From: Sphingobium quisquiliarum P25
Lineage (GTDB): Bacteria; Pseudomonadota; Alphaproteobacteria; Sphingomonadales; Sphingomonadaceae
Reading direction: 5' to 3'
Assembly: GCF_000445065.1 (NCBI RefSeq)
Contig: NZ_ATHO01000071.1
Location: 1-64,000 of the forward strand
DNA: 64,000 nucleotides
Every line of letters begins with the position of its first letter. Position 1 is the first letter of the stretch. The notes below the pieces were generated by a model, which made no database searches, was not told where the DNA came from, and saw nothing but the letters and a program-made list of their open reading frames with translations. The position numbers were made by a program, and so were the translations under genes. Below, in pieces: positions 1 through 64,000 of this stretch.

Positions 1-2
1 CA

Positions 3-647
3 GCCAGCGCCGCAGACGCGGTGGCGAGCGGCGCGCCCCTGCCCCAATCCAATGCGGCGCTGGCCGGGCGCTCCTTCGTCCTGCGCATTCCCTTCGGCTG
101 CCATGGCGAAATGGCGGAAAAGGATGCGGACGTCTGGGCAGGCTGGAGCTTCACCCCCAAGAGCCGCGCGCTGCGCCTGACCGCGCGCCCCGCCGCTCTT
201 ACCGACGCGGCATGGGTGAAGCAGCTCGCGAGCGAGATGGAATTCGACGCGGTGGAGGGCTTCTGGCTGCGCCGCCCCTGGACGCGCGCCGAACAATGCG
301 GGGCGGGCGATCTCGCCTCGTCCGGCGCCATGCCCGACACCGTGCCGGACCCCGGCGCGCAGCGCCTTGCCATCGCTGAATTCTACTCTCCCGGCGGCCC
401 GCGCACGCTCCGCCGGGGCGGCCGCCCCTATACCTCCACCGTCAAGCTGGAGGAGGGAGAAAGCCCATCTCCCGCAGGCTATCAGCTTCAACTGGAAGGC
501 AGGCTTTCCGGCTTCCCCGATGGCCAGCCCGTCCACTGTTCACAGGAAACTCCGGCCACCGCCCCGCGCTGCCTCATCGCGGTACAGTTCGAACGCGTCG
601 CCTTCATGGCGCCGGGCAAGGACGAACCGATCGTCGAGTGGCGGTAG
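3..647 (+). CDS. Hypothetical protein, 5' end beyond window
   Basis: The reading frame is open from the window edge, so the gene may begin upstream. The first in-window start is a GTG at 21, giving 208 residues. I do not recognise the family. The visible part has no membrane segment. It contains paired cysteines in the C-terminal third (a VHCSQ and a PRCLIAV segment), which could form a disulfide in an exported protein. The end of the chain is charged (PIVEWR). It converges with the periplasmic helical protein at 775-1506, with a hairpin between them. Codon use fits the rest of the window, so I take it as real, but no function can be given. Confidence 0.6.
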   Translation, partial: ASAADAVASGAPLPQSNAALAGRSFVLRIPFGCHGEMAEKDADVWAGWSFTPKSRALRLTARPAALTDAAWVKQLASEMEFDAVEGFWLRRPWTRAEQCGAGDLASSGAMPDTVPDPGAQRLAIAEFYSPGGPRTLRRGGRPYTSTVKLEEGESPSPAGYQLQLEGRLSGFPDGQPVHCSQETPATAPRCLIAVQFERVAFMAPGKDEPIVEWR

Positions 648-660
648 GCCGACCCATCAA

Positions 661-698
661 CCTCACCCGTCCGGGCTGAGCCTGTCAAAGCCCTCCCC
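661..698. repeat. Sphingomonad-type intergenic GGGCT/AGCCC repeat
   Basis: The arms GGGCT (673-677) and AGCCC (689-693) flank gagcctgtcaa. This matches, from memory, the short palindromic repeat scattered between genes in sphingomonad genomes. It supports the taxonomic placement. Its function is unknown. Confidence 0.55.
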
Positions 699-724
699 GG
701 AGCGCCTACCGCAATCAGGCCGCC

Positions 725-753
725 GAAGGGCTCCTCCCAAAAAGAAGCCCTTC
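725..753. terminator. Hairpin between convergent genes
   Basis: The arms GAAGGGCT (725-732) and AGCCCTTC (746-753) are perfectly complementary across a 13-nt loop. The hairpin lies between two converging genes. There is no clear T-tract on either side, so a terminator role is inferred from position. Confidence 0.4.
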
Positions 754-774
754 AGAAACCTTAACCGGCGCGGA

Positions 775-1506
775 TCATCCCGCCGCCTGAGCCAGCACCT
801 GCGCCGAAGGTTTGTTCGCCGCATCGACAGTGCCATCCGCGATCATCGCCTTGGACAGGGACGCCGCTTCCGCCTTGATCGCGGCATCCTCGCTGGTCTG
901 GCTCGCGCCGATGAGCGCGGCGAGCAGCAGGTTGCGGTTCACCGGATTGGCCTGTTCGGCGACGGCCTTGCGCGCCAGCGGGATCGCTTCGGCATAGAGC
1001 GGCGCGGCGCCAGCCTTGTCCTGCTTGCCCAGCTTGAAATTGCCAAGCTGGATCAGCACGCCGGTCAGCACGCCCCTGCTCTGCGCGTCGGCGGGCTTGG
1101 CGGCAACCACCTTGCGCCAATGCGGCAGGCTTTCCTCATAGAGCGGGGCGATCGCGTCGATCTTCTGCAAGGCAGCGTTCGCCGCCGCCGCGGCATAGAG
1201 CGCGTTGGCGAGGAAATTCACATTCTCGATCTTGTCCGGCTGCGTCTTCACCGCGTCGCGGATGGCGGGCAGCGCGGCTTCATATTTGGCGAGCGCGGTT
1301 GCATTGTCGCCGCTCTGCTGTGCCGTCTGACCGGCGGTAAAGTCGGTCACCGCCTTGTTGAAGGCGGCGATCTGCGCCTGGCTGAGCGCCGGGGCGGCAG
1401 CATCGGCAGCGGGCGCGGAAGCAGGCGCGGCGCCGGACTGTTCCTGCGCGGCGGCGGCGGTAACGGATGCGGAAAGGAAAAGGGCTGTCAGCAGAGCACG
1501 GTGCAT
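775..1506 (-). CDS. Exported TPR-like helical repeat protein
   Basis: A 243-residue protein with a clear signal peptide (MHRALLTALFLSASVTAAAA, then Q). After an Ala/Pro-rich linker come alternating amphipathic helices of TPR type (segments such as ALAKYEAALPAIRDA and PLYEESLPHWRKVV). TPR-like folds scaffold protein contacts, and the signal peptide places it in the periplasm. The start at 1506 is chosen because GGAG precedes it at good spacing. An upstream in-frame start at 1620 would add a tail without a Shine-Dalgarno sequence and bury the signal peptide. It has no enzymatic motif and no same-strand partner. The exact family is not recognised. Confidence 0.7.
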   Translation of the reverse strand: MHRALLTALFLSASVTAAAAQEQSGAAPASAPAADAAAPALSQAQIAAFNKAVTDFTAGQTAQQSGDNATALAKYEAALPAIRDAVKTQPDKIENVNFLANALYAAAAANAALQKIDAIAPLYEESLPHWRKVVAAKPADAQSRGVLTGVLIQLGNFKLGKQDKAGAAPLYAEAIPLARKAVAEQANPVNRNLLLAALIGASQTSEDAAIKAEAASLSKAMIADGTVDAANKPSAQVLAQAAG

Positions 1507-1690
1507 CTGTTCATTTCTCCGGCTATGCGGACGCGCGCCGAATAGCAAAAGACACACGACCACAGTTGAACAAGGCATCAACGCCTCGACCCAAGTTAAG
1601 GATGCTTCATCGTCGATCAACCCATTTTCGCGATGAATTTCATCGGGTTCGCTTACCCGATCCGGCCAGAGCCGGGCACGTCACCAGCCA

Positions 1691-2470
1691 TCATTGCAGT
1701 TCCGGCAGTGGCGGGAAGGCGGCCAGGAAAGCGGCGTCGACATTCTGCGCCTGCCCGTTGATCGCCGCCGCCCCGCGCCCCAGCAGGAACAGCGCGGCTT
1801 CCGCGATATGCTGCGCCTCCAAGCCGCCGCGATAGGCCGGGTCGGGAAGCTCCGCCGGATCGACCAGCGTCTCCAGCCCCGCGCCACCCGTCATGCCCGA
1901 CAGCACCATGCCGGGGCAGATCGCATTGATGCGCAGCCCGCGCGCGGCGAAGGGACCGGCGGCCGACCGGACAAGGCCGACCAGCCCATGTTTGGAAATG
2001 GAATAGGCGGCGGCTTCCGAAAAACCCACCACCGCCGCCAGCGAAGCGGTGACGACGCAACTACCCCGCGGCCGCAGCCGGGCAAGCGCCTGCTGCACGC
2101 CCATGAAGGTGCCCCGCAAATTGACGCCGACCAGCCTGTCGAACAGGTCCAGCCCAACCTCTTCAAAGGGGATATAGGGTTGAAGGATACCTGCGTTCAG
2201 GAAAGCGTGGTCCACCCCGCCAAAGCGGTCGGCCGCCGCGTCGAACATGGCGCGATTATCGTCTTCGCTGGAAATGTCGGCGCGCACCGCGATCGCCTCG
2301 CCGCCCGCCTGCTCGATCAGTTCGACGGTCCGCCGCGCCTGGTCGATCGCGATGTCGGCGACGACAAGCTGCGCGCCTTCCGCCGCCAGCAGCCTGCTTG
2401 CCGCCCGGCCGATGCCCGACCCGCCGCCGGTGACGATCGCCACTTTTCCCGCGAAAGCCTTGCCGCCCAT
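1691..2470 (-). CDS. SDR-family NAD(P)-dependent oxidoreductase
   Basis: A classical short-chain dehydrogenase of 259 residues, the usual family length. The cofactor motif TGGGSGIG is at residues 14-21, NAG at 92-94 and the catalytic set Ser143, Tyr156, Lys160 (YSISK). The ADI segment after the second strand is compatible with NAD(H). The start at 2470 follows an AGGAAGAGG ribosome site; two upstream in-frame starts (2488, 2530) lack one. The substrate is probably a secondary alcohol or ketone and cannot be named. It stands alone, followed upstream by an inverted-repeat region and then the XRE regulator. Confidence 0.85.
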   Translation of the reverse strand: MGGKAFAGKVAIVTGGGSGIGRAASRLLAAEGAQLVVADIAIDQARRTVELIEQAGGEAIAVRADISSEDDNRAMFDAAADRFGGVDHAFLNAGILQPYIPFEEVGLDLFDRLVGVNLRGTFMGVQQALARLRPRGSCVVTASLAAVVGFSEAAAYSISKHGLVGLVRSAAGPFAARGLRINAICPGMVLSGMTGGAGLETLVDPAELPDPAYRGGLEAQHIAEAALFLLGRGAAAINGQAQNVDAAFLAAFPPLPELQ

Positions 2471-2595
2471 CTGCCTCTTCCTTTCCATCTTTGGGCAAGA
2501 GGCTAATGCATGAAGGCCGCGCCCTGCCATCCTCCAATTGGATTAGATAGCCCTCAGGAGGAGCAGCACGCCGCTATGGGCAAGCTCATCTTTAA

Positions 2596-2714
2596 TTCGC
2601 GCAGAGGCGCAGAGAACGCAGAGTTGGAAGGATGAGGACCAAAGGTCCTCTTTAAAAATCCTCCGCGCCTCCGCGTGAACCAAAAACTCTGCGCCATCTG
2701 CGCCTCTGCGCGAA
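2596..2714. repeat. Long imperfect inverted repeat with inner hairpin
   Basis: Two 30-base arms (2596-2625 and 2685-2714) are complementary except for about three positions and are built on cgcagaggcgcagag units. Between them, gaggacc (2634-2640) and ggtcctc (2644-2650) form a perfect 7-bp stem with an AAA loop. A second ccgcgcctccgcg unit sits at 2662-2676. The stretch between the SDR and XRE genes (2471-2770) holds nothing else that I can identify. It resembles a REP- or MITE-like element. No coding frame or target duplication was seen. Confidence 0.65.
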
Positions 2715-2770
2715 CCAAAACTACTCTCTCGCCCGAAATAGCCTGCTAGATCACTATAAGTGAGCGCTCT

Positions 2771-3547
2771 TCAGCCACCCCGGCCTATCCCGCCCTGCTC
2801 CTCCTGCAACCCAGTCGTGCGGAACGGGCGGATGGCGCACAGCATGGCGATCCACTGGCGCTGGAGCAGACTGTTCTCCCGGTCCCGCTCGGCCAGCGCA
2901 TGCGTATCCCGGCGGAACCGCTCCATCATCTCGGCGAGCTGCGCAATGCCCGCATTGGATAGCTTCAACAGTTCGGACGCATAGACCGCGTCCGGCGCGG
3001 CGAAGTCCATCGCCAGGAACTGCTGCTTCATATGCTTTTCGAACAGGCCGCGCATCGGCAGCTTGCGGAAGATGAGCGCGCGATCGACCAGCGGACGCAC
3101 CTTGTCGTCGCGGATGCGGTCGATCAGCGCCAGCCGCTCCAGCTTGGCGAGCGCGACATCCAGCGCCGCTGGCGCGATGTCGAAATCCTGCGCCAGTTCG
3201 CGCGGGCTCGCCCCCGCCATCAGCGCCATGAACAGCAGCGACAGGAACACATCGGCGGACAGCGCCCGTTCCTGCGCCAATGTCAGTTCGCGCGCGAGGC
3301 CCGACCGCGCCTGCTCCGCCTCATGCGCCAGTTCCATGATGGTCGTGCCGCACAGCCCCGCCAGCCGCTCCAGCCGGTCGATCGACAGCGACCTGCCCGC
3401 CAGCCAGCGCTTGACCGTGGCCTCCCCGACTCCCAGTTCGCGGGCCAGCCGCACCGCCGTCCATCCTTCGCTGCGCAGGTGCCGGCGAAGGACGCTCAAC
3501 ATGGCGGCGCTTGTGGAATCGGATCGCATGATGATCCGATGATGCAC
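2771..3547 (-). CDS. XRE-type helix-turn-helix regulator
   Basis: The N-terminus carries a Cro/C1-like HTH (segment ARELGVGEATVKRWLAGR). A roughly 190-residue C-terminal part has a winged-helix-like segment (SPRELAQDFDIAPAALDVAL) and an end rich in Arg, Glu and Gln. No ligand domain is recognised. Three starts compete. GTG 3547 has AGGGA upstream and is used here. ATG 3529 has no ribosome site but sits inside a palindrome. TTG 3568 is furthest out. It is divergent from the amidohydrolase and Coq4-like genes and is the obvious candidate to regulate them. Confidence 0.75.
   Translation of the reverse strand: MHHRIIMRSDSTSAAMLSVLRRHLRSEGWTAVRLARELGVGEATVKRWLAGRSLSIDRLERLAGLCGTTIMELAHEAEQARSGLARELTLAQERALSADVFLSLLFMALMAGASPRELAQDFDIAPAALDVALAKLERLALIDRIRDDKVRPLVDRALIFRKLPMRGLFEKHMKQQFLAMDFAAPDAVYASELLKLSNAGIAQLAEMMERFRRDTHALAERDRENSLLQRQWIAMLCAIRPFRTTGLQEEQGGIGRGG
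3518..3540. promoter_or_regulatory. Palindromic operator at XRE gene start
   Basis: ATCGGATC (3518-3525) and GATCCGAT (3533-3540) are perfect 8-bp arms with a 7-nt spacer. The site overlaps the first codons of the XRE gene and faces the divergent amidohydrolase promoter. The position suggests autoregulation; which protein binds is inferred. Confidence 0.5.
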
Positions 3548-3672
3548 GGATATTGATCCCTTTTTCAAGTGCGCCCTTCGGCATCCACGATGGCGGGCGT
3601 AGCATGCTCCCCGCGAAAAGCCCCCCTCGACGCAAGCCCGTGCGAGGAGAGGATCGTAGGAGATGGAGAGCG

Positions 3673-5415
3673 ATGAACGATATCTTGATCAGGAACGGTA
3701 CGGTGGTCGACGGCACCGGCGCGCCTGCCTTCCAGGCCGACGTGCGCGTGCGCGGCGGCAAGATCGCGGAGGTCGGGCCCGGCCTTGAGCCGCAGGTCGA
3801 ACGGCTGTTCGACGCGGCGGGATGCTATGTGACGCCGGGCTTCATCGAAAGCCATACCCATTATGACGGCACCATGTGGTGGCAGCCTGATCTCGACCCG
3901 CTGCCCGGCTATGGCGCGACCACGATGATCCTTGGCAATTGCGGCTTTTCCGCCGCGCCGCTGCACAAATATATGCCCGCCCAGCGCGAGATGATCGGCA
4001 TCTTCTCCTTCTTCGAGGATATTCCCGAAGGGCCTTTCATGGAAAAGCTGCCCTGGGACTGGAACACATGGTCCGAATATCGCGCCTCGGTCGAGCGCAA
4101 TGTGAAGGTGCCGCTGAACTATGCCGCCTATGTCGGCCATATCGCCATCAGGCTGGCGGCGATGGGGATCGAGGCGTGGGATCGCGAAGCGACGCCGGAA
4201 GAAATTGCGCGCATGTGCGAGCTTCTGGATGACGCGCTGGCAGCGGGTGCGCTCGGCATGTCGGACAATATGCACGACCATGACGGGCAGGATCGGCCCG
4301 TTCCGACCCTGATGGCGAACGACGCGGAATTTTCCGCCCTGTTCGATGTGATGGAGCGCTATCCCAACTGCTGCTATCAGGTGATCGTCGACACCTTCAT
4401 GCGCATGACGGGTCCCGCCAATCTGGAACGGCTGTCGAAACTTCTGTCGGGCCGCAAGATCCGCGTCCAGATCGCGGGCGCGGTGCCGACGCTTGAATTC
4501 CAGAAGGGCATCCTGCCCGCCATGCAGGACAGCCTGCGCAAGATGCGGGAGGCCGATGTCGATGTCTGGCCGGGCTTTGCCCATGTGTCGCCGACCTCGA
4601 CGCTCAGCCTCGTCAAGTCGCTGATCTTCGCCCAGTCCAACGATTATGTCTGGCATGAGGTGGTGCTGGCCGACGATCATGCGGAAAAAGCGCGGCTGCT
4701 GGCCGATCCCGACTGGCGCGCTCGTGCACGCGAAAGCTGGGACAACAGCGCCTGGCCGCATTCACCGCTCAAGAACCCGCAGGACCTCTATCTGCTGGAC
4801 AGCGAAAACGGTACGGGGCCGCTCAACATCACCTTGAAGGAATATGCGGAGTCTCTGGGGCTTCACCGCTCGGACGCGATGGCGGACTGGATCTTGAAGA
4901 ACGGCACCCGCTCCACCGTCCACATGGCGCCCTTCCCCAAGGATGAGGAACTGACGATCGAGCTGATGCGCGATCCCAAAACGGTCGGCAACATCTCCGA
5001 CGCTGGCGCGCATCTCCAGATGCTCTGCGGCGGCGGTGAGAACGCGCTGCTGCTCACCCAATATGTGCGCGAGGAAAAGAAGCTCAGCATCGAGGAAGCG
5101 GTGCATGTGATGACGGGCAAGCTCGCCGCCCACTTCAACCTTGCCGACCGGGGCGTGATCGCGCCCGGCAAGCAGGCGGACATCGCCGTCTTCAATCTGG
5201 ACGAGGTGCAGCGGCAAGCGATGGAAAAGGCGTTCGACGTTCCAGACGGGCGCGGCGGCACCACATGGCGCTTCACCCGCAAGCCGATGCCGACACGGCT
5301 GACGCTGGTGAACGGCGTGCCGACCTTCGAAAACGGCGCCTACACGGGCGCGAAGCCGGGCGAATTCCTCTCCCCGGTGATTGGATCGCCCAACCTCGCC
5401 ATCGCCGCTGAATGA
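3673..5415 (+). CDS. D-aminoacylase-like amidohydrolase
   Basis: A 580-residue amidohydrolase-superfamily enzyme with the N-acyl-D-amino-acid deacylase layout. The metal-binding ESHTHYDG places His61 and His63 on strand 1. A NCGFSAAP segment carries the cysteine typical of D-aminoacylases. Later come VGHIAIR, an ISDAGAH segment with the catalytic aspartate, and the C-terminal ADIAVF of the small beta domain. Family members hydrolyse N-acyl amides or cyclic ureides in the cytosol. The start at 3673 has GGAGATGGAGAG just upstream. Its stop overlaps the first possible start of the Coq4-like gene, so the two are probably one transcript. Substrate unknown; sure of family, not of reaction. Confidence 0.85.
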   Translation: MNDILIRNGTVVDGTGAPAFQADVRVRGGKIAEVGPGLEPQVERLFDAAGCYVTPGFIESHTHYDGTMWWQPDLDPLPGYGATTMILGNCGFSAAPLHKYMPAQREMIGIFSFFEDIPEGPFMEKLPWDWNTWSEYRASVERNVKVPLNYAAYVGHIAIRLAAMGIEAWDREATPEEIARMCELLDDALAAGALGMSDNMHDHDGQDRPVPTLMANDAEFSALFDVMERYPNCCYQVIVDTFMRMTGPANLERLSKLLSGRKIRVQIAGAVPTLEFQKGILPAMQDSLRKMREADVDVWPGFAHVSPTSTLSLVKSLIFAQSNDYVWHEVVLADDHAEKARLLADPDWRARARESWDNSAWPHSPLKNPQDLYLLDSENGTGPLNITLKEYAESLGLHRSDAMADWILKNGTRSTVHMAPFPKDEELTIELMRDPKTVGNISDAGAHLQMLCGGGENALLLTQYVREEKKLSIEEAVHVMTGKLAAHFNLADRGVIAPGKQADIAVFNLDEVQRQAMEKAFDVPDGRGGTTWRFTRKPMPTRLTLVNGVPTFENGAYTGAKPGEFLSPVIGSPNLAIAAE

Positions 5416-5468
5416 AGGACAGGGCGCGCCCTTTGGAGCGGCGCGCCTGCACAGGAAGGATGCAAGAC

Positions 5469-6347
5469 ATGATCGAAGCCAAGATCGGCGATGCCGACCG
5501 CGAATATTTCAACGGCCGCATCAAAACGATAACGACGGACAGCAGCGTGCTGGTCAGTTCGTCCCGCTACCTCAACCACGCGCCATTACGCGCGCTGATC
5601 GCGCAGGAAATGTTGCGGCGGAACGGGCCGGACATGCCCAACACCGCCTATATTCCCGAAGTCGCGGCGATACTGCACGAACTGGAGGACATGCCCCGGA
5701 TCATCGAACTGTTCGAAATGGAAAAGGCGCGGCTTCCGCAATTCGCCAAATGGCTTTCGGAACGCCGCCTGGCAGACTTCACCATCGCTGAACTCGCCCA
5801 TTGCGAAGCGGGAACATTGGGCGCAGCCATCCATGACTTCATGGTGAATTCAGGCTATCAGCTAGACCTGTTCTTTCAGGAAGTACAGGTCGTCAACGAT
5901 TTTACCTTCTACCTGCGCCAGACCGCGCTCACCCATGACATTGAACATATGGTGACGGGCTTTGGCCCCAATCATGGCGGCGAAGTCGCGCTGCTCACCG
6001 CGAACATGCATGCCAAAGCGCGCTATTTCCACCCGGAACTGTCCGCCTTCTTTTCGCGCATTGCGACCTACCTCAAGGCGAAGACGATCATGAAGGACGG
6101 GCTGCACTATCCCGAAGCCATGGTCCTCAACCTGGAGGCGGAATATCGTGGGGCGCAGCAGGGGCGGAACTGGAAATATCCTCTCATGCTGGTGGACTGG
6201 CGCGCCTATACCGACTGGCAGATCAGCGACATTCGCAGGGAATTGAACATCACGCCCGTCGAAGAAGGGCTGTGGCTCGACAGCAACCGCCTCTGCAATG
6301 AAGACGATCCGAACTATGGCGTGCCGATGCTGAACGCCGCCGAATAA
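5469..6347 (+). CDS. Coq4-family protein
   Basis: A 292-residue protein with the diagnostic Coq4 metal motif HDxxHx11E: His156, Asp157, His160 and Glu172. Coq4 in eukaryotes organises ubiquinone synthesis and has been linked to ring C1 decarboxylation and hydroxylation. Alphaproteobacteria carry several paralogues whose roles are mostly unknown, and this copy lies in a catabolic setting beside an amidohydrolase, not with other ubi genes. The start at 5469 follows AGGAAGGA at 8 nt; ATGs at 5412 and 5460 are alternatives. A paralogue with a role in handling lipophilic or quinone-like substrates is an inference. Confidence 0.8.
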   Translation: MIEAKIGDADREYFNGRIKTITTDSSVLVSSSRYLNHAPLRALIAQEMLRRNGPDMPNTAYIPEVAAILHELEDMPRIIELFEMEKARLPQFAKWLSERRLADFTIAELAHCEAGTLGAAIHDFMVNSGYQLDLFFQEVQVVNDFTFYLRQTALTHDIEHMVTGFGPNHGGEVALLTANMHAKARYFHPELSAFFSRIATYLKAKTIMKDGLHYPEAMVLNLEAEYRGAQQGRNWKYPLMLVDWRAYTDWQISDIRRELNITPVEEGLWLDSNRLCNEDDPNYGVPMLNAAE

Positions 6348-6458
6348 CCAGGCGGCGGCCTGCCCCTCCCCCCGGGCCGCCTGCCTGTCCCGCCGCCGGA
6401 TGACAGCCCAGCGGCGGGACAATCCTGTATCCGGGCCCGTTCACCGGCCCGCCATTTC

Positions 6459-7760
6459 CTACAGGGGCGGCCGGAAGATTCCGAACAGGAACTGTTCTGC
6501 CGCTTCGCTGGCCAGGGCAAGCTGTTCCTCGGCGCCTTCTGGGGCGATGAAGAGGAAGCGGCTGCCGAAGGTCGCGAGCACGAAGATGTGCCAGGCGGCA
6601 AGGTCCGGCGCCACGCCAATCGCAAGATCACCTGTGCGGATAAGCGACAGGACAATAGGCAGGATTTTATCGATCACCTGCTGAACGAGATATTCGCAGA
6701 CCGTACTGGTCATGACATCATGCTCACCCGCTCCGGCGATGAGAATCCGGCTGAGCGCAAGACAATCTTCGGAACAGAAGCGCTTCTGCATGTCGAGCAT
6801 CACGCCAGTGAGTATCTCGTGGGCGGTGAATGCACCCTTTTCAAGTTCGACGGGTGCCGCCAATATCATGTCGATCCGGCGCCGGGCAGTGAAAAGGAAC
6901 AGTCCTGCCTTTGAACCGAACCGCCGGTAAATCGTGTTCTTGGGCAATCCCGCACGGTCCGATATTCCATCCATGCTGGCGGCATCATAGCCCGCCTGCC
7001 TGAACACGGACCAGGCCTGGTCAAGAACGGCGTTCCAGCTTTCCTGAGACTTGCGGGTAGGTGGCAGATCAGGAAAAACGGGCTGCGGCGCGATCCAGCC
7101 ATGCTTTCCCCCTTCCTTTATGCCCGCGCGCGATGATCCGTCCTCACGGGCCGCATATCCGTAGAGGAATATATGCGCGGCATAGCGGCCAAAGGCGCGT
7201 TGATCATCCGCCCCCGGCATCGGCAGGCCTGCAAGATGCCGAAGACCATCCGTCACGATGGCGCCAAATCTATATGCGCAAAGCGAAGCGTCGTCGAAGC
7301 GCGCACCGTCAGCTTCGGCCGTCTTCATGAGCAATCGCGCGAGACTGTCGCCTTGGCTCGCGCGGCGCAAATAGACCTGACGGGCAACGTCGGACGAAAA
7401 GCGATTGGCGACGATGGCCGCGCGAAGGATGCCGATTCCCGGCTGCATGACTTGCCCGCGGCGCATGAGCGGCCCCAAAGCGGCAAGTTGATCGAACAGC
7501 GGTCCGTCCGGGATCGGAAGAAAGCGCCCGGACAACACGATCAACCGCCGCGCGACCGCCAGGAAAACATCGTCCCTGTTTTGGAAATGCAGGTAAAAAT
7601 CGCTTTTGCTGATATGCGCCCGGCTGACGATCATGTCGATGGTCGTCCCATCGAACCCTTCCTTTAGAAACAGGCTTTCTGCTTCTTCGAGTATGCGGTC
7701 GCGCTGATCTGCTTCCCCCTGCCGTTCTGCCGCGCTCCTCACCATGCCATTTTTCATCAT
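6459..7760 (-). CDS. Tandem TetR/AcrR regulator (two TetR units in one chain)
   Basis: A 433-residue protein, twice normal TetR length. Unit 1 has an HTH at about residues 20-65 (RDRILEEAESLF, then SKSDFYLHFQNRDDVF), followed by a ligand-type helical domain. A short Pro/Lys linker near 210-235 leads to unit 2, with a second HTH at about 245-290 (AGLPKNTIYRRFGSKAGLF) and another C-terminal domain. The frame has no internal stop and no sign of a sequencing join. The start at 7760 is preceded by AAGGACAGG; ATG 7757 is equally possible. It is divergent from the receptor at 7898 and is likely to control that operon. Two different HTHs could read two half-sites from one chain. Confidence 0.85.
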   Translation of the reverse strand: MMKNGMVRSAAERQGEADQRDRILEEAESLFLKEGFDGTTIDMIVSRAHISKSDFYLHFQNRDDVFLAVARRLIVLSGRFLPIPDGPLFDQLAALGPLMRRGQVMQPGIGILRAAIVANRFSSDVARQVYLRRASQGDSLARLLMKTAEADGARFDDASLCAYRFGAIVTDGLRHLAGLPMPGADDQRAFGRYAAHIFLYGYAAREDGSSRAGIKEGGKHGWIAPQPVFPDLPPTRKSQESWNAVLDQAWSVFRQAGYDAASMDGISDRAGLPKNTIYRRFGSKAGLFLFTARRRIDMILAAPVELEKGAFTAHEILTGVMLDMQKRFCSEDCLALSRILIAGAGEHDVMTSTVCEYLVQQVIDKILPIVLSLIRTGDLAIGVAPDLAAWHIFVLATFGSRFLFIAPEGAEEQLALASEAAEQFLFGIFRPPL

Positions 7761-7821
7761 CCTGTCCTTATCGGAAAAGCGGGCTTGCTCAAGCGGAAAA
7801 CAGCCTGTAGCAGGACGCGAT

Positions 7822-7849
7822 AGTACGCGACCGTTACGTATAAGTACGC
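7822..7849. promoter_or_regulatory. AGTACGC direct repeat, 21-bp spacing
   Basis: AGTACGC occurs at 7822-7828 and again at 7843-7849, exactly 21 bp apart (two helical turns), in the divergent promoter between the tandem TetR gene and the receptor. TACGTA lies between the copies. Candidate binding site for the two-HTH regulator. Confidence 0.4.
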
Positions 7850-7852
7850 CCA

Positions 7853-7864
7853 CTCTTCGAAGAG
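7853..7864. promoter_or_regulatory. Perfect 12-bp palindrome CTCTTCGAAGAG
   Basis: A perfect palindrome 33 bp before the receptor start codon, close to where transcription or the 5' leader would begin. It could be a TetR-type operator or a leader hairpin. Confidence 0.4.
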
Positions 7865-7897
7865 AGGTGACGTAGGGTCGAAAGGGGAGAAGCAAAT

Positions 7898-10429
7898 ATG
7901 AAGACCTACACATATCCCGTTTTGGCTGCATTCCTGGCCAGCACGGCGCTGGCTTCCACAGCGGCTCTGGCGCAGACAACGGACACTAATCCGCAGGTTG
8001 CCCCCGAAATGGGCGAGATCGTGGTCACCGCCCAACGCCGTGCCGAATCAATCCAGGACACGCCCGTTTCCGTCACCGCTTTCAGCAATGAAAGCCTGCG
8101 CGAACAGAATATCTCCAGCGCGCAGGACCTGCTGGGAAAGGTTCCGTCCGTCATCGTCGGCCCCAACGGAACCCAGCGTGATGCGGAATCGATCACGCTG
8201 CGCGGCCAGGGCCAGACCTTCGGCGCGCCCGTCGGCGTCGTGAACTATTTCGCCGAAGTGCCGCTGATCCAGGGATCGGTTCTGGGCGACCAGGGCGGAC
8301 CGGGGCTATTCTTCGACCTTGAATCGCTCCAGGTGTTGCGCGGCCCGCAAGGAACGCTGTTCGGCCGCAACACGACAGGCGGCGCGCTGCTGGTCGGCCC
8401 CAAGCGGCCCACCCAGAATTTCGAGGGCTACATCCAGGGCCAATATGGCAACTATAATGATCGCGAATTCGAAGGCGCGATCAACATCCCGGTTGTGCCG
8501 GACATTCTGTCGATCCGTATCGGCGGCAAATACGCCAAGCGCGACGGTTTCACCAAGGATGTTGGGCCAGAGGCATTCGGCTTCACCGATGTCTGCGTCG
8601 CCAGCACGGTGGGATGCCTCGCCCCTGCTGGACGCGGGCCGGGCTTTGCTGGCAAGCGCTATGACGACCGCGACTATTGGACCGCGCGGATCGGGATATT
8701 GTTCACCCCTACCGATGGCGTTGAAAACTACCTCGTCGCCTACAAGACCAAGTCCGATACGAACGGCACCGGCACCTATCTGGAAGCGAGCAACGGAAAC
8801 AACGCGAATCTGGCTGGTCTCGCCGCGAACCTTGCCTATCTGCGTCCCTTCGTGCCGGCTCAATCCTTCAACCCCGCGATCATCCAGGGAATACTCGCGC
8901 GCCAGCGTGAGCTTGGCCCGCGTAAAGTTGCGCTTAACACCGACACCTTCTTCAAGGTCGATATCACCAGCGTGACGGACATTTTGAGCGTTAGGCTGAA
9001 TGACGCTCTGACCTTCCGCAACATCTTCGGCTACCAGCGGATGAAACAGAGTTTCGCCTGGGATCTGGACGGTTCGATCGCTCCGATTCTGGCGAACATC
9101 CCCGCGGTGGTGACGCCTGGCTTTGCTGCGCAATATCCTGAGTTGGGCGCTGCGGGCTCGTCCTACCAAGCCACCAATCTCAGCCTGATCACCGAGGAAC
9201 CGCAGATCCAGGGCAAGATGCTGGATGGCAAGCTCGACTTCGTGTTCGGCGGCTTCCTGTCGCACACCAAGCCCGAAGGGTTCCAGGGTACGGGATCGTT
9301 CAATGTCGGCAATCTTGGCGGCACATTCGCCAAGATCGACACCAGGAGCACGGCCGTCTACTTCCAGGCGACACTGGATCTCGGCACCTTCTCGCCCGCC
9401 CTCGACAATCTGAAGCTGACCGGCGGCTACCGGCATACCTGGGACACGATCAAGGGTTCGCGCATCGCGCCCGCCTTCGTCGTTATCCCGACCGCAAGCG
9501 CCAAGCTCGACACCAACGCGCCGACCTGGACCATTGGCCTGGACTATCAGCCGAACCGCGACCTGCTGCTGTTCGGACGGGTGACGCGCGGCTACAAGAG
9601 CGGCGGTTTCAACGCGAGCGGCCCCCGCGTCGAAGTGCTGACCTTCCAGCCCGAATATGTCACCAACTATGAAATCGGCGTGAAGAGTGATTTCAGGGTC
9701 GCCGACATGCCGGTCCGGCTTAACGTCTCTGCCTATAATCTCGACTATAAGGACATTCAGCGCGCCACCGCCGACAATGCACCCAACGGCCTTCCCCCGC
9801 CAGCCAGCGGCTTCGACAGCGGCTCTCGCGTGTTCAACGCGGAGTCTGCCCGCATCCGCGGCATCGAGGTGGAAGGCGTAATCCGGCCCGTCACCGGCCT
9901 CGAACTGTCCGGCAGCTACGCCTATACCGACGCGAAATATAAGAAGTACACGCTGATCGTCGCGGGTGATCCGCGCATCCGCTTCAAGGATAGCTGCGAC
10001 GGGCCAGTCGCACTACCGGCCTCTCCGGGTCAGACGGTCGCGCTCGATATGTCCTGCCTGCCCTTCCAGCATACGCCCAAGCATCAGTTCAACCTGAATG
10101 CGCGGTACAGCATGCCGCTGGGCGATGATGTCGGAACGCTGGTCGCCAATGCCGGCTACTCATGGGTTGGGACCAAATATTCGCTTCCCGTCTCGACCAT
10201 CAGGGACGAACCTGACGCGAAGATCGACTCTTTCGGCCTGCTTAACCTGTCTCTCGACTGGAATGGGCTGTTCGGGTCGAACTTCGACGCGCGCTTCTTC
10301 ATGACCAACGTCACGAACAAGCTGTACCGGATCAGCAGCACGAGCGCGAGCAGCGCGGGCACGGGCTTTACTGCCAGCATCTATGGCGAGCCCCGCATGT
10401 ACGGCACGTCGCTCCGCTATCACTTCTAG
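7898..10429 (+). CDS. TonB-dependent receptor
   Basis: An 843-residue outer-membrane receptor. A signal peptide ends at ...ALAQ, then comes a TonB-box-type start GEIVVTAQRRAESIQDT, a plug with LRGPQGTLFGRNTTGGAL, and a beta barrel ending in YHF with the terminal Phe of barrel proteins. It imports a large or scarce ligand with TonB energy. AGGGGAGAAG precedes the start. The genes behind it on the same strand (NTF2-like, PQQ enzyme, alkyl sulfatase) suggest a sulfate ester or related alcohol as ligand, which is inference. The plug is of the common sphingomonad catabolic type, not a clear siderophore or B12 receptor. Confidence 0.92.
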   Translation: MKTYTYPVLAAFLASTALASTAALAQTTDTNPQVAPEMGEIVVTAQRRAESIQDTPVSVTAFSNESLREQNISSAQDLLGKVPSVIVGPNGTQRDAESITLRGQGQTFGAPVGVVNYFAEVPLIQGSVLGDQGGPGLFFDLESLQVLRGPQGTLFGRNTTGGALLVGPKRPTQNFEGYIQGQYGNYNDREFEGAINIPVVPDILSIRIGGKYAKRDGFTKDVGPEAFGFTDVCVASTVGCLAPAGRGPGFAGKRYDDRDYWTARIGILFTPTDGVENYLVAYKTKSDTNGTGTYLEASNGNNANLAGLAANLAYLRPFVPAQSFNPAIIQGILARQRELGPRKVALNTDTFFKVDITSVTDILSVRLNDALTFRNIFGYQRMKQSFAWDLDGSIAPILANIPAVVTPGFAAQYPELGAAGSSYQATNLSLITEEPQIQGKMLDGKLDFVFGGFLSHTKPEGFQGTGSFNVGNLGGTFAKIDTRSTAVYFQATLDLGTFSPALDNLKLTGGYRHTWDTIKGSRIAPAFVVIPTASAKLDTNAPTWTIGLDYQPNRDLLLFGRVTRGYKSGGFNASGPRVEVLTFQPEYVTNYEIGVKSDFRVADMPVRLNVSAYNLDYKDIQRATADNAPNGLPPPASGFDSGSRVFNAESARIRGIEVEGVIRPVTGLELSGSYAYTDAKYKKYTLIVAGDPRIRFKDSCDGPVALPASPGQTVALDMSCLPFQHTPKHQFNLNARYSMPLGDDVGTLVANAGYSWVGTKYSLPVSTIRDEPDAKIDSFGLLNLSLDWNGLFGSNFDARFFMTNVTNKLYRISSTSASSAGTGFTASIYGEPRMYGTSLRYHF

Positions 10430-10464
10430 GGAAGCAGCAGCCGTCCGGTGGAAATGGAGAGAGA

Positions 10465-11061
10465 ATGAGACATATATTCGCCAGACGGCTGCTGGGATTG
10501 ATGTTCGCCGGATGCTCCTTGCACGTGGGAGCCGCTGCCGCGCACGCAGCCACTCCCGCACCGGCTTCTCTGGCGGCACGGCTTCAGCGCGTCGCCGACC
10601 AGCAGGATATCGAACGGCTGATCGCCGATTATAGCGCCTTCCTGGCCGCCAAGGATTTCGATTCCTACGGCAAGCTGTTCGCCCATGGCGCGTTCCTGGG
10701 TCCGCAGGGTCAGGTCATCGCCAGCGGGTCAGAACAGGTTTCCGCCCTGGTGCGCAAATATCTGGGCGGCGATCCGGGCACCACGGTGCGCCATATGGTC
10801 ACCAACACCCGCATCGACATCGCGCCCGATGGCAACAGCGCGCAGGCGGAAAGCTTCCTCACCACGATCCAGGCGAAAGCGGGTCAGCCTGCCGAAATCT
10901 TCCGCATCGCCGTCTACAAGGACAGGTTCAAGAAGGTGGCGGGCGCATGGGTTTTCGCCAGCCGTCAGGAGGAAACCGCCTGGGTTTTGGAGGAGCGGGA
11001 ACCCGTACCGCCTGCTGCGCCTGCCAATGGCCAACCGGCATCGAAACCAGTCGGCAAGTGA
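10465..11061 (+). CDS. Exported NTF2/SnoaL-like protein
   Basis: A 198-residue protein with a signal peptide (MRHIFARR start, cleavage near AHA-A) and an NTF2-like cone fold: the helical DQQDIERLIADYSAFLAAKD opening is typical of SnoaL_4-like domains, followed by strands with VRHMVTNTRIDI. The C-terminus is a Pro/Ala-rich tail. Such domains serve as small hydratases, isomerases or ligand-binding proteins; no catalytic set can be assigned. GGAGAGAG precedes the start. It lies 35 bp after the receptor and 1 bp before the next gene, so it belongs to the same operon and is probably periplasmic. Confidence 0.8.
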   Translation: MRHIFARRLLGLMFAGCSLHVGAAAAHAATPAPASLAARLQRVADQQDIERLIADYSAFLAAKDFDSYGKLFAHGAFLGPQGQVIASGSEQVSALVRKYLGGDPGTTVRHMVTNTRIDIAPDGNSAQAESFLTTIQAKAGQPAEIFRIAVYKDRFKKVAGAWVFASRQEETAWVLEEREPVPPAAPANGQPASKPVGK

Positions 11062-11062
11062 G

Positions 11063-12976
11063 ATGATAGGGTCTGGTTCGAACGGATGGAGCCTTCGCTC
11101 CATCCTTTTTGCGCTTGGGGGCTCCCTGCTGCTCGGCGGTTGCCAGGCGCCTAATGACGGCAATGAAACGGTTGCTGCGAATGAAGCGGCTGCGATCAGC
11201 GGCCCGGCGCTGGACAACGGCTTTCCGGTGATGAACGCAGACCTGGCCGTCGAAGGCTTCGTCCTCTTCAAGCAGAATTGTTCCACCTGCCACGATCATC
11301 CTTCCGGGCCGACGCCAAGCCGGGCCGTGCTCGGCTCCCTTACCCGCGAACGCATCTATGCGGCGCTGACGACCGGCGTGATGCAACCAATGGCGGCTGG
11401 CCTGACCGACGCGCAAAAACGGCTGCTGGCGGCCATGCTGCCGCAGGAAAAGCCGCTGCGCGAACCGTCGCTGACCGCCAATATGTGCAAGACCCCTGCC
11501 CCACCGGCAGCGGCATCGGCCGATGGAAGCTGGACAGGGTGGAGCTCTGATCTCACCAACCGCCGCTTCCAGCCCGCAGGCGGGCTTGCCGCGGCGGACG
11601 TGCCCCGGTTGAAGCTCAAATGGGCCTTTGCCTATCCCGGCGGCGTCGGCGGCCTGCCCGTGGTTTCGGATGGCTGGCTCTACGGCGCCAGCGCCAAGGG
11701 CAATGTGTTCGCGCTCGACGCACGCACCGGCTGCACCCGCTGGACCGCCAAGGTTCCCGGAGAAGTGCGGGGCGCGCCGGTCATCGGCACCGTTCAGGCA
11801 CCCGGCGGCGCGAAGGCGCGGATGCTGTTCGTCGCCGATGCGCTGGGGAACGTCGCCGCCTTTGACGCGCGCACAGGCAAGCAGCGCTGGGCGACCCGCC
11901 TATTCACCGAAGAGACGCGCCGCATCTCCGGTTCGCCGGTGCTCTACGGCAACCGCCTGTTCGTCCCCATCGCCGCTTTTGAAAGCCAGATGGCGCCAGT
12001 GCCGACCTATGAATGCTGTAAGGCGCGCGGCGGTCTCGCCGCGATCGACGCTGTCACCGGGCGGATCGTCTGGTCGAAGGATGTCTTCACCGAGCCTTTG
12101 AGGCCCACCAAAGTGAACGCGGCGGGCGCTCAGAATTACGGCCCCGCCGGTGCGTCCGTCTGGTCCGCTCCGACGATCGATCCCAAACGCGGCGCCGTCT
12201 ATGTGACGACCGGCAATGCCTATACCGAGCCCGCCTCCAGTGCTTCGGACGCCCTGATCGCGTTCGACCTGCGCACCGGCCAGATCCGCTGGAGCAGCCA
12301 GGCGCTGCCGCAGGATGCCTGGGTCGCCGGGTGCGACCGGAAACCGCACGCCAACTGTCCGCGCAAACTTGGGCCGGATTCCGATCTCTCCATGCCCGGC
12401 GCGCTCGTCACGCTGAACAGCGGCAAGGACATCCTCGTCGCGGGCAGCAAGGGGGGCGTGGTCTATGCCTTCGACCCCGATAACAAGGGCAAGATCCTGT
12501 GGCAGACCCGCCTCGCGCGGCCCAACCCGCAGGGGAGCCTTACCTTCGGGACGGCGGTTGTGGGGCAGATCGCCTATTTTCCCATCTCCTTCGATCAGCC
12601 CGAAGGCGGCATGGCGGCCGTTGACCTTGCCACCGGCCGTCAGGTCTGGCGCAAGCCTGCGCAGCCTGCCGTCTGTTCATGGGGCAAGGACTTTTGCAGC
12701 GCCGCCCAGCGGTCGCCGCCCAGCGCTGTTCCCGGCATCGTCTTCGCCGGTTCCAATGACGGCCACATCCGCGCCTATGCCGCCAGTTCCGGCGACATCG
12801 TCTGGAGCTTCGACATGGCCAGGACCATCAACGCGGTGAACGGCGCGCAGGCCCGCGGCGGGGCGATGGGACGCGGCGGCCAGACGATCGCGGGCGGCAT
12901 GGTCTATGTCAACGCGGGCGCGGGGCTTGGCCGTGGGGGAAATGCCCTGATGGCCTTTTCCGTAGATGGCCGATGA
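11063..12976 (+). CDS. PVA-dehydrogenase-like quinohemoprotein lipoprotein
   Basis: A 637-residue lipoprotein (lipobox LLGGC, Cys27). An N-terminal cytochrome c segment has the haem site CSTCH (Cys73, Cys76, His77). The rest is a PQQ-type beta-propeller with repeated blades such as GNVFALDARTGCTRW and GNVAAFDARTGKQRW. Cytochrome first and propeller second is the layout of polyvinyl alcohol dehydrogenase, at about the same length. These enzymes oxidise secondary alcohols in the periplasm and pass electrons through the haem. The substrate here is more likely an alcohol released by the adjacent alkyl sulfatase. The start at 11063 follows the previous stop by 1 bp; its own ribosome site is weak, suggesting coupling. 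Confidence 0.82.
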   Translation: MIGSGSNGWSLRSILFALGGSLLLGGCQAPNDGNETVAANEAAAISGPALDNGFPVMNADLAVEGFVLFKQNCSTCHDHPSGPTPSRAVLGSLTRERIYAALTTGVMQPMAAGLTDAQKRLLAAMLPQEKPLREPSLTANMCKTPAPPAAASADGSWTGWSSDLTNRRFQPAGGLAAADVPRLKLKWAFAYPGGVGGLPVVSDGWLYGASAKGNVFALDARTGCTRWTAKVPGEVRGAPVIGTVQAPGGAKARMLFVADALGNVAAFDARTGKQRWATRLFTEETRRISGSPVLYGNRLFVPIAAFESQMAPVPTYECCKARGGLAAIDAVTGRIVWSKDVFTEPLRPTKVNAAGAQNYGPAGASVWSAPTIDPKRGAVYVTTGNAYTEPASSASDALIAFDLRTGQIRWSSQALPQDAWVAGCDRKPHANCPRKLGPDSDLSMPGALVTLNSGKDILVAGSKGGVVYAFDPDNKGKILWQTRLARPNPQGSLTFGTAVVGQIAYFPISFDQPEGGMAAVDLATGRQVWRKPAQPAVCSWGKDFCSAAQRSPPSAVPGIVFAGSNDGHIRAYAASSGDIVWSFDMARTINAVNGAQARGGAMGRGGQTIAGGMVYVNAGAGLGRGGNALMAFSVDGR

Positions 12977-13029
12977 ACCTCTCATTGCGAATATCGCCCC
13001 CAGCAAAGATGAACAAAGGACGTTGCCCC

Positions 13030-14877
13030 ATGACCTTCCGTGCGAAACAATCCGTTCGGCGCTTCATCCTCGGCACGGCGGCGCTGGCCTGCGCTTGCGC
13101 GGGAACGCTGTCCGCCGCCGCCGCGCCAGCCAACCTCGCCTATGACAAGCCCGCGCCGACGATCAATCCGAAGCTGACGGCCCTGTCCAAGGCGATGCAG
13201 CCCAAGGTCTACAAGGTATCGAACCGCGTCTATGTCGCGGTCGGCTATGGCGATGCCAATTCGACCATGGTCATCGGCGATGATGGCCTCATCATCATCG
13301 ACACGACGGAATCCCTCACCTCCGGCCGCGCGGTGGAGGCGGAGTTCCGCAAGATTTCAAAGCTGCCGGTCAAGGGCATCATCTACACGCATCACCATAT
13401 GGACCATCTGGGCGGGGCGGCGGCCTTCGTTCAGCCGCAGGACGCCATGTCTGGCAAGGTGACCGTGATTTCGCAAGCCGACACGATGAAGCTGCTCGCC
13501 AGCTCCGAAACGGCCAAGGCCAATCCGCTGTTCACGCGCGACATCATGACGGCGCGCTTCGCCTATATGTTCGGCGCCTATCTTCCGAAGGGACCGGAAG
13601 GCGTCGTGAACAACGGCACCGGCCCGGCGATGGTCGCGGGGCCGGTCGGCCTGGTGCCGCCGAACAAGCTGGTGGACGACACGCTGGACGTCACGATCGC
13701 GGGCGTGCGGCTTCATATCGTGCGGACGCCCGGTGAGACCGATGACGCGATTTCCGTCTGGATGCCTGACCTCAAGATGCTGGCCACCGGCGATCTGCTG
13801 ATGGGGGAGACTTTCCCGAACCTCTACACGCTGCGCGGAGCGGAGATCCGCAATCCGATCACCTGGTATCGCTCCATCGACCGGGTGCGCGCGTTCCCCG
13901 CCGAATATCTGGTGCTGAGCCATGGCAGACCCGCGCTCGGCCGCGACAAGGTGGCGAGCGTGCTGACCAATCATCGCGATGCCATCCAATATGTCCATGA
14001 TCAGGCCGTCCGCCTGATGAACAAGGGCTATGGCCCGGATGAACTGGCCGCCGCGATTTCGCAGCTGCCCCCGCATCTGCGCGACGATCCCTATCTCGCG
14101 CAATTCTATGGATCGGTGAGCAGCAGCGTCCGGCAGCTTTATGCCAGCTATTTCGGCTGGTTCGAAGGCGATCCGACGACGCTCAACCTGCTTCCACCGA
14201 AGGACAGGGCGCAGCGCAACCTAGCGCTGATGGGCGGCGAAGCGCATGTGGTGGCGGAGGCGCAGAAGGCGCTCGCAGCCAGAGATTATCGCTGGGTCGC
14301 CGACATGCTGACCGACGTCATCCGCGTGAACCCTAGCAATATGAACGCGCGCAAGCTGAAGGCGCAGGCCCTGCGGCAGCTCGGCTATGCAGAGGTGAAC
14401 GCCAATGCCCGCAATTGGTATCTTACGTCCGCGCAGGAACTGGAGGGAGCGCCTTTGCAGATCCAGAATGACTGGTTCCGCGGCGTGGCTTCACCGCAGG
14501 CGCGCGTCGCCCAGTTCAACGCCATGCCGGGCCGCGCCATCATCGGCCTGTTCGCTCCGCGCTTGCAAGCCGAACGCACGCTGGACGTACACAAGACACT
14601 GGCCTTCGTGCTTTCGGACAGTGGCGATCAGGCCGGGATCGAAATCCGCCGTGGCATAGCGGAGGTCTATACTCAGGCGCCCCCCTCTCCCGACTTCACC
14701 GTCAGCACGACGAAAGCAGCCCTTGCCCGCCTCGCCGCCGGGGATACGACCCTCGCTCATCTGATCGAAAGCAATGCGGCAACGGTGCAGGGCGACCGGC
14801 AGGGCGCCGAAACCTTCATGAGCTATTTCGATCCGCCGCTGAAGGATTGGTCGGACCTTCACTTCACGACGCGATGA
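13030..14877 (+). CDS. SdsA-type alkyl sulfatase (metallo-beta-lactamase fold)
   Basis: A 615-residue class III alkyl sulfatase. After a signal peptide (cleaved near SAAAAPA) comes the MBL domain with THHHMDHLGG (His121, His123, Asp125, His126), further metal-site segments TGDLLMGETFPN and LSHGRP, an all-helical dimerisation domain (NHRDAIQYVHDQAVRLMNKGYGPDELA region), and an SCP2-like C-terminal domain. The family removes sulfate from primary or secondary alkyl sulfates, releasing the alcohol, in the periplasm. The start at 13030 has AAAGGACG upstream; ATGs at 13009 and 12973 are alternatives, the last overlapping the previous stop. Family placement is firm; chain length and stereochemistry of the substrate are unknown. 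Confidence 0.88.
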   Translation: MTFRAKQSVRRFILGTAALACACAGTLSAAAAPANLAYDKPAPTINPKLTALSKAMQPKVYKVSNRVYVAVGYGDANSTMVIGDDGLIIIDTTESLTSGRAVEAEFRKISKLPVKGIIYTHHHMDHLGGAAAFVQPQDAMSGKVTVISQADTMKLLASSETAKANPLFTRDIMTARFAYMFGAYLPKGPEGVVNNGTGPAMVAGPVGLVPPNKLVDDTLDVTIAGVRLHIVRTPGETDDAISVWMPDLKMLATGDLLMGETFPNLYTLRGAEIRNPITWYRSIDRVRAFPAEYLVLSHGRPALGRDKVASVLTNHRDAIQYVHDQAVRLMNKGYGPDELAAAISQLPPHLRDDPYLAQFYGSVSSSVRQLYASYFGWFEGDPTTLNLLPPKDRAQRNLALMGGEAHVVAEAQKALAARDYRWVADMLTDVIRVNPSNMNARKLKAQALRQLGYAEVNANARNWYLTSAQELEGAPLQIQNDWFRGVASPQARVAQFNAMPGRAIIGLFAPRLQAERTLDVHKTLAFVLSDSGDQAGIEIRRGIAEVYTQAPPSPDFTVSTTKAALARLAAGDTTLAHLIESNAATVQGDRQGAETFMSYFDPPLKDWSDLHFTTR

Positions 14878-14884
14878 AGTTCAT

Positions 14885-14913
14885 CTCCGGGCGGTGTTGA
14901 TCACCGCCCGGAG
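14885..14913. terminator. Bidirectional terminator hairpin
   Basis: A perfect 12-bp stem (CTCCGGGCGGTG at 14885-14896, CACCGCCCGGAG at 14902-14913) with the 5-nt loop ttgat lies between the converging alkyl sulfatase and DUF1214 genes. Only short T-runs follow. Confidence 0.65.
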
Positions 14914-14919
14914 CTTATC

Positions 14920-16017
14920 TCACCGCTCCAGGTCGGTAATGGGCACAACCTTGCAGCTTGGCATCGGCTTTTCCTGCGAATTGGCATAGCGCAGCATCAA
15001 TGTGCCGCGCCGGTGTCCCGCCGTATCGATCCAGTTGGGAACGCCCGGATCACGGGCCGCAAGGATGACCCGCACGGTCCCATCCTGCGCAGCCACGGCA
15101 TTGGCCTTGTTCACCGCGACATTGTGGAAGCGATGGTCGAATGTCTCCAGCCAGTAATTATAGGCCGTAAGGCTCCAGTATATGCATTCGGGCGGCCGCA
15201 CCTCCACGACCAGCGCCTCATCGGGCTCCAACGCAAAACCGCCGACGATATAGGTGTACATCGGATCGCCATGGACCGCCGCCATCTGCGCCGGGTCCAT
15301 GAGCTTCATCTCGTTGCGCATCTGGATGAACTCGCGCGACCATTCCGCAAAGCGCCGGATCGACCCGACCATCGACTTCGCGGCGGCGCGAAGCCTGCGC
15401 TCCATCCCTTCACGCGACAGCGGCGGCGGAGTGACAGCGCCACCTACCCGTTCGATGCTGAGTTCCGCAGGCACCTCGTTGAAGCGGTCGAGCATCAACT
15501 GCCGGACGATCAGCACATGGGTGTCGGGGTCCATGGGCAGCCAGTTGCCCGGCTTGGGCGTGCCGCTCACATGGATCTCGAACGTCCCGTCAGGGCCATA
15601 TTCCAGCTGATCGCCGCTCAGCGCTCCGCCGCGACCGGACCGTCCGCTCTGCCCATAATCGCGACCATAATAGGTGCCCAGGCTCAGATAGGTGACGGTG
15701 CCCCGCGTGCCGCGCACGATATAGTCCGACCCAGCCTCGATCGCCGCGCCGCCCGCGATCTGGTCGGGATTGTCGAAGCCGGGCCCCTTGATCGTTTCGG
15801 GACGCCCAAGCCGCAATAGCGGCGCGGAGGCGGACGATCCCTCGACCGCACCTTCCAGCGCCTGCCGCAACATGCGCGTGACATAGCGATATCCTTCCGC
15901 GATCTCGACCTCATCAAGATCATCGATGCCCGCGACGATCTCTCCCGCTTCGGAAAGCGCCGCGCCCAGTTCGTCCCACACTGGCCATCCGCGTTGCTGA
16001 CTATCGCTGCTCATCAT
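14920..16017 (-). CDS. DUF1214 domain protein
   Basis: A 365-residue protein whose C-terminal half matches the DUF1214 pattern: APPECIYWSLTAYNYWLETFD-like core (VRPPECIYWSLTAYN), a YANSQEKP end, and preceding Gly-rich strands (TVTYLSLGTYYGRDYGQS). No signal peptide is visible, unlike many DUF1254/1214 proteins. Its biochemical role is unknown; the family is frequent in sphingomonad and mycobacterial catabolic clusters. Two adjacent ATGs (16017, 16014) follow AGGAG. It is last in the minus-strand series receptor, NAD(P)-binding protein, DUF1214, with 123 bp before it. Confidence 0.75.
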   Translation of the reverse strand: MMSSDSQQRGWPVWDELGAALSEAGEIVAGIDDLDEVEIAEGYRYVTRMLRQALEGAVEGSSASAPLLRLGRPETIKGPGFDNPDQIAGGAAIEAGSDYIVRGTRGTVTYLSLGTYYGRDYGQSGRSGRGGALSGDQLEYGPDGTFEIHVSGTPKPGNWLPMDPDTHVLIVRQLMLDRFNEVPAELSIERVGGAVTPPPLSREGMERRLRAAAKSMVGSIRRFAEWSREFIQMRNEMKLMDPAQMAAVHGDPMYTYIVGGFALEPDEALVVEVRPPECIYWSLTAYNYWLETFDHRFHNVAVNKANAVAAQDGTVRVILAARDPGVPNWIDTAGHRRGTLMLRYANSQEKPMPSCKVVPITDLER

Positions 16018-16140
16018 AGCTCCTGCTCGTTTGCATCGGGACGATGACGCCCAGGGTTCCGCGCCTTCCCTTTGTCCCTCTGAACATCGATCGATGCAAA
16101 GGGCATGACGGTTTCATCCGCCATGCCCTCTCCCCCCTAT

Positions 16141-17073
16141 TCAAAAGACATCCAGCCGGATGGGAAAGCTGGCGCCAGCATATTGCGGCACGATTTCCTC
16201 CCGGATCGTCCGAAGCACGTCACCGCGCCGGTAGTTCAGCATCGCCGCATCCTGGGGGTTGGCATTGAAGTAGAGGCTGTTGCCCCGTCCCCATGCCAGG
16301 GAGATGTCGGGCAGGATCGGATGTTCGTCCTGCGAAACCGGCGGGGCGGGCTTGCCCACTGCCTCGCAGAAAGCGCCGAAAATCTGCTGATGCGTGAGAC
16401 TCTCGTCCCCGATCAGATATCCGCGCCCGGTTTCGCCACGTTCCAGCAGAGCCTCGACGCAATCGGACACCGTATCGGTGCTGACCCATGTGACGCCGCC
16501 TGCCGGAGCAACGACCGGCGCGTCCAGCAACCGTCCTTCGACATAGCGGACGAACGCCGCGAACATCGATATCTGGCCCGGCACCGTCCCGACAACGGAA
16601 GGCGCGTCGATGCTAACAACCTTGAAATCGGGACAAGCAAGCGCGCGCGTCTTCAGCCACGCCTCGTAACGCGAGCGGACATAGGGATTACTGTCCAGCA
16701 GATGCGGCGCGACATGGGGGTAGAAGCTGCCGATGTTGATGGCGGTCCGCACGCCCGCGTCGCGCGCGGCGGCGAAGAAGCGCGGTTGCGCGATCGTATT
16801 CGCCTGTGTGACATGCTGGAAATAATCAGCACCCTTGGGGACATGGCGGATGTCATTGCCCGCCGAAAAGACCAGCGCGTCAAAACGGGAGAGCAGATCG
16901 GCGGGCGGGTCGTCATTGACGAAATCCAACCGCTGAAAAGGCAGCTTGCCAAGCGGGGTGTCTTCCGCAGGCGCGTTGCGGCCCGCGATAACGACGTCAT
17001 GGCCGCTCTGCGCCAGCCTCAGCGCCGCATGACCGCCGATCAGGCCCGCGCCGCCCACCACCAGGATCTTCAT
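16141..17073 (-). CDS. NAD(P)-dependent epimerase/dehydratase-like protein
   Basis: A 310-residue extended-SDR protein. The N-terminal dinucleotide site is VVGGAGLIGGHAA (GxxGxxG), the second strand ends in AGRN, and NIGSFYPHVAP sits where extended SDRs carry the Ser of the active site. A canonical YxxxK is not obvious: NPYVRSRYEAWLK offers Tyr and Lys with altered spacing, so it may be atypical. AAGGAAGGA precedes the start. It lies 31 bp behind the receptor at 17105-19384 and probably shares its transcript. It would act in the cytosol on the imported compound or its product. Confidence 0.75.
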   Translation of the reverse strand: MKILVVGGAGLIGGHAALRLAQSGHDVVIAGRNAPAEDTPLGKLPFQRLDFVNDDPPADLLSRFDALVFSAGNDIRHVPKGADYFQHVTQANTIAQPRFFAAARDAGVRTAINIGSFYPHVAPHLLDSNPYVRSRYEAWLKTRALACPDFKVVSIDAPSVVGTVPGQISMFAAFVRYVEGRLLDAPVVAPAGGVTWVSTDTVSDCVEALLERGETGRGYLIGDESLTHQQIFGAFCEAVGKPAPPVSQDEHPILPDISLAWGRGNSLYFNANPQDAAMLNYRRGDVLRTIREEIVPQYAGASFPIRLDVF

Positions 17074-17104
17074 CTATCTTTCCTTCCTTACGGCCCGCCG
17101 CCTG

Positions 17105-19384
17105 TCAGAATTCGACCCTGACCTCACCGCCGATCGTGCGCGGTTCGTTATAGGGCGTGGTGAAGCTCTGGAAGCCGTCGAAGGCCGTGCCGCCCACGCC
17201 GATCGTGAAGTCCGAACGGCGCCTGTTGTTGAACAGATTTTCGGCAAAGAGCGATACGCGCAGCTGCTTGCCAGCCGGTATCGGCCGCGTCCATGTAAGC
17301 CGCGCGTTGACGTTCCTTGTCGCCTGATTGGTATAAAGCTCATGGCCCGGCACCAACGGCCCGGCACCGGCGGAGGTGAACACCGCGCTCTGGTAAGTAT
17401 AGGCGCCATGAACCGCGAACGCATTGTCGCCTGCGCGCAGGAACGTCCAGTCGCCACTCAGTGTCAGCGAATGTTTCGGGACATAAGGCAGGGTGAAATA
17501 GCCAGCGACATTGTCACCCACGTTGAAAGGGGAGCTTGGATTGACCGCCGGATCGAAAATCGTTCCCGGCAAAGCGACGACCTGTTTCAGATCGCTTTTC
17601 AGATAGCCATAGGATGCGCGCAGCGAAAGATCGGGCGACGGTTGAAGCGTGGCATCGATCTCCACGCCTTTGATTTCGGCCTTACCCGCATTGGCCGAAG
17701 CGATAATGCTGGTATCGACCGGGTCCGCGCCGAAGATGATCTGGAGATCGTCAAACTTGTTCAGGAAGGCAGCTACGTTGAAGGTGAGCAACCGGTCGAA
17801 CAACTGCGACTTCAGCCCCACTTCATAAGCGGTAATCTTTTCCGGGCCGAACGTCTGGGTGAAATCCTTCGACAACTCGCTGGAACCGCCCGCCTTATAG
17901 GCTTTGGAGAAGCGGAAATAGGTCATCATCTGGGGCGTCCATTGCACGGCCAGGTTTGCCATCGGACTGAAATTGTTGAAGCGCTGGGAATTTGTGATGT
18001 TATCGTCCACCAGAGCGCCATTGATCGTCCTGTCACGCGACGCATCGCGAAGATCACGCGTGTAACGCCCGCCGACCGTCAACTTTATGCGATCATCGAA
18101 GACCGGCGGCGTCCAGGTCGATTGCGCATAGGCGGCGTAGGATTCCGATTTGGCGTGAATGACGGTTTGGGTCAGCTGCTCGGCGCCGAACAGCAGATAG
18201 CCAAGTGTCGTGTCGAAGGGGTGGTAACCACTTTCCTTGAAATAATAGAGGCCGCCGGTGAAATCGAGCCTGGACGTGATATCGCCGATCAGCTGGAATT
18301 CCTGCGTATATTGCTTTGTGCGATAATAATGCTGGCTTTCGACCGTCAGCGGAAAGAACGGCGTCGACTGTGCCACGCCATAATTGACGTCCTGCGTGGC
18401 GCGCGTTCCCCTATAGGCACTCAGCGAGCGGAGAAGAACGGCGTCCGACAATTGATATTCCAGCGTCAGCTGGTGATCCACGAATTTGGTGACGCTATAA
18501 TCCAGGTCCAGCGGCGCGTAGGTCCGGTCGCGATCAGCGCTGTAGCCCGGAATGGCTCCCACCAGTGCCGGGTTCACATAATAAGGCGGCGTCGATCGCA
18601 CGCGGCCCAGATCGAAGGCATAACGGACGGTGAAATCGTCCACCGGCTTCCATTCCGCCGCGATCCGTCCCGCAATCTGGCCGAACTCACCGAAGTTCAG
18701 TTGCGCGCCCGGATTTTTGACCCAGCCGTCCTTGCTCTTGTAGGAAATGGTTCCCTTGATCGCTAGGTTACCGAACGAAGGCAGATCGACGCTGCCCAGC
18801 GCTCGTACCAGATTGCGGCTGCCGAAGGACAGGGATGCGCTACCACCCCATTCGCCGGTCGGCTGTCGAGTGATGATGTTCACAGCGCCGCCGGTCGTGT
18901 TCCGCCCATAAAGCGTGCCCTGCGGCCCGCGTAGAACTTCGATCCGCTCCGGCTCGCCAAGGTCGAGCAGAGCGCCCTGCGGCCGGGCGATGTAGAAGCC
19001 ATCGATATAGACGCCGACGCCGCCATCGCGGGTGATCTGGCCGGGATCGTTATTTCCCTGGCCACGCATCGCAAAGGCCAGCGTGTCGGATGAGTTGGGA
19101 TAGGCGACGACATTCAGGCTGGGCGCGATCGCCGCCAGATTGGCGAGGCTGGTGACGCCCTGGCTTTGCAAGGTGTCGCTCTGTATCGCGGTGATCGCAA
19201 TAGGCACCGTCTGAAGCGCCTGCGCGCGGCGCTGGGCGGTGACGATGATCTCTCCGGGCGCGGGCATATCCACCGAAACCGGCTGAACCTGACCCTCTTG
19301 CGCATGGACCGGCACAGCAGCGGACAGCGCCATAGCCATCGCAGCGCCAGCCATCAAGCAGGCGCACTTATCCTGATGAGACAT
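17105..19384 (-). CDS. TonB-dependent receptor
   Basis: A 759-residue receptor. A signal peptide ends ...VPVHAQ, followed by GEIIVTAQRRAQALQTVP, a plug with LRGPQGTLYGRNTTGGAVNI, and a barrel ending EVRVEF with a terminal Phe. GGAGGGG lies ahead of the start. The gene downstream on this strand encodes an NAD(P)-binding protein, and a TetR gene lies upstream on the same strand. A TCGTG/CACGA pair (19546-19550, 19557-19561) in the 223-bp leader could be the regulator site. Close to the P450/F420 genes, it is the best candidate importer for their substrate. Confidence 0.92.
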   Translation of the reverse strand: MSHQDKCACLMAGAAMAMALSAAVPVHAQEGQVQPVSVDMPAPGEIIVTAQRRAQALQTVPIAITAIQSDTLQSQGVTSLANLAAIAPSLNVVAYPNSSDTLAFAMRGQGNNDPGQITRDGGVGVYIDGFYIARPQGALLDLGEPERIEVLRGPQGTLYGRNTTGGAVNIITRQPTGEWGGSASLSFGSRNLVRALGSVDLPSFGNLAIKGTISYKSKDGWVKNPGAQLNFGEFGQIAGRIAAEWKPVDDFTVRYAFDLGRVRSTPPYYVNPALVGAIPGYSADRDRTYAPLDLDYSVTKFVDHQLTLEYQLSDAVLLRSLSAYRGTRATQDVNYGVAQSTPFFPLTVESQHYYRTKQYTQEFQLIGDITSRLDFTGGLYYFKESGYHPFDTTLGYLLFGAEQLTQTVIHAKSESYAAYAQSTWTPPVFDDRIKLTVGGRYTRDLRDASRDRTINGALVDDNITNSQRFNNFSPMANLAVQWTPQMMTYFRFSKAYKAGGSSELSKDFTQTFGPEKITAYEVGLKSQLFDRLLTFNVAAFLNKFDDLQIIFGADPVDTSIIASANAGKAEIKGVEIDATLQPSPDLSLRASYGYLKSDLKQVVALPGTIFDPAVNPSSPFNVGDNVAGYFTLPYVPKHSLTLSGDWTFLRAGDNAFAVHGAYTYQSAVFTSAGAGPLVPGHELYTNQATRNVNARLTWTRPIPAGKQLRVSLFAENLFNNRRRSDFTIGVGGTAFDGFQSFTTPYNEPRTIGGEVRVEF

Positions 19385-19607
19385 CTTCCATCCCCTCCCT
19401 CGTTATGCCGGACCTCGTCCGGCTTACGGCTTTTGCCGCATTGTTGACGAGCAAGCGTGATCCTTGGGACGCGGCGGACATGCATCCGCCGAATCGGAAC
19501 GATCCGTTGCGTTTTCAAATTAGGGCAATCAATGATGTAGGTCAATCGTGACTTAGCACGACTGATTCACGCCATGCGGCAGCTCCGGCCACAATCAGGA
19601 TAAAATG

Positions 19608-20264
19608 TCAGCGGCGCTTGCAGCCGTTCAGGAACAGGGCGACGGCCGAACGCACCCAGTCCTCCTGCGCCGCGCTGTCCATCTTCTTGACGCCCAGGAT
19701 TGTCCAGTTGAGCGGCGCCATGTTCACCATCGTTTCCAGCAACTCGGTGGCGCGTTGCAAGTCATCGACAATGATCTCGCCGCTTTCATGCCCTTGCGCC
19801 AGCAACTCCCGAAGCGCCCGCCGCGCAGGGAAGGCGGTGGCATATTCCCCCCGCCGGGCAAGATCGGGAAAGCGCTGGGCTTCGCCCGTCACAATGCTGT
19901 AGATGCGGACCAGCTTAGGCTGCAACATACGCGACAGCATCGCCAGCGATGTGGCGACCAGCCGTTCCTCGAACGATCCTTCCGCGCTTATGCTCCTTTT
20001 ATCCGGCTTGGCGAGGATGCGTTCGTCAACAGCGATGAACAACCCCTCCTTGCTGCCGAAACGCGCGTAGATCGTCTTTTTGGCAGTGCCCGCGGCAGCC
20101 GCGATGGCCTCGATGCTGGTGTCGCCAAAGCCCTTGGACAGGAACATTTTCTCGGCCGTGTCGAGGATGACGGTTTGAAGACGCTCCGCATCGCATTTGG
20201 ACGGACGCCCTCCCCTTTTTGGCTTTTGCGGAGTTTGACCTGCACGCTCCTTTTGAGCACTCAT
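19608..20264 (-). CDS. TetR/AcrR family regulator
   Basis: A TetR repressor of about 218 residues. After a basic N-terminal arm (PKRGGRPSKCDAER) comes the HTH (AEKMFLSKGFGDTSIEAIAAAAG, then KKTIYARFGSKEGLF), and a helical domain ending NGCKRR. The start at 20264 is 8 nt after AAGGTG; a GTG at 20273 is possible. It lies immediately upstream of the receptor on the same strand and downstream of the LLM/P450 genes, so it may control both. The ligand is unknown. Confidence 0.88.
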   Translation of the reverse strand: MSAQKERAGQTPQKPKRGGRPSKCDAERLQTVILDTAEKMFLSKGFGDTSIEAIAAAAGTAKKTIYARFGSKEGLFIAVDERILAKPDKRSISAEGSFEERLVATSLAMLSRMLQPKLVRIYSIVTGEAQRFPDLARRGEYATAFPARRALRELLAQGHESGEIIVDDLQRATELLETMVNMAPLNWTILGVKKMDSAAQEDWVRSAVALFLNGCKRR

Positions 20265-20415
20265 TCCCGGCACACCTTCAATGGGTTGACGTCAGGAGCA
20301 CTAGGTCGGCGCGGGCGACTATGCAATTCCGATCGATACACTTCTGTTCCAAGCGAAGGGGTGCGGCGTCCGTTTCCCCTTCACGCGACATCCTCTCTTT
20401 TAAATCAGCCGCGCC

Positions 20416-21318
20416 CTAAACCCCGGCGCTGTATGCCAGCGCTTCCAGCAGTTCCTCTCCGGGCATAGCCTCTCCCTGCGGCAGCAGCGGCTCAAGGCAG
20501 ACATGGTTCGCGCCTGCATCCAGATGCGCCCTGATGGAAGCACGGATCGCCTCTGTGTTGCCCCATGCGACCAGCCCGTCCACCAGCCGGTGCGATCCTC
20601 CGTTCAGGAAATCGGACTCATCGAACCCCATCCGCTCCCAATGCTTCCGCTGATGGGGCACGGCAAGGTAGAGGGCCAGCCCCGCCCGCCCGATTTCCCG
20701 CGCGCGGCTGGGCGATGTTTCAAGGACGACTTTCTGCTGGATGCCTAGCAGCGCATCCGGGCCCATCGCGCTGCGCGCCTGCGCGGTAAATTCGGGAGTG
20801 ACGTTGCACGGATAAGCCCCCAATGCCTCCTGTCCCGCAAGCTTGATCATCTGCGGACCCAGGGCGGCGATCACCACGGGCACCGGCTGAGGCGGCGGGC
20901 AGGATCCGTAATGACATGCCTGCATCGCCCTCAGGTAGCTGCGCATGGCTGGCACCGGCGGCGCGAAACTATGGCCGCGCGCCTCCACCAGAGGCGGCGT
21001 GGACACGCCCAGCCCCAGGATGAACCGGCCGCCCGACTGTTCGGCCAAGGTGTTCGCGCCACCCATCATCGCCTGCGGATCGCGTGAATAGATGGAGGCG
21101 ATCCCCGTTCCGATCACCAGCCTTTCTGTCTGGGACAGCAGATAGGCCGCGTGCGCCAGCGGATCGCGACCCAATCCTTCGCCGAACCAGAAGGCGCTGA
21201 AACCATGACGTTCGACCGATCGTGCAAGCGCCGCAGCGTCCCGCGCGGGCAGGTGATCGGTATGGAACCAGATTCCCGGTGAAGGTGACAGTCCCGGCGC
21301 CTTGCCTGACGACAGCAT
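20416..21318 (-). CDS. LLM-class (F420-type) flavin oxidoreductase
   Basis: A 300-residue luciferase-like TIM-barrel protein. Typical segments are FSAFWFGEGLGRDPLA, VIGTGIASIYSRDP, and GGRFILGLGVS (the conserved GRF.LGLGxG element). It is near the length of F420-dependent LLM enzymes of the TIGR03620 kind. The cofactor cannot be proved from sequence; the FO synthase and F420:NADP oxidoreductase nearby make F420 likely. Its ATG overlaps the P450 stop by one base (TGATG), so the two are translationally coupled and may act in succession. Confidence 0.83.
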   Translation of the reverse strand: MLSSGKAPGLSPSPGIWFHTDHLPARDAAALARSVERHGFSAFWFGEGLGRDPLAHAAYLLSQTERLVIGTGIASIYSRDPQAMMGGANTLAEQSGGRFILGLGVSTPPLVEARGHSFAPPVPAMRSYLRAMQACHYGSCPPPQPVPVVIAALGPQMIKLAGQEALGAYPCNVTPEFTAQARSAMGPDALLGIQQKVVLETSPSRAREIGRAGLALYLAVPHQRKHWERMGFDESDFLNGGSHRLVDGLVAWGNTEAIRASIRAHLDAGANHVCLEPLLPQGEAMPGEELLEALAYSAGV

Positions 21319-22514
21319 CAGGCGGCGCCTCTGGCCAGCCGCATGGGCAACTCAGCAAATCCCTTGGTAAGCTCGGTCTTGATCTTCCGCGCCCGCCCGA
21401 CATCCAACTCATAATCCGGAAAGCGTGCGAGCAACTCCTCCATCAGAACGCGCACCTCCAGCCGCGCGAAGTGGATGCCAAGGCAAAGGTGCGGCCCGCC
21501 GGAAAAGCTGAGGATGCGCCGCTTGCCCCGCCGCACGTCGAACTCGTCAGGGCGATCGAATTCCCGCTCATCGCGATTGCCCGAGGCATAGAGCAGCAGC
21601 ACGCCCTGCCCCTGTTTCAGCGTCTGGCCATGCAGCGTCACGTCCTGCGCGACCGTCCGGCACAGAAACTGTGTCGGATTGTCATATCTCAGCGCTTCCT
21701 GAAACGCGTCCAGAAGCAGAGAGGGATCGGCGACCACCTGCTTCTTCTGCTCGGGAAACTGATGCAGCAGGTAGATGAGCAAGGTGACGCCCTTCGCAAT
21801 CGTCTCCGACCCGCCAGACACCAGCATTCCCAAGTGGATGGACGCTTCTTCCTTCGACATCCGCCGCCCGATGCGCTGCTCATATTGGAAGAACGCCGAA
21901 ACCGCATCGTTGGGCTGCTCGATCCATCCACGGCGGCTCTCCGCCAGCTCGCCGCAATAGGCGTTCATTTCCTCATAGGCGCGCAGCCCTTCCTCCGTCA
22001 CTGCACCATCGGACGGATCGTGGCCGAAAAGCAGGCTCACGCATTCCCGCATGCGCGGCTGGTCGGAAGGGGGGACGCCGACGAAATCAAAGATCAAGCG
22101 CGACGCCAGCGGCATGGCAAGGTCGTCCATGACATCGAATTCATCCCGCCCGCTCAAGTCGTCGAGAAATTCGGTCACTGCCATCCGCATCATCTCCGCC
22201 TGCTTCTTGACCGCCGCTGCGTTCAGGAGGGGCAAGAACATCTTTTGCAGCATGGTATGATCAGGCGGATCGACCCAGTTGAGAATGGGTATGACCGGCT
22301 GTTCCTTGGTCAGAACTTGCGAAGGCAGCGTTCCCTTGCTGCTCGTGAACCGCACCGTATCCAGCGACGTGTTCCAGATGTCCTCGAAACGCGACAGCGC
22401 CCAGGCATCATATTTCTCCAGATAAAAAGCAGGGGCATCGTCGCGCATCCGCTTATAGATGGGATGCGGGTCACCGCCGATGATCGCATCGGCAAAGGGA
22501 TCATAGTCGATCAT
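21318..22514 (-). CDS. Cytochrome P450
   Basis: A 398-residue soluble bacterial P450. The haem-binding loop is FSGGPHLCLG with ligand Cys344. The K-helix ExxR is in FQEALRY. The I-helix is VSGGSETIAKG, where the usual acid-Thr pair is Glu-Thr. The start at 22514 follows GGGGGAGC; an upstream start at 22637 would overlap the NTF2-like gene. It inserts oxygen into an unactivated C-H bond and needs a ferredoxin and reductase, none of which lies in this window. It sits 13 bp behind the NTF2-like gene and overlaps the LLM gene. A terpenoid or steroid substrate is possible but unproved. Confidence 0.92.
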   Translation of the reverse strand: MIDYDPFADAIIGGDPHPIYKRMRDDAPAFYLEKYDAWALSRFEDIWNTSLDTVRFTSSKGTLPSQVLTKEQPVIPILNWVDPPDHTMLQKMFLPLLNAAAVKKQAEMMRMAVTEFLDDLSGRDEFDVMDDLAMPLASRLIFDFVGVPPSDQPRMRECVSLLFGHDPSDGAVTEEGLRAYEEMNAYCGELAESRRGWIEQPNDAVSAFFQYEQRIGRRMSKEEASIHLGMLVSGGSETIAKGVTLLIYLLHQFPEQKKQVVADPSLLLDAFQEALRYDNPTQFLCRTVAQDVTLHGQTLKQGQGVLLLYASGNRDEREFDRPDEFDVRRGKRRILSFSGGPHLCLGIHFARLEVRVLMEELLARFPDYELDVGRARKIKTELTKGFAELPMRLARGAA

Positions 22515-22527
22515 ATTGCTCCCCCGA

Positions 22528-22890
22528 TTACAGATCGTGGGCGATGCTATATTCGACGATCTTTCCGTCACGCAGTTTCCAGAAATCGAAATAGGTCGAA
22601 TATTCATCGGCCTTGTCGGGGTAACTGTGCAGCACATGCCCGGATATGGCGATGAAGTCCCCTTCGATCAGGACATTCGTGGGAATATGCTTCGTCACCT
22701 CTCCCCTGTCTGCATGATAGGTCTTCATACGCTCGATGAAATCGAGATATTCTTCAAGGTTCAACGGCTTTTCCAGCCCGACATTGATCGCGGTGAGCAG
22801 TAAGTCGGGGTGCAGCCATTCGCGCAGCTTTTCGCGGTCGACATCATCGCTGTAGCGGAAAAACTGCTGAATTTCCTCCAGGGTCATCAT
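22528..22890 (-). CDS. NTF2/SnoaL-like small protein
   Basis: A 120-residue cytosolic NTF2-like protein: MMTLEEIQQFFRYSDDVD helix, HPDLLLTAINVG, then the central strand VLIEGDFIAISGHVLHSY and a terminal FDFWKLRDGKIVEYS that is typical of the SnoaL-like fold. No signal peptide, in contrast to the exported relative at 10465-11061. Members include isomerases such as ketosteroid isomerase and limonene-epoxide hydrolase, but the catalytic residues cannot be matched with confidence. GGAGAG is adjacent to the double ATG start. First gene of the NTF2-P450-LLM operon. Confidence 0.8.
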   Translation of the reverse strand: MMTLEEIQQFFRYSDDVDREKLREWLHPDLLLTAINVGLEKPLNLEEYLDFIERMKTYHADRGEVTKHIPTNVLIEGDFIAISGHVLHSYPDKADEYSTYFDFWKLRDGKIVEYSIAHDL

Positions 22891-23229
22891 CCACTCTCCT
22901 GTGCCAAATTCCTACCGCGCTGCGGGCGCGGCCATCGGGCAATGCCATGCCTCTCGCCATGACGGTTACCGTGGCGATGCTCGCCCGTCAATCTTTCAGG
23001 AACGAGACGTTGCGTTTCTTTATTGCCCATTTTAGGGATGCATGAATGCTCTGATTGATTCGCCTGGCGGCATCCCCGTCATGCGAAGATCATGAGAATG
23101 GGAGAGGGCGCTGCATGGAAAAGGTTCATGGCCTCGGCAGCCGTTGCCAGCCTTGAAAAGGCTGCTTTGGCGATGCCACCGCGCTGACGCGCCAGTCTTT
23201 TGCAGCGAACTGCACTGAAAGAGAAAAAG
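22891..23229. other. Divergent intergenic region between the two F420-linked blocks
   Basis: About 340 bp separate the minus-strand NTF2-P450-LLM operon from the plus-strand sulfotransferase/FO synthase genes. Promoters for both must lie here. I see no convincing palindrome, repeat or RNA element, only a short T-rich run around 23013-23033. Confidence 0.5.
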
Positions 23230-24354
23230 ATGCTCTATTTCGACGTCTACACCATGTTCAAGATACCCGTCCTTATCTTCAAGAAGGAACGCGGTATAAA
23301 GCGGATCGCGGGAGCGCTTCTGGCATGGCTGTTTTTCGTTGTCGCAGGTATCTTCTCCTATCTCTGCATGCTTCTTGACTATGTCTTCTTCCCCGGCGTG
23401 CGCAAGGTCGAGGTCAAGGCGCCGATCTTCGTGGTGGGCAATGGCCGCAGCGGCACCACGCAGATGCACCGCCTGCTGACGGGCGACGAAGAACGCATGT
23501 CCTTCTTCAAGGGATATGAGCTTCTCATCCCATCGCTGGTGCAGAAGAAGATGCTGGCGGGTGCAGCGGCGCTCGACCGGCTCTTGCTGGGCGGCCGCAT
23601 CTACAAGCGCATCCGCGACAAGCATGACAATGGATTGCAGGAAGTGCGCCAGATGCACGACTGGCGCATGGACAGTTCCGAAGAAGACGACTTCATCATG
23701 CTGTATAACTTCAGCGCCAGCACCCTCATCACCTTCTTTCCCTATATCCGGGAATTCCACTACCTGTTCTACACGGACCAGCGGCCCGAAAAGGCGCGCA
23801 GGCGAATCATGGGATTTTACAAGGCGGCGCTTCAGCGGCAGATCTACGCGACCGGCAGCAACCGCATCCATTGCTGCAAAAGCCCATCCTTCACAGTGAA
23901 GATCCGTTCCCTGCGCGAGACCTTTCCCGACGCCCGCTTCGTTGCGATGGTCCGCAATCCGGCAGAAATGCTGCCCAGCCTTGAACATCTGATGCAATGG
24001 TATTGGGACAAGCAAGGCTGTCATTCCGAATTGTCGCACGAAGCGGCCAAGGCGTTGTCGGACCAGCAGATGTCGCAGTATAATTATATGTTCGAAGCGC
24101 TGGCATCCATTCCCGCGAAAGACCAGTTCGTCGTCCACTTCCCTGATCTTGTCGCGGACCCCAAGGCGGTTGTCGAAGGCATTTACGAACGCTTCGGCAT
24201 GCCGATCAGCCCGTCCTACGCCGCTTTCCTGGACGAGGAACGGGAAAAGGCGCAACACTTCGTCAGCAAGCATGACTATGAAAAGGCGTCGGGAGAGGAA
24301 CGCGAACGCTACACCGCGCAGATCCCCGAACTGGCGCTGCGTTTCGGCTGGTAG
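23230..24354 (+). CDS. Membrane-anchored sulfotransferase-family protein
   Basis: A 374-residue protein with one N-terminal membrane segment (about residues 27-50) followed by a PAPS-type sulfotransferase domain. The 5'-phosphosulfate loop GNGRSGTT is at residues 70-77, and the 3'-phosphate segment RFVAMVRNPAEMLPS follows later. Such enzymes place sulfate on hydroxyl groups of lipids or glycans; the anchor points to a membrane lipid-like acceptor. ATG 23230 is chosen over TTG 23200 because it directly precedes the hydrophobic part, although its ribosome site is weak. It is 42 bp ahead of the LLM gene. Deacetylation or kinase P-loops were considered, but the loop and RNP motif fit sulfotransferase. 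Confidence 0.78.
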   Translation: MLYFDVYTMFKIPVLIFKKERGIKRIAGALLAWLFFVVAGIFSYLCMLLDYVFFPGVRKVEVKAPIFVVGNGRSGTTQMHRLLTGDEERMSFFKGYELLIPSLVQKKMLAGAAALDRLLLGGRIYKRIRDKHDNGLQEVRQMHDWRMDSSEEDDFIMLYNFSASTLITFFPYIREFHYLFYTDQRPEKARRRIMGFYKAALQRQIYATGSNRIHCCKSPSFTVKIRSLRETFPDARFVAMVRNPAEMLPSLEHLMQWYWDKQGCHSELSHEAAKALSDQQMSQYNYMFEALASIPAKDQFVVHFPDLVADPKAVVEGIYERFGMPISPSYAAFLDEEREKAQHFVSKHDYEKASGEERERYTAQIPELALRFGW

Positions 24355-24396
24355 GATCGCTGGCCGCCCTTCAATCTCCCCTAGAGGATATTTCCC

Positions 24397-25239
24397 ATGC
24401 AATTCTGGCAATCTTTCGCCCGCACGCCGATGGAGCATATGCCGGACCTGGTCCAGGCGGCTGAGGATATCGGCTTCACCGGCGTGACGATTAGCGACCA
24501 CTTGGTTCGGCCGGTCGAAATCAACACTCCCTACCCCTATTCCGCCGACGGCAAGCCCGTCAGCACCACCCACACGCCCTTTGCCGAACCCTGGGTTCTC
24601 ATCACCCATCTGGCCGGATTTACGAAGACGTTGCGTTTCATGCCTTCTGTTTACGTCCTGCCATTGCGCGATCCGGTCTCGGTCGCCAAGTCCCTCGGAT
24701 CGGCCTGCGTGCTGACCGGCGAGCGGATCGACTTCGGTATCGGCGTCGGCTGGATGCGTGAGGAGTTCGCGGTGACGGGGCAAGACTTTACGACGCGCGG
24801 CAAGCGAACCGACGAGATGCTGGAAATATTGGCGAAGCTGCTGACGGGTGAAGTCGTCGAGTATCATGGGGAATTCTACGACCTGCCGCCGCTGACGATG
24901 ACGCCAGCGCCGTCGAAAATGCCGATGATCCTGTGTGGCGGCGAAAGCAAGGCCGCTCTCAGGCGCGCCGCCCGCCTCGACGGCTGGTTGGGCGTCGCCT
25001 ATGATTTCGGCGAAATCCCCGGCGTGCTGGCGGGCGTGCGGGCAGCACGGGAAGATGCCGGGACGCTCGACCGACCCTTTGAAATCGTCCTTGCGGTGAA
25101 GGGCGGCGCTACGCCCGGCCAGATCAGCGAATTGGAGGAGATGGGCGTCACGCGCATGGTCCTGCCGCCGCTGATGGGGGATACCGCTGCGGAAAAGATG
25201 CGGCAGATGCGGGAATCCGCCCGGCGCGTGGGCCTCTAG
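24397..25239 (+). CDS. LLM-class F420-dependent-type oxidoreductase
   Basis: A 280-residue luciferase-like TIM barrel. Diagnostic segments are DIGFTGVTISDHLV, RIDFGIGVGWMREEF (GxGxGW) and ALRRAARLDGW. These fit the TIGR03619 type of F420-dependent enzyme, which performs hydride transfer to or from carbonyl, alcohol or alkene groups. It sits 34 bp ahead of the FO synthase gene, the strongest local evidence that its cofactor is F420. The paralogue at 20416-21318 is only distantly similar, so the locus carries two different LLM activities. Confidence 0.87.
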   Translation: MQFWQSFARTPMEHMPDLVQAAEDIGFTGVTISDHLVRPVEINTPYPYSADGKPVSTTHTPFAEPWVLITHLAGFTKTLRFMPSVYVLPLRDPVSVAKSLGSACVLTGERIDFGIGVGWMREEFAVTGQDFTTRGKRTDEMLEILAKLLTGEVVEYHGEFYDLPPLTMTPAPSKMPMILCGGESKAALRRAARLDGWLGVAYDFGEIPGVLAGVRAAREDAGTLDRPFEIVLAVKGGATPGQISELEEMGVTRMVLPPLMGDTAAEKMRQMRESARRVGL

Positions 25240-25273
25240 AGGCGCTGGAGATCTCAACAGTTGAGGTGAGCGA

Positions 25274-27559
25274 GTGGATATTCAGAAAGACCTGCTGCAA
25301 CTGCCTTTGGCCAGCCTGATGGCTAGAGCGGAGGCGATGACGCTGGATGCTCATGGTCCCGTCGTCACCTATTCGCGCAAGGTCTTCATTCCGCTGACCC
25401 GGCTTTGCCGCGACAGCTGCCATTATTGCACCTTCGCCGCGACCCCGCGACAGGTTCAAAGTCCCTATCTCAGCCGCGAGGAAGTGCTGGCCATCGCCCG
25501 CGCGGGCGAACAGGCGGGATGTCGTGAGGCGCTGTTCACGCTGGGCGACCGGCCGGAGGATCGTTATGCCGCCGCCCGCGCCTATCTGGCCGAGACGGGA
25601 CATGAAAGCACGCTCAGCTATCTTGGCGAGATGGCGCGGGCCGTGGTGGATGAAACGGGCTTGCTGCCGCATCTCAATCCCGGGCTCATGGGCGCGGACG
25701 ATTATGCCATGCTCCGGCCGCACGCCGTGTCGATGGGCATCATGCTCGAAAGCAGTTCAGAGCGGCTTTGCGCCAAGGGCGGCCCGCATTTCGGATCGCC
25801 CGACAAGGCGCCGCATATGCGGCTCACCGCGATGGAGGCGGCCGGAGCGGCCCGCATCCCCCTGACCACGGGGCTGTTGATCGGCATAGGAGAAACGCGG
25901 GAAGAAAGACTGGACGCACTGCGCGCCATCCGCGACCTTCACGCGCGCCATCATCATATCCAGGAAGTCATCATTCAGAATTTCAGGGCGAAGCCCGGAA
26001 CGCTGATGGCGGACGCACCGGAACCCGATCTGGAAGACCATCTCTGGACGATCGCCGCCGCCCGGCTGATGCTGGGTCCGGACATGACGATCCAGGTTCC
26101 GCCGAACCTCAACAAAGCGCAGGATCTGTCGGCGATATTGCGCGCTGGCGCCAATGACTGGGGCGGGGTTTCGCCAGTGACGCCCGATCATGTCAACCCC
26201 GAAGCGCCCTGGCCGCATCTCGACCTTCTGGCTGATATCACCGCCTCGACCGGTCGCATATTGCGCGAGCGGCTCGCGGTGGGCCCCGCTTATGTCCGGG
26301 AAGCGGAACGCTGGATCGATCCGGCCTTGCGGACCCGCGTGCTTCGCGCCGTCGACGGCCGGGGCTTTCCGAAGACCGACAACTGGTGGGCAGGCAGCGA
26401 TGCGCCCGTTCCGCTGCTTGAAACGCCGCAGGGCAGCCCAACACCCGCCATCTCCCGTGCACTGGAAAAGCTGGACAAGGATGAACTTCCGTCGCTCGAT
26501 GACATAGTGACGCTGTTCAAGGCCGATGGCGTGGACCTTGGGGCCGTGATCGCGGCTGCGGACCGGCGGCGGCGGGAACAGGCGGGCGAAACCGTCACCT
26601 ATGTCGTCAACCGCAACATCAACTATACCAATATATGTAGTTATCGCTGCGGCTTCTGCGCCTTTTCCAAGGGATCGACCCGATCGGAGCGTGGGCCCGC
26701 CTATAATCTCGACCTTCCCGAGATCGGCGGTCGCGCGGCGGAGGCCTGGGGTCGCGGCGCGACCGAAGTGTGCCTACAGGGCGGGATACATCCCCAGTTC
26801 GACGGGCATCACTATCTCGACATCGTCGCGGCGGTGCGCGAAGCAGCCCCCGACATTCACATCCATGCCTTTTCGCCGCTTGAGGTGATGCACGGCGCGC
26901 GGACGATCGGCATGGCTTTGGACGCCTATTTAGACCGCCTTAGGCAGGCCGGGCTATCGACCTTGCCAGGCACGGCGGCGGAAATCCTTTGCTCCGACGT
27001 GCGGTCGGTTCTGTGTCCCGACAAGCTGTCGGCCAGTGAATGGCTTCAGGTGATGCGGGCAGCCCATGGCGTCGGCTTGCGCAGCACCGCCACGATCATG
27101 TTCGGCCATGTCGAGACCTATCGTCACTGGGCCGAGCATCTGATGAAGATCCGCGCCTTGCAGGAGGAAACGGGCGGCTTCACCGAGTTCGTGCCCTTGC
27201 CTTTCGTCCACATGGAAGCCCCCATCTGGCGCAAGGGCCAGGCCCGCAGCGGCCCCAGCTACCGCGAGGCGATGCTGATGCACGCGGTGGCGCGTCTGGT
27301 GCTGGGGACAGTCATCCCCAATATCCAGGTTTCCTGGGTGAAGATGGGGCAGGATGGCGCCGCCGCGGCACTTGGCGCTGGCGCGAATGACTTAGGAGGC
27401 GTGCTCATGGACGAATCCATCACGCGCTCGGCAGGCGGCGTGAACGGCCAGATGGTGAGCGCGGCGGAGATGGCGGCCGTCGCTAGCAGCGCCGGACGCA
27501 TCGCGGCGCAACGCACCACCCTTTACGGCGCCATGCCCAGACGGCTGGAACCGGCCTGA
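25274..27559 (+). CDS. fbiC: FO synthase, fused CofG-CofH radical SAM protein
   Basis: A 761-residue fusion with two radical-SAM domains. The CofG half has CRDSCHYC (Cys45, Cys49, Cys52). The CofH half has CSYRCGFC (Cys455, Cys459, Cys462). Together they make FO, the deazaflavin core of coenzyme F420, from tyrosine and the flavin precursor 5-amino-6-ribitylaminouracil. All six cluster cysteines are present, so it should be active. The start is GTG with GAGGTGAG just ahead. The fused form is usual in actinobacteria and also known in some proteobacteria. The later F420 genes (FbiA/CofD, FbiB/CofE, FbiD/CofC) are not in this window and must lie elsewhere if F420 is made. Confidence 0.95.
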   Translation: MDIQKDLLQLPLASLMARAEAMTLDAHGPVVTYSRKVFIPLTRLCRDSCHYCTFAATPRQVQSPYLSREEVLAIARAGEQAGCREALFTLGDRPEDRYAAARAYLAETGHESTLSYLGEMARAVVDETGLLPHLNPGLMGADDYAMLRPHAVSMGIMLESSSERLCAKGGPHFGSPDKAPHMRLTAMEAAGAARIPLTTGLLIGIGETREERLDALRAIRDLHARHHHIQEVIIQNFRAKPGTLMADAPEPDLEDHLWTIAAARLMLGPDMTIQVPPNLNKAQDLSAILRAGANDWGGVSPVTPDHVNPEAPWPHLDLLADITASTGRILRERLAVGPAYVREAERWIDPALRTRVLRAVDGRGFPKTDNWWAGSDAPVPLLETPQGSPTPAISRALEKLDKDELPSLDDIVTLFKADGVDLGAVIAAADRRRREQAGETVTYVVNRNINYTNICSYRCGFCAFSKGSTRSERGPAYNLDLPEIGGRAAEAWGRGATEVCLQGGIHPQFDGHHYLDIVAAVREAAPDIHIHAFSPLEVMHGARTIGMALDAYLDRLRQAGLSTLPGTAAEILCSDVRSVLCPDKLSASEWLQVMRAAHGVGLRSTATIMFGHVETYRHWAEHLMKIRALQEETGGFTEFVPLPFVHMEAPIWRKGQARSGPSYREAMLMHAVARLVLGTVIPNIQVSWVKMGQDGAAAALGAGANDLGGVLMDESITRSAGGVNGQMVSAAEMAAVASSAGRIAAQRTTLYGAMPRRLEPA

Positions 27560-27573
27560 GGAAGCGGCGCGAC

Positions 27574-28884
27574 ATGGCGGACAACCGGCAACACGCCTCG
27601 ATCGAGGGACCTGTTCAGGGCGGCGCGCGCGGCAGGCCCTTCGCGGCATCGATCGTCGATCTGTCACCCCATGGCTATCGAGAAGAAGAATATTTCCTGT
27701 CCGGCACGGCGCGCTGCTGGGCCCCGCGTTCCGGCACGCGGACCGGGCAGGACGGTATGTGGGCGGCGCAACGCATCGGCGCGCCGCAACCATATAAGAC
27801 GCGCCTGCTCGCGCGCATTCCCCCTCCTGATCGCTTTAGCGGCACCGTGGTCGTGGAGTGGATGCAGGAACTCTTCGGCACCGAGCGCGACATCTTCTTC
27901 CGCTGGAATGCTGAAACGCTGCTGCGCGCGGGGATCGCCTGGATCGGCGTTTCGCTCCACCATGAAGGGGTCGATGGCCCTGATCCCAACAGCCTGGTCA
28001 ACTGGGATCCGCAGAGATACGGTTCGCTCACCATCCCCGACAGCAGCCTTGGCTACGACATATTGTCGCAAGCGGCGCGGTGCCTGCATGACCTGCCCGG
28101 TTTGGGCGAGGGCAAGGTGAAGACGCTCCTGGCCGCAGGCAATTCGCTTTCCGCCTGGCGCCTCTCGACTTACGTCAATGCCGTGCAGCCGGTGGAGCAG
28201 ATTTTCGACGGGTTTTTCCTTCAGGATTTCCGCCAGAAAACCGTTCAGGACCGGGAGGACGCTGCTTTCCCTCATGATCGCTACGTTCGTTGGGATGCGA
28301 TCAGCCCCGTCCTGATGCTCAACATGACACCGGCCGCCATGCGCAGCGCCGGCCAACCCGCGGGGCACATGCTGAGGCAATGGGAACCGGCCGGAGCGGC
28401 CCATACCAACACTTTCCTCATGGCCCGCACCGCCCTTGCCGAGGAGCGGGACACGGGAACGATCATCACCTGCTGCCCGGAAGATTATGCGAATGCGATA
28501 CCCAGCCAATATTTTTCCGGCGCGGCCATAGAGGCGCTCGTGCGTTGGGCTCGCGATAAGAAAGCGCCGCAGGACTTCGCGCCCATAGACCTTGCTTCGG
28601 CTGGCGGTGCGCCCGCGCTGGATGAATATGGCAATGTGACCGGCGGCATGCGCCACCCGTGGGTCGATGTGCCGGTCGCGCGCTATGGCTGGGAAGGGGA
28701 ATGCGTCGGCGGCAGTGGCCGAACATATCCATTCCCATCCAGCCGCCTCGCCCGGCTTTATGATGGTCCGCAAGACTATCACCAGAAATTTGCCGTCGCC
28801 GTCAGAAGGGCCGTGCGCGACGGCATAATCCTTCCGCACGATGCAGAGGCGGCTATCGCAGCGGCCGGACGCCTGACCTGGTAA
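27574..28884 (+). CDS. Alpha/beta-hydrolase-domain (Abhydrolase_10-like) protein
   Basis: A 436-residue protein resembling the large alpha/beta hydrolase domain family often placed beside catabolic flavoproteins. Visible are the VVVEWMQELFG strand, WIGVSLHHEGVDG, and AAGNSLSAWRLSTYVNAV, where GNSLS stands at the position of the nucleophile elbow (GxSxG type with altered flanks). A C-terminal LYDGPQDYHQKF segment may carry the catalytic His. It probably hydrolyses an ester or lactone in the cytosol. The start is 14 bp after the FO synthase stop, following GAGGAAG. No signal peptide, though some relatives are secreted. Confidence 0.72.
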   Translation: MADNRQHASIEGPVQGGARGRPFAASIVDLSPHGYREEEYFLSGTARCWAPRSGTRTGQDGMWAAQRIGAPQPYKTRLLARIPPPDRFSGTVVVEWMQELFGTERDIFFRWNAETLLRAGIAWIGVSLHHEGVDGPDPNSLVNWDPQRYGSLTIPDSSLGYDILSQAARCLHDLPGLGEGKVKTLLAAGNSLSAWRLSTYVNAVQPVEQIFDGFFLQDFRQKTVQDREDAAFPHDRYVRWDAISPVLMLNMTPAAMRSAGQPAGHMLRQWEPAGAAHTNTFLMARTALAEERDTGTIITCCPEDYANAIPSQYFSGAAIEALVRWARDKKAPQDFAPIDLASAGGAPALDEYGNVTGGMRHPWVDVPVARYGWEGECVGGSGRTYPFPSSRLARLYDGPQDYHQKFAVAVRRAVRDGIILPHDAEAAIAAAGRLTW

Positions 28885-28909
28885 CGCCTCACGCACCGGC
28901 AAATCCAGC

Positions 28910-29614
28910 ATGAACAGATTGGATCAGAAGGGAACGGATTTGAACGACGCAAGGAACAGGCGAATAGCGGTGCTGGGCGGCACGGGCCACGAAGGAACGG
29001 GGCTTGCGCTGCGCTGGGCAAAGGCTGGCTATGAGGTCATCATCGGCTCGCGCGACGCTACAAACGCCATCTCCGCCGCAGCAGACTTGCAAAGCCGTTC
29101 AGGCGGCCTGATTAGCGGGGCGGAAAACAGCGATGCCGCAGATCGCGCCGATATCGTGGTGCTGGCGGTGCCTTTCCAGGTGCAGGTCAAGCTTGCCAGC
29201 GCGGTGCGGGAAGCGCTTATCGGCAAGATCCTGATCGACGTGACAGTGCCTCTCGTCCCGCCCAAGGTCGCGCGCGTCCAGCTCCCGGCGGCAGGTTCTG
29301 CGGTTGAGGCCCTCCAGCAGATCCTCGGGCCAGAGGTGCGGGTCATATCGGCGTTTCAGAATGTGTCAGCGCATCAGCTTGCCGATCTCGACGGCCCGAT
29401 CGACTGCGACCTATTGGTATGCGGAGACGACCCGGAAGCACGCGAACAAGTGTGCCAGCTCGCCAGGGCGATTGGCGTGCGGGCCTGGCACGCGGGTCCG
29501 CTGGCCAATTCCGCCGCTGCGGAGGCGCTGACGTCCGTGCTGATATTCATCAACAAACGGTACAAGATTTCGAACGGTGCGGGTATCCGCATCACGGGCC
29601 TTCAAGAAGAATGA
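28910..29614 (+). CDS. NADPH-dependent F420 reductase (F420:NADP oxidoreductase)
   Basis: A 234-residue Rossmann protein with VLGGTGHEGTGLALRWAKAG (GxGxxG) and IIGSRD, the pattern of Fno/NpdG enzymes. These exchange hydride between F420 and NADP, giving reduced F420 for LLM enzymes or recovering NADPH. Core elements VVLAVPFQ and LIDVTVPL also match the family. The first ATG (28910) has no good ribosome site; a TTG at 28940 following AAGGGAA is an alternative that removes ten residues. Its stop overlaps an ATG of the next frame. Together with the FO synthase it marks the cluster as F420-linked. Confidence 0.88.
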   Translation: MNRLDQKGTDLNDARNRRIAVLGGTGHEGTGLALRWAKAGYEVIIGSRDATNAISAAADLQSRSGGLISGAENSDAADRADIVVLAVPFQVQVKLASAVREALIGKILIDVTVPLVPPKVARVQLPAAGSAVEALQQILGPEVRVISAFQNVSAHQLADLDGPIDCDLLVCGDDPEAREQVCQLARAIGVRAWHAGPLANSAAAEALTSVLIFINKRYKISNGAGIRITGLQEE

Positions 29615-29646
29615 GAGCAGGCGCGAGCATGGGAAGGGAGAAGGGC

Positions 29647-31419
29647 ATGCAGGCGAATGGAGAAGCGGGACAGGCGTTCATTCCTCCCAATCCGTGGACG
29701 CAAACCAAGCCAGCCGCCGTCCCGCCGCCCGGTCAGGCCATCACCAGCTGGGGCCTTGCGATCGACGCGCCTCTCCGGCTCGATGATCCTGATGCGTATG
29801 ACTGGCAGGACGAAGCCGATATGGTGGTGGTCGGCCTAGGCGGCGCTGGCGTATCGGCCGCGCTAGAGGGCCTGGAACAGGGGCTGTCGGTTATTGCCCT
29901 CGACCTTTACGACGGCGGCGGCTCATCGGCGGCGAATGGCGGGGTCTATTACGCAGGCGGTGGCACTTCCATTCAGCGCGAAGCGGGCGTCGAGGACGAC
30001 GCCGAACGCATGGAGGAATATCTTCGCTACGAGGTGGGCGATGTCGTCGCGCCGGAAACCCTGCGCGACTTCTGCCGACAGAGCGCAGAGACCTTCGAAT
30101 GGCTGCGCAGTCATGGCGCGCCTTTCAGCGCCACCCTCTATTCGAAAAAGACTTCCTATCCTCCGCTCGACAAGTTCCTCTACCATCCTGACAGCAGCCT
30201 TGCTGGTCCGTTTCGCGATCTGACTCCGCCAGCCGCGCGCGGTCATCGGACGGTCCACCGCAACGGCAAGAATCCCTTCGGTCTGGGCGTTGGCATCTAT
30301 GCACCGCTCAAGGCCGCCGCGCTGGCGCGGGGCTTGCGGTTTCAGGAGAATGCCGATGTCCGCCAGCTGGCGCTCGATGCCGATGGCCGGGTGGTGGGCG
30401 TCCGCGTTGAACGGCTGGCCGACCCTCTTCTCCGCGAAAGGCATGCGCGACTGATCGCGACAGCCAATCGATGGATGACCATGCTTCCCTCGACGCTTCC
30501 GGGAGCGCAGCTGACCGTCGGCATCGGCTACCGCTATCTCGCCAAAGCCCATAAGCTCGCCGCCGCTGGCCGCACCAGCGCTTGGCTGCGCGCCCGGCGT
30601 GGCGTGGTGCTGAGCGCGGGCGGTTTCATCTGCAATCCGGAAATGATCCGGCATTTCGCCCCGGAATACGCAGCCGGTCTTCCCAACGGAACACTGGGCG
30701 ACAATGGCAGCGGCATCATGCTTGGCGTTTCAGCGGGCGGAAAAACCGGCCTGATGGAGCGCGTTTCCGCCTGGCGTTTTCTCTCCCCGCCGCAAGCCTG
30801 GGGCCAAGCCATGATGGTGGATGGCGAAGGCCGCCGCTTCGTCAACGAAAGCTGGTATGGCGCCCGGATCGGGGATGAGATGGTGGAGCGGCATCGCGGC
30901 CGGGGCTACATCATCATGGATCGCAAGCTCTGGCGGCAATCGCTGCGCGATGCCTTCGGGGAAGGCGTGCTGACGTTCCAGCGGGACATCACCCTCGTCA
31001 ACGGCCTGATCGGCTCTACCAAGGCGGCCACGCCCGAAGCTCTGGCGCGTAAAATGGGCTTCTCGCCTGACCTGTTCCTTGACTCGCTTGCCACCTATAA
31101 TCGCGCGGCACGTGGGGAGGAACCGGACCCTTTCCACAAGGCGCCCGGCGAGATGTCGGAACTTGGTCAAGGCCCCTTCTATGCCGTCGACGCATCCATG
31201 GATGCCCGCTTGTTTCCGCTATCCTGCATGACCGTAGGCGGGCTTGATGTCGACGAAGGCACGGGCGCGGTGAAGTCGCTTTCGGGCGGAGTCGTGCCCG
31301 GCCTCTATGCGGCGGGGCGCAATGCGGTCGGTATCTGTTCAAACCTCTATGTCAGCGGCCTGAGCTATGCTGACTGCGTCTATTCCGGGCGGCGCGCAGC
31401 GAGGGCCATCGCCGCATGA
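29647..31419 (+). CDS. FAD-dependent dehydrogenase, 3-ketosteroid dehydrogenase-like
   Basis: A 590-residue flavoprotein of the fumarate reductase/3-ketosteroid Delta1-dehydrogenase family. The FAD dinucleotide site is VVVGLGGAGVSAALEGLEQG, followed by GGSSAANGGVYYAGGG. GVVLSAGGF and a C-terminal GLYAAGRNAVGICSN are the other FAD contacts. Members desaturate or reduce ring ketones. Substrate cannot be set from sequence. The start at 29647 follows AAGGGAG; ATGs at 29611 (overlapping the previous stop) and 29629 are in frame. In context it may act on the ring ketone produced by the P450 and LLM steps, an inference. Confidence 0.85.
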   Translation: MQANGEAGQAFIPPNPWTQTKPAAVPPPGQAITSWGLAIDAPLRLDDPDAYDWQDEADMVVVGLGGAGVSAALEGLEQGLSVIALDLYDGGGSSAANGGVYYAGGGTSIQREAGVEDDAERMEEYLRYEVGDVVAPETLRDFCRQSAETFEWLRSHGAPFSATLYSKKTSYPPLDKFLYHPDSSLAGPFRDLTPPAARGHRTVHRNGKNPFGLGVGIYAPLKAAALARGLRFQENADVRQLALDADGRVVGVRVERLADPLLRERHARLIATANRWMTMLPSTLPGAQLTVGIGYRYLAKAHKLAAAGRTSAWLRARRGVVLSAGGFICNPEMIRHFAPEYAAGLPNGTLGDNGSGIMLGVSAGGKTGLMERVSAWRFLSPPQAWGQAMMVDGEGRRFVNESWYGARIGDEMVERHRGRGYIIMDRKLWRQSLRDAFGEGVLTFQRDITLVNGLIGSTKAATPEALARKMGFSPDLFLDSLATYNRAARGEEPDPFHKAPGEMSELGQGPFYAVDASMDARLFPLSCMTVGGLDVDEGTGAVKSLSGGVVPGLYAAGRNAVGICSNLYVSGLSYADCVYSGRRAARAIAA

Positions 31420-31578
31420 TCTCCGTTCTGGATGATGCACCGCCCATCCCGGATATGCGCAACCCGCAAACAGGCCTCTCCCCGGCCCAGCGATACCTTG
31501 CAAACTCTATCGGACATCGCGATGCGAACCGGCGAGACGGAAGGCGTCACCATTTGCTACTGCATGCAAATGAACATC

Positions 31579-32457
31579 ATGCCTGGCGTCACATCCTATC
31601 GACGGATCGGGATCATCGGCTCCGGCCGGGTCGCGTCCGCCCTTGGTCTCGCTCTTGCCCAGCTCTCGACAGAGCCGCTTGCGATCTGGGGCCGCGATCC
31701 GGTGCGCTCTGCCGCCGCGGCCGCGTTGATTGGCCGGGCCGTTACCACAGCGCTTATGACGGAGATCGCCGAAACGTGCGATGTGATCGTCCTTGCCGTC
31801 TCAGATGACGCGCTCGAACAGAGCATCTCCGAACTCGCTGCGAGCGGTGGAACCGCATCGTCCTTCGTCTTCCATGTCAGCGGACGCAGCGGCGCAGCCA
31901 TTTTGGCGCCACTCGGCCGCAAGGGATGGCTCACGGCCGCGATCCATCCGGCCATGACGTTCACCGGCGATCCTCAGGCAGAGGTCCGGCGGATGATCGG
32001 GGCAAGCTTTGCCGTAACCGGCTTGACGGGCGAGTCGAGTGCAGCAGCCCGCGCCCTCGTTGCCCATCTGGGCGGCGTGCCGGTGGATATCGCCGAAGAA
32101 TATCGGCCGCTCTACCATGCCGCCCTCTGCCACGGTGCCAATCACCTCGTTACGCTGGTCGCCGGTTCCTGCGAAGCATTAGCCGCCGCTGGCGTGGACG
32201 ATCCCGCCGCGCTGCTCACGCCGTTGGTTCGCGCTGCACTGGAAAACAGTCTTGGCAAAGGCATGGCAGGTCTGTCAGGCCCCTTGCTGCGTGGAGATGA
32301 AGAGACGATCGCCGGGCATATCTCCGCCTTGCGCGAGCATTGTCCCGCACTCCTACCGTCTTATCGGGCGATGGGGCTTGCCACGCTCGACGCGCTGAAC
32401 AGGCTGAACGGGACGGAAGCGCCGTCTCCCTGCCGCCCCATATTGGAGAAGGTTTGA
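31579..32457 (+). CDS. DUF2520/Rossmann-like dehydrogenase
   Basis: A protein of about 292 residues with an N-terminal NAD(P) site RIGIIGSGRVASALGLAL and VILAVSDDALEQ, then a Rossmann core (HVSGRSGAAIL, AAIHPAMTF) and a helical C-terminal domain (YHAALCHGANHLVTLVAGS), the pattern of DUF2520 proteins related to ketopantoate reductase and proline-reductase-like dehydrogenases. The physiological reaction is unknown. The start is uncertain: in-frame ATGs lie at 31432, 31522, 31564, 31570 and 31579, none with a good ribosome site. The last is used because family members begin close to the nucleotide site. Its stop overlaps the next ATG (TGATG). Confidence 0.7.
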   Translation: MPGVTSYRRIGIIGSGRVASALGLALAQLSTEPLAIWGRDPVRSAAAAALIGRAVTTALMTEIAETCDVIVLAVSDDALEQSISELAASGGTASSFVFHVSGRSGAAILAPLGRKGWLTAAIHPAMTFTGDPQAEVRRMIGASFAVTGLTGESSAAARALVAHLGGVPVDIAEEYRPLYHAALCHGANHLVTLVAGSCEALAAAGVDDPAALLTPLVRAALENSLGKGMAGLSGPLLRGDEETIAGHISALREHCPALLPSYRAMGLATLDALNRLNGTEAPSPCRPILEKV

Positions 32458-33113
32458 TGACGAAGCTACTGCTGGCAGGCGCAACCGGACTGGTGGGTGG
32501 CGAAGCGTTGGCCCTGTCCCTGGCGGACGAGCGGGTGACCAAGGTCGTCGCGCCGACTCGGCGGCCGCTTGCACCTCATCCCAAACTCCTCAATCCGATC
32601 GTGAAGGCGGACAGTCTTCCGCTCGACGCTGACTGGTGGGCCGTCGATGGCGGCCTCTGCGCGATTGGAACGACACGGGCGAAGAGTCCCTCGGCCGCAG
32701 CATACCGCGCCATCGACCTGGATTATCCATTCGCCATTGCCAAGCGCATGCGGGAAGCAGGCGCGCTCCGCTTTGCCCTGACGTCCTCCATGGGCGCGAA
32801 TGCCCGATCGCCTTTCCGGTATCCGCGGATCAAGGGCGAATTGGAGGAGGCTATCGCACGCCTCGGCTTTCCCTCGCTGACTATCGCCCGTCCCGGTTTC
32901 ATCGGCGGAGAACGGAAGGAACATCGGCCGATGGAACACATGCTGGGCCGCCTTCTGCGCATCACCGCTCCTCTCCTGCCGCCGATCGCGCGCATCAGCC
33001 CGGCAAAAACCATAGCGGCTATCCTCGTCGATGCGGCGATCAGCGGCGCGATCGGCAGTCACAGCGTCAACGCGGCAGTCATCGCCCGCGCCGCGTCGAA
33101 CCGCCTTGAGTAA
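32457..33113 (+). CDS. NAD(P)-binding atypical-SDR protein
   Basis: A 218-residue Rossmann protein (LLLAGATGLVGGEALALSL), with PTRRPL ending the second strand (the RR suggests NADPH), FALTSSMGANARSPF, YPRIKGELEEAI and TIARPGFIGG. This resembles the HTATIP2/NmrA-like atypical SDR group. Some members are reductases and some are sensors. One-base overlap with the preceding gene shows coupling. It is the last gene of the long F420-linked plus-strand series and is followed by decayed DNA. Confidence 0.78.
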   Translation: MTKLLLAGATGLVGGEALALSLADERVTKVVAPTRRPLAPHPKLLNPIVKADSLPLDADWWAVDGGLCAIGTTRAKSPSAAAYRAIDLDYPFAIAKRMREAGALRFALTSSMGANARSPFRYPRIKGELEEAIARLGFPSLTIARPGFIGGERKEHRPMEHMLGRLLRITAPLLPPIARISPAKTIAAILVDAAISGAIGSHSVNAAVIARAASNRLE

Positions 33114-33188
33114 TTCTGGACATGCGGCCGGTGGCTCAGCTACAGATGTACGCGTCTTGCAGGAAGGCGCGTGCGCCGTGTCGCCTGT

Positions 33189-33556
33189 TCAGCCGACGGT
33201 GCGATTGAATAGCTGCCAAGCGCCCGTTCCAATGCTTTTACGAGGATAGGCGCTACCTGAGGCCGGCAGATAAACCGCCTTCCGGTCACTCTTGCGCAGG
33301 GCGCGGCGGTAGAAGAGTTCGGTCCCGACCGGCTCGTCCGGCTGCCGGACTTCCCTCTGTTCGCCATTCAGCAACGGGACAAGGCTATGCCCTTAAAGGG
33401 CAGGATAGCGCGCCCAGAGAAACGCGCCGGCTGAGTTTGCCTGGCGAGGTCGAGCAAGGTTGGGGCTATATCGGTGACGGACCTATACTGCGGCCTGCCA
33501 CTCTCGCTGCGTTTAGCGACCCTTGGCAAGCCTCGGACCCGACGGGGCTTAGCCAC
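33189..33556 (-). pseudogene. Arylsulfatase C-terminal remnant (frameshifted)
   Basis: Two adjacent minus-strand frames together read like the end of a type I arylsulfatase. Frame one (33556 down to about 33390) has VTDIAPTLLDLA. Frame two (about 33385 to 33189) has SLVPLLNGE, DEPVGTELFYRRALRK and GAWQLF, all normal sulfatase C-terminal elements. The frame shift lies near 33385-33395. The N-terminal catalytic Cys region is absent. A decayed fragment, not a gene. Confidence 0.65.
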
Positions 33557-33569
33557 GGTCTGTTCGCAG

Positions 33570-33760
33570 CAACTAGAAATTTTCGTTTGCAGGTAATTTT
33601 CTTATAGCTGAACTCCTCATTAGGGCCGATTATAGTAAATAATTTATGTAAAACTTAAAATAAATCTGGAATTACATTTATAATATTATTTTTAATACTT
33701 GAGATATTTCTTATATTGGCGGATTTACCTGTAAATGATGCCAAAATGAAAGAAACCTTA
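33570..33760. other. AT-rich island upstream of receptor
   Basis: Roughly 190 bases are strongly A+T-rich (runs such as taaataatttatg and aatattatttttaat), against a window that is otherwise GC-rich. They carry no gene. The position just upstream of the receptor at 33860 suggests a promoter region or an H-NS/MvaT-like target, or DNA of foreign origin. Confidence 0.6.
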
Positions 33761-33766
33761 TTATAA

Positions 33767-33787
33767 TTGTGACAGTTGTTGTCACAA
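33767..33787. promoter_or_regulatory. Inverted repeat TTGTGACA-n5-TGTCACAA
   Basis: Perfect 8-bp arms at 33767-33774 and 33780-33787 with a 5-nt spacer, about 72 bp before the receptor start. Likely operator. The half-site spacing (9 between TGTGA and TCACA) does not fit a CRP site. Confidence 0.55.
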
Positions 33788-33859
33788 AATCGTTGCGATA
33801 CGTGCTTAGTGGCCAGCCCCGCAAAACATCCATTCATGGATTTCCAAAGGGGTTAAATC

Positions 33860-36397
33860 ATGAGCCGCTCTTCCACCACCCTGCTCCACGCGTCCATGGG
33901 CGCTCTGCTGCTGGCGTCGGTTTCCGCGCCTGCGCTCGCAAGCGCAGCAACCGATGGTGCCGCTGCGGAGGCTCCTGCCGCCGCCGACGCGGCTGACAGC
34001 GAGGGCATGGCCGCCATCGTCGTCACTGCCACCAAGCGCGAAACTGATTTGCAGGAAACGCCCATCTCCATGGCGGTGGTCGATACCCAGGCGCTTGAAG
34101 ACCGGCATGTGCAGAGCATGTATGATTTCGCCGACGGCGCGGTTCCTTCGCTGCGCGTCGCGACCTTCGAAGCGCGCCAGTCCGCGCTCACCATCGGCAT
34201 TCGCGGCATCGTGCCGCTCGACGCCAACCAGCCCGCCCGCGAGCAGGGCGTGGGCATCTATGTCGACGGCGTCTATATGGGCCGCCAGCACGGCCTGAAC
34301 GCCGCACTGTTCGACATCGAGCGTGTTGAAGTGCTGAAAGGTCCGCAGGGCACGCTGTTCGGCCGCAACACCGAAGGCGGCGCGCTCAGCATCATCAGCA
34401 AGGCGCCAACCGGCGAATGGGGCGGCCGCGTCGAGGCAGGTGCGGGCAATTATGGCAGCCGCACTGCCGACGTCCATCTCGACCTGCCCAAGGTCGCGGG
34501 CTTTTCCGTCAAGCTGGACGGCGTGATCCAGCATCAGGATGCGACCACGGAGAACCCGCTCGCGCGCCAGGCGGGCTGGAATTATTACAACCGTAAAGGC
34601 CTGCGCGCCGCCGTGCGCTGGCAGCCGACCAGCACCATCACCAATGACTTCGCCTATGACGTAGCGAAGGACGAGAATACGCCCTTCTACAGCCAGCTGC
34701 TGAACTATAATCCCAACAACTGTGCCAACGGCGCCCAGGCATCGCAGCCCGCCTGCACCCTGCCCGGCACGGCCTACACCAACCTGACCGGCGGACCTGT
34801 CAAGCCCCTGCTGCCCGGCGTGGTCGTCAACGGCGACACCCGTATGGGCGAAGCCGACATCGGCGTGCCGCAGCAGGTCAGCGTCGATAAGACCCACGGC
34901 TTCACCAACACGCTGAAGTGGAATCTGGGCGACGAGCTGGAATTGCGCTCCATCACCGCCTGGCGCGGCGTTGACGCCACGCAGTGGGACAATTCGGGCG
35001 GCGCTCATCGTCCGCCGCTGGTCAACCCGCCCCTCGGCAGCACCGCTGCTGGCTGCACCACGGCCGCGCCCTGCGCCTTCAGCCGCTATAGCCTTGCTGA
35101 CCTGCGCCAGCGCCAATTCAGCCAGGAACTACAGGCCGTCGGCACGGCCGGTTCGATCGACTATGTCGCTGGCCTGTTCTACTTCAACGAGCATGTCAGC
35201 GACGACGCCGCCACGCCCAGTTCGATGGGCGCGGTCGCCATCCGCAACGCTGCTGGCGCAATCACCGGCTATAATTATGTCACCATCCCCTTCTGCACCG
35301 CGTCCACGCCGCTCTTTGCGGGGAAGGCGGTCGACGGCTGCTCGATCGACCGCGCCTCGGAAGTCTGGTCTAAGAGTTACGCCGCTTATGGTCAGCTGAC
35401 CTGGAACGCGACCGGCGCGCTGCACATCACGGTCGGCGGCCGCTACACGCACGACAAGAAGAAGGGCGTCCTGCACTTCTCGCGCAACGTGAACTATGAC
35501 ACCAACCCGCCCGCCGCCAGTGTCGGCTATGAACCGCTGGATGCGGCCTGGAACCGCTTCAATCCGATGGCGACGATCGCCTATGACGTCAGCAACGACC
35601 TGCATGTCTATGCGAAGTACGCGACCGGCTACCGCGCCGGTGGCGCCAGTTCGCGCACGTCCAACTACCAAGCGTTCGATCCTGAAGATGTGAAGTCCTA
35701 CGAAGTCGGGCTGAAGTCGGACTTCTGGAACGGCCGCGCCCGTTTAAACCTTGCTGGCTACATCATGGACCGCAAGGACAGCCAGGTCGATATCAGTTCG
35801 ATCCAGTTCGTGGGCACCAGCAGCTTCAACAACCTGGTCACCATCAATGCGCCCGGCACCACCAAGATTCGCGGGATCGAGGCGGACCTGACGATGAACC
35901 CGATCGAAGGCCTGACGCTGAACGCATCCTATGCCTACACCTACACGAAGATTCCGCCGGTGTTCATCTCCGCAACGGGCGTCTATCAGAACTTCTACAT
36001 CGTGTTCACGCCGCGTAACGCCGCCAGCGGGTCGATCGACTATGCCCTGCCGATCGGCGGCCAGGACACGACGCTGAAGTTCCACTTTGACGGAAACTAT
36101 TCGCAGGCGACCCAGGCCTTCGATCAGTTCGCGACGAAGAATGACAGCTCGCTGATCTTCAACGGCCGCATCTCTCTGGCAGACATCGGCACCGGCGTCG
36201 GCCGCAGCCTGACGCTCAGCCTCTGGGGTCGCAACCTGTTCAACGAGCAGCATGTCTTCCGCCGCGATCCGTCGAACAGCCTGCCCGCCGCGCCGACCAC
36301 CAGCACCACCACTGGCGGCATCGCCAACGTGCTGGGCGACTATGGCAACTTCAACGCGCCGCGCACCTACGGCATCGAAGCCAGCGTGAAGTTCTGA
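33860..36397 (+). CDS. TonB-dependent receptor
   Basis: An 845-residue receptor with signal peptide (MSRSSTTLLHASMGALLLAS, cleavage near ALASA), an AAIVVTATKRETDLQETPIS box region, a plug with LKGPQGTLFGRNTEGGALSI, and a barrel ending YGIEASVKF with terminal Phe. AAAGGGG precedes the start. It is a single-gene unit, closed by a Rho-independent terminator at 36424. Its neighbours are gene remnants (sulfatase, two-component system), which hint that its original partners were lost; the ligand may have been a sulfated compound. Confidence 0.92.
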   Translation: MSRSSTTLLHASMGALLLASVSAPALASAATDGAAAEAPAAADAADSEGMAAIVVTATKRETDLQETPISMAVVDTQALEDRHVQSMYDFADGAVPSLRVATFEARQSALTIGIRGIVPLDANQPAREQGVGIYVDGVYMGRQHGLNAALFDIERVEVLKGPQGTLFGRNTEGGALSIISKAPTGEWGGRVEAGAGNYGSRTADVHLDLPKVAGFSVKLDGVIQHQDATTENPLARQAGWNYYNRKGLRAAVRWQPTSTITNDFAYDVAKDENTPFYSQLLNYNPNNCANGAQASQPACTLPGTAYTNLTGGPVKPLLPGVVVNGDTRMGEADIGVPQQVSVDKTHGFTNTLKWNLGDELELRSITAWRGVDATQWDNSGGAHRPPLVNPPLGSTAAGCTTAAPCAFSRYSLADLRQRQFSQELQAVGTAGSIDYVAGLFYFNEHVSDDAATPSSMGAVAIRNAAGAITGYNYVTIPFCTASTPLFAGKAVDGCSIDRASEVWSKSYAAYGQLTWNATGALHITVGGRYTHDKKKGVLHFSRNVNYDTNPPAASVGYEPLDAAWNRFNPMATIAYDVSNDLHVYAKYATGYRAGGASSRTSNYQAFDPEDVKSYEVGLKSDFWNGRARLNLAGYIMDRKDSQVDISSIQFVGTSSFNNLVTINAPGTTKIRGIEADLTMNPIEGLTLNASYAYTYTKIPPVFISATGVYQNFYIVFTPRNAASGSIDYALPIGGQDTTLKFHFDGNYSQATQAFDQFATKNDSSLIFNGRISLADIGTGVGRSLTLSLWGRNLFNEQHVFRRDPSNSLPAAPTTSTTTGGIANVLGDYGNFNAPRTYGIEASVKF

Positions 36398-36423
36398 TCC
36401 CTCAAAACTTGTCAAGAATGCTG

Positions 36424-36457
36424 TGGCGCGCTGCTCCTTTGCGGCGCGCCATTTTTT
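36424..36457 (+). terminator. Rho-independent terminator after receptor
   Basis: TGGCGCGC (36424-36431) pairs with GCGCGCCA (36444-36451) and is followed by six T (36452-36457). Classical intrinsic terminator, 26 bp after the receptor stop. Confidence 0.8.
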
Positions 36458-36841
36458 CATGCGATCGGCAGTGAAACGATCACCTTCAGGCCGGGCTGCG
36501 CATCACCAAGCTCGATCGATCCGCCATGCAACCGCACGATCGATGCGACTAAAGGCAGGCCAAAGCCATGCCCCTTGATTTCCCCTTCCCCGGACAAGCG
36601 GCCGAAGCGATCCAGCGCTCTCTGCCTGTCCGCTGGCGCAATGCCCGGACCGTTGTCGGCCACGATCAGCGTCGCCCGATCCGATGAGGCGCCAGCCGTC
36701 AGGCTGAGGCGGATTTCCGACCCTGCTGGTGTGTGGCGCACTGCACACGATGGTGGACTGATGACCGAACAGCTTCAGCTGTTCGCCAAGCTGCTCCGCA
36801 AGATCTTCATCATCCTCGACGATCAGAAGGTTCAGGGACAA
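36457..36841 (-). pseudogene. Fused remnants of response regulator and histidine kinase
   Basis: On the minus strand the first part (36841 to about 36745) is the start of a response regulator: LNLLIVEDDEDLAEQLGEQL, including the acidic pocket. It then jumps, out of frame, to the last 94 residues of a histidine kinase (36741-36457): AVRHTPAG, the G1 box DNGPGI and the G2 box GHGFGL. Between them the phosphoacceptor Asp part of the regulator and the whole N-terminus of the kinase are missing. One internal deletion in a regulator-kinase operon explains it. Not functional. Confidence 0.75.
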
Positions 36842-37003
36842 AGTTCGATTCCGACAGTAGAGGATTCGCGTCGGGTGAGGATGTGACAGTTAGATTTCAT
36901 ATTAATGACAGGATGGGAACTTCATCGATATATCGCGCCTGCATCAGTGCAGAAAATGATCCGGGCAGTTCAATCCTGCCCTGACCAACCCGTACGGCTG
37001 GTA

Positions 37004-37060
37004 GAAGCCGTAACTCAAAGTGGCGCGGACATTGCGCGGCTCGCCATAGATGTAGCCGCC
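37004..37060 (-). pseudogene. TonB-dependent receptor C-terminal fragment
   Basis: Nineteen minus-strand codons read GGYIYGEPRNVRATLSYGF, the common end of sphingomonad receptors, but run on without the stop that should follow the terminal Phe. The rest of the receptor is absent. It abuts the response-regulator remnant, so this is a breakpoint. Confidence 0.6.
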
Positions 37061-37072
37061 AAACTAACTGTT

Positions 37073-37422
37073 GATTCTGGTCGTCGACGATGAGGAACTC
37101 GTTCGAGCCGGGCCCGCCGAAATGTTTCGCACAACATGCCACAGCGTTCGAGAGGCTGATGGCAGTGCCGAGGCTTTGAGGATATTGGCGAGCGGTCAGA
37201 CATGGAGATAGTCGTCACCGACTATAAGATGCCCAGAATGGATGGCGCTGAGCTGGCGCAACTTGCCCAGGACATGCGCCCCATGATGCCGGACTTCTGA
37301 TCTCAGTTTATACTGGAGCATCTAAACCAGTTGCTGACTTGTCCCGGCTCAACAAACCTTTCGGCCTTGCTGAACCGGCTGAAGCGATCCAAAGCTTGGC
37401 AAGCAGGCCCAAGGCTGAGTGA
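37073..37422 (+). pseudogene. Response-regulator receiver remnant with two frameshifts
   Basis: Three frames together make a CheY-type receiver. Part one (from 37073) reads ILVVDDEELVRAG and EADGSAEALRILASG, then hits a stop. Part two (around 37200-37300) reads EIVVTDYKMPRMDGAELAQL with the phosphoacceptor Asp. Part three (to the stop at 37420-37422) reads LSRLNKPFGLAE with the conserved Lys-Pro. The breaks lie near 37200 and 37300. Its likely kinase partner is not present. Together with the fragments at 36457-37060, the whole interval 36398-37540 holds no intact gene. Confidence 0.7.
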
Positions 37423-37540
37423 GAACAAAGCCGCTACGGCGCGACACTCCTGAACGAAGCGCAACCTTTGTCGCACGAATGAAAGAATAGGCTTCTAGGC
37501 GCTGCCCTGCCCGCAACAGCCCATGCGGTTGCAAAGATAT

Positions 37541-39028
37541 ATGGGACGTAAGGTGATCGAGAAACGGGCGGAAGGCCGTATGTTGGCCTATGCTTCCGGC
37601 AATTTCGGCAAGGCGCTGGTTTTCGGTGGGGCTGACCTGACGATCCTGTTCCTCTTGACCGACGTGCTTGGCCTGGGCGGTACGACAGCCGGATGGCTGA
37701 TGCTTGCGGCACTGTGCGGCGACCTGATCTTCGATCTCGTGGCGGCGGGGCTGGTCATTCGGCTGCGCCATGCGGGCAAAGGCTATCGCTGGATGGTGGC
37801 GGCCGCGGCGGCGCCCTGCGCGCTGGCCTTCACCCTTCTTTATGCGATGCCGGCTTTGGGCGCACGGCAACCGTGGATGCTGGCCGCCGCGCTGCTGGTG
37901 TTCCGCGGCGCCTATGCGGTGATCGATGTGCCTCATAACGCGCTGATGACTGAAGTCACCAGCGATAGCCGCGCCCGGGGACGCGTATCTGGCTACCGAT
38001 TGCTGTTCAGCACTGCCAGCGCGCTCGCCGTCGCAATCATACTGACGCCGCTCGTGCAGCGGACCGGGAGCGACGAGGCGTTCGGCCAGCTCGCGCTGAC
38101 CGGTGCGGTTGCAGGCGGCCTCTTCGCCCTGACCATGATCCTGTGCGCATGGACGTGCGGCAGCGGCTCCTCCCGGTCAGGGCAGCAAATCGCGGCGCAG
38201 GACGGCATCGGCGTGCCACTGCGTGACCACATGGTGATCGGCATGGGTCTTTTGGGCGTGCTGACCGGCTTTGCGGCCCCGGCCTTTGGGCGGATGCTGC
38301 TCTATATCGGCAGCTATGTCGTCCATCGTCCGGACCTTGTCGCGCCATCGTTGCTGGCACTGACCGCCGGGCAATTTGCGGGGGTCATCCTATGGACCGC
38401 CATGACGGGCCGGTTCAGCAAGAGCGCGCTGCTCGCCATGGGGCATGGCGTCAGCGCGGCGGGTTTGATTGCCTTCTCCCTCTGCCTTTCATGGCCTCTT
38501 GCGCTGATCGCCTGCGCCGGGATTATCGGCATCGGCCTTGCCAGCGTGTTCATGCTGCCATGGGGATTGCTGGCGGATGCCGTCGATGTCGTGGAGTGGC
38601 GGCATGGCAGGCGGTTTGAAACCGGCCTGTTTGCCTTCTACCTTGTCGTGGTGAAGGCCAGTGGCGCTGCCTCTACCAGCCTGATCGGCTGGACGCTCGG
38701 TTGCCTGGGCTATGTCCCAGGCCATGCGCAGGCGACTACCGTCAAGGCAGGCATGGCCGCGCTGGGACTGGCCATTCCACTGATCGGCAGCCTGGCCGCT
38801 ATCGTGCTGATGCGGCGTTTCGACCTTGGCCATAGCCGCCATGGCCGCCTGCTCAGGGCACTGGACCGGCGCCGTCAGTCGGGGGCCGATCCGGTTTCGG
38901 GATTGAAGCGGGGGTTGGTGAAATCGAGCGGCGAGGGCGTGACCTTCGCTGGCGGGGCAGCGCTTTCGGCCCAGGCGCGGCAGAGCATGTCACGCAGCAT
39001 GGCAGCGCCCGCCGCCGTCCGCTCATAG
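37541..39028 (+). CDS. GPH/MelB-type MFS transporter
   Basis: A 495-residue, roughly 12-helix permease of the glycoside-pentoside-hexuronide group: early LAYASGNFGKALVF, the VIDVPHNALMTEVTSDSRARGRVSGYR loop (shown in part: PHNALM, SRARGR) and LLADAVDVVEWRHGRRFETG late in the chain are typical. Members use H+ or Na+ to import sugars, glycosides or related compounds across the inner membrane. Starts at 37523, 37541 and 37580 are in frame; only 37580 has a ribosome site (GGCGGAAGG), so it may be the true one. The last ~50 codons are unlike a transporter and overlap the convergent S1/P1-type gene by 154 bp, perhaps after loss of an earlier stop. Confidence 0.82.
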   Translation: MGRKVIEKRAEGRMLAYASGNFGKALVFGGADLTILFLLTDVLGLGGTTAGWLMLAALCGDLIFDLVAAGLVIRLRHAGKGYRWMVAAAAAPCALAFTLLYAMPALGARQPWMLAAALLVFRGAYAVIDVPHNALMTEVTSDSRARGRVSGYRLLFSTASALAVAIILTPLVQRTGSDEAFGQLALTGAVAGGLFALTMILCAWTCGSGSSRSGQQIAAQDGIGVPLRDHMVIGMGLLGVLTGFAAPAFGRMLLYIGSYVVHRPDLVAPSLLALTAGQFAGVILWTAMTGRFSKSALLAMGHGVSAAGLIAFSLCLSWPLALIACAGIIGIGLASVFMLPWGLLADAVDVVEWRHGRRFETGLFAFYLVVVKASGAASTSLIGWTLGCLGYVPGHAQATTVKAGMAALGLAIPLIGSLAAIVLMRRFDLGHSRHGRLLRALDRRRQSGADPVSGLKRGLVKSSGEGVTFAGGAALSAQARQSMSRSMAAPAAVRS

Positions 39029-39870
39029 ACCATCGCCCGGACATCCTTGTCCGCATAGTCGGCAAAACCGTTGCGCTTTTCCAGCGTATAGACCGCCTCC
39101 ACCTTGTCTCCCGCTTCGTCAAGAAAGGCGAGGACCGCATCGAACATGTCTCCGCTGCGACGGCCCGGCGCGCCTATGCGCGGGGCGATGTCCGCCACCG
39201 TCAGTCGCATGCCGTCGACGAACCGGCTTTCAAACCGGCCATGGACGCTGCGGTCGGTCGTGAAGCCCTTGGGATTGTCACCTCGCCAGCCGTCCGAGTG
39301 GATGGAATCGTGCATGGGCTGCGCGCCATCACCGATATAATGGCCCAGACGGATGGTGTCGAAGGCGCAATGCTGCTCGGGGATGGAAGCGTCGCCACCT
39401 TCGGCCTGCGCCTTGCGCACCTGACGCATGCAAACGACCAATCGATCATAAGCCTCGATCGCGGCAAAGGGCAAAGTGCCGGTCCAGCGGACATTGGTGC
39501 GCGCGGCGGTCGCAGGATCGTGGTCCTTGATCGTCTCGTAACGCTTGTAGAGCGCGATGACGAATTCGTAGCGCGAACGGGGAATGGGCTTCAGGAAAGC
39601 GAATTGCTCGCGAAACCAGCCATGATTGGGATCTTCCTCGATCTTCGAGAAATTTTCCGCGTCCCCGCGCCAGCTATCGGGCAGGGAGGCGGATGCCGCG
39701 ATATAATCGACATGTTTCCGCAGGAATATCGGGCCGTCATCGGGAATGGCCTCGATCGCGGCGCGGTCGATCACGCTGTGGGCGGTGCCGCCCCAGGCAT
39801 AAGCGGCGTTGGGCAACAGTGCCAGGACGGCGGTTAAAGCGAATATACGCACAAGCGGGCTCCTTGTCAT
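38875..39870 (-). CDS. S1/P1 nuclease / zinc phospholipase C-like enzyme
   Basis: A 331-residue exported zinc enzyme. The signal peptide ends ...NAAYA, leaving Trp26 as the mature N-terminus; in this superfamily that Trp amino group is a zinc ligand. Further ligand segments are GTAHSVID, KHVDYIAASASLPDSW, DPNHGWF, LGHYIGDGAQPMHDSIHS and RSVHGRFESRF, which give the His/Asp/Glu set of the trinuclear site. Members cleave phosphodiesters in nucleic acids or phospholipids. It is the third gene of the receptor-YdcF-nuclease operon; its ATG overlaps the YdcF stop (ATGA). Phospholipid versus nucleic acid cannot be told from sequence. Confidence 0.82.
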   Translation of the reverse strand: MTRSPLVRIFALTAVLALLPNAAYAWGGTAHSVIDRAAIEAIPDDGPIFLRKHVDYIAASASLPDSWRGDAENFSKIEEDPNHGWFREQFAFLKPIPRSRYEFVIALYKRYETIKDHDPATAARTNVRWTGTLPFAAIEAYDRLVVCMRQVRKAQAEGGDASIPEQHCAFDTIRLGHYIGDGAQPMHDSIHSDGWRGDNPKGFTTDRSVHGRFESRFVDGMRLTVADIAPRIGAPGRRSGDMFDAVLAFLDEAGDKVEAVYTLEKRNGFADYADKDVRAMVYERTAAGAAMLRDMLCRAWAESAAPPAKVTPSPLDFTNPRFNPETGSAPD

Positions 39871-41033
39871 GGGTCGAGCGGGTCGCGCGGGTCTATTCGC
39901 GCAGATTGGCGGCTGGGCCGGAAGGCGAGCTCGGTGGGCGAAAAGCGGCGGCCGATCCGGCCAGGCTGATAGCCCAGCTCATCGGCGTTGCGCTTCATGA
40001 ACTGCACGCTTTCGATCATGGCGCTCTGCTGCGGATTGCAGATGATCAAGGCATCATCGTCCGGGGACGCCCCCATGGCGATCAACAGCCGGGCCGCGTT
40101 GCGCAAATTGGTTGTCGTGTGGCGAGCATAGGGCTCCAGCACAATCGCATCAGCGGGCATGCCATAACGTTGGATCAGCGCCTTACGCATCTCCTCCGCC
40201 TCGGCGAAGCGGGTCCCGCGCGGATGGGCGCGGCCGCCGGTGACGATGATGAAGGGAATATCGCCCCGCGCGAAACGGCTGGCGGCCAGGCGCAGATGAT
40301 ATTTGCCATAGGGGCTGAGCGGCATGCCGTCCGTTTCCGGCCCGACCCCGGTCAGGATCATCGCACTGAAGCGGTAGCGACTCCAGTCGAGCGACTTCGC
40401 CCGCGCCATGGCGGGGGCATTTGCGCCGCCAGTCAGCGGCTCATAGCCGATCGCATCGGTCCGGTCGCTGACGTCCAGCAGAGCGAGCGCATAGTCGATG
40501 CTGGGGTCCAGCGCCTGCGCCGACCGGTCGCGGGGCGTCCGCGACAGCCAGTCAGCAGCCTGAAGCCGTGCCTGCCTCTCCTGCGGGTCGATCATGCCCG
40601 CGCCGTCGATCTGCGGATAGGATGGAACCTGCCCCAGCCCATAGGTTCGGACGATAGCGTTCACGCCCTCGATTTCCCGGCGCATCTGCGCGGGTGCGCC
40701 ATCATCGGCCGCCGGCAGGCCGGTCAGCGCAGCCGCAGCCTGGCCCATCGCTTCGGCTTCCGCCGGTGTCCAGATCATCGCCTGCGCCGCGCAGGTCAGA
40801 TCCTGGCCGCAGGCCGCGCGCCGCTCCTGCCGGACGCGGAGCAAAGTGGAAACGTCCGCCCTTGCCTTGAGCCGGTCCAGCGTCGCGGCATCGCGTCCCG
40901 CTGCATCGAACAGCGGGAAGAGGCGCTGCGACAGCGCCTCCATCACCGTGTCACGGGCTGCCCCCGCCGAAGCGGGGACAGGCGTGAATGCAACCGCGAC
41001 CGCGGTTAGCAGGCTCGCCAGGTTCCGCCCCAT
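39867..41033 (-). CDS. YdcF/DUF218-family protein, exported
   Basis: A 388-residue protein with signal peptide (MGRNLASLLTAVAVAFTPVPASA), an N-terminal helical part specific to this group, and a C-terminal DUF218 domain: FSAMILTGVGPETDG, FIIVTGGRAHPRG, and EPYARHTTTNLRNAARLL. YdcF-like domains bind nucleotide-type ligands and are tied to envelope polysaccharide or lipid metabolism; the reaction is unknown. Start and stop overlap both neighbours (TGATG with the receptor, ATGA with the nuclease-like gene), so all three are made together. A long in-frame extension to 41480 runs antisense-shifted through the receptor and is not coding. Confidence 0.8.
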   Translation of the reverse strand: MGRNLASLLTAVAVAFTPVPASAGAARDTVMEALSQRLFPLFDAAGRDAATLDRLKARADVSTLLRVRQERRAACGQDLTCAAQAMIWTPAEAEAMGQAAAALTGLPAADDGAPAQMRREIEGVNAIVRTYGLGQVPSYPQIDGAGMIDPQERQARLQAADWLSRTPRDRSAQALDPSIDYALALLDVSDRTDAIGYEPLTGGANAPAMARAKSLDWSRYRFSAMILTGVGPETDGMPLSPYGKYHLRLAASRFARGDIPFIIVTGGRAHPRGTRFAEAEEMRKALIQRYGMPADAIVLEPYARHTTTNLRNAARLLIAMGASPDDDALIICNPQQSAMIESVQFMKRNADELGYQPGRIGRRFSPTELAFRPSRQSARIDPRDPLDP

Positions 41034-43513
41034 CACCAACTCTTGCTGATGACGAGACGGAAGTTGCGGCCGAAGATCGGACGGCCATAAATGGCTTCCG
41101 AACTGCCTTGGCCGCTCAGCGAGTCGGTACGGGTATTGCCTTCGGTCAGGCCATGGGCATTGAAGAGGTTGTCGCCCACGATCTGCATCTGCCAGCTGCC
41201 GCGGCGCGCCGTGATGCCTGCGCCTATCGTGCCATAAGCCGGCAGCGCCGTGTTGTTGTAGAGGTCTACGAAGCGCTTCCCCATATAGGTGTAGCGTCCG
41301 TAGATCGAAATATCCGTGTCGTTCGTCTGGAAGTCGAAGCTGGGACGGATATTGCCGTAGACCTTGGGCTGACGGACGATCTGATTCCCCTCGGCCTGTT
41401 CCGGATCGGCGCCGGTCGAACTCTGGAAATTCTTGTACTTGGGATCGCTGATGGTCAGCGCGCCGTTCAACGAGAACCATTCGGCCAGCGCCAGCTTGCC
41501 GTCGAATTCCACGCCCTTGACCTGTGCCTCACCGATGAAGGGCACGTTGACGTCATTGCGCCCCGTGGTCGGATCAAAGGCCAGAAAGCTGGCGTTGAGC
41601 GGATCGAAATTGGTGTAGAAGCCGGTAACGTAAAGATAGGAGCGGCCGAAGGCGAGTTTCAGGCCGACTTCGAACTGGTCGGCCTTGGTTGTGATGATGG
41701 TCGGGTTGATGTTCATCACCGTCTGGACATTGGGCGGCGTTTCCAGGTGCGACGCGCGGCCGTAAACGCCGACATGGCTGGAAAAGTCATAGTTCGCGCC
41801 GACTGTCCAGTTGGTGACGTTGGGCTTCAGCTTCTGGTTGATAATCACCCCGGTGAAGGCGCGGGTGCTGTCGTCCGCCAGCGTGGCGCCATCGCCAAGA
41901 TTGGCGGCTTCGGTCAGCGCGGCCCAGCCCTTGTAGCTGTAGCGTTCATGACGGATACCCGCATCGATGCGCAGGCCCGGTATGATCTCCCAGGTGTCGT
42001 TGGCGTAAAGTGCGAACATTTTCGCGTCACTGTCGCCTTGGTTGAGCGTTGCGGCATAGTTGAGCACGCCATTGTCGGTTACGCGGCCGATTTCTTCGCC
42101 TGCGGCATTATAGGCGACCAGGTCGAGCGTGCGCGGCTTGCCCGAAACCTCGATCAGGTAATTTTGATAGAGGGTGCGGCTGTCTTCGCCATAAAGGCTG
42201 GCATAGAGGCCGAGCTTCAGGTCGTGGCTGCCGATCCCGGTCTCGAATTTGCGGGCGACCGACAGGTTGGCCTGGCCCGAGTAGAACTTCGAGTGAATGT
42301 CGCGATACTGGCCTTGCATGACCAACCCTGACGCGGAAGAGGGATCATAGACGGTGCCGGTGCCAGCCAGGGTATAGCCGAAACGATTCACAGCGCCGAA
42401 GGCTGCGGTGGTGCGGGCGAGATAACCGATGGCGAACGCGTTGCCATCGGCTGGATTGGTAGTCGAATAGAAAGCCGTGAAGTCGAGCTTGCCTTGCGTA
42501 TAGCCCGCCTTGGCAGACACCAGCCAGTCGCCGAACTCGCCATCATATTGCGCGCCGAAATTGATCATCCGCATATGGCGGCCGTCGGACAGATCGCTGT
42601 CGCGGCTTCGGATCTGCCCCGCGCCGTCGCGATACATCAGCTGCACGTTACGCAGCGCCGGCGAATTCATGGTCCCGTCGAAATAGTCGATATATTTGTC
42701 GAGCGAAACGTTGGGATTGCGCGGATCGGCAATGGGGATCGGCAGATAGAAGACGTTATGATCGTTCACATAGTTCACATTGAACTTGATCGATCCATTG
42801 TCGAAGTCATGCTTGATATTGGCGCGGATCTGCCCGCCCTTGTCATTGGGGAAGCCGTTGTCGCGATAACCGTCATGATGGCGGATGAAGCCACCGATCG
42901 CATAATAGGTGTCCTTGCCCAGCGGCCCCGCCTGATAAGCGTCCAAGCGATAGAGGCCGGTGTCGCCTAGCGTCAACTGGGCCTTGCCGCGTGGTGCGTC
43001 GCTGCCGGTAACGGTGATGGCGTTGATGATCGCGCCCGAATAGCTGGCATAGACCGGCGCAGGACCACCCCGAACGACCTCGACATGGTCAGTCATCAGA
43101 TCCTGTTTCAGGATGGCGTCGCCGCGAAAGAAGACGCCGTCATTTTCGTGGAACAGCGGCAGGCCGTCCTGCTGAAAGCTGACGAAACCACCATCATTGG
43201 GCAAGCCGCGGATGCGATAGATATTCTGCACTTCGCCGCCGGTGATTTCGGTCTGGAAACCGGGCAACTGGCCGATCAGGTCGGCAAAATTCACCGGCGC
43301 GATCTTTTCCACATCTTCGTTTGAAATGGTGTTGATCGCATAGGACACGTCGAAGCGGCGCTGGGCACGGGTGGAACCGGTAACGATGATGTCGTTCGGC
43401 CCGTTACCGGCATTAGTCGCCTGGTCGACAGGCGCGGCATCCTGCGCGAAGGCAGGCATGACGACACAGAGCGCCGCAAGGGCGGTGCTGGTGGCAAGCA
43501 TGGTCTTGAACAT
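41033..43513 (-). CDS. TonB-dependent receptor (with phosphodiesterase-type partners)
   Basis: An 826-residue receptor. Signal peptide MFKTMLATSTALAALCVV...FAQ, box region NDIIVTGSTRAQRRFDVSYA, plug with EVVRGGPAPVYASYSGAI, and a barrel ending FRLVISKSW with Trp in place of the usual Phe. The start at 43513 follows AAAGGGG; 43546 is a weaker upstream start. It shares the xxVSYAI(N/S)TIS and GYRD..F..(D/G)KGGQ(I/V)RA segments with the receptor at 45646, so the two are paralogues of one subfamily. First gene of the receptor-YdcF-S1/P1 operon, facing a ROK regulator across an inverted repeat. Confidence 0.92.
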   Translation of the reverse strand: MFKTMLATSTALAALCVVMPAFAQDAAPVDQATNAGNGPNDIIVTGSTRAQRRFDVSYAINTISNEDVEKIAPVNFADLIGQLPGFQTEITGGEVQNIYRIRGLPNDGGFVSFQQDGLPLFHENDGVFFRGDAILKQDLMTDHVEVVRGGPAPVYASYSGAIINAITVTGSDAPRGKAQLTLGDTGLYRLDAYQAGPLGKDTYYAIGGFIRHHDGYRDNGFPNDKGGQIRANIKHDFDNGSIKFNVNYVNDHNVFYLPIPIADPRNPNVSLDKYIDYFDGTMNSPALRNVQLMYRDGAGQIRSRDSDLSDGRHMRMINFGAQYDGEFGDWLVSAKAGYTQGKLDFTAFYSTTNPADGNAFAIGYLARTTAAFGAVNRFGYTLAGTGTVYDPSSASGLVMQGQYRDIHSKFYSGQANLSVARKFETGIGSHDLKLGLYASLYGEDSRTLYQNYLIEVSGKPRTLDLVAYNAAGEEIGRVTDNGVLNYAATLNQGDSDAKMFALYANDTWEIIPGLRIDAGIRHERYSYKGWAALTEAANLGDGATLADDSTRAFTGVIINQKLKPNVTNWTVGANYDFSSHVGVYGRASHLETPPNVQTVMNINPTIITTKADQFEVGLKLAFGRSYLYVTGFYTNFDPLNASFLAFDPTTGRNDVNVPFIGEAQVKGVEFDGKLALAEWFSLNGALTISDPKYKNFQSSTGADPEQAEGNQIVRQPKVYGNIRPSFDFQTNDTDISIYGRYTYMGKRFVDLYNNTALPAYGTIGAGITARRGSWQMQIVGDNLFNAHGLTEGNTRTDSLSGQGSSEAIYGRPIFGRNFRLVISKSW

Positions 43514-43567
43514 GAGGAAGCCCCTTTCGATTGATCGGGCGCTCACCTGACGATGCCATGTGACGTT

Positions 43568-43595
43568 TTTAATTATTATTGTGAAAATAATTAAA
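43568..43595. promoter_or_regulatory. ROK-type operator candidate
   Basis: TTTAATTATT (43568-43577) and AATAATTAAA (43586-43595) are perfect 10-bp arms with an 8-nt spacer, in the 126-bp gap between the divergent receptor operon and the ROK gene. The TTATT...AATAA core resembles the NagC/Mlc box of enterobacterial ROK regulators. Binding by the adjacent ROK protein is inferred. Confidence 0.65.
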
Positions 43596-43639
43596 CCCGC
43601 ATAACCGATCGACGCATTTCACCGGCGGCGAGCATCGGC

Positions 43640-44752
43640 ATGGGGTTTCCCTCCTTGGACAAGGACCAGCGGCGCATTCTCCAGATGCTGCGAAAAGCGG
43701 GGCCGCTGTCCCGGTCCGCGTTGTCGGCCGAGCTGGAAATCAGCGGTGCCGCGCTGACCCGCCTCTCACGCGATCTGCTCAGCCTTGGGCTGGTAGAGGA
43801 AGTGCCAGGGTTGGAAGCACAGGGCCGCGGCCGTCCCGCTATTCCTTTGCGCCTGGCGGGTCATGGCGGTTACGCGGTCGGGGCGACAGCGCATAAGGGC
43901 TTTCTCGATATCTCGCTGGTCGATTTCACCGGTGCCACCATCGCCACCCATCATGAAGCGGTCGCGCCGATCGACCCCCATCGTTTCGCGCAAAAGGTCC
44001 GGCGCATCACCCATGATCTTGTGGATCGCCACGGCCTGTTGGGCTGGCGCATGCTCGGTCTTGGCGTGGCAGTGCCCGGCCCCTCGCTGTCACCGGCGGG
44101 CGACCGGTGGAGTGTTGTCGACGTGCTACCCAACTGGCGCGACGCGCCGCTACGCGACATCCTCTCCGCTGAAATGGACTGGCCGCTCTGGATCGAGAAT
44201 GATGCCAATGCGGCTGCCATTGCCGAATTTTATTTGGGGGGTCTGCTCAAGGATTTCGGCACCATCGTCGTTCTTCTGCTGGGCTTCGGGATCGGCGCAG
44301 GCGTCATTGTCGACGGGCGGCTGGTACGCGGTCAATATGGCGTGGCCGGCGAAGTTGGTTGCCTTTTTCCCGGGCATCTGCCGCGCCCCAGCCCGCTGGA
44401 CTTATTGGCGACACTTCGCGGTGACGGCTGCGATCTGTCGTCGGTTGCCGATATCGACTTTGACGCCGCAGACCAGATGCCCACGATCGAAAGCTGGCTA
44501 GACCGGGCGGCCGCGCAACTGGAGGCTGTATGCAATACTGCCTTCGCATGGCTAGATCCGGGCGCAATCGTCCTCGCCGGCACCCTGCCGTCAGCCATTC
44601 TCCAGGGACTGGCCGATCGCCTTCATGGCGCCGATCTCGTGACGACGGTCCATCAACGCCGGCCGCCTATACGGATATCCAGCCTCCATGGCTCACCGAT
44701 TACCTTTGGTGCAGCCCTTCTGCCTATTCATGCCTTATCCGCAGACGTGTGA
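43640..44752 (+). CDS. ROK-family transcriptional regulator
   Basis: A 370-residue regulator. An N-terminal winged HTH (DKDQRRILQMLRKAGPLSRS, then SGAALTRLSRDLLSLGLVEE) is followed by a ROK sugar-kinase-like domain: GLGVAVPGP, IENDANAAAIAEFYLGG and GEVGCLFPG. The last segment has Cys where many ROK proteins have the zinc His (GEIGH), and the CxCGxxGC zinc loop is not visible, so kinase activity is unlikely and the ligand site may be altered. It is divergent from the receptor-YdcF-nuclease operon and probably senses a sugar or polyol-phosphate part of the imported compound. Confidence 0.88.
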   Translation: MGFPSLDKDQRRILQMLRKAGPLSRSALSAELEISGAALTRLSRDLLSLGLVEEVPGLEAQGRGRPAIPLRLAGHGGYAVGATAHKGFLDISLVDFTGATIATHHEAVAPIDPHRFAQKVRRITHDLVDRHGLLGWRMLGLGVAVPGPSLSPAGDRWSVVDVLPNWRDAPLRDILSAEMDWPLWIENDANAAAIAEFYLGGLLKDFGTIVVLLLGFGIGAGVIVDGRLVRGQYGVAGEVGCLFPGHLPRPSPLDLLATLRGDGCDLSSVADIDFDAADQMPTIESWLDRAAAQLEAVCNTAFAWLDPGAIVLAGTLPSAILQGLADRLHGADLVTTVHQRRPPIRISSLHGSPITFGAALLPIHALSADV

Positions 44753-44810
44753 ACGATCGACGTGCGGCACAAGCCGCAGAGCGGCGATTGGTTTGGGCAA
44801 GATCATGCCG

Positions 44811-44897
44811 CCATCCACCACCCAGTGCCAGAAACACAGCGATTTGATGATCGATCAGCGTCGTCTGCGCTTCGGCCAGATCGACCTGCATGTGGCG
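44811..44897 (-). pseudogene. Fragment of NodT/OprM-type efflux outer-membrane protein
   Basis: Minus-strand codons read RHMQVDLAEAQTTLIDHQIA, followed by VFLALGGGW, the last helix and signature end of RND-type outer-membrane factors. Only this piece remains; the frame runs on to 44724 with an unrelated tail. The rest of the efflux gene is missing, cut by the IS481-type remnant. Confidence 0.55.
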
Positions 44898-44994
44898 AGG
44901 CTGTTTTGCGCTGTTAGGACGGCCAGAAAATCGCTGCGTCCGCAGCGGAACAATGTGCCGGCATGGCGACGGACCGCTTAGCCCTGCGCACCGC

Positions 44995-45386
44995 ATGGTC
45001 GAGAGCCGCCAGTTCACCAGCATGGCGCACCACAGATGCGCCTTCCACAATATTTTCGGCCGGGTCTGCGACGAGCATGAGGTCAAACACCGGCTGACCA
45101 AGATCAAACACTACTGGACCAATGGCCAGAGCCCGTCCCCGCGGAGGCCGGGGTCGAGCGAACGAACCGGACGATCAAGGAGGCAACGGTCAAGCGCTAT
45201 CATTACGGCAGCCACGCCTAACTGACCGCGCACCTCAACGACTTCATCGACGCATACAGTTATCGTCGTCGCCTTAAGACCCTGCGCGGCGTCACACCCT
45301 ACGAGTATATCTGCAAATGCTGAACACCCGAACCAGAACGCTTCAGCTTAAACCCGCACCATCAAATCCCGGAACGAAACACCTAG
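44995..45386 (+). pseudogene. IS481-type transposase C-terminal remnant
   Basis: The frame reads GRVCDEHEVKHRLTKIKHYW then TNGQ, and after a shift VERTNRTIKEATVKRYHY, DAYSYRRRLKTLRGVTPYEY and EPERFSLNPHHQIP, the C-terminal catalytic part of IS481-family transposases. A 23-base insert (45130-45152, agcccgtccccgcggaggcc plus ggg) splits TNGQ from VERxNR; removing it restores the frame. Two stops (TAA near 45219, TGA near 45321) also break it. No intact ends were found. The remaining gap to 45645 is a promoter region. Confidence 0.78.
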
Positions 45387-45596
45387 CCCTGCGCCACTGG
45401 TAGCATCTGCCATCCGTGAGCAAAGCTGGTTCTCATCGCGATGGTAGCGTATCCCCTCCCCGGAAAGCAGTCGTACGGTTCACCGCCTTTCCATCGTTTC
45501 GCACATAATGCGCGATGCCTCATTTCATCATCGCCCCAGCGGGTGCCGGGTCTACAAAGCACCGTGTCATTTAATCTTCCCAGCGTTGTCATCAAA

Positions 45597-45616
45597 ATGA
45601 TAATTATCGCTATCAT
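45597..45616. promoter_or_regulatory. Inverted repeat before receptor
   Basis: ATGATA (45597-45602) and TATCAT (45611-45616) flank an 8-nt spacer, and the perfect palindrome GATAATTATC (45599-45608) overlaps the left arm. The site is about 30 bp before the receptor start at 45646. Candidate operator. Confidence 0.45.
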
Positions 45617-45645
45617 AGTGCTCCGGACTTAATCCGGGGGTTCAA

Positions 45646-48126
45646 ATGAGTCTTTTCACCGTTTCCCGTTTTGCGCTGTCATGCGCGCTGGTGGTGTCCA
45701 CGGCTTACGCCGCACCTGTCTTTGCTCAATCCGCTCAGGGCGACGACGCTTCCGATCCAGCCTCTAGCGAGATCATCGTCACCGGCCGCGCTGGTACTAA
45801 TGATCAGAAGAAAGTCGATACCAGCTACGCCATCTCGACCATCTCCGCAGCGGAGTTGGAGATTCGCTCACCGCTCGGCATAGTCGAGGCGCTCAAGCAG
45901 GTGCCCGGCTTCTTCATCACCAACACATCGGGCGAAGCGAGCAGCGGCTTGAGTGTGCGCGGCATCCCGAGCGACGGTTTCCAGACGGTGGCGATCCTGG
46001 AGGACGGCATCCCGATGCAGGCCGATCCGGGTCTGGGATGGCTGAACGGGGATCAGTCGCTGCGCGTCGATCAGACGATCGAGCGAGTGGAAGTGGTGCG
46101 CGGGGGTCCGTCGTCGATCTTCTATTCGAACGCCCCAGGCGCGGCGATCAACTTCATTTCGCGAGAAGGCGGCGAAACGCTGACGGGCCTCGCCCGCTAT
46201 GAGGTCGCCGATTATGATTCGCATCGCATCGACGGCTGGCTCGGTGGGCCGCTCGCGGGCGATTGGCGCTTCTTCGTCGGCGGATATTACCGCACCAACC
46301 GGGGCCAGCGTGATCCGGGCTTTCGCGAGGGCAAAGGCGGTCAGGTGCGCGCCAGCCTATCACGCAAGTTCGATCGCGGCTCGATCAGCTTCGGCGTGAA
46401 ACGGATCGACGAGCGGATCGGAAACTGGCGCGGCGGCATCTACACGACCGACGCCGATGGCAACGCGGTCGGCGTGCGCGGCTTCGATGCCAGGCGCGAC
46501 ACGATCCAGGGCCCGGAAAGCCGCTATTTCGACTTCCGCACGCCCGATGGCGTCTACAAGTTCGACAGCGGCGTGGGCACCACGGTCAAGCTGACCCAGT
46601 TCAGCTTCTCGGGCGACTATGAGCTGGCCGACACGGTGCGGATCGAGCAGAAACTGCGCTATCGTGAGAGCTGGACCCGCCGCAACAGCATCACGCCCTA
46701 CAGCGTCGCGGCGGCGCCCGCCTTCCTCAGCGGCACCTTTGGCCGCGCGATCACGCCGGGCAGCGGCCAGACGCTGGGGCTGCGCTATCGCGACAGCGGC
46801 GAGATGATGGATTTGGTCAACGCCAATGGCAATGGCCTGGCGCTCGTCAACCTCGCCCGCTCGCACACCATGCCGCTGGATGAGTTCATCAGCGACACCC
46901 GCCTGGTCGCCAGCTTCGACGCGGCGGGCACGCACAATTTCGCGATCGGCGCCTATTACGCCAATGTGAAGGAGGAGTTCAACGTCAACAGCGCTGCAGT
47001 GCTTACCGATGTGCGCGACAACGCCCGGGTGCTGGACGCCTGGCTTCTTGCCGCCAACGGCACTCCGATCTTCAAGCTCACCGAAAATGGGGTCGCTGCC
47101 TATGGCGCCGAATGGGCCAATGCGCAGGGCAAATCCGACAGCTTCGCCATCTATGCCAGCGACGAGTGGCAAATCACCGACAAGATGCGGCTGGACGGCG
47201 GCCTGCGCTGGGAGAAGATCGACATCAGGGGCAAGGTCGAGGGCCGGCGCACGGTAAACCTAAACCAGAGCAGCACCGTCGCGGATGACGCCGTTGCGAC
47301 CGGCAACGGCGTGTTCACGCCTTATGACCGCAGCTTTGATTCCACGTCGTGGACGATCGGCGCAAACTATCAGTTCCAGCCGCATTTTGGCGCGTTCCTG
47401 CGCTATACCGACACCTTCCGCCTGCCCAATATCTCCAGCTTCATCACCAATGCCGGCGCCGATCCGGTAGTGCAAACGATGAACTTCATCGAAGCAGGCC
47501 TGAAATATTCGCGTCCGGCCTTCGACTTCTATGTCACTGGCTATCGCACCCGCTATAATAGCTATGAGATTCAGGATTTCCGCCGCGATACCGCCGGAAC
47601 GCTCATCCCGGTGCGGGTGCTGGGCGATACCCGGACCTGGGGGCTCGAGGTGGAGAGCAACTGGCGCCCAACGCCGCTGTTCGACCTGCGTGCTGCCTGG
47701 ACTTGGCAAAATGCCCGCTTCACCAGCTTCATCTTCACCAACGATGCCGGTAAGCTCACCGACTATTCCGATCATCGGATGAACGGATTGCCGCACCACA
47801 ACTTCCGGATAACGCCGGGGATCAACCTGTTCGACCGCGCGCTGCGGATACAGAGCGACATCAATTATGTAAGCCAGCGCTACACCGACATCGCCAACCA
47901 AATCAGCCTCAAGCCCTTCTGGGTGATCGATCTGGCCGCGCGTTATTCGGTGACGCCGCGACTGGAGCTTAACCTGATGATCAACAATCTGACTAACGCG
48001 TTTGGCCTCGTCAGCGGCAATCCACGCGCCGGCACAATCGATAATAGCGAAGCCGGCCAGGCGGTCTTCATCGGCAGTTCGCAGTTCCGGCGCAGCGTGC
48101 GCGGCGCGGTCACCTTCCACTTCTAA
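45646..48126 (+). CDS. TonB-dependent receptor (PHP-phosphoesterase locus)
   Basis: An 826-residue receptor, the same length as its paralogue at 41033-43513. Signal peptide ends ...APVFAQ, box region SEIIVTGRAGTNDQKKVDTS, plug with EVVRGGPSSIFYSNAPGAAI, and barrel end SVRGAVTFHF with terminal Phe. GGGGG lies ahead of the start. The TetR and PHP-domain genes follow on the same strand. It sits just past an IS remnant, which may mark the border of a transferred or duplicated receptor locus. Confidence 0.92.
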   Translation: MSLFTVSRFALSCALVVSTAYAAPVFAQSAQGDDASDPASSEIIVTGRAGTNDQKKVDTSYAISTISAAELEIRSPLGIVEALKQVPGFFITNTSGEASSGLSVRGIPSDGFQTVAILEDGIPMQADPGLGWLNGDQSLRVDQTIERVEVVRGGPSSIFYSNAPGAAINFISREGGETLTGLARYEVADYDSHRIDGWLGGPLAGDWRFFVGGYYRTNRGQRDPGFREGKGGQVRASLSRKFDRGSISFGVKRIDERIGNWRGGIYTTDADGNAVGVRGFDARRDTIQGPESRYFDFRTPDGVYKFDSGVGTTVKLTQFSFSGDYELADTVRIEQKLRYRESWTRRNSITPYSVAAAPAFLSGTFGRAITPGSGQTLGLRYRDSGEMMDLVNANGNGLALVNLARSHTMPLDEFISDTRLVASFDAAGTHNFAIGAYYANVKEEFNVNSAAVLTDVRDNARVLDAWLLAANGTPIFKLTENGVAAYGAEWANAQGKSDSFAIYASDEWQITDKMRLDGGLRWEKIDIRGKVEGRRTVNLNQSSTVADDAVATGNGVFTPYDRSFDSTSWTIGANYQFQPHFGAFLRYTDTFRLPNISSFITNAGADPVVQTMNFIEAGLKYSRPAFDFYVTGYRTRYNSYEIQDFRRDTAGTLIPVRVLGDTRTWGLEVESNWRPTPLFDLRAAWTWQNARFTSFIFTNDAGKLTDYSDHRMNGLPHHNFRITPGINLFDRALRIQSDINYVSQRYTDIANQISLKPFWVIDLAARYSVTPRLELNLMINNLTNAFGLVSGNPRAGTIDNSEAGQAVFIGSSQFRRSVRGAVTFHF

Positions 48127-48133
48127 CACTTCC

Positions 48134-48168
48134 CCCAGGGCCGCGCGCCGCGACGCGTTGGCCCTGGG
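48134..48168 (+). terminator. Stem-loop after receptor
   Basis: CCCAGGGCC (48134-48142) pairs perfectly with GGCCCTGGG (48160-48168) around a 17-nt GC-rich loop, 7 bp after the receptor stop. No T-tract, so possibly an attenuating or mRNA-protecting hairpin. Confidence 0.45.
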
Positions 48169-48171
48169 CCG

Positions 48172-48185
48172 CCGCCAATTGGCGG
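48172..48185. promoter_or_regulatory. 14-bp perfect palindrome before TetR gene
   Basis: CCGCCAATTGGCGG is a perfect palindrome 20 bp before the TetR start at 48206. Position and symmetry fit an autoregulatory TetR operator. Confidence 0.55.
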
Positions 48186-48205
48186 ATTGCCGGGATTAAG
48201 GACCG

Positions 48206-48913
48206 ATGTTAGCCAGTTCTCTCTCGGATTGGGCGGCGCCCTGGACAACAGGAGAGAAACAGCGCGTGACGGCATATCGCCAGCCTCAGCAGGAACGATC
48301 ACGACGAACATTCGATGCGCTGCTCGACGCCACCGGCTATCTGCTGAGCGAGGTGGGAATCGAACGCATCTCGACCAACCTGATCTGCGAGCGGGCGCAG
48401 GTGACGCCACCCGCCCTCTATCGCTATTTCGATGATAAATATGCGATCATCCACGCCCTCGCCGAACGGCTGCTGCTGCGCCAGAACGACGCGCTGGTAG
48501 CCTGGGTGTCGGCCTATGCCGACAAGGGGCTGGAGGTGATCTCCAGCAAGCTGCATGAATTGCTTACGACCATGTCAATTATCACCGGCAGTCAACCAGG
48601 CGCGATCTGGATCATGCGCGCGCTACGGTCAGTGCCGGCGCTTACGCCCGTGCGGCTCCAGTCGCACAATTATGTCACCGATCTGCTCACCGACGTCTAC
48701 CACCATTATCTGCCGCATGCCGATCGCGAGACGATGCGCCGCCGTACCCGGCTAGCGGTGGAGATGGCCTATTCGATGGACGAGATGCTCAAGGAAGAGG
48801 ATTTCGACGAGGCAAGGTTGCTGGAGGATGCCGCCTTCATTTTCCGATCGATGATGTACTTCCCGGAATATGGCCTTGCTCCACCATCCAAGGAGATGCT
48901 GTCACAAAAGTGA
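48206..48913 (+). CDS. TetR/AcrR family regulator
   Basis: A 235-residue TetR protein. The HTH is at about residues 33-80 (TFDALLDATGYLLSEVGIER, then TPPALYRYFDDKYAIIHAL), with a helical ligand domain behind. The start could also be the GTG at 48266, which has AGGAGAG upstream and would remove a poorly conserved N-terminus (MLASSLSDWAAPW). A perfect palindrome precedes it. It lies between the receptor and the PHP-domain gene and probably controls both. The ligand is likely a breakdown product of the imported compound. Confidence 0.85.
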   Translation: MLASSLSDWAAPWTTGEKQRVTAYRQPQQERSRRTFDALLDATGYLLSEVGIERISTNLICERAQVTPPALYRYFDDKYAIIHALAERLLLRQNDALVAWVSAYADKGLEVISSKLHELLTTMSIITGSQPGAIWIMRALRSVPALTPVRLQSHNYVTDLLTDVYHHYLPHADRETMRRRTRLAVEMAYSMDEMLKEEDFDEARLLEDAAFIFRSMMYFPEYGLAPPSKEMLSQK

Positions 48914-48960
48914 TAGCGGTCGCTAGTATTTGCCCGGCAACATGGTTCGGAGGGCTCAAG

Positions 48961-50151
48961 ATGCCGGGTTTGTTGCGGGATGTAGTTCGGATGTGCTGGC
49001 TCGCCGGGACGGCGATGATCGCGGCGGTGCCCGCTGCGGCGCAGGACCCCAAGGCACCGGTGATTCCTCCTGTCGCCAGTCTCACAGACGGCATGTGGAT
49101 GAAGGGCGATCTGCATCTCCATTCCCGCCACAGCACCGATTCCTCGAACAATCCGGTGTCGGCGATCATCGGCTTTGCCGAACGCAACGGCTTTGATTTC
49201 CTAGCGATCACGGATCACGACAATCATGTACAGGGGGATGTCGCCAGTCACACTTGGCGCGACCCGGAGTTCCGGTCGGATCGCGTGGTGCTGCTCTACG
49301 GCGCGGAATGGACCACCGACCGCGGACACGGCAACATCTTTTCGGCCAGGCCTTATGACCACCAGAAGCTGTACGACCTGCGTGACGCTCGTGATGCGAA
49401 GATCCTGGCGGCCAAGCAGACGCTCGGCGTCCATCTCTCCGCCAATCATCCGGCTGCGGGCAAGGATCATTTCGGCTTCTCCTATGACATGGTCGATTCG
49501 ATCGAAATCTGGAATTCGGCGGTCTGGCCCCGGAACGCCGCCACACTGCTGATCTGGGACGACATGCTGCGATCGGGCCGGAAGATCGCCGGGCGCGGCG
49601 GCAGCGATTCTCACCACGGCGTTCCGCCCAGCCCGGACAAGGCGACCAGGAACAGCGCGGAGGCGACCGCCAATTATGTCGGTACGCCAACTACCTGGGT
49701 GTTCGCCAAAGCCCGGACACCCGCAGCGGTGGTCGAAGCGCTTACCAATGGCCGCGCCTGCGTCAGCGCCAATCCGCGCGGGCCTCGCGTCGAATTCTAT
49801 GGCGATCGCGACGGCGATGGGCAGATGGACATGATGATGGGCGACAATGTCCGCGCCAGCGGCAAGCCTGTGCACTTCGTGGTGAAGCTGACCGGCGGCG
49901 TGGTGGCGAACGCCAGCTATCGCGTGCTAGTGATCCGCGACGGTCAGCCGTTCGGCGAATTCGAAGCCAAGGGCGAGGCGCCAGTGGCGAGCTTCGAGGA
50001 CTCGCCGGCGGCGGATACGCGCAGCTATTACCGCGTCCAGGTCGAAGGGCCGCAGACCCCCTACCCTGAAGTGCCCAATTCGATGCCGCTGAGCGGAAAG
50101 ATGGTGGGTCTTTCCAATCCGATTTTCTTCAACTTCGATCCCGAATTCTAA
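48961..50151 (+). CDS. Exported CehA/McbA-type PHP-domain metallohydrolase
   Basis: A 396-residue protein with signal peptide (cleaved after ...VPAAAQ) and a PHP fold. Metal-site segments are GDLHLHSRHS (His52, His54), ITDHDNH (Asp85, His86, Asp87), HLSANHPAAG and RGGSDSHHG. The C-terminal 120 residues form a beta domain. CehA/McbA relatives include carbaryl hydrolase and glycerophosphoinositol phosphodiesterase, so it may cut a phosphodiester or carbamate. GGAGGG stands before the start. Convergent with the DUF4139 pair. Confidence 0.82.
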   Translation: MPGLLRDVVRMCWLAGTAMIAAVPAAAQDPKAPVIPPVASLTDGMWMKGDLHLHSRHSTDSSNNPVSAIIGFAERNGFDFLAITDHDNHVQGDVASHTWRDPEFRSDRVVLLYGAEWTTDRGHGNIFSARPYDHQKLYDLRDARDAKILAAKQTLGVHLSANHPAAGKDHFGFSYDMVDSIEIWNSAVWPRNAATLLIWDDMLRSGRKIAGRGGSDSHHGVPPSPDKATRNSAEATANYVGTPTTWVFAKARTPAAVVEALTNGRACVSANPRGPRVEFYGDRDGDGQMDMMMGDNVRASGKPVHFVVKLTGGVVANASYRVLVIRDGQPFGEFEAKGEAPVASFEDSPAADTRSYYRVQVEGPQTPYPEVPNSMPLSGKMVGLSNPIFFNFDPEF

Positions 50152-50192
50152 GAGCGGCAATTGGCTGACCAAGGCTGGTCGGTCTGCTCTTA
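50149..50192. terminator. Nested hairpin between convergent genes
   Basis: TAAGAGC (50149-50155, including the PHP stop codon) pairs with GCTCTTA (50186-50192), and GACCA/TGGTC (50167-50171, 50176-50180) forms an inner stem. A short T-run follows at 50197. Probable two-way terminator. Confidence 0.5.
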
Positions 50193-50199
50193 CGGATTT

Positions 50200-51798
50200 T
50201 CATCTTGAGCGTTGATAGCCGGTCGCCGGTTCCTGCGCCGTGGATTGGAAGCGGAGGCGGACTTCGCCATTCGCGGGGACGGTCATGACCCATACCCGCT
50301 TGCCCGGCTTGGCGGTGAGCCGCCCGCTGAAGCCGCTGAAGATCCGTCCGTCATTCAGCGGAAAGTCCATTTCGAAACGAACGGCGAAAGGGTTGGCGTT
50401 GCGCACGATCACGGTGTGGCGCAAATGGTCCTTGCCGTCCTCCGCTTTTTCTTCCTCCACGGTAAGATTGCTCGCGCGGGCGAAGGGCCATTCGACCTCC
50501 TCATCCACGGCCTTGTCGCCGGTCATGCTTTCACCAACATACATCCGCCCCCACGGGCTGTCTTGATAGAGGATGGCGCGTCCCGCCGGGAGCGGATCGC
50601 CCATGCCTTCCTCCTTCCCGTTGTGGAAGCGGAACAGCATTTGGGGATCGCCCGGCCCGTCCCAGCTCATTTGCGACCGGTAGATGAGGCTGCCCTTCAC
50701 CTCGTCCTTGACGAGGAAGGCCACCTGCTTCTGCGATCGCGCGGCGACCGTGACGGGAACGGGTATGCCGTACAACTTCAGATCCCCCAGATTTTCCGCC
50801 TTGGCGACCACGGATAAGGCGAGCGGCGCGGACTGCACAGCTTCCTGACGCCGCTGGCTGGTGACGACGATTTCGCCAGCATCCATCATGATGGCCATCG
50901 GCGGCGGAGGAGGAGGAGGCGCGGGAGGACCGTTGCCCACATCGCTCGTCTTACCGGCGGGCCAGCAATCGCTGAACCTGTTGAGATACTGCGCCTCTTG
51001 CCTGGCATTTTCCCCCGTATCATCGCGGCTATCCTTTGACCGGTTAACCCGTCCAGCCACCGCTGAGGCCGTTGCATCAGCAAAGCTGGTTTCGTCTGCG
51101 CTGGCAAGCGTCAACCAGCCGAGCAGATCAAGCGATTGCCCGTCTGAAGCCAGCGTGGCGACATAGGTGGCGTCCCAATCGAAACCGGTCGCGATATAGG
51201 CGAGCGTAATCGTCACGCTGCCGCCGGGCTGGTCCCTGGTCGTCATCGACAGCACCGGCTTGGCGGAAAGGGTTGGCGGCGCTTCTGGATAGAGGAGGGT
51301 CTGGCGCAAGCCGGAGCAATAAAGCGCCTCCACACCGCGCGGTGTCGTCACCACCAGCCGGTCGGCGGCGGAGCGGATAGTCGCGCTTTCCTCCAGCGTC
51401 CTGCCGGACGCCGGATCGGTACGGCGCAAAATCACCCGCTGACCGGTGAAGGCATCCACCAGCCCCTTTTGCGACAACAGCGCCGCGTCTCGATTGCGCT
51501 CCCTCGGGGGTGTGCCAAACAGGATGGCCGATTGCGGCACGATGCCGCTCGCCACCCCTTCGAACCGGATCACTGCTACGCCGGGCGGCAGCGTCACCGT
51601 GCGCGTCTCCGCCACCAGCGCGAAGGAGCCAGGATTGTCGCGATCAATGTCCCCCTCGCCCCTCTTAGGGTCGCGATAGAGGGTGACCGCCACCTTGTCC
51701 GGCGCGGCGGAGATGACCACGGGCGATTGCGCCCGCGCGGCCACGGGCACCCAGAGCAACAGGATCAACAGTGCCCAAACCAGCCCAAGGCGGCGCAT
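50200..51798 (-). CDS. DUF4139 protein with embedded TonB-box-like segment
   Basis: A 532-residue exported protein (signal peptide ending ...VAARAQ). The DUF4139 core is seen in TLAYIATGFDWDATYVATL, LGDLKLYGIPVPVTVAARSQ, KQVAFL and the C-terminal strands. Just before LGDLKLY there is a proline run (about 292-300) and then GEIVVTSQRRQEAVQSAPLA from Gly308, which looks like the start of a sphingomonad TonB receptor. The paralogue upstream (51806-53314) lacks this insert and has only a short linker. DUF4139 proteins are of unknown function. The gene starts 7 bp after its paralogue and shares its transcript. Confidence 0.8.
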   Translation of the reverse strand: MRRLGLVWALLILLLWVPVAARAQSPVVISAAPDKVAVTLYRDPKRGEGDIDRDNPGSFALVAETRTVTLPPGVAVIRFEGVASGIVPQSAILFGTPPRERNRDAALLSQKGLVDAFTGQRVILRRTDPASGRTLEESATIRSAADRLVVTTPRGVEALYCSGLRQTLLYPEAPPTLSAKPVLSMTTRDQPGGSVTITLAYIATGFDWDATYVATLASDGQSLDLLGWLTLASADETSFADATASAVAGRVNRSKDSRDDTGENARQEAQYLNRFSDCWPAGKTSDVGNGPPAPPPPPPPMAIMMDAGEIVVTSQRRQEAVQSAPLALSVVAKAENLGDLKLYGIPVPVTVAARSQKQVAFLVKDEVKGSLIYRSQMSWDGPGDPQMLFRFHNGKEEGMGDPLPAGRAILYQDSPWGRMYVGESMTGDKAVDEEVEWPFARASNLTVEEEKAEDGKDHLRHTVIVRNANPFAVRFEMDFPLNDGRIFSGFSGRLTAKPGKRVWVMTVPANGEVRLRFQSTAQEPATGYQRSR

Positions 51799-51805
51799 GA
51801 GGCGC

Positions 51806-53314
51806 TTACCAGGGCGTGAGGAAAGTGGCGGTCAGTTCGGCCCTGCCATTGGCGGGCACCGGTACGACCCAGCGCCTGGAGTCGGCATCCTCCTGCACGC
51901 CCTTGATGCTCTCCTCCGGGACGCGCAGGTCGCGCCATCCCCACCAGCGGGCGAGTCCAGACTGGACCACGTCGACTTTCACCGGCGCCGGTTTCGCATT
52001 GGTGACGATGTAGCGCATCTGGGTACGGTAATATTTCTGCGGCCGCTCGACCATGCCTTCCACCTTGGTGCCGTCGCGGTAGGTGACGCGCCAGCGCTCC
52101 GACTGTGTCCATTCGTCGCTGGTAATGACGTCGCGCTTCTCCACCACAGGTTGCACCTTCACATCGAAGGCGTCGCCGGTGTGCAGCGCCAAGGTGGAGC
52201 CGCCCGGCGTGTGCGGGATAGCGCTTTCGCCAACAAACTGGGCTTGCCCGCGCGTATCGCGCATATAGACGCGCACCGTGCCCGCCGGCAGAGCAGCACC
52301 GATGCCAGCGGCCCTGGCATTGGAGAATTTGAGCACCGATGCGGCGCTTTCCGCCTCGCCCTTGCTCTCCATCCAGCCGTTGCGAAATTCATATCCGCGC
52401 TCCGCCGGGACGCCCGACGCGTCCAGGAAGCTCACCTGTTTGGTCTGGGCGTTGGCGATGGCAGTGCGACCGTCGATCGGATAGACGTGGAAGTCGCCCA
52501 ACTGCTCGCCGCCGTCGCTTTCGGTGCCTAGCTGGTTGCCGCGTGGCCCCGGCCGTCCTCTATTATAGCCATCATAGCGTTGCTGAACCTGCCCCACTTC
52601 CCCGGCCACGAGCAGCGTGCGGGCGTTCGCGAAGGTCGTTCCGGTCCTGTTGTTGAGGGTGATCCACCCCTGCATGTCCAGCTCGCCCGCTTTCTCGTCG
52701 AACAGCGCAACATAGTCGGATTTCCAGCTCATCCCCGGCGTCAGATAGCTGAGCGTCACGAGCCGCGCGCCGCCTTGCTGTGTATCCATCGTCACGCTGA
52801 GCGTCGGGCGCGCGCGCAGGTTCGGCGGAATGGACGAAAATATGACCCGCACCGGCAGGCCGTCGTCACGCAGCACCTCTATGCGGTCGCCGATCTTCAG
52901 CACGACGCCGCCATTAGCCGCCAGTACCGTCGCCTGCTCCCGCGTCTCCACGCCGGTCGCCGGATTGGTCCGCAGGAGGGTGATGGTCTGCCCCACCGCC
53001 TTTTCCATCAGTGACGCGGGGGACAGCAGGTCATAGTCGAAATTCTGCTCGACGATGCCGACGCCCTCGCCCGACAGCGTCACCGTTTCCGGCCGGATGC
53101 GCGCGGAAACATCGGGAAACTCCTGCCGCGAACGCCCGGACGGCAGGGCCATTCTACGCACGTCCTGCACCAGCGCGAGGTCATTATTATAGATGGTGAC
53201 GGACACGTCGCCCTGTGCGCTGGACGCCGAAGTCGCGTCAGCAGATGTCTGGGCGGAAAGCACTTGCGGGGCCAAGAGGGCGGTCGGCATCAACATGAGA
53301 TAATTCAGCCGCAT
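51806..53314 (-). CDS. DUF4139 family protein
   Basis: A 502-residue exported protein (MRLNYLMLMPTALLAPQVLS then AQ). N-terminal VSVTIYNNDLALVQDVRRM is the typical DUF4139/DUF4140 opening. LSYLTPGMSWKSDYVALFDE, LGDFHVYPIDGRTAIANAQ, KQVSFLD and the end RAELTATFLTPW follow. Unknown function; probably an envelope beta-protein. GAAGGGGGGCTCT stands before 53314, so a longer frame to 53407 is not needed. First of two tandem paralogues, 132 bp behind the receptor at 53447, so the three may be linked. Confidence 0.8.
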   Translation of the reverse strand: MRLNYLMLMPTALLAPQVLSAQTSADATSASSAQGDVSVTIYNNDLALVQDVRRMALPSGRSRQEFPDVSARIRPETVTLSGEGVGIVEQNFDYDLLSPASLMEKAVGQTITLLRTNPATGVETREQATVLAANGGVVLKIGDRIEVLRDDGLPVRVIFSSIPPNLRARPTLSVTMDTQQGGARLVTLSYLTPGMSWKSDYVALFDEKAGELDMQGWITLNNRTGTTFANARTLLVAGEVGQVQQRYDGYNRGRPGPRGNQLGTESDGGEQLGDFHVYPIDGRTAIANAQTKQVSFLDASGVPAERGYEFRNGWMESKGEAESAASVLKFSNARAAGIGAALPAGTVRVYMRDTRGQAQFVGESAIPHTPGGSTLALHTGDAFDVKVQPVVEKRDVITSDEWTQSERWRVTYRDGTKVEGMVERPQKYYRTQMRYIVTNAKPAPVKVDVVQSGLARWWGWRDLRVPEESIKGVQEDADSRRWVVPVPANGRAELTATFLTPW

Positions 53315-53446
53315 AGAGCCCCCCTTCTCAGTCTCCGCTGAACATGCCCCAAAAGGGTAAGCCATTCCAGAGGCATATAGCTGGGCTGGCGCAACAGGAT
53401 GCGCCAATAGCCCCTCCCGTTACCGGCATGTAGCTCGCCAGTGCGA

Positions 53447-55732
53447 TCACAGATGTACGCTTGCGCCGATGCCGACCGTTTGCGGTTCGCCGAGGATCGC
53501 CTGGTGGATCGCCTCATACTGATATTGCATATATTCCTCGTTGAAGATGTTTCGGGCGAAGGCGAACAGCGACCAACGACCGGTTTCATAGCCGATCCGG
53601 CCGTTGACTACGGTCCGGCCCCCGACCTTATATTGCCCCTGGTCCTGACCCACGCCGGTGAAGACGAAGGAGCGGTAATTGGCATTGAGATTGGCGGTGA
53701 AACCTGGCCCGAACCGGGCATTGATGCCACCCGCGAGCGTCCAGCGCGGCGCGTAAGGGAATTGGGTGCCGGTCAGGTCGACGCTGCTGGTCGCTCCCAC
53801 AGGCAGGTCGAAATTGTCGAACTTGGTGCGGACATGGCCGACGGAGGCATAAAGGTCGATGCCGCGCGCGACATTGGCATTGGCCTCCACCTCGAAGCCG
53901 TACAGATGCGATCCGGCCGCGTTCACCGTGTTGTAATCATAGGCGTTGCGGCCGAAATAGGCCGTCACCTGCTGATCCTTCCACTTCATGTAAAAGACGT
54001 GGGCATTGAGCATCAAATGCCCGTCGAGCCATTTCCACCGCAACGACCCTTCATAGTTCCAGCTATATTCGGGATCGTAGGGCACCAGTTCGGCGCGCGC
54101 CGGGTTCTGACTGGAGCCGCCTGAGCGATAGGCCCGCTGCACCGTGAAGGCTGTCGTGATGTCCGGCGTCCAGTCCATGCTGATCCCCGCCTTGGGCAGG
54201 AAGGCGTTGAAGGTCCGGCTGGTGCCAGCCAGCGGCGACGATGCATCCGACACCAAACCCAGCACGCCTTGGTTTATCAGCGCGATGACCGGCGCATAGG
54301 CCGCTCCCAGGAAATTGGCATTGGGCAGCGTGCCGTTGAAGTTCGTGACCGTCTCCGCCACGTAGCGATTGCGCTCATGATCGAAACGGAAGCCACCGAT
54401 CAGGGTCAGCCGCTCGGTTAGTTTGAAGCGGCCGTCTCCGAACAGCGCCATGGTTTCCACCTTCTCTGGCTGCTGAGCGAAGTAGGTAACTGGGATCACC
54501 GGCAATTGCGCGGCGTAGGCGGTGCTGAGGAAGCTGGCCTGCGCCGCTGTTGCACCATTGGCGCGCAGCAGTGCGGCAATGGTGGAGGTTGGAGTGGCAA
54601 TATTGACGCGGCTGTTTTGCTGGAGGCTGCCGGTGCGGCGATAATACCAGGCGCCCAACAGACCGCTCAGCCGGTCGCTGTCATAATTAAGGCGCAGTTC
54701 CTGGGTCAGCGTCTTGTAGTCATAGCGATTGTCGATAGCCTGGCTATCTTGCGCCGTTCCATCAGTATCGATCCGCGAATGGACCTTAGACCGGTTCCAG
54801 GATGTGACACTGGACAGTTTCAGCCGGTCCGCAAGCGGATAGCTGATGTTCAGCACGGCAATGTCGCTGTCGATCTTGCCCCGGCTTGGCTGGTCTCCGG
54901 TCGAGATGCGGCGGCTGAAATAATTGGGGACGTCGGTGCGGGCATATTCATAGAGATAGCCGCCGTCGCGCCGCACCCTGTTATAGCTGGCGACGGCCTC
55001 CAGCCCCGGAATCGCCTGCGGCATCCATTTGATCTTGCCGCGCAGGTTCAGGGATTTGAGCGCATCATCATATCCGCCGCGAGTGACATTGCGGATGAGG
55101 CCCCGGTCGTTGCGACGCTCCGCCGACAAGCGGATGCCCAATTCATCCTGGATGATGGGCCCGCCCGCCGCAGCCGAAAAGGTGCGGCCGTCATATTCGG
55201 TCCACAGCAGGCGCGCGTCGCCGCCCCAACGAGTCAGTGAAGGTTCCTTGCTGGTGATGACGATGCCGCCGGCCAGCGCGTTGAGTCCCTGGATCGTCGA
55301 TTGCGGTCCACGCAACACTTCGACCTGCTGCACATCCCACATATCGGTCGGGCCGCCATAGAGCGCCCATTTGGGGATCGGCGCCCCGTCGACATAGACG
55401 CTCGCCGCGTCCGCCTGACCACCCGCGCCGACCCCGCTATTGCTGATGCCGCGAATGGTGAAGCCAGAGGAGCCGTATGTTTCCGACAGGTTGGCGGTGC
55501 GATTATAAACATCCTGAATGGTAATCAGCGTTTCGCGCTCGATCTTCTCGGGCGTGACGACCGCAATGCTGGTCGGCGTCTGCTGCAAGGTGCGGGCGCT
55601 CTTCTCGCCAGTGACGATGATGTCGGCGCGTACGCCTTCCGCACCATCATCCCCGGACGCCTGCTGCGCCAAGGCTGGCATGCTCAATGCGGCAATGGCC
55701 GCCCCCGAAAGCAACAGCGACAGTTGACCCAT
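53447..55732 (-). CDS. TonB-dependent receptor
   Basis: A 761-residue receptor with signal peptide (MGQLSLLLSGAAIAALSMPALAQ), ADIIVTGEKSARTLQQTPTS box region, plug with QVEVLRGPQSTIQGLNALAG and GIVITSKEPS, and a barrel ending VGIGASVHL (Leu in place of Phe). GGGGGATC precedes the start at 55732; the long open extension to 55969 overlaps the HxlR gene end and has no support. The plug motif (STIQGLNALAGG) differs from the GRNTxGGA of the other receptors, as in receptors of the FhuA/iron-like or uncharacterised subfamilies. Confidence 0.9.
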   Translation of the reverse strand: MGQLSLLLSGAAIAALSMPALAQQASGDDGAEGVRADIIVTGEKSARTLQQTPTSIAVVTPEKIERETLITIQDVYNRTANLSETYGSSGFTIRGISNSGVGAGGQADAASVYVDGAPIPKWALYGGPTDMWDVQQVEVLRGPQSTIQGLNALAGGIVITSKEPSLTRWGGDARLLWTEYDGRTFSAAAGGPIIQDELGIRLSAERRNDRGLIRNVTRGGYDDALKSLNLRGKIKWMPQAIPGLEAVASYNRVRRDGGYLYEYARTDVPNYFSRRISTGDQPSRGKIDSDIAVLNISYPLADRLKLSSVTSWNRSKVHSRIDTDGTAQDSQAIDNRYDYKTLTQELRLNYDSDRLSGLLGAWYYRRTGSLQQNSRVNIATPTSTIAALLRANGATAAQASFLSTAYAAQLPVIPVTYFAQQPEKVETMALFGDGRFKLTERLTLIGGFRFDHERNRYVAETVTNFNGTLPNANFLGAAYAPVIALINQGVLGLVSDASSPLAGTSRTFNAFLPKAGISMDWTPDITTAFTVQRAYRSGGSSQNPARAELVPYDPEYSWNYEGSLRWKWLDGHLMLNAHVFYMKWKDQQVTAYFGRNAYDYNTVNAAGSHLYGFEVEANANVARGIDLYASVGHVRTKFDNFDLPVGATSSVDLTGTQFPYAPRWTLAGGINARFGPGFTANLNANYRSFVFTGVGQDQGQYKVGGRTVVNGRIGYETGRWSLFAFARNIFNEEYMQYQYEAIHQAILGEPQTVGIGASVHL

Positions 55733-55965
55733 ATATGATCCCCCGGAATGTACCTGCCGCGCTCCATATTCATTAATGCTAACGCGAGTCAATGTCATTA
55801 CCGAGAAAGGCTGAAATCCGTGCATTTGCGATAGGGGCCGGGGACAAACCCGCGCGTCTTCAACAATGGTGACACCCTCAAGAGGTGCAAGTAAGGCCGG
55901 GCGCCGCCAGCAAGTGGCCCATCGATCCCCATTGAACATCAAGGCGGCCGATCCGGCCAGCCCCT

Positions 55966-56385
55966 TCACCTCTGCGTCCGCTGGTCCCGATGCCGCGCGA
56001 TCTGCGGGAAGTTGACCTCGATCCAGTCGGCAAGGCCGCGCACCTTTTCGGCCGCCTCCTGCCCCAGCGGGCTGAGCGTGTATTCCACATGAGGCGGCAC
56101 CACATTATAGGCCCTGCGGATCACCAGCCCGTCGCCTTCAAGCCATTGCAGCGTCTGCGCCAGCATACGCTCGCTGACGCCACCGATCTTCCGCCTCAGA
56201 TCGCTGAAGCGATGCGTTCCCGATTGAAGGGCGATGAGTATGAGCACGCCCCAGCGGCTCGTCACATGCTTCAACACATCGCGCGATGGGCAGGCCTGCG
56301 CCATCAAGTCGCCCCGCTGCAACTTGCCGGATAGCGTGGCGAGGGACGTCTGCGGCGTGGCAATCCCATCTGCTCTGGTCTTCAT
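55966..56385 (-). CDS. HxlR-family regulator
   Basis: A 139-residue winged-helix protein with the HxlR hallmark CPSRDVLKHVTSRW (Cys32) and GGVSERMLAQTLQWLEGDGL. In relatives (YodB, HypR, QorR) the equivalent cysteine senses quinones or aldehydes. It is divergent from qorB, the classical HxlR target, so repression of the quinone oxidoreductase, relieved by electrophiles, is the likely role. Two direct copies of (T/G)(A/T)ACTTA(C/T) (56388-56396 and 56406-56414, 18 bp apart) lie between the genes and may be the operator. Confidence 0.9.
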   Translation of the reverse strand: MKTRADGIATPQTSLATLSGKLQRGDLMAQACPSRDVLKHVTSRWGVLILIALQSGTHRFSDLRRKIGGVSERMLAQTLQWLEGDGLVIRRAYNVVPPHVEYTLSPLGQEAAEKVRGLADWIEVNFPQIARHRDQRTQR

Positions 56386-56472
56386 GCTAACTTACCTTCA
56401 TGTGCGTACTTATGAAAAGTCATTATGGGATCTATATCACATCGGCAGTGCAGTCAGACAAGGAGTTGCCTC

Positions 56473-57321
56473 ATGACCATCGCCGTGACAGGAGCCACCG
56501 GCCATCTTGGCCGCCTCGTGATACAGAAGCTGAAGGAAAAGGTGCCCGCCTCCGCCATCGTGGCTCTCGCCCGTTCTACTGCGAAGGCGGCTGACCTTGG
56601 CGTGACCGCACGCGCCGCCGATTATGCGAAGCCGGAAACGCTGGAAGCCGCGCTGGCGGGCGTCGATACGCTCGTGCTGATTTCCTCCAGCGAGATCGGG
56701 CAGCGAGCGGTCCAGCATCAGAACGTCATCGATGCGGCCAGCAAGGCAGGCGTCAAGAAGATCCTGTACACCAGCGTCCTCCACGCCGACACCTCGCCGC
56801 TCAGCCTTGCGGAGGAGCATCGTCAGACCGAAGCTGCCATCAAGTCTTCGGGTATCGCTTTCACAATCCTTCGCAACGGATGGTATACGGAGAATTACAG
56901 CAGCGCCATCAATGGCGCCCTTGCCAGCGGCGCTTTCATCGGCAGTGCGGGCGAAGGCAGGATTTCCAGCGCAACGCGTGAGGATTATGCGGAAGCCGCC
57001 GTGGCTGCCGCCACCAGTGACGGTCATGACGGCAAGACCTATGAGCTGGCGGGCGACACGGCCTGGACGATGACCGACCTTGCCGCCGAAGTGTCGAAGC
57101 AGACCGGCAGGGACATGCCCTACAAGAACCTGCCGGAAGCGGATTATGCCGCCGCCCTGACCGGAACCGGCATGCCGGAAGGCTTGGCCTCTTTCCTGGC
57201 AGGTGTCGATGCGGCGATCGTGCAAGGCGCGCTTTTCGACGACAGTAGGCAGCTTTCGACGCTGATCGGCCGCCCGTCCACACCGCTTGCGACTGCCGTC
57301 GCTGCTATCCTGAAGGCGTGA
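56473..57321 (+). CDS. qorB: NAD(P)H:quinone oxidoreductase, QorB-like SDR
   Basis: A 282-residue NmrA/QorB-type atypical SDR: MTIAVTGATGHLGRLVIQKL with NADPH site GATGHLG, LISSSEIG, KKILYTSVLHADTSP and TILRNGWYTENYSSAI, all matching QorB. The enzyme reduces quinones with NADPH and is a defence against electrophiles. AAGGAG precedes the start at 56473. Divergent from the HxlR gene. A catabolic quinone or aldehyde from the surrounding oxidative pathways could be the inducer. Confidence 0.9.
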   Translation: MTIAVTGATGHLGRLVIQKLKEKVPASAIVALARSTAKAADLGVTARAADYAKPETLEAALAGVDTLVLISSSEIGQRAVQHQNVIDAASKAGVKKILYTSVLHADTSPLSLAEEHRQTEAAIKSSGIAFTILRNGWYTENYSSAINGALASGAFIGSAGEGRISSATREDYAEAAVAAATSDGHDGKTYELAGDTAWTMTDLAAEVSKQTGRDMPYKNLPEADYAAALTGTGMPEGLASFLAGVDAAIVQGALFDDSRQLSTLIGRPSTPLATAVAAILKA

Positions 57322-57485
57322 CGATGCCCGGCCCGCTCCGTTTCGCCGGGGCGGGTCATTCCCCCTTTTATTGCCGCGCTCCAACATGCTTGAGACCGGC
57401 AGTTGCCTAATCCCTGCCGTTTCCATGTTGAAGCCCGCCTAGGGCGCTGACCGAAACGATTTTGCCTCTCTGCCGTTGTGCCAGC

Positions 57486-58109
57486 ATGAACAAGATCCTG
57501 CTTCGCGCGGTTCCCCTATGCGGGCTGCTCTTGATTGTTCCCGGTTGTTCGTCCGGTCACCAGCCGGCCACAAATGAGGCATCGGCGAACAGTACAGGGG
57601 ATAGCGCCCCCTCGGACGTCAACGCTGCCGCCATCTCGCCTGTCGATGGCGCGGCCAACACGTCCGCACCCACCAGTCCGAACGTATTGAGTCTCGAAGG
57701 CTTGGGCGGTCTCAAGATCGGTGAACCTGTTCCCGAAGGCAGCGGCTGGGCCGAACGCGGCGCTCAGGTCAGCGAAGCCTGCCGCACGATAAGTTCGCCC
57801 GGCTATCCTGGCGCCTATGCGATCGTCACAGGCGGCAAGGTGCAGCGCATCACGATCGGTCAACGGTCCACGGCCGAGCTCGCCGAAGGGATCGGAGTGG
57901 GGGCAAGCGAGGCGGAGGTCAGAAAGTGGTTCGCCGGTTTTCGCGAAGACCCGCACGAATATGAAGACGCGCCCGCAAAATATCTAACCGCTCCCAACGC
58001 AGGAAGCGGGTCATCCGCCCTGCGTTTCGAGATCGGGAAGGACGGCAGGGTGAAGATGATCCATGTGGGACTGATGCCGGTGCTCGCTTATGTCGAGGGC
58101 TGCGCCTGA
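57486..58109 (+). CDS. Hypothetical lipoprotein
   Basis: A 207-residue lipoprotein (MNKILLRAVPLCGLLLIVPG then Cys). A low-complexity Ser/Asn/Ala linker leads to a compact domain with GLGGLKIGEPVPEGSGW, CRTISSPGYPGAYAIVTGGK, GIGVGASEAEVRKWF and a C-terminal Cys-containing VEGCA. The internal Cys and the last Cys could pair. It resembles small envelope proteins of sphingomonads and xanthomonads with no known function. It stands alone between qorB and the SDR. Confidence 0.7.
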   Translation: MNKILLRAVPLCGLLLIVPGCSSGHQPATNEASANSTGDSAPSDVNAAAISPVDGAANTSAPTSPNVLSLEGLGGLKIGEPVPEGSGWAERGAQVSEACRTISSPGYPGAYAIVTGGKVQRITIGQRSTAELAEGIGVGASEAEVRKWFAGFREDPHEYEDAPAKYLTAPNAGSGSSALRFEIGKDGRVKMIHVGLMPVLAYVEGCA

Positions 58110-58212
58110 CCCGGCCTGGCTGCGCCGCACCTAGGACAGCGTGCCGAAGGATGGGGAAAAGGCTTATGCTCTCCCGCTCCTGCGGACCAGCATCGCCCCT
58201 CACCCTCCCGCC

Positions 58213-58968
58213 CTAGACGGCGGTTGCCCCGCCGTCGATGACGAGCGGATGGCCCGTCACGAAGCTCGCCGCGTCCGAACAGAGCCAGACCACAGCCTGC
58301 GCGATCTCCTCCGGCTGGCCCATGCGGCCCATGGGCGTCATGGAATCGATCAGCGCGCGCATGCCGTCGTCGGCGATCAGCGGCGCGGTCATCGGTGTTT
58401 CGATCACGCCCGGACAGACAGCGTTGACGCGGATTCCCGATGTCGCCCATTTAAGCGCGCCCTGCCGGGTGAGGCCGATAACGCCATGCTTGGTGGCGAC
58501 ATAGGCAGGCTGGTTGGGATTGCCCACGAGGCCGTTGATGGACGAGGTGTTGACGATCGCGCCGCCGCCCTGCTCCACCATCACGCGGGCTTCCTCGCGC
58601 ATGCACATCATGACGCCGGTCAGGTTGATGCCCAGCGCGCGCTGCCACACGACATCGTCATATTCGTCCGCCGTGACGATGTTGATCCCGGCATTGTTGA
58701 AGGCGCAGTCGAGACGGCCGAACAGTTCGACGGCAGCGGCGACCATTTCCTTGACCTGTCCCGCGTCGCTGACGTCGCAGCGCTGAAACGCCGCCTTGCC
58801 GCCCTGCCGTTCGATCAGGTCCACGGTTTCGCTGCCCCCCGCTTCATTGACGTCGCTGACCAGAACGGACGCGCCCGACCGCGCGAAGGCCAGCGCCGCG
58901 GCACGGCCAATGCCCCCCGCAGCGCCCGTTACCAGCGCCACCTTTCCCTGAAGGCCGTAGTCGATCAT
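58213..58968 (-). CDS. SDR-family oxidoreductase
   Basis: A 251-residue classical SDR. The cofactor site is TGAAGGIG (residues 14-21), NNAG at 91-94, Ser143, Tyr156 and Lys160. SDV after the second strand is consistent with NAD. AAGGAGAAGGTA directly precedes the start. It sits upstream of the flavin monooxygenase gene on the same strand order (monooxygenase first, SDR second). A ketone made by this SDR would suit the monooxygenase, an inference. Confidence 0.9.
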   Translation of the reverse strand: MIDYGLQGKVALVTGAAGGIGRAAALAFARSGASVLVSDVNEAGGSETVDLIERQGGKAAFQRCDVSDAGQVKEMVAAAVELFGRLDCAFNNAGINIVTADEYDDVVWQRALGINLTGVMMCMREEARVMVEQGGGAIVNTSSINGLVGNPNQPAYVATKHGVIGLTRQGALKWATSGIRVNAVCPGVIETPMTAPLIADDGMRALIDSMTPMGRMGQPEEIAQAVVWLCSDAASFVTGHPLVIDGGATAV

Positions 58969-59041
58969 TACCTTCTCCTTTTTTCATGCGCAAACGCCGC
59001 ATCCAAAGGATGCGGCGGCGCTGCTTTCACAGTGTCGAAGC

Positions 59042-60544
59042 CTATTCCGCTGCGCAAGCGGTCTTCTGTCCGCCATCCATGACATAGTCCGCCATCACTG
59101 GCGAGGCCATGGCTTCGGCAAAAGCCTCATAGCTCCAAGGCCAGCTGGACGGCACGCCGGTGGCGTCCAGATACCAGCTGTTGCAACCCGACCCGAAGAT
59201 GGTCGATTTGGCCGCGGCGATGCGCCTTTCCTCATAACCGGCATGGGCCTGCGCGCTTGGCTCGATGCTTTCCGCCTCGCCGCGACGCAGCGGCTCCAGC
59301 AGCTGATCGATATAGGCCCATTGCCGCTCGGCAATGTCGATCAGCGAGAAGTTGCCGACCGGGCCGGTCGGGCCGTTTAGCATGAAGAAATTGGGAAAGC
59401 CGGGGATCGCCACCGCATAATAAGCGGTCGGGCGCACCGACCAGACATCGTCGAGCGACAGCCCGTCACGGCCCAGCACGGTCGTGGGGCGGATGAAGCG
59501 GTCGGCATGGAACCCGGTCGCCAGCACCAGAGTGTCGAGCGCATGGAGGCGGCCATCCGCCATCCGCACGCCTTCCGGCTCCACACGGGCGATGGCTTCG
59601 CGTTCCACCTCCACATTGGGCTGCTGCACGGCATCATAATAGGACCAGCTGTAGATGAGCCGCTTGCATGCCGCGCGGTAATTGGGGCGCAGCTTTTCGC
59701 GCAGCGCGGGGTCGCGCACGCTGTTTTCCAGATTGTCGAGGCACAGTTGCTCGATCGCGGCGATTTCCGGCCCTTGCGTATCGGTGATCGCCTGGGTGAA
59801 GCGATAGATGTTCGCCCAATATTCCTTGTCGTTGCGGATGGCGTCGATCAGCGCGGGATCGCGGCGGAATGCCTCCCGCTCCTCCTCGCTATACTGGAAA
59901 TAGGGAACCGGCATGATCCATTGCGGCGAACGCTGGAAATGAACGAGCTGGGCCGCGCGCGGCTGAAGCGCGGTGACGATCTGCACCCCGGTCGATCCAT
60001 TGCCGATAATGCCGACGCGCGCGCCATCCACCGGCGCATCGTCGCGCCAGCGGGCGCTGTGAAGGGCTGTCCCGGCGAAACTGTCCAGCCCTTCAATGTC
60101 CGGCATGCGCGGATGGTGCAGCACGCCTGAGGCAGCGATGACCGCATCGGCGACGGCTGTTTCGCCAGTGGAAAGCTCAAGCCGCCAGACCTGCTCGTCC
60201 TCATCCCAGACGCAGGACACGACCTCCGCATTGAAGCGGATGTGCGGCATTACCCCATATTTCTCCGCCGTGCGTTCGAAATAGGTCTGGATCTCCGCAC
60301 CTTCGGCATAATAGGCCCGCCATTCGGCATAGGGTTCGAAACTGTACGTATAGGCATGGGCCGGCACGTCGCAGGTCAGTCCGGGATAGCGATTTTCCCG
60401 CCAGGTCCCGCCCAGCCGCCCGGCCTTTTCATAGACGGTGAACTGCTCGCCCTTCTGGTGCAGGCGGATGGCCGCCAATATACCGGCCATGCCCGCGCCG
60501 ATGACGGCGTAACGCAAGAGGCGGCGCTGCTGATCGATGGACAA
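59042..60544 (-). CDS. Baeyer-Villiger-type flavin monooxygenase
   Basis: A 500-residue flavoprotein with an FAD site GAGMAG (16-21), a GRLGGTWRENRYPGLTCDVP segment, a second dinucleotide site IIGNGSTG for NADPH, and FAGTALHSARW, close to the BVMO fingerprint FxGxxxHxxxW, although the expected Pro/Asp directly after Trp is Arg. ATGFHADRF, a second family signature, is present. It would convert a ketone to an ester or lactone with O2 and NADPH. The best start is TTG 60544 following AGGAGAG; ATG 60580 lacks a ribosome site. It precedes the SDR at 58213 on this strand. Confidence 0.82.
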   Translation of the reverse strand: MSIDQQRRLLRYAVIGAGMAGILAAIRLHQKGEQFTVYEKAGRLGGTWRENRYPGLTCDVPAHAYTYSFEPYAEWRAYYAEGAEIQTYFERTAEKYGVMPHIRFNAEVVSCVWDEDEQVWRLELSTGETAVADAVIAASGVLHHPRMPDIEGLDSFAGTALHSARWRDDAPVDGARVGIIGNGSTGVQIVTALQPRAAQLVHFQRSPQWIMPVPYFQYSEEEREAFRRDPALIDAIRNDKEYWANIYRFTQAITDTQGPEIAAIEQLCLDNLENSVRDPALREKLRPNYRAACKRLIYSWSYYDAVQQPNVEVEREAIARVEPEGVRMADGRLHALDTLVLATGFHADRFIRPTTVLGRDGLSLDDVWSVRPTAYYAVAIPGFPNFFMLNGPTGPVGNFSLIDIAERQWAYIDQLLEPLRRGEAESIEPSAQAHAGYEERRIAAAKSTIFGSGCNSWYLDATGVPSSWPWSYEAFAEAMASPVMADYVMDGGQKTACAAE

Positions 60545-60709
60545 TGCACTCTCCTGATTCGTGGTCCTGCCAACGATCATGCCGGCTCGCGGATGCCCGC
60601 GCATCCTGCAAACGGATTAGGAAGGCGCCCGGATCACTCCGGGGCGATGGCGCCTCGCTTCGCTCGCTGGCGGCCAGATGGCGGCTGATGGCATCCGCGC
60701 GCGGTGCGC

Positions 60710-60793
60710 TTCCTTCTTTCGGATGAAGCAAGCTATATCACCGCGTCGGAGATGGTGGTCGATGGCGGCAACATCTCGTCGCAACGTGGGTGA
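60710..60793 (+). pseudogene. C-terminal fragment of an SDR gene
   Basis: In one plus-strand frame the codons read FLLSDEASYITASEMVVDGG, then NISSQRG and a stop. That is the common C-terminus of a short-chain dehydrogenase (LASDEASYITG...VVDGG). Nothing resembling the rest of an SDR was found upstream. It sits 9 bp before the phosphatase gene. Confidence 0.7.
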
Positions 60794-60801
60794 GGAATTA
60801 A

Positions 60802-61932
60802 ATGACGATGCTTTCGCTTGACCGTCGGACCTTTGTTTCCACGGCTTTTCTGACGTCGGTCGCGGGCCTGACGGGATGCGCCACGCCTGCATATCGCGCC
60901 CGAAGCGGCGCGATCCCCTTCCGCTCGGCCGTCGTCGCGAAGATGGACGGCGGCGATGATTTCCAGCTTGAATGGCAGGCCGATGGCGTGCAGCGCGTCA
61001 CCGTCTATGCCGGGACCGGTCCAGCGCCGGTCCTGACAGGAAAGCCCGCTGGTGAGGGCGCCGGATCGGGGCGCATCATCGTCAAGGGGCTTGCCCCGGA
61101 CCAGCGGCCCTTCTTCACGCTGGTGCCGGACAGCGGCGCGCCGCTGGTCATCGCCGACCGGGCGCTTCACCTGCCCAGCATCGCCAATCTGCGCGACATT
61201 GGCGGTTATCGCACGGCGGATGGACGCTGGGTAAAGATGGGGCTGCTCTATCGTTCCGACCAGCTCGACCGGGTGAGCGACGCGGACCTGTCGAAAATGT
61301 CGCAGCTTGGCCTTCAGCTTGTGGTCGATCTGCGCACACAGAGTGAGCGAGCGCGGGAGCCAGACCGCTTGCCACCGGCCACGCCGTCGCTGGTGCTGGA
61401 TGTCGCGGGCGACGGCGAAGGATCGCTGGGCGGCGACATGCGCAAGGCGATGACCGCCATCTCTTCGGGCAAGGGCGTCGAGCTGCTGACGGAGGCCAAC
61501 CGGGATTTCGTGTCCCTGCCCAGCGCCCGCCGCGCCTATGCGCAGATGCTGGACCGGCTGGCGGCGCAGCAAGCGCCGATGCTGTATCACTGCACGGCGG
61601 GCAAGGACCGCACCGGCTGGGCCAGCGCCGTCATCCTCACCCTGCTGGGCGTGCCGAGGGAAACGGTGATGGCCGACTATCTCGCCAGCAACCGGTTCCT
61701 GAAGGCGAAGAATGCGGCGGCGATGGCCGCGCTGTCGAAATCGGGCAGTTCCCTGGACCCCGCCTTCCTTGAGCCCGTGCTCACCGTGCGGGCCAGCTAT
61801 CTGGAGGCCGCCTTTGCCGAGGTGGAGAAGCGCCATGGGTCGTTCGACGCCTATATCGCGCAGGGGCTGGGCATCAGCGACGCGACGGTGGAGCGGCTTC
61901 GCGGCCATTATCTGATGGGCACGGCCGTCTGA
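60802..61932 (+). CDS. Tyrosine-phosphatase-like lipoprotein
   Basis: A 376-residue protein whose N-terminus has twin Arg (LDRRTFVSTAFLTSVAGLTGC), so it may use Tat export and a lipobox Cys. Residues 130-376 form a Tyr_phosphatase-3/DSP-type domain: SIANLRDIGGYRTADGR, LLYRSDQLDRVSDADL, and the active site HCTAGKDRTG (Cys264, Arg270). The N-terminal 100 residues form a beta-rich domain. Members act on phosphotyrosine or phosphoinositide. AGGAA stands before the start. Confidence 0.83.
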   Translation: MTMLSLDRRTFVSTAFLTSVAGLTGCATPAYRARSGAIPFRSAVVAKMDGGDDFQLEWQADGVQRVTVYAGTGPAPVLTGKPAGEGAGSGRIIVKGLAPDQRPFFTLVPDSGAPLVIADRALHLPSIANLRDIGGYRTADGRWVKMGLLYRSDQLDRVSDADLSKMSQLGLQLVVDLRTQSERAREPDRLPPATPSLVLDVAGDGEGSLGGDMRKAMTAISSGKGVELLTEANRDFVSLPSARRAYAQMLDRLAAQQAPMLYHCTAGKDRTGWASAVILTLLGVPRETVMADYLASNRFLKAKNAAAMAALSKSGSSLDPAFLEPVLTVRASYLEAAFAEVEKRHGSFDAYIAQGLGISDATVERLRGHYLMGTAV

Positions 61933-62042
61933 GGCAGGGGCGGGCGCGGAAAAGCGCCCCTGCGCTAATGTGGGTTGCCCTGCCCGGTGCGACCGTGTGG
62001 AGGGGCAAGCGTTCTGCCTTGTCCCACCATATGGAGACCGGC

Positions 62043-62267
62043 ATGACATTTCGCTCCCGCCCTTCCATCATAGCGTCCTGCGCCACCGCATTGGCCGCGC
62101 TCGCCCTGCTGGGCGCATGCAGCCCTGCGGCGAACCAGGAAAATGGCCGCGTGCCCGGCGGCACCAACCAGCAGCAGGCGATCAATGCCGCGGGCGATAC
62201 CGGCGCTTCCAACAGCATGCCCGGCATCGGCGCGCCCGGCACCGGCGGGGAAGGAACCCAGCCATGA
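62043..62267 (+). CDS. Small hypothetical lipoprotein
   Basis: A 74-residue lipoprotein (signal MTFRSRPSIIASCATALAAL, lipobox LLGAC), with a flexible Gly/Asn/Gln-rich mature part. GGAGA lies just before ATG 62043. Its stop overlaps the next start (ATGA), so it is translated together with the DUF4142 protein. Function unknown. Confidence 0.65.
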   Translation: MTFRSRPSIIASCATALAALALLGACSPAANQENGRVPGGTNQQQAINAAGDTGASNSMPGIGAPGTGGEGTQP

Positions 62268-62899
62268 GCGTGAACCGCAGCCTCATTTGCGCCGCGATGG
62301 TGCTGGCGCCGCTGGCCGCATGCAACCAGACGAGCGGCGTTTCCGGCCAGGACGAGCTGGCCAATGGCAGCGCCACGGTCGCGCGCCATTATGAAGGGCC
62401 AAAGCCCGAAGGCGTATCCAGCCCGAATGACGCGGTGACGACGACCTTCTACATCCCGCAGGCGGCGATCGGCGATATGTACGAGATTCAGTCGAGCGAA
62501 CTGGCGCTGGTGCGCGCCCGCGCGCCGGAGGTGAAGGCCTTCGCCCGCCAGATGATCGAGGATCACAAGAAGACGAGCGCGGCCCTGCGGCAGTTCGTGG
62601 CTGACAACCCGGTGAACATCGCCATCCCGAAGAATATGGACGCGCGCCGCAACGCCATGCTGTCCAACCTCAAATCAGCGGGCGACGCCGAGTTCGACGC
62701 GCAATATATCGGGCAGCAGGCGGCGGCCCATCAGGAGGCTTTCAACCTGCACAGCAGCTATGCGTCACGCGGCGATTATGCGGCGCTCAAGACATTGGCG
62801 CAGTCGACGGCGAAGATAGTCGGGCACCATCGCGAGGAAGCCGCGGCGCTCGATGCCAGGTTCGGGACGCCTGCCAACAAGGCGAAGTCGGGGACCTGA
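62264..62899 (+). CDS. DUF4142 family lipoprotein
   Basis: A 211-residue lipoprotein (MSVNRSLICAAMVLAPLAAC) with the DUF4142 ferritin-like four-helix domain: FYIPQAAIGDMYEIQSSELAL, VKAFARQMIEDHKKTSAALR, AQYIGQQAAAHQEAFNLHSS and IVGHHREEAAAL. The His and Glu residues on these helices could form a metal site, but binding is unproved. The start overlaps the preceding gene. Typical of stress or cell-envelope proteins in sphingomonads. Confidence 0.85.
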   Translation: MSVNRSLICAAMVLAPLAACNQTSGVSGQDELANGSATVARHYEGPKPEGVSSPNDAVTTTFYIPQAAIGDMYEIQSSELALVRARAPEVKAFARQMIEDHKKTSAALRQFVADNPVNIAIPKNMDARRNAMLSNLKSAGDAEFDAQYIGQQAAAHQEAFNLHSSYASRGDYAALKTLAQSTAKIVGHHREEAAALDARFGTPANKAKSGT

Positions 62900-62928
62900 G
62901 GCGGCGCGTGGGCCTTTGCTGATCAGGA

Positions 62929-62970
62929 TGAAGCGCGACGTGCTCCCGCGCAGGAACACGCCGCGCTTCA
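62929..62970. terminator. Bidirectional hairpin
   Basis: Eighteen-base arms (62929-62946 and 62953-62970), two mismatches, 6-nt loop cgcgca. It lies between the converging DUF4142 gene and the small lipoprotein gene at 62980. Confidence 0.6.
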
Positions 62971-62979
62971 CCTTACCCT

Positions 62980-63240
62980 TCAAGGCGCGCTGGCATTGCC
63001 AGCCTGATCATTTCCCATCGCCCCGCCCATGGCATTGCCGCCTGCGCCGTTCATCGGCGCGTTGGGCGGCACTTGGCCCGATCCGCTGACCGGCGCCGGG
63101 GCCGAACTCATATTGCCGGGCGCATCGTCCATCCGGTTGATCGCGGCTGAATTCACCATCGCATCATTCTGGCTGCCCTGATCCTGCGAGCAGGCGGCAG
63201 CGCCGAGCGTGCACATCAGCAGCATGGTTCGAACGATCAT
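62980..63240 (-). CDS. Small low-complexity lipoprotein
   Basis: An 86-residue lipoprotein (MIVRTMLLMCTLGAAAC) with a mature part rich in Gly, Asn, Met and Ala (segments GGNAMGGAMGN). The composition suggests an unstructured surface or periplasmic peptide. It is 49 bp behind the ZIP-type transporter on the same strand; the Asn, Met and Asp content could be related to metal, but this is speculation. Similar in style to the 62043 lipoprotein. Confidence 0.65.
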   Translation of the reverse strand: MIVRTMLLMCTLGAAACSQDQGSQNDAMVNSAAINRMDDAPGNMSSAPAPVSGSGQVPPNAPMNGAGGNAMGGAMGNDQAGNASAP

Positions 63241-63289
63241 CTTGCATTCTCCTCTGCTTGGAAGCGGTTGGGCGAGCCTTTCCTCGCGC

Positions 63290-64000
63290 TCATGCCAGCG
63301 CGAGATCGAGCACCATCATCAGGCACAGCCCGGCGATCAGGCTGATCTGCGCCCGGTTCGACCGCTCGTGCGCGAGCGCCGGGACGATCTGGCTCATGGT
63401 GACGGAAATCATCGCGCCCGCAGCGATGCAGAGCGCCCAGGGCAGAAGCGGCTGGAACTGCGCCACCAGCAGCGCGCCGATGGTGCCCGCGACCGGCTCC
63501 ACAAGGCCCGAAGCCACCGCGCCCCAGAAGGACACCGCCGGGGAATAGCGCAGCGCCAGCGCGCAGTTGACCGCGAAGCCTTCCGGTATGTTCTGGATGC
63601 CGATGCCAAGCGCGGTCGTGCTGCCTTCCGCATAACCCCCGCCTGCGAAGCTGACGCCGACCGCCATGCCTTCGGGCACATTGTGCAGCGTGATCGCGGC
63701 GACGAACAGCCAGATGGACTGCTCGCTCATCAGCCAGGAGGAAGAGGGGGCGACGGGCGCATCGGGCGCGGGGAAGAAGCGGGCGAGCGCCATGATGACG
63801 GCCGCGCCCAAGGCGACAGACCCGGCGGAGATGAGAGCGGAACGCCATGACCCTGCTCCTTGAGCCTCCAGATGATGGAGCGCCGGGATGATCAGCGAAA
63901 AGAAGGATGCGGCGAGCATGACGCCCGCCGCAAATCCCAGCAGCACGCCCTGGTGGCGCTGCGCCGAGCGGCCGATGCCCAGCATGGGCAGCGCCCCCAG
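63290..64000 (-). CDS. ZIP-family metal transporter, 5' end beyond window
   Basis: At least 231 residues of a GufA-like ZIP transporter. The frame is open to the window edge (LGAL-P then MLGIG), so the start lies outside, although an ATG at 63985 exists. About seven membrane helices with the paired metal motifs TLHNVPEGMAVG and GIQNIPEGFAVN, where His and Glu line the channel (Gln replaces His in the second, as usual in GufA members). It moves zinc or another divalent metal into the cytosol. Confidence 0.87.
   Translation of the reverse strand: MGALPMLGIGRSAQRHQGVLLGFAAGVMLAASFFSLIIPALHHLEAQGAGSWRSALISAGSVALGAAVIMALARFFPAPDAPVAPSSSWLMSEQSIWLFVAAITLHNVPEGMAVGVSFAGGGYAEGSTTALGIGIQNIPEGFAVNCALALRYSPAVSFWGAVASGLVEPVAGTIGALLVAQFQPLLPWALCIAAGAMISVTMSQIVPALAHERSNRAQISLIAGLCLMMVLDLALA

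Follow-up and report, generated by a model that had tools for sequence, protein, structure and literature searches.

The 532-residue protein encoded on the minus strand at 50200..51798 of the window (the whole 64,000-nucleotide stretch of Sphingobium quisquiliarum P25 DNA that was analysed) carries the motif GEIVVTSQRR in a segment that, on balance, is probably a TonB-docking arm on a resident non-receptor envelope protein; docking itself, the transfer of force and a complex with the partner protein are what we infer from sequence. The relevant features are as follows.

50200..51798, minus strand: CDS of the box-bearing, DUF4139-related, predicted periplasmic protein, 532 aa (sequence; Pfam cut-off not reached)
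50836..50988, minus strand: disordered arm, residues 271-321 (AlphaFold2 model)
50899..50928, minus strand: proline run PPAPPPPPPP, residues 291-300 (sequence)
50848..50877, minus strand: TonB-box-like motif GEIVVTSQRR, residues 308-317 (sequence and family-wide conservation)
50806..50850, minus strand: plug-like continuation RQEAVQSAPLALSVV, residues 317-331 (likeness to the receptor plug start REERLQDVPIAVTAV)
50770..50790, minus strand: LGDLKLY, residues 337-343 (near-invariant alignment columns; a strand in the model)
about 51806..53407, minus strand: partner CDS, a box-less DUF4139-like paralogue (sequence; homology to the box protein)

Residues ~1-24 form, as judged by eye, a signal-peptide-like N-terminus, by which the protein is predicted to be periplasmic. 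After GEIVVTSQRR it runs on as QEAVQSAPLALSVVAKAEN as far as LGDLKLY, where the folded second half restarts in the AlphaFold2 model. The same signature is found behind the signal peptides of receptors elsewhere in the genome and in the window, where one receptor at 8018 (+) has GEIVVTAQRRAESIQDTPVSVT and another at 19229 (-) has GEIIVTAQRRAQALQTVPIAIT. An earlier sequence-only reading of this DNA had noted that the motif nearly matches the signature of these two receptors, that a proline run lies upstream and LGDLKLY downstream of it, and that the adjacent paralogue has a mere short linker at the site. All three observations were borne out.

The TonB boxes of receptors are flexible stretches that pair with the C-terminal domain of TonB by beta-augmentation, contributing an extra strand to it (PMC11658791). 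TonB docking is the simplest meaning of such a receptor box ligand on a disordered periplasmic arm. In the mechanism that we propose, a periplasmic, beta-rich DUF4139-related protein would be made together with its box-less partner, and a flexible, proline-rich arm between its two folded halves would present the TonB box; the arm would tether the protein, and perhaps the partner too, to the Ton complex, and Ton force would act on the tethered protein. Five TonB_C proteins are encoded in the genome, so that a dedicated TonB is possible.

Conservation of the box

Relatives were drawn from named genomes, 200 family genomes, class and phylum samples and further stretches, and members were assigned by the higher score against a box-clade or a partner profile. 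Excluded from the counts were L152, L204 and L205, in which the arm is masked (runs of N begin within or near it), L016, which is cut off, and the distant L019 and L020. A relaxed IVVT[GA]x[R/K]-type box was present at the arm position in 115 of the 118 intact box-clade members; 114 of these belong to the 117 members with a located linker, and the remaining one, L202, has no located anchor and reads ITVTGAR. Degenerate boxes were seen in L174 and L187 (IAVTGAR, IEVTAAR). The sole box-less member of the 118, L138 (1495-3057), keeps the proline-rich arm, and it is counted against docking.

The strict motif occurred in 103 of 117 linkers, compared with a mean of 0.4 and a maximum of 5 across 1000 shuffles, and was found nowhere in 155 partner or other DUF4139-like proteins. 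The relaxed motif turned up by chance somewhere in 43 of these 155, so for the relaxed pattern only position is informative. A survey of DUF4139 homologues for the insert had been suggested by the sequence-only reading, which allowed that the insert might be absent from all close orthologues; the box was present in close and distant orthologues alike.

Information content was 3.0-4.2 bits at I-V-V-T-[GA], 3.3 at R and ~1 in the nearest flanks, giving a conserved core of I-V-V-T-[GA]-x-[RK] among almost random neighbouring columns. Conservation thus extends beyond the classical pentapeptide to [GA]x[RK], which might suit a reader other than TonB, such as a periplasmic chaperone, protease or assembly factor that reads receptor N-termini. 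Such a factor seems rather unlikely, given that TonB is the only well-described partner of the motif in receptors (PMC11658791).

The box was retained despite shifts in linker length and in the position of the proline run, which lay ahead of the box in 83 members, only behind it in 9, and was not recognised in 22. One box-clade member, L173, has two boxes. Between members, the first and second positions of the box codons showed 0.08 differences per site, a figure that is partly built in because the members compared were picked by amino-acid motif. This does not apply to the 0.55 differences per site at third positions, nor to the 87 distinct 15-mers among 103 box sequences. In the flanks of the box both codon classes were saturated (~0.67 differences per site). 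The box is probably retained by selection.

These measurements bear on the suggestion that the segment is a relic or a chance product, that is, a piece of receptor that was captured and has no function, or a low-complexity linker that is prone to beta structure and likewise has none. Decay of the plug-like part, loss of the box in L138 and the several decay stages of the fragments held by VWA proteins (below) would fit this, but it is made very improbable by the number of strict-motif linkers relative to shuffling and by the nearly fixed first and second codon positions (conditioned on the motif) beside variable third positions and saturated flanks.

Structure and family membership

The AlphaFold2 run on 44 sequences gave a mean pLDDT of 81 and a pTM of 0.70. 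The model consists of beta-rich halves and a disordered segment at 271-321 that contains the proline run and the box, with pLDDT under 50 for residues 271-292 and 297-321. The concern raised earlier that the insert might be buried in the fold did not hold, since AlphaFold2 leaves the arm disordered. The arm has a hydrophobic stretch of the [DE]x-I-V-V-T type and is predicted from pLDDT to be a flexible exposed segment, as expected of a TonB box. The mature part of box-clade members contains 2-4 cysteines; C161 and C278 are invariant across the aligned sequences, and a disulphide may lie at the arm's base. Of the 155 partners and others, 148 have no cysteines in this part.

The arm sequence gave no match to solved structures at E 10. 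A weak fold match was obtained to oligosaccharyltransferase subunit 1 (Foldseek E 2e-6, TM 0.13), and the C-terminal sandwich resembled glycosidase and carbohydrate-binding domains (Z up to 9.2 over ~80 residues). Assignment of a function from these matches was rejected because they involve common sandwich folds.

The protein had been called a DUF4139 protein in the sequence-only reading. The window protein gave no Pfam match at E 1, and at the curated PF13598 (DUF4139) cut-off of 31.8 bits there was no match to it and no hit in the genome. At E 0.01 or better, PF13598 matched 9 of 44 orthologues (best 2.5e-6) and 44 of 47 partners, and the box protein and its partner are homologous. We therefore describe the protein as related to DUF4139 and do not file it as a member; the earlier name draws its support from relatives and from the homology with the partner, and does not extend to the window protein itself. 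The likeness to DUF4139/DUF4140 proteins (PF13598, PF13600) lies in the PF13598 matches of orthologues and partners, whereas the arm and conserved cysteines of the box clade are missing from nearly all partners. Neither the TBDT plug domain (PF07715) nor the beta barrel (PF00593) was detected in the box protein at E 1, and the arm itself had no plug match.

Origin of the arm

The residues after the box resemble the receptor plug start, which points to an arm derived from a captured receptor N-terminus. In the window protein, RQEAVQSAPLALSVV matched REERLQDVPIAVTAV, the plug-start consensus of 45 receptors, with a z of 4.2 against shuffles, and among 73 orthologues 48% gave a plug-start match with p < 0.05 when their post-box residues were compared with shuffled copies of themselves. 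The tblastn searches with the box peptide gave E 9e-6 (59% over 27 aa) for same-genome receptors and E 1.2e-5 (50% over 24 aa) for the window receptor at 19.2 kb. Recent gene conversion from the receptors was rejected, the longest exact DNA match being 15 bases. In a tree built without the linker, the box members were separated from all others by a branch with 100% SH-aLRT support; the partner members and the other members were each grouped likewise with 99% SH-aLRT.

The arm is probably a receptor N-terminus that was captured long ago, box and plug start together. The simplest account is a single old capture after duplication, after which the plug part deteriorated in many lineages and the box was kept; where the plug-like part is gone, the box may have arisen by convergence. 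The sequence-only reading had offered a recombination scar as one explanation. As a local event this was rejected, on the grounds of the one well-supported clade, the survival of the box through linker reshuffling and the lack of a DNA trace of recent copying. Its other explanation, an arm grafted onto an unrelated envelope protein, stood insofar as the segment has relatives among receptor N-termini, the box is conserved and the arm is predicted to be disordered.

Other carriers of the box

The window genome was surveyed by pattern searches and inspected stretches that were classified by eye, using a pattern without serine at position 5. The IVVT[AG] pattern was found at 52 places, compared with 11 for the reversed control; exported matches to the [A/G] pattern looked like receptor N-termini and the remainder like chance hits. 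In genome G015, the exported box carriers among the places inspected were receptors, the boxed DUF4139-like family and one VWA protein only.

Among Sphingomonadaceae VWA (YfbK-like, PF12450) lipoproteins, 14 of 16 had the box beside proline runs; in some of them its sequence was looser. They share this arrangement with the DUF4139-related protein, but their fold is unrelated and their arm is N-terminal, behind a lipobox-like cysteine (by eye). One of them, L220, contains a 49-residue stretch that is 71% identical (E 2e-18) to the N-terminus of a receptor from another genome. L220, L212, L211, L222 and L334, the last from family f63, appear to preserve, beside long proline runs, receptor N-termini that were captured and have since decayed to different extents, the most reduced retaining nothing but the box, and L215 and L224 have two boxes, one either side of the proline run. 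In the phylum sample, all three f63 VWA proteins had the box or a degenerate form, f63 being also among the few other families with a boxed DUF4139-like protein; a further VWA member of family f1, L338, had no box, and none was found in 26 VWA proteins outside f1 and f63. Membrane-tethered VWA proteins with a fold likened to YfbK were proposed as force transducers in a 2025 study (PMC12204202), a role that differs from that of a TonB-box arm.

The paired boxes of L173, L215 and L224, together with the same box conservation, would also fit an arm that binds TonB without force, either limiting or buffering the TonB free for receptors or blocking TonB-dependent bacteriocins or phages. We consider this unlikely, as a plain sink would have no need of the conserved folded body, the partner gene and the paired cysteines.

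Descriptions of TonB boxes concern receptors and the bacteriocins that parasitise them. Because the box is conserved in nearly all relatives and present in an unrelated envelope protein, the Ton motor may have undescribed clients. It is conceivable, and we suggest it tentatively, that in sphingomonads and some relatives resident non-receptor proteins (DUF4139-related and VWA) acquired the N-termini of receptors and serve as genuine clients of the motor. Selection for the box in two unrelated families of resident envelope proteins would broaden the known targets of the motor, would bear on the keeping of several TonB proteins by sphingomonads, and would offer a lead to the function of two families without one; Ton energy would, if this is true, be spent on something besides receptor uptake.

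Comparison with known systems

The box protein has the [DE]xIVVT[AG]x[RK] sequence of the TBDT TonB box, on a flexible periplasmic segment and often with plug-start residues next, but its copy is internal, between folded halves, and is accompanied by no plug or barrel domain. The TonB boxes of receptors and bacteriocins lie in N-terminal regions, and the internal position is counted against docking.

Group B colicins, pyocins and klebicin C are likewise not receptors, and their TonB box, too, occupies an unstructured region (PMC11658791, PMC7593965). They are secreted bacteriocins, whereas the box protein, whose N-terminus is signal-like and whose gene has a stable place on the chromosome near recA, appears to be resident. 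In a sequence-only search, no Pfam domain of the colicin receptor-binding or killing type was found in it. The signal-like N-terminus and the constant partner gene argue against a bacteriocin of the group B colicin type. The phosphotriesterase of Sphingobium fuliginis, another non-receptor protein, was reported to bind ExbB/ExbD and TonB; the passage that reports this describes no TonB box for it (PMC7142613). In the open-licence literature searched, no DUF4139 or VWA protein was found described as having a TonB box, nor were TonB-box-like motifs of such a kind found elsewhere.

Partner gene and genomic setting

Partner and box gene shared a strand, with the partner upstream, at all 121 loci examined, and in the window the partner's stop lies 7 bases ahead of the box-protein ATG. 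recA was close to the pair in 41 of 76 relatives and a receptor-like gene was near it in just 1 of 76, which indicates that the box gene is an old chromosomal resident outside receptor loci. A genomic link of the pair to receptors was rejected on the latter count, and the receptors flanking the pair in the window look incidental. No match to the box protein was obtained in 75 of 200 family genomes, and some others gave a weak receptor-like match only, which implies that the system is dispensable. Whether A or G stands at box position 5 showed no correlation with same-genome receptors (p = 0.34; 43 genomes, tabulated by hand). This result, the dispensability and the rarity of nearby receptor genes are all counted against docking. 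In favour of a TonB-docking arm are the conservation of the box, its predicted disorder, the relation to receptor N-termini, the single clade, the constant partner and the boxed VWA lipoproteins.

In about half of the relatives (L150-L209), the DUF4139-like pair is found near recA with alaS beyond, the gene names having been assigned by eye. In the window, the gene at 48910-50151 (+), between a receptor and the pair, encodes a protein that by eye resembles PHP-type phosphoesterases and has a signal-like N-terminus.
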